In this document: positions 1-34,254 of the stretch, in pieces
Numbering within the stretch: position 1 is the stretch's first letter
Layout: each line of letters opens with the position of its first letter
DNA from: a virus
Strand: one strand, 5' to 3'
Length of the DNA stretch: 34,254 nt
IMG/VR virus record: IMGVR_UViG_3300046167_000314
Span: 1-34,254 of that record
Notes under the pieces: generated by a model
What the model saw: only the letters and a program-made list of their open reading frames with translations
What the model was told of the DNA's origin: nothing
Databases searched by the model: none
Program-made: the position numbers and the translations under genes

Positions 1-87
1 GCTGTCATCTTTGGGTGTCGGTGTGACTGCGGCGATTATCGCGCAAGCCGAGATAATTGCAGTCGCATAGCTGATAAAAGTTTCCAT
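1..87 (-). CDS. Small membrane (holin-like) protein, N-terminal part, cut by window start
   Basis: The reading frame starts at the ATG at 87 and runs off the window. It encodes METFISYATAIIS followed by a hydrophobic stretch and then TPTPKDDS. A single N-terminal membrane segment followed by TPTPKDD is the usual look of a small phage membrane protein found next to lysis genes. The missing C-terminus is at 34187..34254 at the other end of the window; adding one base at the junction gives one protein of about 51 residues. Its start lies inside the upstream 55-codon gene (52 bases of overlap). The holin role is an inference from size, the membrane segment and nearby lysis genes. Confidence 0.6.
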   Translation of the reverse strand, partial: METFISYATAIISACAIIAAVTPTPKDDS

Positions 88-203
88 ATCCAAACTCTCT
101 TTCTGCCGTTGTTTTGGCTGTTTTCAAATGTAACACGTTCTCGCTCTATTGTTGACCAAAAACGCTCATCAATGTCAGATGTGTCTAATTTTATTTCGGG
201 CAT
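36..203 (-). CDS. Hypothetical small basic protein, 55 aa
   Basis: The frame starts MPEIKLDTSDIDERFW and ends MRLQLSRLAR. Its ATG overlaps the TGA of the upstream gene (TGATG at 205..201), a normal coupled arrangement in this genome. The N-terminal half is acidic and the C-terminal half strongly basic with tryptophans. I do not recognise a family. The last 52 bases overlap the start of the membrane-protein gene at 87, which is more than usual here, so either the C-terminus or the downstream start could be wrong. It is supported mainly by the coupled start and uninterrupted frame. Confidence 0.4.
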   Translation of the reverse strand: MPEIKLDTSDIDERFWSTIERERVTFENSQNNGRKRVWIWKLLSAMRLQLSRLAR

Positions 204-593
204 CAGTCGTCATACCTGTGTCGAATGTAAGCCTTGACGTTAATCATTTCGCCCGTGTCATCGTTGTAGACAACTGAGAAACACCACGGCTGGTCGGTAA
301 CATCGTCAGGGAGTGGAAATGTCAGGCTGTGTTCCTCACACCATTCGCGCATATAGTTGATAGTAGAGATTATATAAACATCGACCCACGGCTCAACAGT
401 GCCGTCAGCGTTGTGAATACGCGCAAAGAAGATGGAACGATTTGTCGGCAGTGATGTAGGTGAATTAGTTAAATAAGTGCCGTGACTTTGCGCGAATACA
501 AACTTGGCTGTCTTAGTCAGGTTCGTCAGGTCGTGCTTGATGCCGTGCCAGCCCTAACAGGTCATCGCCATAGGTGTCCAGCATCACAGCCAT
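203..593 (-). CDS. Hypothetical protein with one apparent frameshift, about 129 aa
   Basis: Starting at ATG 593 (or 584) the frame reads MAVMLDTYGDDLLG and then shifts. The continuation WHGIKHDLTNLTKTAK, ending AYIRHRYDD at 203, is in the next frame. Removing one base of the GGG at 552..554 joins them as DDLLGWHGIKHD. The composition is that of a soluble, mixed alpha/beta protein. It follows the 158-aa gene with a 32-base overlap and precedes the 55-aa gene with a TGATG overlap. It lies at the tail-fibre end of the late unit, so a role in virion decoration or host contact is possible but not shown. Family not recognised. Confidence 0.5.
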
Positions 594-1038
594 AGGCGGC
601 GAGTGTTTCTGATGATGGTGTCGTGAAGTCATAAAAGCTGATGCTGTTGTCATTATAAGGAGGCCGATAAGCACCATATTGACCAATGACGTTTTGCGCT
701 TCTGACGTTAATTGCTCGACAGTATATTCGGGGAACGCCTCGACCAGACGATTGATTTCCGTCATTGCCTCTGGTCGGTCGCATGAGTAATCAATGCGCT
801 TGATTTCGCCGTTCATATAGACTGCATCGCGGAGGTTTCGCGTAAAGTCAGGCTGAATGTTTTGTTCATAGATACGCTCTGCCATATTGTCTTCGACGTT
901 TTCGTCAACGACCTTTTGCTTTTCTTCGTCGGTCAGGTTTCCGTCAACGGGGATTTCGCAATAATGACCCAATAGGACATCAGTGAAACACAACATAAGT
1001 TGTCCCTCATCAAGCCGCTCTGTGTATTCCGTCTTCAT
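562..1038 (-). CDS. Hypothetical protein downstream of tail adhesin, 158 aa
   Basis: The frame starts MKTEYTERLDEGQLML and is acidic, with a hydrophilic middle and a tyrosine-rich C-terminal third (YGAYRPPYNDN around residues 121-131). It has no signal peptide and no clear membrane segment. It sits 13 bases after the small adhesin gene and overlaps the next gene by 32 bases, so it is part of the late tail-fibre operon. Proteins here are often fibre accessories or chaperones, but nothing in the sequence proves that. The C-terminus GCDAGHLWR lies in the overlap and is the least certain part. Confidence 0.55.
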   Translation of the reverse strand: MKTEYTERLDEGQLMLCFTDVLLGHYCEIPVDGNLTDEEKQKVVDENVEDNMAERIYEQNIQPDFTRNLRDAVYMNGEIKRIDYSCDRPEAMTEINRLVEAFPEYTVEQLTSEAQNVIGQYGAYRPPYNDNSISFYDFTTPSSETLAAYGCDAGHLWR

Positions 1039-1051
1039 AACTCACCTATTC

Positions 1052-1684
1052 TTAACTTATCGTTACTGTAAACGAAGTAGTGTTATTAGACGCCGGAAGA
1101 ATGGTTGTGGCAGCCCATATCCATCTTGAAGAACCATAAATCTCATCAACAGTGCTAGTGCTTAATTTAAGAAACGAGGTGAAATTTGTAAAGTTGCCTG
1201 AAGTTCTGGTAAAGGTTTGTGAAGCACCGCCGCCTGTAATAGTCACGCTGTTCCAACCCGCGTTGGCGGGATAGCCACTTGCCGCAGTCACAACCCCTCC
1301 AGATAAGTCTATTATTGTAAATCTTAATTGCCCCCCCGGCCAGCTAACAACATCAACATATGAGCTTCTGCCGTTAAGGGTGAAAACAGTCCCTGTCGCA
1401 TAATTCTGACTGAAAACCTGAAATGCTCGATGAGGTGATAATGCACCTATATAACGAGATTGCTGAGTGTATTGAGAGCCGGGGTCATAGCTTGAGTTTC
1501 CGCTCAAAACAGTTACAGAAGAACTCGCGCCGTAGAAACTACTGAACGTCATCTGACTGTTCGCAGCCGCACTAACCAAGCCACGAATGTCGCTGTCGTT
1601 CATGCTGGCTTGAGTGCCTGTTGTGCCGCCAGCTTCAACGTGCAAGTCGTTCAGGCTAATCTGTCCGCTACTTTGCAGTGCCAT
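1052..1684 (-). CDS. Tail-associated adhesin-like protein with ALQSSG...LNDLHVEAGG leader
   Basis: The N-terminus, MALQSSGQISLNDLHVE and on to about residue 52 (FSSFYGAS), is a signature I recognise from marine phage structural proteins near tail fibres. The rest (residues 55-210) is rich in Ser, Thr, Gly and Asn with alternating hydrophobics, as expected of a beta-rich extracellular domain. The ATG lies inside the end of the repaired tail-fibre gene (stop at 1668), so the two are translationally coupled. A role as a distal tail or fibre-tip component contacting the host is likely but inferred. An alternative is a capsid or tail decoration protein. Confidence 0.7.
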   Translation of the reverse strand: MALQSSGQISLNDLHVEAGGTTGTQASMNDSDIRGLVSAAANSQMTFSSFYGASSSVTVLSGNSSYDPGSQYTQQSRYIGALSPHRAFQVFSQNYATGTVFTLNGRSSYVDVVSWPGGQLRFTIIDLSGGVVTAASGYPANAGWNSVTITGGGASQTFTRTSGNFTNFTSFLKLSTSTVDEIYGSSRWIWAATTILPASNNTTSFTVTIS

Positions 1685-3651
1685 TCTTCAACTCCTCAAT
1701 CTCAGCCTTTAATTCCTTCACAGCCTCGACAAGCAAGCCAATCACTTGGTCATACTGCACAGTCTTTATATGTCTCGCCTTCTTCGCCGTGGAATACAGC
1801 CTCATCCTCAATGACAGCAGAGGGCAGAACCTTCTCTACGTCTTGAGCAATCAGGCCAGCCGACTTGCGGTCATCCTTGAGGTAAGTAAAGGTGCAACCA
1901 TTAAGCTGCTGCACTTTGGTCACTGCGTCCTCAATCGGTGCAATGTCTTTCTTGAGGCGAATGTCTGAGATGGTGGTTGAGTATGCGACCACGTTGCCAT
2001 CGACATGCAGGTCGCCGTCGGTTTCCAGTCTCATGTTCTCGGGCAGAACTGTGCCGCTGGCAGTGCCGTTTCTGAATTTAATTAGACCATTCGGTTCTAG
2101 GTCTATGCCAGAGGCCGTGGAGGTGTTTCCATTAATGTCTAAATAAGTAAAGCCGCCAGAACTATTCCTGTATCCGTTTGAGTAAAGCGAAACAGCATAA
2201 CTACCGTTCGACCCTAAAAACCCTAGACCCGTGAAAAGCCCAACATTAGTGCCAGAACTCCAATATGTAGAGGGTGGAGTAGTGCCGAAACCAGCGTTCC
2301 CGACGCTGTTAATAAACATTGCAGTATTAGTAATACCGCTGCCGTAACTGTTGGATGTGCCAAACGCTAGGTTAGAACCATTGCCATCGAACATAGCACC
2401 AATGCGAACATTCGGTGCTACGTCGCCACTATCATCATGGGCGGCTTCAACGAGTGAAATATAATTACCAGATGTGTAGTCGGTCTGCGTAACTGTCAGA
2501 CCCTCACCATTGGTCGTGCCTGTAAAGGTTGCGCCAAGTTTGTTTGTTGTTGCGATTGTCAGGGGGGTTACTGGCGCGGTGTCTCCGATGCCTACGTTGC
2601 CGCCATTGGGGTTAAGAGCTAAACTATAATTTGTTCCAAGATTTGCTTGGTCTGTGCTTTGTATCCAAGCATAGTTGCCACCATTAGTCCCCATATCCAA
2701 AGCAGAGGTGAAGGTAGTTCCCTGCAAGCGCAGCAAGCCATAAGTTTGAGTTGTTCCAGATGTCGCAGCCGCACCGCCAGTCTGTGACCCTTGAATTACT
2801 GTTTTAACTCCATTGGATAAAGAACTTGTCCCAACGCCTACGCTCCCGCTGTCGATGCGGAGGCGTTCTGAGCCATTGGTGTAAGCTGTGATTACGCCGC
2901 TAGAATTATCTGCGCCAATACGCAATTCTGTGCCAGTTGGATTTTGAATGTATCTATTAACACTGCCAAAGGTTACTTTTGCGTTTCCATCAACAGTCAG
3001 CCCATCAGCCGTGACCGTGCCAGTGACATCAAGCGGCTTGTTAAGCTGCCACTTGTCGCCCGTGCTGACATAGGTAAAGGTCGCACTCGCACCATCAATC
3101 GTGATGCCAGAGCCGTTAGCCGCAGCAGCATCAGCCGCGCCAGAGGCCAGCACGATATTCTTGTCATCGACCTCAAGCGTGGTGCTGTTGATAGTGGTTG
3201 TCGTGCCGTTGACTGTAAAGTCGCCGCCGACAATAACTGCGCCTGTCGTGGTCAGTGCTGTCAGGCTGCTGATGGTTTCGCCGTTCAGTGCTGTAGCAAT
3301 CTGCGCGCCTGTTTGGTCGGCTGTGGCTGATGCCTCAATGCCGTCCAGCTTAGTGCCGTCTGCGGCGACATCACGCCCGTCAACAGTGCCACCGACAGTG
3401 ATGTTGCCCGTCGCGTCAACCGTTGTGAATGAGCCAGCCGCCGCCGTTGTCGCGCCGATAGTCGTTCCGTCGATTGTGCCGCCGTTAATATCAACAGTCG
3501 ATAAAACGTCTTGCTCGATGGCGTTGTTCAGTTCTTCGCGTGTGATTTTCTTCGTCTGTCCCGTGCTGGTATCGACAACGACAAACACATCAGTCGCGGC
3601 TGTGTTCGAGCCAGTGATTGCGGTCAATTCGGAGATTTTCTTATCAGCCAT
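1668..3651 (-). CDS. Tail fibre with C-terminal S74 chaperone domain
   Basis: The shaft starts MADKKISELTAITG and contains a segment reading VDGRDVAADGTKLDGI, typical of marine phage fibres, followed by long Gly/Thr/Asn-rich beta repeats. The C-terminus carries the peptidase S74 intramolecular chaperone, recognised by SDIRLKKDIAPI and SAGLIAQDVEKVLP; the Ser-Asp pair is the expected self-cleavage site. As given, the frame ends YKDCAV at 1750. Removing one A of the AAA at 1765..1767 restores YKTVQYDQVIGLLVEAV and a coiled-coil tail ending at 1668, the normal S74 end. The fibre trimerises and the chaperone is then cut off (family knowledge). It overlaps the next gene by 17 bases. Confidence 0.85.
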
Positions 3652-3654
3652 TGT

Positions 3655-4378
3655 CTATACCTTGATAATGTGATTAACGACGAGGAACGGTTGCATGTTG
3701 TTGTGAGGCTGGTTTCCGCCAGTGTTATCAACGGGGTCTTGAGAGTTGCTTCTAAAGTCTGTCACATCGTCCGTTCCTGCCGTAGTCAGGTTTGCCTGAC
3801 CGCCGTCAGAATAGTCATAGAGAGGAATGGCGTGGCTGTGAGATGGCATCTGAGAAACTGTAAGGGTGTGCGTCTCTGCGCCGCCCGATGCCGCGATGAC
3901 ACGCGATTTGTAAAGGATTGCCCATTTGTATCCACACCTGTTGCTTGACCAGCCCCAATCGGCACACGCCCACGCAAGGTCCGGGCAGCTTAAATGTTGA
4001 ACTGCCGTCACCCGCTCCGTAGTTAGTGCCGACGACACCAAACAGCGTCGCATAAGTTGTGCGGCTCACCAGTGCGCCGTCGCACAGAAGCCAGTTTGAG
4101 GGTGCAGACGAGCCAGCAAATTGCAGAATAGCACCAGACGGCGTGTCGCTGGTGTTTGAGTTGCCGGAGAACTTACCCATGACAATCCATCCGTCATTGG
4201 CCTCGTTCCTCAGTTTTAACTCGTCATTGGTTGTATCGAACCAAAATAGCCCGGCGTATAAATTGGCAGGCTCGGTTGCACTAAGGTTGCTGCTGCGGAT
4301 AGCCGCCAGCGCGTTGTTAATGTCTGCGCGGACATTGGCGGCGGTGTCATTATTGATTACATAATCATGCGTTGCCAT
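3655..4378 (-). CDS. Tail collar-domain protein (frame broken by indels)
   Basis: The N-terminus MATHDYVINNDTAAN and the segment LLCDGALVSRTTYA, then GAGDGSSTFKLP, match the phage tail collar fold (PF07484). The conserved continuation RGRVPIGAGQATG is in a second frame and the C-terminal part, with QMPSHSHAIPLYDY and ending VNHIIKV, in a third. Extra bases at 3983..3985 (CCC on the coding strand) and 3976..3977, and a missing base near 3900, explain all of this. The His-rich SHSH element is typical of collar and fibre proteins. It lies between the tail-tip gene and the S74 fibre, so it probably joins fibres to the tail tip or forms the fibre base. About 240 residues after repair. Confidence 0.75.
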
Positions 4379-4380
4379 CG

Positions 4381-6962
4381 TTAATACTCTACTTTCGCAA
4401 ATAACTCATCGATGTTCGGTGTAACATCGTCCGAGATGCTTTTCAATTCTACCTTAAAACGAAACGCTCTGCCACTGAATTGGCCTGACTTAAACGGCGT
4501 ATATGACGACCAACTTGGAGAACCCGACGGGTCGTCATTAGTTGACGATATGTAGAACAAAACATTCGTGTCAGGAAACTGAGGATTAGCCGTCAAACTG
4601 TCCCACAAGCCAGAAAGCGTGTCGATGTTGCCTGTCAGGTCGTCCCATAGCCCCGCGCCAGTGTCCAGCCTGTTAGTGCCGACAAAGCCAGTAGCCTGAA
4701 CCTGTCGCACTGAGCCTGTGTCGATGTCGTTTGAGAACGTATAGGTCGCCTCTGATGGCTGCGAAGACGGGTCGGTAATCTTGAGGGCATTGCCCGCCAC
4801 CGTGCAGCCGCTCTTAGTCCCCGAAAATGACGGGTGTTCGGTTGCTGTGTTTGTCGTTGTGTATTGATTAAGGTCTGCCGCTGGGACGACAACGCTGGTA
4901 AAGTTCTCACTCGGAATACCGACCTTATCGTAGGCTTGTATCATATAAGTGCCAGAACGCGCCGGGACAGTTACGCTAGTCGCAGGACGAGGAACTTTCT
5001 CAAAGCTGGTCGTGGCGTTTGCGAATGTAGCACCTGATGTTTCAATGCCGTGGCGGATTTTATAGTAACTCAGGTCAAGGTTTGGAATTGCCTCCCACTC
5101 AAGCGTCGTCAGCGAGCCATTGACCGTCGCACCAAACACCAGAACATCATCAGGCGGGTCTATTTGCGCTTGCAGATTGAACTGCGTGGTCGTGTAAGTG
5201 CCTTTGCGACCAATCGTGTTGATTGCCCTAGCCCGTATGTCATAGAACCCATTGACCAAGTCAATTGCCTCGAACACACCCAACTCACCAACGCCAAGTT
5301 GGTTGTAGGTGGTATCGCTGGCAAGTTTATATTCGACCTCAACATAGTCAATCCGACTGGCTTCCGTTGCGCTAACGGTGGCTCTGATAAGGCTGACGAC
5401 ATGTTCGTTAATAATTCGAGTATCTTGCGCCACCGTCAGACCCACCGTGGGAACTGTAAAGGCATCAGCGAGGATGGTGTTGTTGCTCTCAAACAAAGCC
5501 TCGTCTGCATAAGCATCATAAACGCAGAACTTACCTCACTTAGACCGAGTGTGACCTCAACCGCGCCATCCCCCGTGGGAACAAACTTCCAACCAGTGAC
5601 CTCAAATGTCTTATTGCTGAAGCCCAAGTGGGTGTTGCTGTAGGTAACAATGTCACCGACTTGTAGCTTGAAGGCGCGGATGCCAAAGTTACCCGAAAGA
5701 GAAAGCTGCTCACGGTTTCGGTAAAGCATAATCTTGGCAAGCCGTTGCGCCATAGTCGTTGTGCTAGGTGAATGGGAAGGGCAATATCAGCGACAAGTTC
5801 TTGGTTGTTATCGACTTGCAAAAAAGTGGTGCTGGTGACTTTCCTAAAGTCAGTCATTTGCCACTCTGTTTCTGCGCCTCTGTATTTACCAGTCACTGCG
5901 TTGAAGCCCGTCGCGGCGGCTGTTGCGTGTCTTAATCTGAATGTTTGAGCGGTTGTCGTCCTCGTCTAAGGCGAGAACCGGGGATGTGTATGCGCCAGCT
6001 TTTACACGAAACTTGCCTTGTGCATACCACATTGAGCCAGCCATTGCTCGCGTCAGGTCGTCGATAATAGTCTGTGGCGTAACATCTGTGATGAATGAAC
6101 CGTTCACCGTGTAGCGTTTCTCTGTGCCACCTGCGACCAAACTAACAGTCTCATCACATATGGCAGCGGCGGCAGCAAATGAAACGTCATCAATCTCATC
6201 TGCGTCTGCATTTAGACCGTAATCCGATGTCAGGTAATCACGCAAAGCAAGCGCGGGATTGCTTGAGAACGTCGTCGCCTGTGTTGTGGGGTTGTATAGT
6301 TTTTTGCCACGGATAACAAAGCTGATTGATGGCTCACCATTCGGATAAGCGTCAGCGTCAAACTCTAACTTGACGTAAACATAGGCAACGCCAGAAAGGG
6401 TGTGACTGCCCGTCCACTTACCGGCTGAAGCCGCCATCAACTCAGGGTCGGCTAACTGGTCGTCAGTCCCAACGTGACGATAGACAAATGCCTTGCCGTC
6501 ATATTGCGATGGTGATTGAACTTCATTAAGTTGGTCAACGTATTTACCATCAAAACCAAGCTCTACATCATCGAAATAAACTTCCTCAATCTCATCAACT
6601 TCATGCCCAGCAATGGCAATAATCATATGAAGAAACTTGTCGTTATCTGTCGTCTCTTTATAAACAATCACGCCACCAACTTTTGTTTTGCCATAGATTA
6701 CAGCGTGTGGTGCAGCAGGGCTGACACCCGCGACTTCATATCCTCGCGTCTGCCTGTCCTGTGCGGGAACGTCGGGAGCAAGTGCTTTGCCGAGTTCTGA
6801 AAGGGCATAAACACCAGCGAAATGATAAAGCGCACCCATTGTAAGCAGAGAGCCTATTCCGACAGTCGTAACGGTGCTTATAAGAGCAACAGTCGCGCTA
6901 ATCGGGTCAGCAAACGCCGAGGTGCTTGTGAGCAGCATAGGGACAAGATATTTCAGCATCAA
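4381..6962 (-). CDS. Tail tip / host-specificity protein (gpJ-like), frame broken by indels
   Basis: This is the central tail-tip protein. The N-terminal 60 residues are hydrophobic (MLLTSTSAFADPISA and following). Then comes the family-typical APHAVIYGKTKVGGVI near residues 85-100, followed by a tail-hub region and a C-terminal series of fibronectin-like beta domains ending ELFAKVEY. Four frames or frame segments join after repair of a GGG at about 5912, two extra bases at about 5777 and 5768, and a missing base near 5530; the joined sequence has no gaps in sense. The repaired length is about 860 residues, shorter than lambda gpJ (about 1130). It follows the DUF6950-like gene with a 4-base overlap, as in related tail modules. 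It likely mediates host recognition and DNA ejection. Confidence 0.8.
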
Positions 6963-7382
6963 TCAACACTCCAAAAAATATCCGTCTCTAATGGTTGCAC
7001 AAAGTCCAAACCATCTAGGGTCAGGAACGCAATCTTGTCAGAGACAACGACACCAAAAGCATACCCAAGAACGGTGTCGCCTTCTAGGTGTCTTGCCGCA
7101 ATACTTCCCCTCGCCATACCAGCGTCTCTGTCTAGCTTGCTGTCAATCGCCTCAATGATGCTGGCGTGGCCCTGTCTCTTTGAGCAGTCTGCCATAGTGC
7201 ATCTTTGCTTCATACGCTGTCGCATATTTGCCGAACCACTCATCCGCCAAGAACTCACCCTTGAGGGCGTGATGACAGGCATTGATAAAGGTAAAGCAAT
7301 CGTTAACGCTCCAGACCATTGGCTCGTCGCGGAGGTTCTCAATCATCTCGCCTAATCTAGTTTCCCAATCTTCGCGCCTCAT
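6959..7382 (-). CDS. Tail assembly protein, DUF6950-like
   Basis: The ATG at 7382 overlaps the TAA of the upstream gene (TAATG). The N-terminus MRREDWETRLGEMI, then PMVWSVNDCFTFIN with a Trp-x-x-x-Asp-Cys element, fits the family that replaces or accompanies the NlpC/P60 protein before the tail tip. The frame stops early at 7152. Deleting one G of the GGG at 7170..7172 gives KETGHASIIEAIDSK and continues to FWSVD at 6959. About 140 residues after repair. The place in gene order (after the tail hub, before the gpJ-like gene) supports a tail-tip assembly role. The Cys could be catalytic, but the matching His is not obvious. Confidence 0.65.
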
Positions 7383-8008
7383 TATCGACCCCACTGAAAC
7401 TTCTTGGCTTGTAGGTCTTCGACGAACTCAAACCCACGGTCATTAGGGAAGCGAGATTTCTGGCTCTCACTTGTATATCTGCGCTCTCGCGGACGCTGCA
7501 AATCAATCAGTCGGCTTTCGACATAAACGGCGATTGAACTGCTTTCAGCCCCCTCATCAATGTTCATCTGGTCAATGTAGCCTGTAAATATTTCAGCCAT
7601 GACACTTACTGGGATAACGCTGGTGTCGATATAAGCACCCGTCTCCGTTAAGATATAATCGTCGTCCTCTTGCTGCAAAAACTGTGCTTTATTATCTCGG
7701 ATGCCGAAATATATTTTGCACTTCCGTCCTTGATACGGCTCTTGTATCGCTAGGCTCAGAAGGTCAGATGGCAAGCCAGAAAGTGTCAGGGTTGCGCCTT
7801 TGGCGGAAACGTCTAGCGTCTCATCGACAGACGAAATCTGTATCATCTGCCCACTTCCAACATAGGTTTCCCCATCAAGAATGACCTCGCCCAAGCCAGA
7901 CCAAAAACGAAGTGTCGATGTGTCAAAAAACAGTTCAATGGCGAAGAAGACATCAACTGTCGGGGCTTCAACCGCATCGCTAAACCCGACAGGAATATCG
8001 CGGCTCAT
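7382..8008 (-). CDS. Tail hub-type protein (DUF2163 / gpL position)
   Basis: 208 residues starting MSRDIPVGFSDAVEA. The segment LRFWSGLGEVILDGETYVG near residues 33-51, followed by LTLSGLPSDLL, and the C-terminal RYTSESQKSRFPNDRGFEFV ending KFQWGR are the pattern of phage tail proteins found between tape measure and tail tip (BR0599/DUF2163-like, corresponding in position to lambda gpL). Such proteins are thought to form the hub of the tail tip. The gene is intact, overlaps both neighbours by a few bases (ATGA at 8008 and TAATG at 7384), and is clearly co-translated with them. The family name is from memory of the pattern, so moderately sure. Confidence 0.65.
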   Translation of the reverse strand: MSRDIPVGFSDAVEAPTVDVFFAIELFFDTSTLRFWSGLGEVILDGETYVGSGQMIQISSVDETLDVSAKGATLTLSGLPSDLLSLAIQEPYQGRKCKIYFGIRDNKAQFLQQEDDDYILTETGAYIDTSVIPVSVMAEIFTGYIDQMNIDEGAESSSIAVYVESRLIDLQRPRERRYTSESQKSRFPNDRGFEFVEDLQAKKFQWGR

Positions 8009-8639
8009 GCTATCGCCTCAACCGCAGCAAAACTTAAACCGTAATGCGTCACCTCGTTGATTGACCAGTTCGTCTCGTTAGTCGCCAGACGGAATACACC
8101 TTTGGCGTTTGCCACCACGACAGTCGCCGCGTCTGCTGGGCGCAGTTCTGATGGAAGGGTATAGGTCAATTCACGCCAATGCCGCTTGCGCTAGTGTCAA
8201 CATCGTTGAGAACCTTATGCAGCGTTGCTGCGCCGCTTGTGCCTAGCTGGATATAATCACCCGCCAAAAGGTAGCCATCAACATCTGCTGGCAAGCCGGA
8301 TACTGTCAGGTCGTCGCCAGTCTGCCCTGCGCCGCTCACAACGGGTGTGCCGGGTGTCGTGGCAGCAGAGCCTCGCGGCGTTGCGGCGGCTGGGTCGCCT
8401 AGCAGGAATGTGCCTTGCATACCCTTTAGCTTAATCAAGAAGGACACCCACTGCTCGCCCTCGGCGCGGGTCATTGGAGGCAGACTAATCTCCGCCTCGA
8501 GCATTTGACCACCGTGGGAAAAGACCTGTTCCTTAAACGTGAACGGTGAGCGTGACAGACCAACGGCATTTCTGGCGCGTAGGTTAATCGAGCGGATGCC
8601 AGTAACTGTCGGCAGACTTAATGGATATGCAATAGACAT
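8005..8639 (-). CDS. Minor (distal) tail protein with one apparent frameshift
   Basis: The protein starts MSIAYPLSLPTVTGI. It contains VGLSRSPFTFKEQVFSHGG and GMQGTFLLGDP, a pattern I know from distal tail proteins of marine siphoviruses. The frame stops at 8166, but the downstream sequence in another frame, WRELTYTLPSELRPAD to HYGLSFAAVEAIA, completes it and stops in an ATGA overlap with the next gene. One base appears to be missing near 8174..8183, most simply a T. Repaired length is about 211 residues. It directly follows the tape measure gene, the usual place for a distal tail protein. A Gly/Pro/Thr-rich linker lies around residues 86-108. Confidence 0.65.
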
Positions 8640-10096
8640 TAGAACGCCTTACTAAATGAACCGCCACGACGGCGAGCATCTAATACGGCTGCTTTCGATG
8701 CTTCTGCTATTTGCGGCATAAGTTGTGTAATCTCAGCGCGGACAGTCTGAGATACCCCAGTGGAAATATTGATGTTCTGCACGACTGTTGCGCCGCCGCC
8801 TTGCATTTGGTTGTTCGGTATGATGCGTCCGCTAGTTCCGGCGGTGAATAGTTCTGGGCCTTTCTCGCCAACCAAGAACGTCTGACCGCGTGTCATCGGT
8901 CCACCCATTGCAGCCGTTCCGTCAACGCCTTTGGGCTTAAACGCTCCAGCAATACTTTGAACCATTTGCTCTACAATAAGTATGTCGATTAGGCTGTTAA
9001 CAATGCTTGCAGCCATACTCTTGAACGCATCTTTAGCACTTTGTGTGCCTTTTATTATGTCGCCAAATGCGTCACCAAAACTCTTAGATACAGCGTCACC
9101 GACCTGCTCCATCTGCGTCTTAGCTTCCTCTGCGTCTTTCGCGGCTGCTTTAGCACCATCGCCTAGAAGTTTTACATCAACCTCTTTAAGTGCATCGCCT
9201 GATAGGGCTAACTGCTCAAGTGAGCCTCTCAATTCAATCATCGCGTCGGTAGTAGCACCGCCGTTAGCGGTAATGAAATCCAATACTTGACCGATGTTTG
9301 TGTTGAGTGCATCCCTAGTTTTAGACGACGCAACAGCTTCAAGCTTAGAACCAAATATCGCAAGCTTATCGTCCGCTATGCCAAATCTATCCGCAACACC
9401 TTCAACATTATCTTGGAAGTAACCTATAATCCTCGCCACGGGGCGACCTAAATCAACCGTGCCGCTGGTCAGCCTCTCTTGCCGAGCAATGACAACATCA
9501 AACTCAGTGGATAGCGCGGATAGTGATTGCCTCACCTTGCTAAATTCTGTTCTTTCTTGTGTAGCCGCTAAAATTCTTTGCGAGTTAATTAACGCAATCG
9601 TAGAACTATTTAGGTTTCCGTATTTTTTCTCTAGGGCTTCAAGGTCTTCTAGGTCTATTTCCTTGTCGAAAGCGGCTTGCGCTGTAGCAAGGTCCTCCGT
9701 AGCCCCGGCGAAATCCATCGCCTCCTTCTTTGACTTCATGAAGGCGTTGCCAAGAGCGGCGACAATAGCTACGACAGCACCGAGCATAGCACCGACTGGA
9801 CCGAAGATGCCGAGCAACTGAGAACCCTGTTGACCGAAGGCTTGAACAGCAGATGTGCCAGCACCGACCTGAACTGCAAAGTCACCGACCTGATAACCAG
9901 CTTGCTGCATACCAGTCATGGCAAACTTACGGGTGCTGCGCGTAGCCTTACCCATATTAGCACCAAGCTGGTTCGCTCCTCTTTCGGAGCGTTTCAATGA
10001 ATTGGTAAAGTTATCAACGGCCTTAGTGGCTTGTCTGGCAGGAGCAGTCACTTGGTCTTGTAACTGAACCATTACAGTGAGTGAACTAGCTGCCAT
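8639..10096 (-). CDS. Tail tape measure protein
   Basis: The 485-residue protein starts MAASSLTVMVQLQDQ and is helical through much of its length. A hydrophobic stretch at about residues 92-112 (GIFGPVGAMLGAVVAIVAA) is typical of tape measures, and a Gly-rich C-terminal part reads MTRGQTFLVGEKGPELF, which is very common in this family. It lies right after the G/GT chaperones and before distal tail genes, as expected. The length suggests a short tail, roughly 70 nm if the usual 1.5 Å per residue holds (rule of thumb). An exact copy of the box ccagtggaaa lies inside it at 8757..8766. Confidence 0.9.
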   Translation of the reverse strand: MAASSLTVMVQLQDQVTAPARQATKAVDNFTNSLKRSERGANQLGANMGKATRSTRKFAMTGMQQAGYQVGDFAVQVGAGTSAVQAFGQQGSQLLGIFGPVGAMLGAVVAIVAALGNAFMKSKKEAMDFAGATEDLATAQAAFDKEIDLEDLEALEKKYGNLNSSTIALINSQRILAATQERTEFSKVRQSLSALSTEFDVVIARQERLTSGTVDLGRPVARIIGYFQDNVEGVADRFGIADDKLAIFGSKLEAVASSKTRDALNTNIGQVLDFITANGGATTDAMIELRGSLEQLALSGDALKEVDVKLLGDGAKAAAKDAEEAKTQMEQVGDAVSKSFGDAFGDIIKGTQSAKDAFKSMAASIVNSLIDILIVEQMVQSIAGAFKPKGVDGTAAMGGPMTRGQTFLVGEKGPELFTAGTSGRIIPNNQMQGGGATVVQNINISTGVSQTVRAEITQLMPQIAEASKAAVLDARRRGGSFSKAF

Positions 10097-10579
10097 CTTC
10101 GTTGTCCTTTATAATACTAAAGTAAGCGACCCATTCATTATATTCATCAAGTGTGATTTGTTCAATCTCAGCAATCGTCTTACCTAATTTTTCAGCTAGT
10201 GCGATTAGATTAATTCTGAATGGGTCGCTCCTTAGTTTTTTTCCTGTTCCTCAACACTGGTTGCCGAGAAAACAGATGCGAAAATGCCGCTGATAAGTGT
10301 GGCTGGCTCACTGAGCATTACCATCTTATCTTCGAGGGTGAAGTGCTTGTTTCCATCCTCATCCTCTGCCTTCAAGATAATCATATCCACTTGGGCTTCC
10401 ATAGACGGGTTGCGTAGAAAGTCTTGGTGCTTTCTGCTAATCCTGTCCATGTCTTGTCCGGTGATGTCTCCAGCGTAAATCACTAGAGGCTCATCGCCTT
10501 CGCCCCATTCGGGAACTTCAATCTTAGAACGCGCTCGCGTTGCTTTGTTAGCGGCAATCCGCTCTCGTAACTTAGACAT
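10086..10579 (-). CDS. Tail assembly chaperone GT, made by -1 ribosomal frameshift
   Basis: A -1 slip on AAAAAAC at 10241..10235 continues from EEQEKK into LRSDPFRINLIALAE, ending KDNEDGS at 10086, 11 bases inside the tape measure start. This adds about 49 residues (the T part), giving about 163 in total. The T part contains LDEYNEWVAYF, a motif widely seen in T domains of siphovirus chaperones. In lambda, G and GT are made in a fixed ratio by the same kind of slip and recruit tape measure to tail tube subunits. Since this contig has homopolymer errors, the A7 length should be checked, but a programmed slip here is the rule in such phages. Confidence 0.75.
10232..10579 (-). CDS. Tail assembly chaperone G (upstream frame)
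   Basis: 115 residues starting MSKLRERIAANKATRARS and ending SATSVEEQEKN. It is a charged helical protein directly before the tape measure gene, the position of lambda gpG. The final codons GAA AAA AAC TAA contain the slippery heptamer A-AAA-AAC. The -1 frame stays open to 10086. These proteins coat the tape measure during tail assembly and are absent from the mature virion (family knowledge). Function is assigned by position, size and the slippery site rather than by strong sequence motifs. Confidence 0.75.
   Translation of the reverse strand: MSKLRERIAANKATRARSKIEVPEWGEGDEPLVIYAGDITGQDMDRISRKHQDFLRNPSMEAQVDMIILKAEDEDGNKHFTLEDKMVMLSEPATLISGIFASVFSATSVEEQEKN
10235..10241 (-). promoter_or_regulatory. 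-1 frameshift slippery site A AAA AAC
   Basis: The coding strand reads GGAAAAAAAC followed by TAA. In the G frame the codons are GAA AAA AAC TAA, so the heptamer A-AAA-AAC is in register for a tandem -1 slip just before the stop. It is placed between G and T, as in lambda-like tails. I did not identify a clear stimulatory hairpin downstream. Confidence 0.7.
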
Positions 10580-10600
10580 GGGCCACCTCTCGTCTAGTTA

Positions 10601-11017
10601 TTAGGATACGTCAGTTTTCGTCAAAGCACCTGAACCCTGAACAGTGATGGACATTTCGACCATACCGTCAGTTGTTGCATTGATAGTCCGACCCGTAACG
10701 AAAGCACCACCGCTATAGTAGTTCTTATCGTCAGTGCCAGCTTCTGCTGTGCCTTGAGGATACAATTCAAAGTCGATATTAGTTCCGACTTCGAGACGCT
10801 CTTGCTCGGCATCAGCCGGGTCGTAGAATACGTCGATTGTGCCAGTGAAGGTCTGCATCCCAGCTTTGTAAACACGGTTCAAAGAACCCATTGCAGAGCA
10901 GTCGATAACATCGGCTGTGCTTTCCAGTGAGAAAGAACGAACCTCGGTAACAGCCGCGACAGAGCCGCCGTCGGCTGCGGTTTTAACAACACCATTGTTG
11001 CCAATATAAGTAGTCAT
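10601..11017 (-). CDS. Major tail tube protein
   Basis: 138 residues starting MTTYIGNNGVVKTAADG. The sequence VTEVRSFSLESTADVIDCSAMGS and later GMQTFTGTIDVFYDP is the standard pattern of siphovirus tail tube proteins (TP901-1/phage tail tube fold): a beta-sandwich that polymerises into the tube around the tape measure. It lies between the tail terminator and the G/GT chaperones as expected. The C-terminal part TDGMVEMSITVQGSG completes the fold. The gene is intact and has its own leader of 35 bases before the upstream gene's end. Confidence 0.85.
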   Translation of the reverse strand: MTTYIGNNGVVKTAADGGSVAAVTEVRSFSLESTADVIDCSAMGSLNRVYKAGMQTFTGTIDVFYDPADAEQERLEVGTNIDFELYPQGTAEAGTDDKNYYSGGAFVTGRTINATTDGMVEMSITVQGSGALTKTDVS

Positions 11018-11052
11018 TTTTCAGTTCTCCAAGTTTGCAAACTAAGATGATA

Positions 11053-11496
11053 CTAGGCCGCAGCCTCAATATCGTTTTCAACAGTAACATAGGTTACAGA
11101 TATAGTGAAGCGCGCAACACCGACGGACTGGTCGCCCTCTCCGTCGTAGTCAACCTCAAAACTTGTGACCTGTGTGTCCTTTGCGCTACCGCCGCGAGTA
11201 ACGTCGGCATACAAAGCTTCTTCCACTTCGACAGCAATCGCATCAAGCGTGTTGTCTATCGACGCAGTTCCTTTTGCATAAGCCTCAACCAGAACCTCAA
11301 GTTCTCTAACTTGCGTTCTAGGGAGGGAAACAGATGCGTATTGGGTTGTCTCGGACCGGGTATAGATGCACAAGCCCGGAAGCTTTGCGGTAGCCAGTGG
11401 AAATAACCGTGTTTGATAAACGCGAGAGCCAGTCGTTGTCAGACCAGTCAATGTCGTGGTTACATTGTCTCGGATAGCTTTACGAACATGAGCCAT
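11053..11496 (-). CDS. Tail terminator (gpU-like)
   Basis: 147 residues starting MAHVRKAIRDNVTTTL, with LCIYTRSETTQYASV and REL-VLVEAYAKG in the middle and a C-terminal strand region GVARFTISVTYVT. This is the pattern and length of lambda gpU-type tail terminators, which cap the tail tube and dock to the head connector. The gene order (after the gpFII-like connector, before the tube) agrees. The start directly abuts the stop of the connector gene. An exact ccagtggaaa box lies inside at 11394..11403, encoding RLFPLAT. Confidence 0.7.
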   Translation of the reverse strand: MAHVRKAIRDNVTTTLTGLTTTGSRVYQTRLFPLATAKLPGLCIYTRSETTQYASVSLPRTQVRELEVLVEAYAKGTASIDNTLDAIAVEVEEALYADVTRGGSAKDTQVTSFEVDYDGEGDQSVGVARFTISVTYVTVENDIEAAA

Positions 11497-11807
11497 TAGT
11501 CTTCCTCAAGCGCGAGAACCGTAACGCCAGTTCCGTCGTCTCTTACTACTCGAATTGTGTAGTCTTTTGAGTTGATGACGATGGCATCTCCTTCTGTTGC
11601 GTTAACAACATCCGAAGTCCGGCAAGTGAATATGGGTTGCTCAATAGCAAAACCAACAGTGCCACCAGCATCAGCCTCGTAAAACTCATGGTCGTATATC
11701 CCCTTAACAGAAGAAGAAGAACCGCCGAGAGGGGTATAAGTAGCCGTAACGCCGAAGTCATCTGCGCTAAAGAATACCTCAAGTTCTGTGGCGGTTTCTA
11801 CAGCCAT
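11496..11807 (-). CDS. Head-tail connector (gpFII-like)
   Basis: 103 residues starting MAVETATELEVFFSADDFG. Such Phe-Asp-Phe starts followed by VTATYTPLGGSSSSVKGIYD fit the gpFII head-tail joining family (PF05354). It is followed by a domain with DVVNATEGDAIVIN and IRVVRDDGTGVTVLALEE that forms the beta barrel. It binds the head after packaging and provides the docking surface for the tail (family knowledge). Overlaps the upstream small gene's stop (TAATG) and abuts the tail terminator, so it is co-translated. Confidence 0.7.
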   Translation of the reverse strand: MAVETATELEVFFSADDFGVTATYTPLGGSSSSVKGIYDHEFYEADAGGTVGFAIEQPIFTCRTSDVVNATEGDAIVINSKDYTIRVVRDDGTGVTVLALEED

Positions 11808-11980
11808 TAGTCTTTACTCTCTACTTCTTCTTTTTTCTTGACGGCTGGCTTGGTCGCCTTCTTGGCAATGCCACGGGCAACCAGCTTCTCAGCAAATGCC
11901 TTATCAGTATCAATGGCATCGCCAACGGCGAATGACCCTAGACCGGAAATAGTGCATTTCTTGGCGGCTACGATTTTCAT
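11807..11980 (-). CDS. Small head-completion-position protein A, 57 aa
   Basis: Starts MKIVAAKKCTISGLGSF, then AVGDAIDTDKAFAEKLVARG, with a Lys-rich tail ending EEVESKD. It shares layout with the upstream 69-residue neighbour: a short beta segment, a G-x-x-I phrase, an alanine-rich helix ending ARG or MGR, and a Lys-rich tail. It occupies the gpFI position between capsid and gpFII-like genes. Such small proteins with this layout are common in marine phages, function unknown. Its stop overlaps the connector start by one base. Confidence 0.6.
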   Translation of the reverse strand: MKIVAAKKCTISGLGSFAVGDAIDTDKAFAEKLVARGIAKKATKPAVKKKEEVESKD

Positions 11981-11983
11981 GAC

Positions 11984-12193
11984 TTACTCCGTTTCGGGAG
12001 TGTCAAAGTCGGTCACAGCCCGGTTGGTTGCCTTCTTGGTTGATTTAACTTGCTTGGGTTTGGGAGCATCAGTTTGCTCAACGCGACCCATTGCCAACAG
12101 TGAAGCCGCTTCGTCTGCTGCGATTTCAATAACGTCACCCGCTTTAACGCGCTGACCAGCTACAACTGTGTTCTTGAGAATAAGATAATACAT
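11984..12193 (-). CDS. Small head-completion-position protein B, 69 aa
   Basis: I take the ATG at 12193 (MYYLILKNTVVAGQRV), because a GGTGG-like element precedes it. A start at 12202 adds three residues. It continues VKAGDVIEIAADEAASLLAMGR and a Lys/Pro-rich tail. This looks like a paralogue of the 57-residue downstream protein, sharing a G-D-x-I-x-x-x-x-D/E-x-A-x-x-L-x-x-G-R/I pattern. Both sit in the gpFI region after the capsid gene. Function unknown; a role in packaging or head completion is only positional. Confidence 0.6.
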   Translation of the reverse strand: MYYLILKNTVVAGQRVKAGDVIEIAADEAASLLAMGRVEQTDAPKPKQVKSTKKATNRAVTDFDTPETE

Positions 12194-12220
12194 AATTTCC
12201 ACCCTTAATAAGAAAGGTCA

Positions 12221-12244
12221 GGAGAGAGGCCGAAGCCCCTCTCC
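12221..12244 (-). other. Stable hairpin after the capsid gene
   Basis: On the transcribed strand GGAGAGGGGC and GCCTCTCTCC flank a TTCG tetraloop (10 pairs with one A-C mismatch). It lies between the end of the gene at 12257 and the start of the next small gene upstream in transcription at 12193. There is no following T-run, so it is unlikely to stop transcription fully. It may protect or space the capsid transcript. Confidence 0.6.
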
Positions 12245-12256
12245 ATCACTTTAGTG

Positions 12257-13486
12257 TTAGCCGTCGTTATTGACAGCAAAGCTGACAGCGTGACGAACAG
12301 CAACGTCGCACGACTGGAGTGCTGTGATGTTCACAGTTCCGCTTGTGCTGTTGCTGTATGGGTCTACAACGATGTCTAATCCACCGTAAAGACCAATCAA
12401 GCAATCGGCAAAGTTACCGAAATACAGGTCACCAGCAGTGACTTGGTTCGATACGATTGCATTGTAGCCATTGATACGACCATCAGGCTCGACAACAAAC
12501 TGACCTGAACCACTATCTTTAGTGGCTGTTTTCAGCGCACCATACATGGAGGCTGGCAGGATGTAGGCCAAGTTACCCAACAGAGCGTTGTCTTCGGCAA
12601 CGGCAGTTTCCATTGCAACAACTTCTGCGAAGGTCGGGTTGGCAGCAGCAAAATCAGTCGGGTTGTTAATGCCCGAAGTGTTTTTGATGCCTGTAGGCTG
12701 ACCCGAAGAACCAGAGCCTTGAAGCGCGCCAGCGTCGATTGACAGGGCGATGCCTTGAGCAAGGTCGTTACGGATGAGGTTCTCAATGTCCAAAGATGAC
12801 TGCATCATCATGTTGCGCGTGATTTGCGTATGTGCGCCAACAGTCTTCATAGACATTGCAATTTGACCGAAGGTAGGCTCGCTCTCACCGGAGGCAGCAC
12901 CTTCAGTTGCAATCCAACCAGCAGTCGAAGAAGCTGATTTTTTCGGGATTACAACATCGCCTTGCAGACCGTTCAGAACGGTTGCGCCAGCAGCCATAAC
13001 GCTAGAAGCGTTGCGAAGAACGTCAACGAAGTCGCCGCCACGGAAGTCTTCGGCAATCAGTGCCGAGTCATCAGAGGTGTTAACATCGCGTTTTGCCCAA
13101 GAGCGGAGAACGTCAGTCGGCAGCATGATGCCACGAGCCTGACGGCCTGTAGCAGCTTGAGCGGCTTCAGAAACTTCACGCTCGAAGGATGCGTCTTCTT
13201 GAGCCTGACGGTCAGTCGGGTTTGCCATAGCACGGATAGCGCGCAGAACGGAAAACTCACGAACTTCTTTTTTGGTCAGACCAACTTCAGCAGTTTCGAG
13301 GGGCTTGTCACCGATGACTTCGAGCAGTTCACCACGGAACTGGTCGATTGATTTGTTTTCGGCAACAGCTTTAGCAGCCATTTCGCTGCGCTGGTGTTTT
13401 GCGCCCAATTCGATGATTGATGCGACTTCTTTGTTGCGAGCAGAACGAGCTTCGTCTGCAACAACATTGATATCGATTTCTGACAT
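12257..13486 (-). CDS. Major capsid protein from internal in-frame start (409 aa)
   Basis: Within the fusion frame, ATG 13486 (MSEIDINVVADEARSA) is preceded by AAGGAG at 13498..13493 with a 6-base gap, a near-perfect ribosome binding site. That start makes a normal-length HK97-type capsid protein with its own N-terminal delta/scaffold region (residues 1-120) and a mature part including VIPKKSASSTAGWIATEG and QGSGSSGQPTGIKN, both standard for the family. I infer that most capsid protein comes from this start, with the full fusion as a minor protease-bearing product. The alternative is that a stop between protease and capsid was lost through a base error. Confidence 0.7.
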   Translation of the reverse strand: MSEIDINVVADEARSARNKEVASIIELGAKHQRSEMAAKAVAENKSIDQFRGELLEVIGDKPLETAEVGLTKKEVREFSVLRAIRAMANPTDRQAQEDASFEREVSEAAQAATGRQARGIMLPTDVLRSWAKRDVNTSDDSALIAEDFRGGDFVDVLRNASSVMAAGATVLNGLQGDVVIPKKSASSTAGWIATEGAASGESEPTFGQIAMSMKTVGAHTQITRNMMMQSSLDIENLIRNDLAQGIALSIDAGALQGSGSSGQPTGIKNTSGINNPTDFAAANPTFAEVVAMETAVAEDNALLGNLAYILPASMYGALKTATKDSGSGQFVVEPDGRINGYNAIVSNQVTAGDLYFGNFADCLIGLYGGLDIVVDPYSNSTSGTVNITALQSCDVAVRHAVSFAVNNDG

Positions 13487-14887
13487 TTCTGTCTCCTTAG
13501 TTTCGATAGTTTCAATTTGGGTTTCGGTGGTGACATCTTTAGAGCGTCCAATACCAACATTTTCATCTGCCGGAATAGATACCAAAGATACCTCCATTAC
13601 GCGCCAAGAATTGACACGGTAGCTATCCGCATCCTCTTTTTGCATTTTGTTGACTTGGTAGCCAACGCTGATGTTTGAACGGATGCCATCCGTTACATCA
13701 TCAAACATCTCTTTAGCCATTCCGTTTTTACCAAACCGAACTGTTGCTCGCAACACGCGAGACGAACTATCGAGAGTAACATCCTCAACAACACCGATTG
13801 TTTGTTTCGGGTCGTGGTCAAGCAAGAGCGGCATACGCCCAGACTTAGCAAACGACAGGTCAACACTCTTTTCGGTGTGGTCGAGAATTTCTTTGCCGAA
13901 GCTGCGCTCTACAGGTGTTTCACTTGAGACAGCAATCTTTACTCGGCGTGTTTCTTCATCAATCGCGCCAGCCTTCATATCGGATGCGCGATGCTGCATT
14001 TCTTGGGGGGCGGCTCGGTCAGCTTCTTCTTCTGGGGCTTCTTCAACCTCGGCTTCGGCTTCTTCTTCTTCGCCCTCATGTTTGGCGTAGACAATGGTTA
14101 CCGTCTCGTCATCGTCCTGCACGGCGACAACGTGGCGTTCTTCCAGTTCATCCGCTTCAACGATTTCCTCGACGATTTCCTCAACGATTTCTTCGCTGGT
14201 TTCTCTAAGGTCAGTCATTGTTTCAAATCCTATATAATCAAAGTTGTCATCAGAGCGTTCTTTGCTCGACATCGGATGTCCTGATGGTAACAAATCCGTG
14301 TCATGTTTGCCACTGCGGAATTTTCCGTTGCGGAGGACGTATAAAAAGCTATTCACGCGCGCGTATGCCCACTGGTCTGGAGAAGATACATTCGGACGAA
14401 CACTGCCGGGATTGGTCTTATACGCTCCAACGCCACGGCGGAATACTGCAACCAAAGTTCGTGTGCTTGTCCGCTTGGATGCGGTGTCGCCAACCTTCTC
14501 ATTGTGGTCAGCGGCCTTCTTGGCAAGAGCGGTGCGAACCGTGTCGCTGACTTCTTCGGCGCGTTCATCCTTGTCGATAATCTTGGTTAACCCGCGCGCC
14601 CATCGCTGTCCGGCTGTTCCGCCCCACAAATCCCACGCAATTCTAAATGACGTTGGTCCGCCATCAGGTTTCTTGGCATCGTAATGCTTCGCCTTATTAA
14701 CTTCGTGGCGAGAGAAGAACGAGTGCATACGCTTGACGGTGCTTTCCGACAGGCTCTTTCCGTTAGCAATATCTCTAGCACGGGCAACGCCAACAGCAGT
14801 CCCGCCGCGACCATACTTGCGACGCATCTCAAGACCGCGCTTGGCGGCTATCTTCATTCCGTCAGTCGGCTTATAACTCGCCATCAT
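12257..14887 (-). CDS. Head maturation protease fused to major capsid protein (876 aa)
   Basis: One uninterrupted frame with four parts. Residues 1-110: a domain with KPTDGMKIAAKRGLE and IANGKSLSESTVKRMHSFF common in marine phages, function unknown. Residues 225-300: a Glu-rich, scaffold-like stretch encoded in part by three tandem 12-bp repeats near 14160..14195. Residues 305-445: an HK97-type prohead protease (PF04586) with LLLDHDPKQTIGVV (His358), GIRSNISVGYQ (Ser404 or Ser407) and MEVSLVSIPA. Residues 468-876: an HK97-fold major capsid protein, with a delta-like region to about 590. A strong internal start for the capsid is at 13486. The protease would remove scaffold parts in the prohead. 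The ATG overlaps the portal's end. Confidence 0.85.
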   Translation of the reverse strand: MMASYKPTDGMKIAAKRGLEMRRKYGRGGTAVGVARARDIANGKSLSESTVKRMHSFFSRHEVNKAKHYDAKKPDGGPTSFRIAWDLWGGTAGQRWARGLTKIIDKDERAEEVSDTVRTALAKKAADHNEKVGDTASKRTSTRTLVAVFRRGVGAYKTNPGSVRPNVSSPDQWAYARVNSFLYVLRNGKFRSGKHDTDLLPSGHPMSSKERSDDNFDYIGFETMTDLRETSEEIVEEIVEEIVEADELEERHVVAVQDDDETVTIVYAKHEGEEEEAEAEVEEAPEEEADRAAPQEMQHRASDMKAGAIDEETRRVKIAVSSETPVERSFGKEILDHTEKSVDLSFAKSGRMPLLLDHDPKQTIGVVEDVTLDSSSRVLRATVRFGKNGMAKEMFDDVTDGIRSNISVGYQVNKMQKEDADSYRVNSWRVMEVSLVSIPADENVGIGRSKDVTTETQIETIETKETEMSEIDINVVADEARSARNKEVASIIELGAKHQRSEMAAKAVAENKSIDQFRGELLEVIGDKPLETAEVGLTKKEVREFSVLRAIRAMANPTDRQAQEDASFEREVSEAAQAATGRQARGIMLPTDVLRSWAKRDVNTSDDSALIAEDFRGGDFVDVLRNASSVMAAGATVLNGLQGDVVIPKKSASSTAGWIATEGAASGESEPTFGQIAMSMKTVGAHTQITRNMMMQSSLDIENLIRNDLAQGIALSIDAGALQGSGSSGQPTGIKNTSGINNPTDFAAANPTFAEVVAMETAVAEDNALLGNLAYILPASMYGALKTATKDSGSGQFVVEPDGRINGYNAIVSNQVTAGDLYFGNFADCLIGLYGGLDIVVDPYSNSTSGTVNITALQSCDVAVRHAVSFAVNNDG
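13487..13498 (-). promoter_or_regulatory. Internal ribosome binding site for capsid protein
   Basis: The coding strand reads AAGGAGACAGAA then ATG. This is the best Shine-Dalgarno match I saw in the late unit and it lies inside an open frame (encoding KETE), so it decides the start of the free capsid protein at 13486. Confidence 0.65.
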
Positions 14888-16376
14888 CGTCTCCAGTTAC
14901 ATCTGGTTCGGCGGGTTGTTTAGTGCCAAACGGCTCAAAGGCCATCTTGAGGCCATAGCGGTCAGCCATTTCTTTGTCGCTCTGTATTTGCGCGAACAGT
15001 TCTTCAACATCACGACCATAGTTAGCGGCGACATCATTCATGCTGATGAGGCCATTATTGATAGCGGTGACTGCTGCGTTAATCTCTTTGAGCGGGTCAA
15101 CCCAAGCAAAGCCGCGACCACGAAAGTGAACATTGCTTGCGAACTTATTGAACTTCTCTTTGGTTGCCGGAAGACGCATCGAGCCAAAGTCCAAAGCACT
15201 ATCCAACCATGCCGTAAACACTGGCTCACAGAAATGCTCAATCAGGAACGATTGCAGCATTTTGTAATGGTCACGTTCTTCGATTGTGCCTTGACGAATA
15301 GACGAGTAGGAAACGCCAGTCAGGTCATTCGCCAAGCTGGTGTAAGATACGTTTAGGCCGGACGCGATACCTCGAAGCACAGCAGCCTCAAACTCACCAA
15401 ACGCTGTCGTCGGGTGTGTCGGGTCAATCATCTTGAAGTCATGACCTTCCGGCAACTGACTATATGAACCCGGCTCCATGTCCACAATCGGCAGTTGGTT
15501 TTGGTCTTCGTCATCTCCAACAAACTCATCGCCAGATGGTGTCGTGATGATGCCGAACTTAGCTGCGGCTGCGCGAGCGGCGACAAGTTCGGCCTCACGA
15601 TAACCGCCAAGCATTTTCAGGCTGGCGATAACCGGGGCCATGAATGGTTCGCCGCGCGTCTGGTGCTGACGCTGCTGAAGGAAGATGTGTATCATCTCAT
15701 CGGCGGGGACAACTTTATATTTCTTGTCCTGCTTATCCTTAATAAAGAACGTGTCATTCGGATGGCTGGTCAGAACGTGATAGGCGACAGGACGCTGGAA
15801 CTCGTCAATCTCTACACCCATACGAATTTCATTGCCGTTCTTGGCGCGTCCATTCTTGTCGTGGTCGATACGTTCTGGCTCGATGAACTGCAAGCTAAAA
15901 CCATCTTCATAACGATTGTTGCGAACCTTCTTGACGAAGACTTCTCCGTCACGGGCGAGAGCCTCGGCTACATATGCTTGGCAGTCTTTCCATGACATTC
16001 GACCAGACACTTCCGCGTTGCCCATCTTAGCCCAGCGGCGGAAAGCGTCTTCGACAATTTGATTACCGCGAACATCCAAAGTAGCTTCGTCGTTGCGCGC
16101 TCGAACTTGCAGCTTAAAGCCGCTTTCGCCAATCACGTTAGTTTTAATGAGGTGCAAGAACCGACGGGCATACTCATTGTTGCGAACTAAGTCGCGACTT
16201 CTGTTACGCAAAATAGGAAGGGCTTGGCTCAATTCAGCGTCAGCGGAATTGTTAGAGGCCAAGAAGTCCGCAAAGAGACGACCAGTGTTCGCACCAGAGT
16301 AAGTGCGATATTGGCGCGGCATCCTCATCCGCTTAGTCGGCTCTTTATCTCGGCGCAGGAAATCAAACAATGCCAT
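14871..16376 (-). CDS. Portal protein, lambda gpB family
   Basis: 501 residues starting MALFDFLRRDKEPTKR, then YSGANTGRLFADFLASN, LVRNNEYARRFLHLIKTNV, and SYTSLANDLTGVSYSSIRQG, all hallmarks of the lambda-type portal (PF05136). Length matches the family (about 500). It forms the dodecameric ring at one capsid vertex through which terminase packages DNA. The gpW-like gene precedes it and the protease-capsid fusion follows with a 17-base overlap, matching lambda order W-B-C. The tail ends AEPDVTGDDDGEL, acidic as usual. Confidence 0.9.
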   Translation of the reverse strand: MALFDFLRRDKEPTKRMRMPRQYRTYSGANTGRLFADFLASNNSADAELSQALPILRNRSRDLVRNNEYARRFLHLIKTNVIGESGFKLQVRARNDEATLDVRGNQIVEDAFRRWAKMGNAEVSGRMSWKDCQAYVAEALARDGEVFVKKVRNNRYEDGFSLQFIEPERIDHDKNGRAKNGNEIRMGVEIDEFQRPVAYHVLTSHPNDTFFIKDKQDKKYKVVPADEMIHIFLQQRQHQTRGEPFMAPVIASLKMLGGYREAELVAARAAAAKFGIITTPSGDEFVGDDEDQNQLPIVDMEPGSYSQLPEGHDFKMIDPTHPTTAFGEFEAAVLRGIASGLNVSYTSLANDLTGVSYSSIRQGTIEERDHYKMLQSFLIEHFCEPVFTAWLDSALDFGSMRLPATKEKFNKFASNVHFRGRGFAWVDPLKEINAAVTAINNGLISMNDVAANYGRDVEELFAQIQSDKEMADRYGLKMAFEPFGTKQPAEPDVTGDDDGEL

Positions 16377-16377
16377 A

Positions 16378-16959
16378 TTAGAACCTCAACAAAATTGTGC
16401 TTTTGGGTTTGCGTCCGTGTTTAATAGCTTCCTTGCGCTTAATCGCAGAAACCTCACGACGATAATAATCACGCCACTGAACCAACTCATCAGGGCTTAG
16501 TTTGGTAAGTGAGCGACCAGCAATTGAATAGCTGGAAACATCGCTATCGGCTTTGCCTTCGAGGATGCTTTCAATCTTGCCAAGCATAATCTCTGCGTGA
16601 TGGCGCGGGTCAACCTGATTGTCGAAGTCGGTGACAATATCAATCTCGCCACGGTCAACAACAATGCGCTCGTTATCGCTATTGCGCTCAATCTCCAGTT
16701 GGTAATGGTAATGTCCGACTGTATAGTTTGCCGAAGTTGCGCTGGGAACGGCGAAAAGATAGTCGTCACCAGACGCTGTTGCGTCAACTTTAACTTCCGT
16801 TGCGCCGCCAGTAGAAATGCGAGCGACAAAACGCATCGTGTATGCAGAGTTGGAATAGTCTTCGGAAAACTGGGTAATCTTAAACTGAACAAAGTCACCG
16901 ACAACAACCTCAGTCGGAACTCCAGTCGGTGCATTTGCGCTATCGAATAAATTAGCCAC
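16378..16959 (-). CDS. gpW-like head-tail joining protein with N-terminal beta domain
   Basis: 193 residues from a GTG start at 16959 that overlaps the stop of the small basic gene. Residues 1-115 look beta-rich (VVVGDFVQFKITQFSEDYS, HYHYQLEIERNSDN). Residues 125-193 are helical with SYSIAGRSLTKLSPDELVQW and then RDYYRREVSAIKRKE, close in pattern to gpW (which is only about 68 residues). The position between large terminase and portal is that of lambda gpW. The extra N-terminal domain makes it a longer version also seen in other lambda-type packaging clusters. Moderately sure of gpW kinship for the C-terminal part. Confidence 0.6.
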   Translation of the reverse strand: MANLFDSANAPTGVPTEVVVGDFVQFKITQFSEDYSNSAYTMRFVARISTGGATEVKVDATASGDDYLFAVPSATSANYTVGHYHYQLEIERNSDNERIVVDRGEIDIVTDFDNQVDPRHHAEIMLGKIESILEGKADSDVSSYSIAGRSLTKLSPDELVQWRDYYRREVSAIKRKEAIKHGRKPKSTILLRF

Positions 16960-17083
16960 GGCAAGCCCCTTGCGTATAGAACGTCTGTTTCTTCACTCGC
17001 GCTTTCACGCGCTTAGAATGACGACCCTTACGGCGAACCCTTAACTTATCTCGCGGTGCAGCAATGCTACTCTTACGCGCCAT
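16952..17083 (-). CDS. Small basic protein between terminase and gpW-like gene, 43 aa
   Basis: ATG 17083 overlaps the TAA of the large terminase (TAATG). The protein starts MARKSSIAAPRDKLR and has a run of Arg and Lys (VRRKGRHSKRVKARVKK), ending GACRG. It is strongly basic and could bind nucleic acid. The downstream gpW-like gene starts with GTG inside its last codons. Coupling on both sides supports translation. Function unknown. Confidence 0.55.
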   Translation of the reverse strand: MARKSSIAAPRDKLRVRRKGRHSKRVKARVKKQTFYTQGACRG

Positions 17084-18947
17084 TAACGCCACCCATTCAC
17101 GAACCCGCCTTCACGCTTCGGCACTTTGCGCCTCACTTTCGGCTTCGGTTTGTCGTCCACATCATCATTTGCTTTAGCCTTCATAGACCTTTGCGCGATT
17201 ATATTAACATTGACACCCACTATTGACAATGCCGCTAAAGCGTAAACCCGACAGTCGAGTGCTTCGTTCCTCGGACGCACTTTCACCCACTCTCTGCGGT
17301 GAAATCCCTTGTGGTATTTACGCACTACTTTCTCAGCGGTAAGCATGGCGAAATACTCGTCTGTATATTCTTTGGGGAAGTGGCAATAACCAGCACCTAT
17401 GTCCTTAATCTTCAGGTGAGAGTAGACCATCTCTTTTGCGGTATCTACCCCGATAGGAAATAGCTTGCACTTTATGTGGTTGTTTGTGCTGGGTCTGCCG
17501 ACGATTGGCTTGCCTTCACCGCCAACACCTTTGATGGCGAAGACCCGGCGAGATAATCTAGGTTTGCAATACTTGTAGACAGCTTGCGTGTGGTGACCGC
17601 CAGTATCAATAGCAGACGCCTTTATCTGCAATTCCCTATCGTCTTCGGTTTTGTATGTTAGGGACAAGAAGTTATCTAACTCTGCCCACACCTGACCAGA
17701 AGCAGGGTCGCCAAATATGGAGCGGTATTCGATTGACCACGTTTCGCTGTCACGCCCATGACCCAAGACCTCCATCTCTAACCTGTCATCCTGAACGTCA
17801 ATGCCCGCCGTAATAAATACAACCTCTTTTGGAATACTGTCTGCGTTGTAATCTTCGCGGTGCGATGCAATCTGAAAGTCGTCCAGTCTTTCGCCGTCGT
17901 CCTCCCAGCTTTCGCCAAGATAAGTGTTCACCCAAACGCGAAGCGTCTCAGGTAATTTCTTGGCTTGCAGGAAATCCGCCACGGCAGACGACAAAGGTGT
18001 CCACGGGCTGCATAACCCAGACAGCCGGAAACCCGCCCTTCCGACAAATGGAGCGGTGGCTCTCCATTCCCCTTTGCGGATAGCTTTATATCGCGCCGCA
18101 TCATCCCATGCCCCGCCACATTCTTCACACGCATAGAACGCCGTGTCTGGGTCTTCATCAGTCCAATGAACATTAGACCACCGCATAACCTGATGGTGTC
18201 CGCAGTCGGGGCATGGCACATGATACTCACGTTTGTCCGTGTTTTCAAATAGCCCCTCGATACGAGATGCGTTGCGTATGGTCGGTGTCGAAACGCAAAC
18301 CTCTTTCCTGTTCCAGAACGTAGCACTACGTTTTCTTGCGAGGTCAATCGGGTCGCCCTCCGAGCCAGCCGAGACGGGGAAAGCGGTCAACCTCATCGAA
18401 ACAGCACAACACGGATTGGTCGGCTGGCAAGAGACGCAGGACTGTTCGCGCCGCACATAGTTATGTGTCCGCCGAAGAAGTTCTTCTTCAATGTCGTGTT
18501 GCCACTATCGCGCGCCTTCGGGTCTGCGACCTTACCTTGTAGGACCGGGCTGTCTCGCAGCATAGGTGCAAGCCTGTCCTTTGAGAATGTCTGCGCCATA
18601 TCCAAAGTCGGCTGCACCAGCAGAATTGGTGAAGGGTCTTGATGGATATGATATCCTATTAGGTTTAGCAGCATCTCTGTTTTGCCAACTTGCGCGCAAG
18701 ACATAATCGTTACGCTTTCAATCGACGGGTCGGAAACTGCGTCCAGTATCTCGCGCTGGTATTCAGCCCGGCTTGTGTGCCATGCGCCAACCTCGGCAGA
18801 ACTCTCCGGCGACAGCTTGCGGAAGCTGTCCGCCCATTGGCTCACGGATAACTTGGGAGGCGGTTTCAGCGCGCGCGCACTTACGTTAGCTAGGGCGAGA
18901 CTAAGCGTCTTCGTCTGTTGCTTGCGGGTTGTATCCGACCAACTCAT
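17083..18947 (-). CDS. Terminase large subunit, GpA family (two one-base indels)
   Basis: DNA packaging motor and nuclease (PF05876). The first segment, from MSWSDTTRKQ, has SVSQWADSFRKLSPES, the Walker A-type SCAQVGKTEMLL (residues 83-94) and IRVVLF, then stops at 18393. Repairing one T at 18399..18401 and one C at 18376..18379 yields VVLFDEVDRFPVSAGSEG (Walker B) and the long second segment. That holds a Cys4 zinc ribbon (CPDCGHH and CEECGG), then nuclease motifs GIDVQDDRLEMEV and AIDTGGHHTQ, ending FVNGWR. Repaired length is about 620 residues, normal for GpA. Its start overlaps the small subunit by 47 bases. Confidence 0.85.
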
Positions 18948-19374
18948 TCAACGCCTCCTCAATCATGTCTTCAATGATGGCTCTCGCCTCTGCTGGCTTC
19001 TCACACGATATTACAAGAGGCGCAGCCTTGCTAGGTATAGAAAGCAATCTGGTTCTGACCGCCGAAGCCTGCCTGCCAAACTCCTTCGCCACGCTGCCTA
19101 TCTCAACAAGGTCGCCTCGGAGCAGAGCGTTCTCCATCTCCTTCGCGTCGGCCTGTTCTTTTGCCAGTCGCGCGCGTTCTTCTGCTAGGTCTAGTTCGCC
19201 AGCGCGCAGTCTGCCAGCGGCAACTTCCCTGATATGCCTGACGTATTCCCTCGTGGCTTCCTCGACATCATACTGCCCTCGCGGTTGCTTAGTGATAGTG
19301 CCACGCGCAACCAAGTCATTGACCATCTTAGTCGATAGGTCGAGTGCCTGCGCTATCTGAACGATAGTCCCCAT
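18901..19374 (-). CDS. Terminase small subunit, Nu1 family
   Basis: I choose ATG 19374 (MGTIVQIAQALDLSTK) because GGAG stands 6 bases before it. Starts at 19386 (ATG) or 19392 (GTG) would add four or six residues. The N-terminus is a winged helix-turn-helix (TIVQIAQALDLSTKMVNDLVARG) for binding the packaging site. A long charged helix follows, with LAEERARLAKEQADAKEMEN as in lambda Nu1, then a C-terminal part contacting the large subunit. It opens the late operon. The repeat-rich 300 bp upstream are the natural candidate for the site it binds. Confidence 0.8.
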   Translation of the reverse strand: MGTIVQIAQALDLSTKMVNDLVARGTITKQPRGQYDVEEATREYVRHIREVAAGRLRAGELDLAEERARLAKEQADAKEMENALLRGDLVEIGSVAKEFGRQASAVRTRLLSIPSKAAPLVISCEKPAEARAIIEDMIEEALNELVGYNPQATDEDA

Positions 19375-19672
19375 ACGTTTCTCCATTTCCACCTGTCACA
19401 AGACATACCATATGTAGTAGGACATCGACAATCCCCTTAGATATAAGCTGTGACTATTCGACAATCGCGCCTCCGCTCACCCGCGGGGGGCTGTGATGCC
19501 CATAGAACCTACGCACAAGCGCGCACAAGCGCGCCATTTTGGCGGGTATTCATACCTAGCAGGAATTTGCAAACGCGCCTCGGCGGCGCGCTATGGGATT
19601 ATTGGGGAAATGGGCGGTTTTCTACATATAGTAGGGGCGGCGGCGCGCCATTTGCCGCCTGCAAACGCGCAC
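19375..19672. other. Non-coding packaging-side region with repeats (candidate cos/promoter)
   Basis: No gene fits here. It holds two exact 9-bp direct repeats tcgacaatc (19425..19433 and 19458..19466), two related elements catatgtagtagg (19409..19421) and catatagtagg (19625..19635), and GC-rich repeats such as gcgcacaagcgcgc and two gcaaacgcgc copies. It lies between the strong terminator and the small terminase gene, where lambda-type phages carry cos and, often, the late promoter. I could not fix a convincing -35/-10 pair. Confidence 0.45.
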
Positions 19673-19702
19673 AAAAAAACCCCCGCCGGATTAGGGCGGG
19701 GG
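19673..19702 (-). terminator. Rho-independent terminator ending the GP88 cassette
   Basis: On the transcribed strand CCCCCGCC pairs with GGCGGGGG across a 7-base loop (CTAATCC) and is followed directly by seven T. The stem is 8 bp of pure G-C. It ends transcription from the cassette at 19.7-21.9 kb before the packaging genes. Confidence 0.85.
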
Positions 19703-19720
19703 CTTCGTTGCCTTTTTGCT

Positions 19721-19780
19721 TTAGATTAGCGTTCCTATGCTTGCCATGATTGCAAGCGCGATTGCATTTATTATTCGCAT
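19721..19780 (-). CDS. Possible 19-aa hydrophobic peptide after GP88
   Basis: ATG 19780 begins MRIINAIALAIMASIGTLI and stops at 19721, just before the terminator. It starts two bases after the GP88 stop. The peptide is hydrophobic along its whole length, long enough for one membrane pass. With no family and so short a frame it may be chance. It is recorded because its position, directly coupled to GP88 and inside the terminator-bounded transcript, is favourable. Confidence 0.25.
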   Translation of the reverse strand: MRIINAIALAIMASIGTLI

Positions 19781-19782
19781 AA

Positions 19783-20699
19783 CTAGCATATGCCGCCCGC
19801 TTTCTTTTGATTAGCTGGCCAATGCCCGCCGATAAATTCAAACGGCGCGGCTTCTCCAATTTTTACCACGCAATGCCGCGCGTCATGTGTGCGGTTTACA
19901 AACCCGCTGGCGTCGCCTATTGCGTCGCCTTTAGCGCGTAAACCTACTATTGAGCCGCGCTTATCCGCTGGCCTATAATCATGACTGTCACCGTCAATTA
20001 TTGGCGCGGTAATTTTGCCAGCGCGCCCCGCGTCAATTGTGAAAGTTTCCGGCAAGGCTTGCCCGCGCTTTGTGTCAAATACAACGGCAACATTCATGCC
20101 ATTGTTAAAGGCCTCTATAGCTTGCAAATGGTTATTTTCCGCAAGGCTAAAGGTTAAATGATAATTAGCGGGCAAATTTCGGCGGTTACTATGCTTTGTA
20201 TAGTCATACGCCTGCAATTGTGGAAACTCACTAAATAGCGTTTGGGCTTTATTGTCGCCTATATGATATCGCACACTTTCAAAACGGATATCGCTTGTAG
20301 CATTAGGCCGGAATGCGGGCGCATTCCTAGCCTATCAGCGCGACGCGCTAGGGCTTGCAATTCGCGCCGTGCAATCTCAATAAATAAAGCACGGTCGGCA
20401 AAATAAAGCATTGTTCGCGCAAGGCGGCTTTTTTGCTTTTGCGGCATATAGGCCGGATTGCCCGCGCTATGCAAACAAGCGGCGGCGCATCCGTCCGTCG
20501 CGCTAGCACAAACATTATGCCCGCTTAACTTATGCGGGGCTAAATGTAAGGGGATAGTCAAAACATTAAGCTTCGCGTTTTTGTCTATTTTAGGATTTGC
20601 GCTGATGCGCCCGAATAAAGAATTGACGTTGTGCTTATCGCGCGCATAGCGCATTAGCTTTGCCTTATTCCATTCTTGATATCTTGATATATTAAGCAT
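19783..20699 (-). CDS. GP88-family protein (one apparent frameshift)
   Basis: Start chosen at ATG 20699 (MLNISRYQEWNKAKLM), which follows AAGAGAGAG. The family pattern is clear: LNVLTIPLHLAPHKLSG, NVCASATDGCAAACLHSAGNPAY with a Cys cluster, then RLARTMLYFADRALF. The frame stops at 20259. Adding one base at the CCC run at 20317..20319 gives MRPAFRPNATSDIRFES-V and continues RYHIGDNKAQTLF, AYDYTKHSNRRNLPANYHLTFS, to GGHWPANQKKAGGIC. This matches the GP88 family (PF17338), known from mycobacteriophages and plasmids; function unknown. The Cys-rich part could bind metal. About 305 residues after repair. Confidence 0.75.
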
Positions 20700-20871
20700 T
20701 GTAAATCTCTCTCTTATTATCGCCGATATATTCCAAAAACTCGGCTTCAATTAAATCGGCTATGATATCCAGCGCGCCCGTGCAATTCATATATTCGAAA
20801 AACGCGGCTTTCTTTTCTGGTGTTAGGCTTTGCAATAAACTCATATTCTGCTTTGTATCTTGCTTAGTCAT
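20692..20871 (-). CDS. Hypothetical acidic protein, 59 aa
   Basis: ATG 20871 lies within the final codons of the upstream gene (GATGAC overlap). The sequence starts MTKQDTKQNMSLLQS, then LTPEKKAAFFEYMNCTG and an acidic amphipathic helix region (IIADLIEAEFLEYIG), ending REIYNA with its stop 8 bases into GP88. This is tight coupling. Its final codons also supply the ribosome-binding stretch of GP88. No family recognised. Confidence 0.55.
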   Translation of the reverse strand: MTKQDTKQNMSLLQSLTPEKKAAFFEYMNCTGALDIIADLIEAEFLEYIGDNKREIYNA

Positions 20872-21265
20872 CTTTGCCCCCTTTCAATGCGGCAATTTCT
20901 AACGCCATGTCGCGCAAATCGCAAACGTGCTGCAAAGCGTTTTCATGCTGTTCAAATGCTTTGATAGTCATATCTTGAATTGCGTTTTCCCCACAATGAA
21001 AGAAAAAATGCGGGTAAAGACTAACAGCAATATTGCACGTTTCACCATTAGCAAGATAAGGCGCGCTTGCTTCTTGCGTCATGACAACATCAAGACCGCC
21101 GCCGCCTATGTTCTCAATAACTATTGCACTGCAACCGCCGCCCGTATCGGCAGCCATATGAACGGTTGCGCTAGTGTTTGCGAACGCGGCGTTTAATTCG
21201 GTTTCATACCATTGGGCGACTGTCTCGCCTATGCTTTGCTCAATTCTTTCAGATAATAAAGCCAT
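20864..21265 (-). CDS. Hypothetical protein of the GP88 cassette, 133 aa
   Basis: I use ATG 21265 (MALLSERIEQSIGETV), placed just after the stop of the upstream gene. An upstream in-frame start at 21328 would overlap that gene. The middle is Gly-rich (ENIGGGGLDVVMTQEAS). There are several Cys/His residues (YPHFFFHCGENAI) and a C-terminal helix ending LKGGKDD. Soluble, no signal peptide. Family not recognised. Confidence 0.55.
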   Translation of the reverse strand: MALLSERIEQSIGETVAQWYETELNAAFANTSATVHMAADTGGGCSAIVIENIGGGGLDVVMTQEASAPYLANGETCNIAVSLYPHFFFHCGENAIQDMTIKAFEQHENALQHVCDLRDMALEIAALKGGKDD

Positions 21266-21267
21266 GA

Positions 21268-21480
21268 TTAAAACCCCGCCAAAAGAATAAACGGCGTCGC
21301 CAGTGCCGCAATGGCAAGGCAAGCCCATGCAATCAAGAAACCGCGCTCAATTCTTATTTCGCGCTCAATTTGTTTATTGCCAAGATAAAGGCGCGCTGCC
21401 GCTTCGCCGTCGCTCATTTTTGGCTTGTTAAACATTGCGGCAATTTCCGCTTTGCTTAATGCTTTTACTTTTACATTCAT
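21268..21480 (-). CDS. Small membrane protein of the GP88 cassette, 70 aa
   Basis: Starts MNVKVKALSKAEIAAMF. The first 48 residues are hydrophilic with an acidic/basic helix (GNKQIEREIRIERG). Residues 49-69 form a single membrane segment (LIAWACLAIAALATPFILLAG) close to the C-terminus. Coupled to the upstream gene by a 4-base overlap. It looks like a tail-anchored inner-membrane protein with its N-terminus in the cytoplasm. Function unknown. Confidence 0.55.
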   Translation of the reverse strand: MNVKVKALSKAEIAAMFNKPKMSDGEAAARLYLGNKQIEREIRIERGFLIAWACLAIAALATPFILLAGF

Positions 21481-21887
21481 TGTGCTGTCCCCTTTTCAAA
21501 AGTGTTGCGAAATTCGCTTGCATAACGGAATGGGCAAAATTCTTTATTAGTCTTCAAATAGAGCCGTTCCATATCTTGCGCGCGCTCATTCATTTCACAA
21601 CCCCAAACATCCATATTTTGATAAAACAAATAGAATTTGCGGAAAACGTCATTTGCGTCGTCGTCAAAATGATAATCCATGCCGCATATAATAAGAGCCT
21701 CAATATATCTTTTAGCGTCTTCAATATCCCAAATCGGCTGTTCTATAATTTCGGTTGCATAATCAAGGCATTTTTCCTCACCATAATGGGTGAGGGGATT
21801 AACAAAAAAGCTGCCTGTTTCATCCATTGCAGGGTTAACCACAAAATGGCTTTTATGATTAAACCCAATCTTCAAATTGATAGGCAT
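21477..21887 (-). CDS. Hypothetical first gene of the GP88 cassette, 136 aa
   Basis: Starts MPINLKIGFNHKSHFVV and ends ASEFRNTFEKGTAQ. It has many aromatic and acidic residues (CGMDYHFDDDANDVFRKF), is soluble, and has no recognisable motif. It follows a short leader (21888..21996) after a terminator, so it is the first gene of the cassette transcript and has its own promoter upstream. Family not recognised. Confidence 0.55.
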   Translation of the reverse strand: MPINLKIGFNHKSHFVVNPAMDETGSFFVNPLTHYGEEKCLDYATEIIEQPIWDIEDAKRYIEALIICGMDYHFDDDANDVFRKFYLFYQNMDVWGCEMNERAQDMERLYLKTNKEFCPFRYASEFRNTFEKGTAQ

Positions 21888-21904
21888 TTTCTACTTCCCC
21901 TGTT

Positions 21905-21991
21905 TCGCGCATCATTGCGCTTTCACTCTTACTTTGTCGCAAAACGTGACAAGAAAAGCAAGCGATAATCAGTCACAAATTGTTACAAAGT
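21905..21991 (-). promoter_or_regulatory. Promoter/operator region of the GP88 cassette
   Basis: About 110 non-coding bases separate the terminator from the first cassette gene. On the plus strand it carries GTGACAAGA (21946..21954), GTCACAAAT (21972..21980), GTTACAAAG (21982..21990) and an inverted match CTTTGTCGC (21932..21940). The shared core GNNACAA suggests several half-sites for a regulator. A promoter must lie here, but I cannot pick a single -35/-10 pair. Confidence 0.4.
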
Positions 21992-21996
21992 GAAAC

Positions 21997-22018
21997 AAAA
22001 AAAGGGCGGCAATCCGCC
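21997..22018 (-). terminator. Probable terminator between iteron array and GP88 cassette
   Basis: On the transcribed strand GGCGG and CCGCC flank an ATTG loop, then one C and seven T. The stem is only 5 bp but pure G-C and the T-run is good. It would stop early transcription coming through the iteron array, isolating the downstream cassette. Confidence 0.6.
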
Positions 22019-22056
22019 ACGCCGCGCCACGATTTGCGCGCTGATTTGCCCGTCAA

Positions 22057-22245
22057 TCCACCAGTGGAAATAGAGCCAAACAACCCACCAGTGGAAATAA
22101 GACCCGCCAGTGGAAATAACCCACCAGTGGAAATATGACCCGCCGATGGAAATAACCCTCCGATGGAAATATGACCCTGCGATGGAAATAACCCGCCAGT
22201 GGAAATATGACCCTGCGATGGAAATAACCCTGCGGTGGAAATAGT
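22057..22245. repeat. Iteron-like array, ten copies of a TTTCCAyyGG box
   Basis: Ten copies of TGGAAAT (plus strand) start at 22065, 22092, 22111, 22128, 22147, 22164, 22183, 22200, 22219 and 22236. After the first gap of 27, the spacing alternates 19,17,19,17 exactly, so the true unit is a 36-bp pair. Copies differ mainly at CCAGTGG, CGATGG and CGGTGG. There is no gene inside. Candidate replication origin or regulator-binding array. Together with 22019..22056 (nothing else seen) it fills the gap between genes. Confidence 0.85.
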
Positions 22246-22960
22246 CAGATGCGACCAGTCTTCACGGCGCGGATATATGCCTTCTTGAACTCGAACTGGA
22301 TGCGCGTGTTCACGCCCTGCAAAATAGCTGTCGCCGGGTTGTATTTGCGGGTGTTCTTTACAGATGTTTCAAAGTGGTATGCTGGCTTGGTCTTCTTCTT
22401 CCCGGTCCTGACAAACAGGATGCTTTTGCCAGTCTTGCTTGACTTGCCGACAAAGGTCTTGGCTTGCGGGTAGAGTGTCTTGGCTTTCTTGGCCTCAGTA
22501 ACCTTACCAGTCTTTGTGCGTGTAATCTTATACCCGCCAACCGTCATCGGCACAGCCATCTTCGCGCGTAACGGCCTCCGCGTTCCGCCGGACACATGAA
22601 ACTCCATGAAGCTGGTATCGACCCGCCGCTTAGTCATCGGGCCCCTCAATAGATGTTTTAGTCCGACCCTTCTTTGTGCCTTGAACGGGTGGCATCTCAT
22701 TACGCTGAATAGCGGCACGGACAAATCCATTGGTTCGGAATGTTTTTGCGCTGCTGTTGAATATGGTGTGCGTCAGCTTGAAGAACTGTTTGTTGCGCGC
22801 CTTAAATGTCTTTTGGTATGAGCGGAACAACTCATTGTCCCTAGCCTTTTGTGATTGTGGTATTCAACGCCAGTGACGCAGCAAAGGGCAGCTGCTTGGC
22901 GACCATTCGGTCTAGCGCAGCCTTTACCTTCTTGTCACCCTTAACATCAAACTTAATCAA
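22245..22960 (-). CDS. gpZ-like minor tail protein, out of place (two indels)
   Basis: Starts with TTG at 22960, overlapping the TGA of the upstream gene (TTGA). It reads LIKFDVKGDKKVKAALD, then LPFAASLALNTTITK. Repairing a GG at 22845..22846 and a GGGG at 22642..22645 joins it to RDNELFRSYQKTFKARN, TFRTNGFVRAAIQRNEMPP, EFHVSGGTRRPLRAK, and finally a basic C-terminus ending AYIRAVKTGRI. The layout (an N-terminal helix with PFAASLALN, a basic middle, a late VNTRIQFEFKKAY helix) resembles lambda gpZ-type tail proteins. About 238 residues. It is odd to find it at the end of the replication genes rather than between gpFII and gpU. Confidence 0.5.
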
Positions 22961-23539
22961 AATGGTATCTCGTCATCAAACTCTTGATTGTCAGCGATGT
23001 TGACAATCTCCGCGCCCGGGAAACGCATCCTTCACAGCATGAACGTCCATCTGTGCGCGCCATGCACGGACAATCCGTGCAATCTCCGTAACAGTATAGA
23101 CAGGCAAGTCAGTCTGCGCCAGTGTCGCAGCGGAGTTATCTTTTGCGATAACTATCTGCATCTCACTCTTACCTTCTTCCTGTGGGGCAGTTGCGTGCCA
23201 TAATTCGGGCGGAACTGCCCTATGACCACTTGCAATCGCTTCTTTCTCCAGTGCCGCCCAGCCACGTTGCATAACGCCAGCGCGCTGGATAACCAGCGCA
23301 ACATCCTTCTCATGCAACGCCACATCTAGCTTCGCCTTCGCTGCCTCGAACTTAGCGGCAGTCTCAGGGCTGACCAGCGTCTCAAGCCGCCCGACACCCC
23401 AACGCAACTCAATGTCAGCCGCAACCGCATCCAGTGGCTTCAACGCGCCATGTATCTGGTCATATTGCCAACCCTGCATGGGAACGTAATCGTCTTTGCC
23501 GATTGCATCTAAATCATATCTACTTTTTCGCTTTGTCAT
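22957..23539 (-). CDS. Hypothetical protein with SSB-like C-terminal tip (one indel)
   Basis: Starts MTKRKSRYDLDAIGKDD. A helical region with VSPETAAKFEAAKAKLD and VMQRGWAALEKEAIASGH is followed by a small domain (TVTEIARIVRAWR, AVKDAFPG). Removing one C of the run at 23018..23020 gives FPGAEIVNIADNQEFDDEIPF, ending at 22957. The end DDEIPF mimics the acidic tip of bacterial SSB, which recruits replication and repair proteins. I recognise the overall pattern from phages of alphaproteobacteria, function unknown. A role in replication or recombination is inferred from this tip and its neighbours. Starts within the nuclease gene's end (20-base overlap). Confidence 0.65.
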
Positions 23540-23933
23540 CTATGAACGCCTCGCTTGCTTGTTTGATTGTCTTGCCATTATACGCCATGCGGATAATCGC
23601 GCCATCTTGGCTGTGCCAGCTATCGGTAACACATACGTTACCAACATCGATATCCTCCGATGGGTCTGTGTCGTGTTCTCCGACCAGAACCACCACCTCT
23701 TTGCCAGCTTGCATCAACCCATTCATCAGACCCGTCAACATTCTTAGCTGCCCCATTGGCAACCTCGCCCCGGTTGACTTCAATTCGCCAATGACGAACA
23801 CCTCGCCACGCACATCGTATATGAAGTCGATGTCGGTGGGTGTGTATCCGTTGATGTGCAGATTGCCAAAGTCTTTTACTTGTGCCATCCGGTCACGATA
23901 TTGCACCGTGCCATGATTAAAGTTTAACGCCAT
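23520..23933 (-). CDS. PD-(D/E)XK-type nuclease, 137 aa
   Basis: Starts MALNFNHGTVQYRDR. The nuclease core is visible: TPTDIDFIYD (Asp34/Asp36), then VFVIGELKSTG with Glu50-x-Lys52, then PMGQLRMLTGLMNG with Gln62. This D...ExK...Q order fits the PD-(D/E)XK fold as in RecB/Cas4 or resolvase-like enzymes. The C-terminal part includes VVVLVGEHDTDPSED. Small and single-domain, so likely a resolvase or branch nuclease working with the PrimPol-helicase encoded just upstream in transcription. Assigned by motif; no precise family. Confidence 0.6.
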   Translation of the reverse strand: MALNFNHGTVQYRDRMAQVKDFGNLHINGYTPTDIDFIYDVRGEVFVIGELKSTGARLPMGQLRMLTGLMNGLMQAGKEVVVLVGEHDTDPSEDIDVGNVCVTDSWHSQDGAIIRMAYNGKTIKQASEAFIDDKAKK

Positions 23934-23960
23934 TTAACTTCTCCATACATAGTTCCGACC

Positions 23961-24046
23961 ATCCATAACCATACCCTTTTATAGGGGGGTATGGATATGT
24001 ATGGATATGGGCAGCACCTATGGATTACCATCCATACCCATCCATA
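23961..24046. repeat. Dyad of six ATCCATA/TATGGAT heptamers
   Basis: ATCCATA at 23961..23967, 24030..24036 and 24040..24046; TATGGAT at 23990..23996, 24000..24006 and 24019..24025. Two pairs are spaced 10 bp apart. Inside it CCATACCC (23969..23976) and GGGTATGG (23987..23994) form an 8-bp inverted repeat with a 10-base loop. The lower half is intergenic and the upper half overlaps the last codons of the PrimPol-helicase gene. Candidate origin or operator. Confidence 0.65.
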
Positions 24047-25922
24047 TCTCATTAACTAACCCGTTGAAAAAGCTGACACTCTCAGATATGGATGTCCCCT
24101 TCTTAAACTGATACCAGTCATTCGACGACATTTTGCCGATTTTGGCCTCAACAGCACTTCTCCAGTCCGCTTCACGGATGCCGGGTGCGCCATCTTCATC
24201 GTGTTCTGTCCAATTACCAGCCGCCAACATCTCTTGCAGCGTGTCGATTGCTGTCTGTTGTTTGGCACTACGGCGTGACTTTGGCTTGGGCAATTCGTCC
24301 ATTATGTCCAAAACCAAGCTGCTTTGCTCTTGTGCAAATGCGTCTTGCACAAATCGCACCTCACGCGCATTTAAGGCAATCGGTTCGGCCTCTTGCACAT
24401 CTTTCTGCTTTGCTACCTTTACAACGACAGATTGCGTCCCCTCAGTGCGTTTAATGGCAACAGAGGTATCAACAGCCCCCAACAAAGAAGAACTGCCACG
24501 CAAGCCTTTGTCGCTGTCCTTGCCGCTATGGTGAACAGCCAGAACCGTGCAATCGAACCATTCTTTCATTAGGTCGCATGACCGGATAAACATGCCCATA
24601 TCGGTTGCTGAGTTCTCATCAGCACCAGACCCGGCGAATGACCTTGCCAGCGTATCCACCACTATAAGGTCTGGCGATACACCGCCGAGCGTATCCTCAA
24701 TGGCGTGTCTCAGTTGTAACACATCTGGGGCATCTTCCATCGCCATACCAATGGGAGTTGTAACGGCATAGAACGGCACACCATCGTCATCTAGCTGCCT
24801 ATCCCTATGCCAAGCTTCCGCCCTTACAGCGATGCCTGATTGGCCTTCCATAGCCAAATAAACGACTGCTCCTTGTGATGTGGGTCGCCCGTTCCAGTCG
24901 ATACCGTGTGCAATCGACAACGCCCAATCAATCGCTAGGAACGATTTGAATGTTGCTGGTGCGCCATATAGCACCGCAAAGCTGTTCTCGATTAGGTAAT
25001 CCGCCACCATAAAGCTGGGCGGCGGGGTAGCCCTTAGTTCTCCGAGCGTCTTGACTTTGATTTTGCGCTCAATGGTTGCAGGAACTTCTGCAACGCTATC
25101 GGATATGCTTGCTGGCGCACTGTTTTGCTGTGGCGCAATGCGAAGGTCTGGAAGTTTTCCCTCTCGGCCTCGGATAATAGTGCTGGTAACTTTCCTCTTG
25201 AACTCATCTAATCCTCTCCCTTCGGCGTTCAAATCGCCTGTCCTGCTTTTTACTTTACGTTCATAAACTGGGTAAACATTCTCGACCATCCATTCCACCG
25301 TAGGAAATGTCTTATGCTCTCGGACATAATCACCGATTGAAGCCAGAACCATACGAGCCATGAACTTTTCACGACCATCAACAACATTGCCCCAAACATC
25401 AATATCAGAGCCACCCATAGGAGGCTCAAGGCTAGTAGTAGCCAGCCCTGTAGCTTGACTAGCAACCCTCGGTGGAAATAATGCGAAGTCTTCGTCATTT
25501 ACCCAACGATAACCTGTGCTGGCGGGGTGTATGACGTAACCGCCGTCACCTCTAACGTCAACACAGCCGTCAATACCAGCACGATTTCTAATGCCATCAG
25601 AGTGCCGATAATAATAGTGCCATCCACCTGATTGCGTCTCAGATACCTTAGTGATGCCCAAAAGTTCTGCATTGTCCTTTACCCAATCCTTACCTTGTTT
25701 GCCGTCTCTTACGTCAATGTCGATGACCGACACGCCGGAGACTTCTCCAGTCGGCATACCAATAAGAGCAGCGCCCGGCAAGGAAAATAACCGCTCAATC
25801 TCATCTGGGTCTTGCGTTGCTGATTTGAACCCGCCCTGACAAACAGGACGCTTCTTTACATCGCACGGGAAGACAGGGTAATCCTCTGCCACCTCAAGTG
25901 CTGTGCTTATAATATCCATCAT
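24018..25922 (-). CDS. Bifunctional PrimPol and RepA-like helicase
   Basis: 634 residues. Residues 8-150: a PrimPol domain (PF09250) with GVSVIDIDVRDG (Asp68, Asp70 metal site), TQSGGWHYYYR and GGYVIHPAS (His132). Residues 300-510: a RecA/RepA-type ATPase (AAA_25) with Walker A LYGAPATFKSFLA (Lys326), Walker B LIVVDTLAR (Asp423) and VHHSGKDSDKGLRGSSS. The C-terminus (residues 540-634) may be a winged DNA-binding part. It likely primes and unwinds phage DNA and may act at the local repeats. No phage DNA polymerase was found, so host polymerase is presumably used. Its start overlaps the methyltransferase stop. Confidence 0.9.
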   Translation of the reverse strand: MMDIISTALEVAEDYPVFPCDVKKRPVCQGGFKSATQDPDEIERLFSLPGAALIGMPTGEVSGVSVIDIDVRDGKQGKDWVKDNAELLGITKVSETQSGGWHYYYRHSDGIRNRAGIDGCVDVRGDGGYVIHPASTGYRWVNDEDFALFPPRVASQATGLATTSLEPPMGGSDIDVWGNVVDGREKFMARMVLASIGDYVREHKTFPTVEWMVENVYPVYERKVKSRTGDLNAEGRGLDEFKRKVTSTIIRGREGKLPDLRIAPQQNSAPASISDSVAEVPATIERKIKVKTLGELRATPPPSFMVADYLIENSFAVLYGAPATFKSFLAIDWALSIAHGIDWNGRPTSQGAVVYLAMEGQSGIAVRAEAWHRDRQLDDDGVPFYAVTTPIGMAMEDAPDVLQLRHAIEDTLGGVSPDLIVVDTLARSFAGSGADENSATDMGMFIRSCDLMKEWFDCTVLAVHHSGKDSDKGLRGSSSLLGAVDTSVAIKRTEGTQSVVVKVAKQKDVQEAEPIALNAREVRFVQDAFAQEQSSLVLDIMDELPKPKSRRSAKQQTAIDTLQEMLAAGNWTEHDEDGAPGIREADWRSAVEAKIGKMSSNDWYQFKKGTSISESVSFFNGLVNEIWMGMDGNP

Positions 25923-26968
25923 AATGCTCCCTCAAGCTGTTTAATTATTCTTCCGATTTGTTCTGGGATTTGCGGGACGACCGCGTTACCCAATGCTTTA
26001 ATTCTGTGTGACCGATTGGAAACCCCATTAGCCACTCGACCCACGTTGGGTTCAACTGCCCAGAAGTCGGCTCTGTTCTCGCCGCTTCGCTCAGATTGCC
26101 CCTGTAAGTCTCCGACCCGATGTGCCTGTTCTTCGGCGCGCCCTTGTAATCGCTGGCTGCTGGTGTAGGCCACATCCTTACGTCCGTTCTCAGGCTCTTG
26201 CCCTGACCTCCGCCCGTTGTCCCCTGACTGTCGGCTGCGTTGGGTGTCGCCCACATTTGCGGACTGCTCTGTATCTGTTTCCAAGCCTTCACCGTGTTCT
26301 CGTCCACTTGCTCTCGCAGATTGGAAGGCCAAGCCCTGCCCTTCCGAGCCACTGTCGCTTGCTTCACCAGTGACTGTTCCGACCTCTGTGGCAAGTCGTC
26401 CATCGCGCATGGTGTCGCCCATAGTGGTGGCTCTCGCCACCCACTGTTCATGCTGGGGGACATCTGATTGCCCTTCGCTGTTGGCGTGTGCAACAATCCA
26501 TACTCTGTCTCGTCTGTGCGGGGCATCGACACCGCAAGCTGGAATAACAAACGGCCTTGCGGCGTAGTCTTCGGCTTCCAAGTCAGATAGCACCTCGTCG
26601 AGGCCCATCGTGATGTGTCCAGCAACATTCTCGAAAATTCCCCAAGTGGGTCTGATTTCTTTAACAAGCCGATACACTTCAGGCCAGAGGTGACGGTCAT
26701 CTTCCGCGCCTCGCTGCTTCCCGGCAACACTGAATGGCTGGCATGGGTATCCCCCGACGATGACATCTGGTCGAACAATCCCATCTGCTCGGAGTTGCTC
26801 TCCGGTGAGGCTTCGGACATCATCGTAGATTGGTGTGTCAGGCCAATGTCGTCTAAGGACTTCTTGGCAGTATCTTTCGATTTCGCAGAACGCGACTGTT
26901 TCAAATCCGGCTTTTTCGAGGCCAATGCTAAATCCCCCTATACCACTAAATAAATCTAATACTTTCAT
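25919..26968 (-). CDS. dcm: DNA cytosine-5 methyltransferase
   Basis: 349 residues. Motif I DLFSGIGGFSIGL (5-17), motif IV GGYPCQPFSVAGKQ with catalytic Cys76, motif VI ENV (113-115), motif VIII PHRRDRVW (150-157), a long variable region (160-300) and motif X RIKALGNAVVPQI near the C-terminus (from residue 322). All catalytic elements are present, so it should be active. The variable (target recognition) region is hydrophilic and full of near-repeats such as NVGDTQRSRQSG and VAYTSSQRLQGR. A second conserved frame runs through the same DNA. A possible pseudoknot precedes its ribosome site. It probably protects phage DNA from host restriction. Confidence 0.9.
   Translation of the reverse strand: MKVLDLFSGIGGFSIGLEKAGFETVAFCEIERYCQEVLRRHWPDTPIYDDVRSLTGEQLRADGIVRPDVIVGGYPCQPFSVAGKQRGAEDDRHLWPEVYRLVKEIRPTWGIFENVAGHITMGLDEVLSDLEAEDYAARPFVIPACGVDAPHRRDRVWIVAHANSEGQSDVPQHEQWVARATTMGDTMRDGRLATEVGTVTGEASDSGSEGQGLAFQSARASGREHGEGLETDTEQSANVGDTQRSRQSGDNGRRSGQEPENGRKDVAYTSSQRLQGRAEEQAHRVGDLQGQSERSGENRADFWAVEPNVGRVANGVSNRSHRIKALGNAVVPQIPEQIGRIIKQLEGAL
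25945..26823 (-). CDS. Overprinted frame inside dcm with W-x-TP-x-A-x-D repeats
   Basis: In another frame of the same strand, open from 26925 to 25945; the first ATGs are at 26823/26820 (MMSEASPESNSEQMG), then 26784. Counting from 26925 it reads FSRMLLDTSRWASTRCYLTW (97-116), KPKTTPQGRLLFQL, YGLLHTPTA, LWATPCAMDDLPQRS, RKGRAWPSNLREQV, MWATPNAAD, MWPTPAASDYKGAP and LNPTWVEWLMGFPIGHTELK (291-310). I recognise these phrases from phage proteins linked to cytosine methylases, so this frame looks selected and is not a random shadow. There is no clear ribosome site; it may be reached by frameshifting or from a weak start. Function unknown, possibly target recognition. Confidence 0.55.
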   Translation of the reverse strand: MMSEASPESNSEQMGLFDQMSSSGDTHASHSVLPGSSEARKMTVTSGLKCIGLLKKSDPLGEFSRMLLDTSRWASTRCYLTWKPKTTPQGRLLFQLAVSMPRTDETEYGLLHTPTAKGNQMSPSMNSGWREPPLWATPCAMDDLPQRSEQSLVKQATVARKGRAWPSNLREQVDENTVKAWKQIQSSPQMWATPNAADSQGTTGGGQGKSLRTDVRMWPTPAASDYKGAPKNRHIGSETYRGNLSEAARTEPTSGQLNPTWVEWLMGFPIGHTELKHWVTRSSRKSQNKSEE

Positions 26969-26979
26969 GTTTCCCCCTA

Positions 26980-27032
26980 TCCCTCGTATAAGTCGGGTCG
27001 GCGCAGACGAGGGAGTTAAACCGCGCCGACCC
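26980..27032 (-). ncRNA. Potential H-type pseudoknot leader of dcm
   Basis: In the transcript: stem 1 is GGGUCGGCGC (27032..27023) with GCGCCGACCC (27004..26995), a perfect 10 bp. Loop 1 is GGUUUAAC. Stem 2 is UCCCUCGU (27014..27007) with ACGAGGGA (26987..26980), a perfect 8 bp. A CU spacer separates the stems and loop 3 is GACUUAU. It is followed at once by UAGGGGGAAAC and the dcm ATG at 26968, so folding could mask or expose the ribosome site. The 77-base gap is the largest within the early unit below 28.4 kb apart from that beside the primase gene. Confidence 0.6.
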
Positions 27033-27045
27033 TTCTTGCTAGTGC

Positions 27046-27615
27046 TTAGAACTCGTCGTCCGCACTAGCTGCTGGCTGCGCTATGGAGGAAGGAAGCGCG
27101 CCAGTTTCTCCATCATCATCCAGTTCGGATGGACGGTCAATCCAACTCACAATCTTGAGCGTTGGAATTGTAGTCGAGCCTTTGCCAACCTTAGTTGGCA
27201 CAGCACCTGAAAACTCCACAACCGGGACTTGTCCACCTTTGTCCCCTGCCGCTTCGTAATCGCTATAAAGCTGCTGGATACTCATCGTTGCACCAGCACC
27301 ATTCGTTGCCCATTCTGCGACTGGTTCTTCCTCACCAAACGCAGACTTGCTCATGATGCAGACCTTGAAGCCACGCTTCCATTGGCCTTCGCCATCAGGG
27401 CGAGCCGCTGGTGCTTCCAAGCTGGCATCCATCACCCACTCAGGTGCGCCGCCCTCGGTAAACAAGCACCAGCCTGTTTTAATCTTAGCAAGGTCGAAGA
27501 CCGCCTTGCTCAAGTTAACCGCACCATCGCGGTTAGCCCAACTTGATGTGGATGCCATATACTTCACATAAGGCTTATAATTTCCACTGCCACCATTTCC
27601 AAAACTTAAAGGCAT
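27046..27615 (-). CDS. SSB-like protein
   Basis: Start at ATG 27615 (MPLSFGNGGSGNYKPYV). The N-terminal 150 residues look like a beta-rich OB-type domain (AKIKTGWCLF, WKRGFKVCIMSKS, PTLKIVSW). The C-terminal 35 residues are a flexible linker ending QPAASADDEF, an acidic tip like that of SSB proteins. It lies between a recombination nuclease and dcm/PrimPol genes, which suits a single-strand DNA-binding protein. I recognise the start pattern from marine phages. Family assignment is by pattern only. Confidence 0.55.
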   Translation of the reverse strand: MPLSFGNGGSGNYKPYVKYMASTSSWANRDGAVNLSKAVFDLAKIKTGWCLFTEGGAPEWVMDASLEAPAARPDGEGQWKRGFKVCIMSKSAFGEEEPVAEWATNGAGATMSIQQLYSDYEAAGDKGGQVPVVEFSGAVPTKVGKGSTTIPTLKIVSWIDRPSELDDDGETGALPSSIAQPAASADDEF

Positions 27616-27647
27616 TTTACATTCTCTCTTTTGCATGAAGCCGTTGA

Positions 27648-28412
27648 TTAAACCCCGAAGATGCGCTTGGCTTCACTACGCATTATCGGGTCATTCCAGT
27701 AAAAGCTGGAATAGGATGGGGCGAAGATGCTGGCGAGTTCATGCGCGTCATTTGACAACGATAGGAACGTCTCCATCTTCTTCACCGTAACTTTATATTC
27801 CTCAAGTATCTCTGCCGCCTCATCTTTATCGAGGTCATACACAGCAAACTTCTTTGGTGTGACGTAGCAGAACTTGATGTCATAGTCAGGCCGCATCGCT
27901 TGATACAATGCGCCTTGACGTTTGTGGTTATCCATTATCGCGCTTGGCAGTCTGCCAGTCGTTTTGAGGTCGATTGATAGATTGGGGTCGGTATAGCTAA
28001 AGTCATCGAACCCCATAATCTCAATCGGACAGCCTTCCAGCCGCAGCGATAGGCGCGTCTGGGTAGCGTCTGGTGTGCCAAAGGGTTTCATAGCTTCGAT
28101 GCCATTGGTGACGTAACCAACAAGGTCTTCTCGCGCCTTGTCCCTATCGCCGCCATTTGTCAGCAGTGCGGTGTCCTTTGAGAACTTCTTGACCGCCATC
28201 TCGATAGCTTGCTCAATCGACAGCACACCGAACTCGTCTGTCAGATATTGCTCGACACCGTATTCGGCAGCTATACCGCGCCACATATTTACATTGCTGC
28301 CACCCTTGATTTTCATCGGGTAGCGCAACAGCCACGCCGCCGGGTCCGTCCGAAACATATCAATGCTGCTGTAGGACAGATGGCGCATGCCGTGTGCTTC
28401 AAATGCTGTCAT
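27648..28412 (-). CDS. RecB/Cas4-like PD-(D/E)XK exonuclease
   Basis: 254 residues starting MTAFEAHGMRHLSYSSI. The HLSYSSIDMFRTDPAAWLLR start is typical of PDDEXK_1/RecB-like nucleases (the substrate-entry helix). The core has GIAAEYGVEQYL (Glu50), IEIMGFDDFSYTD (Asp136), NLSIDLKTTGRLP (Asp148, Lys150) and DNHKRQGALYQAM (Gln166, Tyr170). It probably resects DNA ends for recombination, together with the SSB-like protein downstream. A copy of the promoter box lies directly before it, with AAGGGAG as ribosome site. No Cas4-type iron-sulphur cysteines are seen. Confidence 0.7.
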   Translation of the reverse strand: MTAFEAHGMRHLSYSSIDMFRTDPAAWLLRYPMKIKGGSNVNMWRGIAAEYGVEQYLTDEFGVLSIEQAIEMAVKKFSKDTALLTNGGDRDKAREDLVGYVTNGIEAMKPFGTPDATQTRLSLRLEGCPIEIMGFDDFSYTDPNLSIDLKTTGRLPSAIMDNHKRQGALYQAMRPDYDIKFCYVTPKKFAVYDLDKDEAAEILEEYKVTVKKMETFLSLSNDAHELASIFAPSYSSFYWNDPIMRSEAKRIFGV

Positions 28413-28445
28413 CGAATAAACTCCCTTGTTTGTCTCGATATGTAA

Positions 28446-28487
28446 CCATTAAGGTGCGTCACGCTTTGCGTCAACCCCCAGTGGAAA
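28446..28487 (-). promoter_or_regulatory. Box-containing promoter (second early promoter)
   Basis: On the transcribed strand: TTTCCACTGG (28487..28478), then TTGACG (28474..28469), then GTGACG. At a 17-base spacing the -10 would be TAATGG (28451..28446), which is weak. A later ACATATCGAGA also matches the first early promoter. It lies in the 75-base gap before the exonuclease gene. The conserved parts are the box, TTGAC and GTGAC. Confidence 0.5.
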
Positions 28488-28847
28488 TTAAAACGCCTCC
28501 GCTGGGGATATGGTGACCTTCGCACCTTCTATCTCATTGCTCCACATCATCGTCACGCGATTTGCCAAGCAATCATCCGTGATGACATTGCAGTGCTGCA
28601 ACACATCCATCACGGCTTTAGCGCGGTTGTCGATGTCCATACGCCGCTTCGATGGTCGGCCTACAATGATTTCGATATTGAACGGATAGTCAATCTCAGG
28701 ACGCATCTCTGTTTCGAGTGCCAGAGTGACCTCGCCAATCCACTCCATATATTGCTTGGAGCGATACATCCGCCGACCCGTTATGCGCCATAAACGATTG
28801 ACGCTTGGTGGGGTCGGCAGATGGTAACAATATATTTTATTTGCCAC
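28488..28847 (-). CDS. rusA: RusA-family Holliday junction resolvase
   Basis: GTG start at 28847 inside the end of the regulator gene (GTGGCAAATAA). The protein reads (M)ANKIYCYHLPTPPSVNRLW. The catalytic block KRRMDIDNRAKAVMDVLQHC, followed by NVITDD, gives the classic acidic residues Asp71, Asp73, Asp81, Asp91 and Asp92, plus Lys77, of RusA (PF05866). 119 residues, the family's usual length. It cuts branched DNA formed in replication and recombination before packaging. The assignment is confident; a start at 28886 is possible but would overlap the regulator more. Confidence 0.85.
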   Translation of the reverse strand: MANKIYCYHLPTPPSVNRLWRITGRRMYRSKQYMEWIGEVTLALETEMRPEIDYPFNIEIIVGRPSKRRMDIDNRAKAVMDVLQHCNVITDDCLANRVTMMWSNEIEGAKVTISPAEAF

Positions 28848-29040
28848 GGCGCAGACCTGATGCCAAGTCCAGTGGGCTGACCTCATTGTCGGTTGCTGCG
28901 ACCAGCTTCACCAAAATCTCAGGCTTGGGCATACGGTCACCCAGACGATACTGAGTAATCGCTGACCGACTAACGCCAACCTTGTCGGCAAGCTTCTGGT
29001 CATTGATGTCATTATTCTTCATATATTCATGCAGGTTCAT
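28837..29040 (-). CDS. Cro/XRE-type helix-turn-helix regulator, 67 aa
   Basis: Starts MNLHEYMKNNDINDQK. A helix-turn-helix lies at about residues 14-33 (DQKLADKVGVSRSAITQYR), then LGDRMPKPEILVKLVAATD, the standard XRE fold. It lacks an extra dimerisation or cleavage domain, so it is Cro-like rather than a full CI repressor. It is encoded in the early unit and is the obvious candidate to bind the TTTCCACTG boxes or the operator half-sites near 21.9 kb. No integrase was found, so a lysogeny switch is not supported. Confidence 0.75.
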   Translation of the reverse strand: MNLHEYMKNNDINDQKLADKVGVSRSAITQYRLGDRMPKPEILVKLVAATDNEVSPLDLASGLRRGK

Positions 29041-29218
29041 CTGGTGTAACTCCCGTGATTTTCTCTAACTGCCACATTGTCTTTTCCAGCAAGTCCTCGT
29101 CAGTCGTATGACCGCGCTGGCGGTGGATGGTTTGCACTACGGCTTTAACATCTTGCATCACCTGTGACAATGCCTCTTTGTCCGATAGGCCAGCATATCT
29201 CACATCTGGTTTAGCCAT
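29027..29218 (-). CDS. Hypothetical early protein, 63 aa
   Basis: Start at ATG 29218 (MAKPDVRYAGLSDKEAL), which overlaps the stop of the upstream gene. It has two helices, ALSQVMQDVKAVVQTIHRQ and LLEKTMWQLEKI, ending VTPDEPA. Small, soluble and helical. Its end overlaps the regulator's start by 14 bases. No family recognised. Confidence 0.5.
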   Translation of the reverse strand: MAKPDVRYAGLSDKEALSQVMQDVKAVVQTIHRQRGHTTDEDLLEKTMWQLEKITGVTPDEPA

Positions 29219-29471
29219 TATAGGTGTCCTCCGGTGTGCGCTTATCAAACTGCCGCACTAGCGAATTTAACTGGTCAATCATATTAACTGCTTGGTCGCG
29301 GTTGAGCGCAAAGCGGATGTAATCATTGCCTTCTGAGATACACAAGTCGGCAACAAACCTTGCATCACTGCAAGGCGACACATAACGCAACTGTGGCGGC
29401 GGTATATCAACCGCTGGCGTTTCGGTGGCGATAACAACAGTCTCGCCGTTTTCATCTTTATGCTCAATCAT
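29211..29471 (-). CDS. Hypothetical early protein, 86 aa
   Basis: Starts MIEHKDENGETVVIATE with a Pro-rich stretch (VDIPPPQLRYVSP), two Cys (CSDARFVADLCIS) and a C-terminal helix (NMIDQLNSLVRQF). Soluble. Coupled to both neighbours by short overlaps. No family recognised. Confidence 0.5.
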   Translation of the reverse strand: MIEHKDENGETVVIATETPAVDIPPPQLRYVSPCSDARFVADLCISEGNDYIRFALNRDQAVNMIDQLNSLVRQFDKRTPEDTYNG

Positions 29472-29746
29472 GGGTTCACTCCTAAGTAGGTTTCCATAAG
29501 TGCAAAAGTGATAAGGAAGAATAGCACAAAACTAACCACTTCTGGCAATAGCCTTACAGCCGGGGCGGGCGGCTTGGCTTGCACAATCTCAAGCTGCCCT
29601 TCATCATTCACGATGCCGATTGTATATTCTGGTTTGCTCAGTTCGGCGCGCTCGGCCTTATCGGCCTCACGCTCCTCGCGCTTGCGCTTATTGTGATGAT
29701 ATTCCGCCATCCAATAATTATGCGCTGCGTCTTCCTTACTCAACAT
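29468..29746 (-). CDS. Small early membrane protein, 92 aa
   Basis: Starts MLSKEDAAHNYWMAEYHHN, with a highly charged coiled region KRKREEREADKAERAEL (about residues 20-37), then TIGIVNDEGQLEIVQ. One membrane segment follows near the end (VVSFVLFFLITFALMETYL, residues 70-88). A tail-anchored early protein; it could act on the host envelope. Coupled by ATGA-type overlaps to its neighbours. No family recognised. Confidence 0.5.
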   Translation of the reverse strand: MLSKEDAAHNYWMAEYHHNKRKREEREADKAERAELSKPEYTIGIVNDEGQLEIVQAKPPAPAVRLLPEVVSFVLFFLITFALMETYLGVNP

Positions 29747-29958
29747 CTGCTCTCTCCAAGATTGATTTCTTGCCGCGCTCCAAAACCCACAAGGCTTCTG
29801 GCAAGGTGACCGAAGGTAATTGCTGTCACCTCATTGTTGTCATGGTCGTAACCGACCAACACAAATCCCTGCAACTTACCCTTCAAGCTGTCCAGCGTTG
29901 CATCGGGGTCGAAGTCCGACCTCTTGTGGCCTCCGCCAAAGTCAATTATTTCAGCCAT
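29740..29958 (-). CDS. Hypothetical early protein, 72 aa
   Basis: Starts MAEIIDFGGGHKRSDFDP. A beta-rich domain follows (GFVLVGYDHDNNEVTAITFGH) and it ends INLGESRC. The phrase on handling a single value (VLVGYDHDNNEV) resembles small uncharacterised phage proteins, but I cannot name one. Coupled to both neighbours. Confidence 0.5.
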   Translation of the reverse strand: MAEIIDFGGGHKRSDFDPDATLDSLKGKLQGFVLVGYDHDNNEVTAITFGHLARSLVGFGARQEINLGESRC

Positions 29959-30191
29959 TGTATTTCCTCCTTCCGCTCGACACGGTTCATCAGCTTTGCC
30001 ATGCTGCGCTTGTTATCCGGCTCAACCACATCAACACGGTCAAGACGACGCTGACGACAATAGAACATGCGGCTTGATGCGTTGGCACAGTTTACGATTG
30101 ATAGACGCTCAAGTTCGCGTTCTGCATCAGCTTTAGTCGCGTGATAAACCCAGAACTCTTTTTTATCATCCAAGTGTCTCCACAAAATCAT
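29946..30191 (-). CDS. Hypothetical basic early protein, 81 aa
   Basis: Starts MILWRHLDDKKEFWVYH. It has two Cys residues (NCANASSRMFYCRQRR) and many Arg/Lys in the second half (LMNRVERKEEIQWLK), so it may bind nucleic acid. It starts inside the stop of the upstream gene and overlaps the next gene by 13 bases. No family recognised. Confidence 0.5.
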   Translation of the reverse strand: MILWRHLDDKKEFWVYHATKADAERELERLSIVNCANASSRMFYCRQRRLDRVDVVEPDNKRSMAKLMNRVERKEEIQWLK

Positions 30192-30382
30192 TGATTTGCC
30201 CTCCGTCTAATTACAGCAGTCGTGCCAGTCTCATGGTCAACACGCGCTTCATATACCATAAATTGGCGCAGATAATCGGCCTTACCTTGTTCTTTACCTG
30301 CTTTCGTTTCCGCGACAATGCGAACCATCACATAGCCTCTCTCTGGCGGCATACGAAAAATCTCATATGGCTCTTTAATCAT
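30188..30382 (-). CDS. Hypothetical early protein, 64 aa
   Basis: I take ATG 30382 (MIKEPYEIFRMPPERGY), which overlaps the end of the upstream gene by 4 bases; starts further upstream would overlap it by about 50. Contains VMVRIVAETKAGKEQGK and RVDHETGTTAVIRRRAN. Small, charged, probably beta-rich. No family recognised. Confidence 0.5.
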   Translation of the reverse strand: MIKEPYEIFRMPPERGYVMVRIVAETKAGKEQGKADYLRQFMVYEARVDHETGTTAVIRRRANQ

Positions 30383-30609
30383 GCTGTCCTCCAAATTCGT
30401 GTAGTTCCATCTATGTCGCGAATAGAACATTTTTTGCCAGTTCTCGACGCTTCATTTCGCACTCGATATTTCTCATTCCTTGCAAGAACGCGGCTTGCGT
30501 CAAATGATTGCCCAACATCTAAACATCTGAAAGTTAGGGTTTCAGCGCAAGTGGGTCGCGTCATCTTTGGCACGGGAATGTTGTTTTTAATCTCATACAT
30601 CATAGTCAT
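30379..30609 (-). CDS. First gene of the early unit, 76 aa
   Basis: Starts MTMMYEIKNNIPVPKM with AAGGAG just upstream (about 5 bases from the ATG), directly after the best promoter of the window. Contains TCAETLTFRCLDVGQSFD and ends GTTRIWRTA. As the first early gene it may be a host-takeover or regulatory protein (inference from position only). A winged or small alpha/beta fold is likely. No family recognised. Confidence 0.55.
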   Translation of the reverse strand: MTMMYEIKNNIPVPKMTRPTCAETLTFRCLDVGQSFDASRVLARNEKYRVRNEASRTGKKCSIRDIDGTTRIWRTA

Positions 30610-30639
30610 AACTCCTTCTCAATATGTGACTATGACATG

Positions 30640-30681
30640 AATATGGGGGGTGTCACGAAAAGTGTCAACCCTCAGTGGAAA
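30640..30681 (-). promoter_or_regulatory. Early promoter P1 with TTTCCACTG box
   Basis: Transcribed strand: TTTCCACTGA (30681..30672), then GGG, -35 TTGACA (30668..30663, perfect), a 17-base spacer containing GTGACA, and -10 CATATT (30645..30640). The first early gene starts 30 bases further on. The box overlaps the stop codon of the tiny membrane peptide upstream. This is the strongest sigma70-type promoter I see. Confidence 0.7.
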
Positions 30682-30734
30682 ATAATAATTACTGATATGA
30701 AACCGACGATACCCCCAGCAAGGAAGTATGCCAT
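30672..30734 (-). CDS. Possible 20-aa membrane peptide at end of late unit
   Basis: ATG 30734 overlaps the TAA of the previous small gene (TAATG). The peptide MAYFLAGGIVGFISVIIIFH is a single hydrophobic membrane helix and its stop lies in the box of promoter P1. Following the holin and endolysin genes, it could be a lysis helper, but it is very short. Coupled start and clean hydrophobic profile are the only support. Confidence 0.35.
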   Translation of the reverse strand: MAYFLAGGIVGFISVIIIFH

Positions 30735-30838
30735 TAATCTTTGCCGAACCGTTTTCGCCAGAGGTAATCGGATAGCTTGCTGAGTTTGCGAACAAGCCAG
30801 TTCACTGGGCGGCTATGCCAGAACCAACGCCTACTCAT
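30734..30838 (-). CDS. Small basic Trp-rich protein after holin, 34 aa
   Basis: ATG 30838 overlaps the holin stop (ATGA). The sequence is rich in Trp, Arg and Lys (MSRRWFWHSRPVNWLVR, then YLWRKRFGKD). It may associate with the membrane surface. Coupled to both neighbours. No family recognised. Confidence 0.4.
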   Translation of the reverse strand: MSRRWFWHSRPVNWLVRKLSKLSDYLWRKRFGKD

Positions 30839-31197
30839 TTGCGGAACTGCCCAATCGACTTGATGCCGAAGCTTGCGCCGATAGATGCCAAGATGCCCCA
30901 CTGGATAAAGTCGGGTGCAGTCTTGAGGAACTCAAAGCCAGATTTCATGTAGGGCTGCGCCGGGGGATAGAAGCTTGCTAGAATTATTCCAATGAAGCAG
31001 ATTGTCCAAGCCTCATCCTTCAGGCTGTCTGCCGCGCTACCAAGTGCCTTATCTTCCCACGCTTCGCCAGCCCTTGCGGCTTTGGCTTGCGCCTCAATCT
31101 TAGCGACTGCCAACTTGTTCTTGGCCTCGGTCTTCTTCTGTCTGCCCTCAAGATAAGCACCAGCAATCTTGGTGACTGGGTTTAACCAATTCAACAT
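30835..31197 (-). CDS. Holin, GTA 3-TM type
   Basis: ATG 31197 in a TGATG overlap with the upstream gene. 120 residues: MLNWLNPVTKIAGAYLEG, then a long charged helix (KTEAKNKLAVAKIEAQAKA), DEAWTICFIGIILASFY (membrane, about 61-77), and PDFIQWGILASIGASFGIK (membrane, about 95-113). This is the layout of the holin family of gene transfer agents and alphaproteobacterial phages (PF11351). It makes the membrane pores that release endolysin. The endolysin is two genes upstream. Confidence 0.75.
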   Translation of the reverse strand: MLNWLNPVTKIAGAYLEGRQKKTEAKNKLAVAKIEAQAKAARAGEAWEDKALGSAADSLKDEAWTICFIGIILASFYPPAQPYMKSGFEFLKTAPDFIQWGILASIGASFGIKSIGQFRK

Positions 31198-31418
31198 CAC
31201 ATAATCTCCTGAGTAATCACGCTGCCATCACTCTGGCTGGCAGTCCTTATAATACCATTCAGCTTACGCAGTATGTATTGAAACCGCGCTTGGCTAAGTT
31301 CCTGAGTGGCTGTGGCGGCACTAATCTCGCCAGCCAGTTCGTCATAGATGACACCGAGCCAATACACGCGAGCGTCGTCGCCTGTTATTGTTTCTGGCTC
31401 ACTGTCAAACAATGCCAT
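31197..31418 (-). CDS. Hypothetical lysis-cluster protein, 73 aa
   Basis: Start at ATG 31418 (MALFDSEPETITGDDAR), which overlaps the endolysin stop (TGATG) with GGAG 6 bases upstream. Helical, with YWLGVIYDELAGEISAATA and RFQYILRKLNGII, ending VITQEIM. Soluble. It lies between endolysin and holin genes. No family recognised. Confidence 0.5.
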   Translation of the reverse strand: MALFDSEPETITGDDARVYWLGVIYDELAGEISAATATQELSQARFQYILRKLNGIIRTASQSDGSVITQEIM

Positions 31419-31816
31419 CAATAACTCCAAACAGTTGGTCTAGGCCAACCCTCTTTGTTCGTGAGGTCGTCCAAGTGAATAAAACGCCCGTCGCCCTTTT
31501 GCTGAATACCGACACCAGTAAAGCCCATTCGCATCGCCAGTCTCAGCAGCGCGTATGCTTCGCCACGCGAGACAGCAACATCAACAGCACGGCCTGATGA
31601 GTGTGTGCCGGGTTTGCTCTTAGCTGCTTCAATCGGATGCTCTGGGCAGCGATAGCCAGATGTAATCTTCATCGGCTTTCCATACGCTTCTCGCAAGTCT
31701 TGCAGTCGCCACATGAAATCCTCATCCATCTCGGCGCGACCACAGTGCTGACACGCCACTTCGCTGCGTCCAAAGTTCGGGAAGTCTTCCCAGTGAGGCT
31801 CGATAGTTTTAGACAT
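31418..31816 (-). CDS. Endolysin, peptidase M15 type
   Basis: Start at ATG 31816 (MSKTIEPHWEDFPNFG). The M15 pattern (PF08291) is complete: SEVACQHCGRAEMDEDFM, LREAYGKPMKITSGYRCP, then THSSGRAVDVAV with zinc ligands His72 and Asp79, and GDGRFIHLDD with His114. 132 residues, normal for a single-domain endolysin. It cuts peptide links in the host cell wall and depends on the nearby holin for release (no signal peptide). The Cys22/Cys25 pair is typical of the family. Confidence 0.85.
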   Translation of the reverse strand: MSKTIEPHWEDFPNFGRSEVACQHCGRAEMDEDFMWRLQDLREAYGKPMKITSGYRCPEHPIEAAKSKPGTHSSGRAVDVAVSRGEAYALLRLAMRMGFTGVGIQQKGDGRFIHLDDLTNKEGWPRPTVWSY

Positions 31817-31817
31817 T

Positions 31818-31934
31818 TTAGCTATTCTTTCTGGCCTTGACCGATGCGATTGCTTTTCTGAGTTGTCCGGCTTCGGGCTGGTCAAACTCTCCAATGTTGA
31901 CAGTAGTCTTCTTATGCCTTGATTTGCATGACAT
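31818..31934 (-). CDS. Small basic protein upstream of endolysin, 38 aa
   Basis: ATG 31934 with AAGGA 4 bases before it. Reads MSCKSRHKKTTVNIGEF, then DQPEAGQLRKAIASVK and ends ARKNS, one base before the endolysin's ATG region. Highly basic with a short helix. It starts inside the last codons of the nuclease-like gene. No family recognised. Confidence 0.45.
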   Translation of the reverse strand: MSCKSRHKKTTVNIGEFDQPEAGQLRKAIASVKARKNS

Positions 31935-32243
31935 CCTTAAAGATTATCATCTTTTCATCTAGCGCGACAAGAGCGACAATATCACAATCGTTTGGCGACA
32001 ATAGCTTCTTGCTGCCCGGACCCCGTGGCAGTCATAAACTTATATCGCTGATTTGATTTAGGTTTTGCACGACTTGACTTCGATGCGATACGCTTCCCCG
32101 TCATCTGAACTAAAGCACAATAAATCAAAGCCTTGCCCATTACAGATGGCAGTTTGATACCCCATCATTTCTAACGCGCTGCAAACGAGAAACTCGCCCG
32201 CCTTGCCAATCTGCGCCGCATTGCGGACAGTCGTATAAGCCAT
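31912..32243 (-). CDS. PD-(D/E)XK nuclease-like protein, PDDEXK_5 type (two indels)
   Basis: Starts MAYTTVRNAAQIGKAGEF, then LVCSALEMMGYQTAICNG, GFDLLCFSSDDGEAYRIEVKSC. The Asp of FDLL and the Glu-x-Lys of IEVKS are the core of this nuclease fold. The frame stops at 32058. Deleting one A (32063..32066) and one G (32015..32017) gives SCKPKSNQRYKFMTATGSGS and DCDIVALVALDEKMIIF, the expected rest, ending at 31912. About 109 residues. In phages such enzymes act in DNA cleavage or branch resolution. It is unusual to see it beside lysis genes. Confidence 0.65.
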
Positions 32244-32651
32244 CTACTTTAGCGGATTACTCGCAGCATCCAAACCGCGCCACAAATCGTCCACCTCCCG
32301 ATTTATCCTGATGAACCGACTGTCGATTGATTTGACCTTCTCGTCAAACTGTTTGACCAGCAAATCATTCTCCACTGTCGTCTTCTCTACCTCTGCAATG
32401 CGGTCACGCAAATCCAGAAGCTGCTTCTGGTTCTCCATAATGGTTTCGAGATTTGTGCCTAGCACGGTCAGCTTCTCGGCTGTGTCACCGTTGCCAGAGA
32501 CAGCCGCTTCCACCGCTTCGATGCGTCCGTAGAACTCTGCTACTGCCCAGATGCCGCCAGCCATAGTCGTGGCGATAGACAGCACAATGGCTATCCATAC
32601 GCCGCGCAGCTTAGTGCCGCCGATTGTAAGTTCGGTGTCTTCTAGGCTCAT
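32244..32651 (-). CDS. Membrane-anchored coiled-coil protein, 135 aa
   Basis: Starts MSLEDTELTIGGTKLRG. One membrane segment (VWIAIVLSIATTMAGGIWAV, about residues 18-37) is followed by a long coiled coil (RIEAVEAAV through SRFIRINREVDDLWRGL). This layout, an N-terminal membrane anchor plus a helical domain outside, fits an inner-membrane spanin or a related lysis factor, and it sits in the lysis cluster. No lipoprotein partner was found, so the spanin role is tentative. The start pattern is common in marine phage genomes. Confidence 0.55.
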   Translation of the reverse strand: MSLEDTELTIGGTKLRGVWIAIVLSIATTMAGGIWAVAEFYGRIEAVEAAVSGNGDTAEKLTVLGTNLETIMENQKQLLDLRDRIAEVEKTTVENDLLVKQFDEKVKSIDSRFIRINREVDDLWRGLDAASNPLK

Positions 32652-32708
32652 TGCATCAAATGTGTTTGTTGGTCGCTGTAGATAGCCTCACCCTGACCCA
32701 GCACTTCA

Positions 32709-33443
32709 CTAGGCGGTCACATAGTCGCCCCACAAGAAATCGTGAAACTCAATATGCCCGACATTGGTCGCCCATTGGACACTCAAGATGTCATTGGTAG
32801 CTGAGTAGGAAATAGAGGCTTCAGCCATAGACTGGTCATAATCTTGCGCGTGTTGGTCAGAGATGCTGGTCAACTGCTCATTCTTGGATGCAGCAAGGAA
32901 CGCCCCTGCCTCGCGCGAACTTGTGGCGATTTGCTCCAAGGATTGATTATATTCAAGGACAGTCTCTTGGCTAATGCTTACGTCGTTCTGTTCGACGTAT
33001 TCTTGAACGGCAAGCTGGTCTTCGACTGCGTTTGTCTGTTGCGCTGTTTCAGCCTTTTCGGCAACTTCTTCAACGACTGCAATTTGATGCGAAGCTACGA
33101 CGAAATTATCAACTGCTACCGAAACCGCCGCCATTGATTGCTCGGCCTTTTCTTCCAGTGCCATCTTGGTTGTGAAATACAAAGCGTTCTGCACTCCTGC
33201 AAGAGCGTCATTGTAGGCAGCTATATCGCCCTCATTGATGATGTATTGCTCATCGTCCACTGCATTGTAGTCAATGATGCCACCGACGGATGCGTAATGC
33301 TCTGCGCCGTAAACTGCATATCGACCCTGCTCCAGCTTGGCTGCGATGGTCTTGCTGGCATTGACTAGGTTATCAATCGTCGTCTCTGCCTGTGCTGCGG
33401 AAACGCTCAGAAATGCTGAGATTGCTATCGCTATTTTCTTCAT
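32709..33443 (-). CDS. Exported protein, 244 aa
   Basis: Start at ATG 33443 (MKKIAIAISAFLSVSAAQA), with AAGGA 8 bases upstream. The signal peptide is predicted to be cut after Ala19 (AAQA-ETT). The mature protein is acidic and mostly helical, rich in Ala, Glu and Gln (VVEEVAEKAETAQQTNAVED) with no Cys. The end HIEFHDFLWGDYVTA is more ordered. Export to the periplasm suggests an effect on the host envelope or superinfection exclusion (inference). No family recognised. Overlaps the upstream gene by 71 bases. Confidence 0.6.
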   Translation of the reverse strand: MKKIAIAISAFLSVSAAQAETTIDNLVNASKTIAAKLEQGRYAVYGAEHYASVGGIIDYNAVDDEQYIINEGDIAAYNDALAGVQNALYFTTKMALEEKAEQSMAAVSVAVDNFVVASHQIAVVEEVAEKAETAQQTNAVEDQLAVQEYVEQNDVSISQETVLEYNQSLEQIATSSREAGAFLAASKNEQLTSISDQHAQDYDQSMAEASISYSATNDILSVQWATNVGHIEFHDFLWGDYVTA

Positions 33444-34005
33444 CGGTGTCATCCTTACCTATCCTTAATATCTTATCGTAGAAATCTTTTCTGTCTAGGT
33501 AATCTGGAATAAACGTCTCCGGGTCGCGCTTCATCAGCAATGTTGCGGCTCTACCGACGACCAGCTTACCTCCGATGGAAATAGGGCAAGGCGTAGCACT
33601 AGCGAACATAGCCTTCCAAGTGTCTAGGTTTTGGCAAAGCCGAGCCACCGAGGCAATCGACATGCCTTGCTCCTTTAGGGCTTTGGCATCACGCCTCCGG
33701 TTGCACTCTGCATCCTGCTTGTAGCCGCCCATCGACAAACCAAGCACATTGACCTGAACGCCCATTCCACGCCCTATCAAGCAGCTTTCACTGCCACCAG
33801 ACGGTGCGCTAGGCGACACAGCGGTAGGCGGTGGCGTGACGTTAGATGCCGCGCCCGCGCCGTTGTAATTATTAGTGGTGGATGTTGATGGGTTGTTTGA
33901 ACTGACCGTGCTGTTCATATTGCTGGTGTTCAAATCGCCAGTCTGCTCGTTCTGAGCGTGTGCTGCGGTTAGTGTGAGCAGCAGAAGTAATGTAACCCGG
34001 CGCAT
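33373..34005 (-). CDS. Exported protein with conserved phage core, 210 aa
   Basis: Starts MRRVTLLLLLTLTAAHA, a clear signal peptide (cut after about residue 17), then an Asn/Ser/Thr-rich linker (residues 20-65) and a conserved core: GRGMGVQVNVLGLSMGG, DAECNRRRDAKALKEQG, SVARLCQNLDTWKAMF, ATPCPISIGGKLVVGR. I know this core from phages and exported marine phage proteins. Cys residues may form disulphides. The C-terminus is acidic (DDTDEENSDS). It probably acts in the periplasm; function unknown. Confidence 0.65.
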   Translation of the reverse strand: MRRVTLLLLLTLTAAHAQNEQTGDLNTSNMNSTVSSNNPSTSTTNNYNGAGAASNVTPPPTAVSPSAPSGGSESCLIGRGMGVQVNVLGLSMGGYKQDAECNRRRDAKALKEQGMSIASVARLCQNLDTWKAMFASATPCPISIGGKLVVGRAATLLMKRDPETFIPDYLDRKDFYDKILRIGKDDTDEENSDSNLSISERFRSTGRDDD

Positions 34006-34011
34006 CGCATC

Positions 34012-34185
34012 TTACAGCTTCTGCATTATGATGCCACCGAGGGTGAATAACCCAAGCACAGCAGTGAAGGCTAAAGCCTCAATGCGCCACATGCGGCGGT
34101 CAAGCGTGTTCAATTTATCGTCAACCATTCGACGGAACACCTTGCACTCGCGCTCGTGTGCTTCTAGCTGCGCTTGGGTAGACAT
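34012..34185 (-). CDS. Small membrane protein (XhlA-like layout), 57 aa
   Basis: ATG 34185 (MSTQAQLEAHERECKVF) lies just after the TAA of the split gene. A helical N-terminal part (RRMVDDKLNTLDRRMWRIE) is followed by one membrane segment (ALAFTAVLGLFTLGGIIM, about 36-54) ending QKL. This layout, short coiled coil plus C-terminal membrane segment, matches XhlA-type lysis-associated proteins. The role is inferred from layout and neighbours. Confidence 0.6.
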   Translation of the reverse strand: MSTQAQLEAHERECKVFRRMVDDKLNTLDRRMWRIEALAFTAVLGLFTLGGIIMQKL

Positions 34186-34186
34186 T

Positions 34187-34254
34187 TTATTTATCTTTGG
34201 CTTTGCCGATATTGACGGCAAGCAAATCGATTACGCGATAAATCTTGGCGATGA
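34187..34254 (-). CDS. Small membrane (holin-like) protein, C-terminal part, cut by window end
   Basis: Reads IAKIYRVIDLLAVNIGKAKDK and stops at 34187. Preceded at the window edge by two bases of an unfinished codon. It forms the natural end of the protein that begins at 87 (TPTPKDDS plus one residue plus this). The phrase of a short amphipathic helix followed by NIGKAK is the standard end of that small phage membrane protein. One base is missing between the two window ends. Confidence 0.6.
   Translation of the reverse strand, partial: IAKIYRVIDLLAVNIGKAKDK

Follow-up and report, generated by a model that had tools for sequence, protein, structure and literature searches.

Exchangeable target-recognition modules set the specificity of the multispecific phage C5 methylases of the SPbeta/phi3T group and of Type I HsdS proteins. 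For the methylase M.EcoHK31I, the small polypeptide is reportedly encoded within the large one in another reading frame, an arrangement said to have been described by Lee et al. in 1995. C5 methylases comprise a large catalytic domain, with motifs I-VIII and X, and a small domain, with the target-recognition domain (TRD) and motif IX (PMC3404938). Two enzymes distribute these motifs over separate chains: M.EcoHK31I (E. coli, YGGCCR) has motifs I-VIII and X in its large subunit and motif IX in its small polypeptide, and M.AquI (CYCGRG) is a split C5 methyltransferase with motifs I-VIII in one chain and IX-X in the other (PMC3404938). A phage methylase gene has also been described that conceals an HNH endonuclease, encoded by an ORF out of frame with it (PMC11855218).

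The stretch of DNA analysed here, hereafter called the window, is a viral record of 34,254 bases that includes head, portal, primase-helicase and RusA genes. Judging from sequence comparisons, we put at slightly under nine in ten the probability that it encodes, in a single DNA stretch, a two-polypeptide C5 methyltransferase made of a catalytic chain, alpha, and a chain carrying the recognition region and motif IX, beta. The literature that we searched contained no account of such a two-frame layout in phages.

A conserved gene in the second frame of dcm

The original prediction had singled out an open frame at 25945-26925 inside the dcm gene. This frame exists on the minus strand, in +1 relative to dcm, with TTG at its 5' end and 326 residues plus a stop, and all the phrases that had been quoted from its translation are present. 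The features of the locus, in window coordinates, are as follows.

25919..26968, minus strand: alpha (dcm frame), C5 cytosine DNA methyltransferase of 349 residues (PF00145, 2.1e-45)
25945..26823, minus strand: beta, the second gene, nested in the +1 frame (phrog_1008 match, selection map, start analysis)
26784..26803, minus strand: candidate beta initiation region, GGAG (26803-26800) 5' of ATG 26784 (start analysis)
26729..26746, minus strand: alpha motif IV PCQPFS with the catalytic Cys (sequence and coordinates)
26461..26776, minus strand: doubly coding segment, in which the N-terminal region of beta (EARKMTVTSG...CYLTWKPKTTPQGRLLFQL) coincides with alpha motifs IV-VIII, both frames being below 1 in the selection map
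26254..26421, minus strand: putative beta recognition cassette 1, WATPCAMDDLPQRS...NLREQV..., 98% identical in the nearest relative, L001
26173..26253, minus strand: putative beta recognition cassette 2, WATPNAADSQGTTGGGQGKSLRTDV, 96% identical in L001
26056..26172, minus strand: putative beta recognition cassette 3, WPTPAASDYKGAPKNRHIGSETYRGNL, exchanged between the window and L001
26005..26055, minus strand: beta motif IX-like box LNPTWVEWLMGFPIGHT, whose core residues vary little or not at all among 105 betas
25970..25990, minus strand: alpha motif X GNAVVPQ, overlapping the beta C-terminal tail (sequence, and frame counts in relatives)

Alpha carries motifs I-VIII and X, with PCQPFS, ENV, RRDR and GNAVVPQ read in frame, and its matches to M.HhaI in the PDB span residues 2-164 only. 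Contrary to the claim that the dcm frame keeps all catalytic motifs, motif IX, which counts towards membership of the C5 methyltransferases, is missing from the alpha chain and sits in the +1 frame. A canonical motif IX was likewise found in frame 0 in none of the 162 relatives whose loci have motif X in the alpha frame. Alpha is devoid of the small domain, and beta holds the variable units and a IX-like box. This assignment of motif IX in beta is based on position and pattern; a profile alignment puts the box at the correct place, without significance.

A frame of this kind might be a mere shadow of dcm amino-acid conservation and composition, as long shadow frames do occur and conserved dcm motifs force like residues in +1 (DDRHLWP gives MTVTSG). 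We consider this reading wholly improbable. Shuffling dcm codons between sites that encode the same residue gave longest +1 frames with a mean of 118 codons and a maximum of 253, and the observed 330 codons from stop to stop were reached in 0 of 500 shuffles. The second frame also matches the phrog_1008 profile (6.7e-38), so that the database search suggested for its translation did find a family, which was matched as well by 105 of 105 betas of relatives (alignment A4).

Other searches had a different outcome. No match to the window beta was found in Pfam, NCBIfam or PADLOC (the PADLOC scan covered four proteins), and Pfam searches with the 105 betas gave two marginal, unrelated matches only, with no nuclease or other credible domain. 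The beta sequence profile had no match in the PDB. AlphaFold2 models of beta alone, computed for the window beta and a compact relative, were poor (pLDDT 57 and 62, pTM 0.26), and a PDB fold search with the model of the window beta returned nothing credible.

Second-frame scans yielded at least 589 confirmed relatives in viral contigs and 231 in genome contigs, and in the loci kept and examined a C5 methylase is overlapped by a second frame. With a search method that imposes no +1 relation on its matches, the IX-like box LNPxWVEWLMGFP was in +1 relative to motif IV in 202 of the 206 loci in which both motifs could be placed. The four exceptions are L199, which has an apparent indel, the similar-looking L049 and L192, and L203, a frameshifted-looking locus with a divergent motif IV. 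In L199, L049 and L192, apparent indels move the beta motif IX or the alpha motifs to other frames, which could reflect sequencing errors or broken genes. We had considered L199 as a single-chain version and rejected it, as it ends in the beta frame via its apparent indel; the loci fetched included no single-chain version, in which one frame would hold every motif.

Between motifs IV and IX, the 162 two-frame loci have 0 stops in +1 versus 3.0 expected. By comparison, 19 ordinary C5 methylases with a recognisable in-frame motif IX, drawn from PF00145 genes surveyed across 117 genomes, have a mean of 9.6 stops versus 9.9 expected, and none of the 19 is open, which argues against a shadow. Most two-frame loci were gathered by beta similarity, favouring open frames, and openness alone is therefore a biased measure; the substitution tests described below are independent of it.

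The same layout is present in phages N15, epsilon15, BcepC6B, PMG1, PAT1, RcMcDreamy, RCIP0114, JC01, R23.9 and Lc-Nu and in enterobacterial plasmids, the carriers thus including an E. coli phage (N15), a Salmonella phage (epsilon15) and Rhodobacter and Lactobacillus phages. Most records annotate alpha alone. N15 gene 58 (L275) and the epsilon15 methylase gene (L276) contain an unannotated beta frame with a IX box of the LNPxHSRWLMGLP type. In Pseudomonas phage PMG1 (L279) and Cronobacter phage JC01 (L282), beta is annotated and the catalytic alpha frame is left out. Both frames are annotated in Paenibacillus phage Shelly, with beta (gp56) named 'g55 internal gene'.

Two further loci have peculiar features. 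A Gammaproteobacterial genome (L269:108-2135) harbours in alpha an intein-like insertion placed precisely at the motif IV catalytic Cys (GSCP|CFPEGTLV...VHN|CQPFS), with Hint_2 and LAGLIDADG_3 matches. A single chromosome record of an uncultured Roseovarius has five two-frame methylase regions (L104-L108) with equal match values, possibly a repeated prophage or an assembly effect.

Selection in the two frames and the start of beta

We classed the nucleotide differences in independent pairs of loci (37 at 55-80% alpha identity and 10 closer ones, the latter agreeing within the beta span) by their effect on the alpha and/or the beta amino acid. The resulting ratios, which are approximate since changes were treated singly and of which SN/SS is unreliable given the few SS sites, indicate that upstream of beta the beta frame is neutral (ALT 1.05) and alpha conserved (REF 0.06). 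Over motifs IV-VIII, both frames are below 1 (REF 0.18/0.05, ALT 0.39/0.10). From VIII to IX, alpha is near neutral (REF dNN/dSN 0.73, or 0.85 in close pairs) and beta strongly conserved (ALT dNN/dNS 0.11-0.13). The IX box follows the same trend (ALT 0.18, REF 1.19), and in the tail past the beta stop the values are REF 0.08 and ALT 0.72. Inside the beta span, NN/NS of the +2 control frame does not fall below 1. Between the window and L001, 24 of the 27 differences in cassettes 1-2 fall at beta third codon positions, where dcm is free to vary; a shadow frame would not gather them there.

The second frame is thus a conserved gene with purifying selection of its own and not a shadow, a reading refuted by the selection map, the ordinary-methylase control, the window-L001 differences and the staggered loci described below. 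This upholds two earlier proposals, that the frame is no random shadow (0 of 500 shuffles, substitution pattern, phrog_1008) and that it accompanies phage cytosine methylases, as a conserved protein-coding gene. Two others stood in part. The substitution test per frame suggested for dcm homologues gave conservation of beta from IV to IX as proposed, and dcm itself turned out near neutral from VIII to IX. Double selection, which had been thought to extend over about 900 bases, is real; given the ratios per segment, it is therefore limited to the approximately 300 bases of motifs IV-VIII, and for the 400 bases after them the dcm frame is largely carried along.

Not all of the 327-codon frame belongs to the gene. 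The frame is indeed open throughout; the openness of its first 35-47 codons is due to chance, with no sign of selection in the beta frame (NN 0.113, NS 0.102). Because this upstream extension is without selection, we place the predicted start of beta at about residue 35-48 of the open frame, at ATG 26823/26820 or ATG 26784, not at TTG 26925. In the clade of the window, the frame is open further upstream by chance. In 130 of 163 distinct loci, a beta-frame stop is found just upstream, at -110 to -30 from motif IV; the first start after the upstream stop, determined in 129 loci, is ATG in 101 and lies mostly at -35 to -50 from motif IV. A Shine-Dalgarno core is present at 107 of the 129 beta starts of relatives versus 16.7% of control NTG codons in other frames. 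ATG 26784 is located 38 nt before the PCQ motif, an offset preferred among relatives. The Shine-Dalgarno sequence at the window's own beta start is weak and poorly placed, the spacing from GGAG to ATG 26784 being long.

Putative recognition cassettes and the staggered form

From the LTWK hairpin to motif IX, beta proteins consist of units that start with W-x-TP, with a median of 37 residues and 1-7 units per protein; the window beta has three. Its cassette 3 is 35% identical to cassette 3 of L001 and 73% to that of L004, and L001 in turn shares 88% identity in this cassette with L010. An exchange of the last cassette distinguishes the window from L001, its nearest relative. More generally, like cassettes occur with divergent alphas, in one case with 100% identity over 48 residues and alpha cores 54% identical, and 178 unit pairs are at least 65% identical while their alpha cores are less than 55% identical. 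Exchangeable target-recognition modules would be expected to look like this W-x-TP pattern. We lean slightly towards the view that beta is an exchangeable specificity subunit with 1-7 cassettes, in which recombination swaps change or add methylation targets, and that the alpha frame beneath is a passive spacer, kept free of stops so that translation arrives at motif X.

In at least ten loci (L029, L080, L114, L123, L174, L180, L193, L208, L212 and L214), the two frames are staggered: alpha lacks motif X, and beta has the recognition region, motif IX and motif X. The staggered alpha ends before motif X, in most cases soon after VIII, and frame 0 past the alpha stop is full of stops (read in L029, L080, L114 and L123). 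Frame 0, freed from having to extend to motif X, decays whereas beta is retained, which makes this form a natural knock-out of the alpha frame. A beta that stays open over a decaying alpha frame argues further against a shadow. The two genes overlap over motifs IV-VIII by 317-458 nt in the cases measured, and approximately 700-800 nt of beta extend beyond the alpha end (e.g. in L029, L080, L114 and L123). Homologues of the second frame independent of dcm overlap, which had been named as a test, thus exist for most of the length of beta, with motifs IV-VIII still overlapping.

An alignment pairs the motif X of the staggered betas with its counterpart in ordinary methylases (E 2.2e-5). As motif X lies inside beta in these loci, beta would therefore be part of the methylase and not a neighbour. 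Beta might instead be a real overlapping gene for a separate protein, such as a regulator, an anti-restriction protein or an endonuclease, with alpha methylating alone. Overlapping genes of unrelated function do exist, including the hidden HNH endonuclease of a phage methylase (PMC11855218). A beta outside the methylase is hard to reconcile with its motif X, alpha is without motif IX in all relatives tested while the IX-like box is in beta, and the Pfam searches with 105 betas revealed neither a nuclease nor any other credible domain. We regard this possibility as unlikely.

The layout also brings to mind a programmed frameshift from the alpha to the beta frame that would give one fused protein and no separate beta. 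The frames overlap by hundreds of bases, and in the staggered form a shift near the alpha end would produce the single-chain order I-VIII, TRD, IX, X. In the common form, however, the fusion would lose motif X, which is in frame 0; moreover, beta has its own start with a Shine-Dalgarno sequence, and its N-terminal region over IV-VIII, which a fusion would leave unread, is selected in the beta frame. A frameshift therefore appears even less probable than a separate protein.

A putative two-polypeptide enzyme among known systems

In the two-polypeptide enzyme that we favour, alpha would provide the catalytic domain, in which a spacer under loose constraint separates motifs I-VIII from motif X, and beta, translated from its own internal start in +1, would bring the small domain, with target-recognition cassettes of the W-x-TP type in series and motif IX after them. 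The two would assemble into a working enzyme in which beta picks the sequence to be methylated, and cassette exchange between phages would shift the methylation target. On sequence grounds, both polypeptides are most likely produced and bind each other, and the cassettes most likely contact DNA. The benefit to the phage is probably protection of its DNA from host restriction.

If so, many phage 'DNA cytosine methyltransferase' annotations may cover only half an enzyme, including those of such well-known phages as N15 (gene 58), epsilon15, BcepC6B and Lc-Nu. Tests of alpha expressed without beta would then be falsely negative for activity as well as target, and recoding alpha with synonymous codons would ruin the beta gene. 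The relatives would also form a natural series that shows one motif, X, changing from one overlapping frame to the other, with decay of the frame left behind. In addition, they would provide a case of recognition cassettes that evolve in one frame and drag the sequence of the other along with them.

Among described proteins, beta matches the phrog_1008 family ('DNA methyltransferase'), and Shelly gp56 is an annotated instance of this internal gene; their records give only a methylase label, with no motif division or recognition role. The hidden HNH endonuclease is a homing insertion, whereas beta extends over conserved methylase sequence and matched no HNH domain. Recognition modules are part of the same chain in the SPbeta-type methylases and of a separate gene in HsdS; here, they would be located in a frame that overlaps the catalytic gene.

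The staggered relatives (L029, L123, L174, L193 and others) share the division of M.AquI, with I-VIII in alpha and IX-X in beta, an arrangement also found in L080 and L114. They differ from it in that their beta overlaps alpha over IV-VIII and holds the recognition region, the variable region of M.AquI as published being divided between the subunits. The window is unlike M.AquI, as it has the embedded form with motif X in alpha.

The division of M.EcoHK31I, with I-VIII and X in the large chain and only IX in the small one, is matched by the window at the level of the published motif division. The small subunit of the window is in another frame inside the large one, as is reportedly that of M.EcoHK31I. 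The TRD of M.EcoHK31I was predicted in the large subunit, whereas here that part of alpha is near neutral and the variable cassettes are in beta; given this discrepancy, we class the window as a variant. M.EcoHK31I is the closest precedent, for motif IX on a second polypeptide, and M.AquI that for IX-X in the staggered form.
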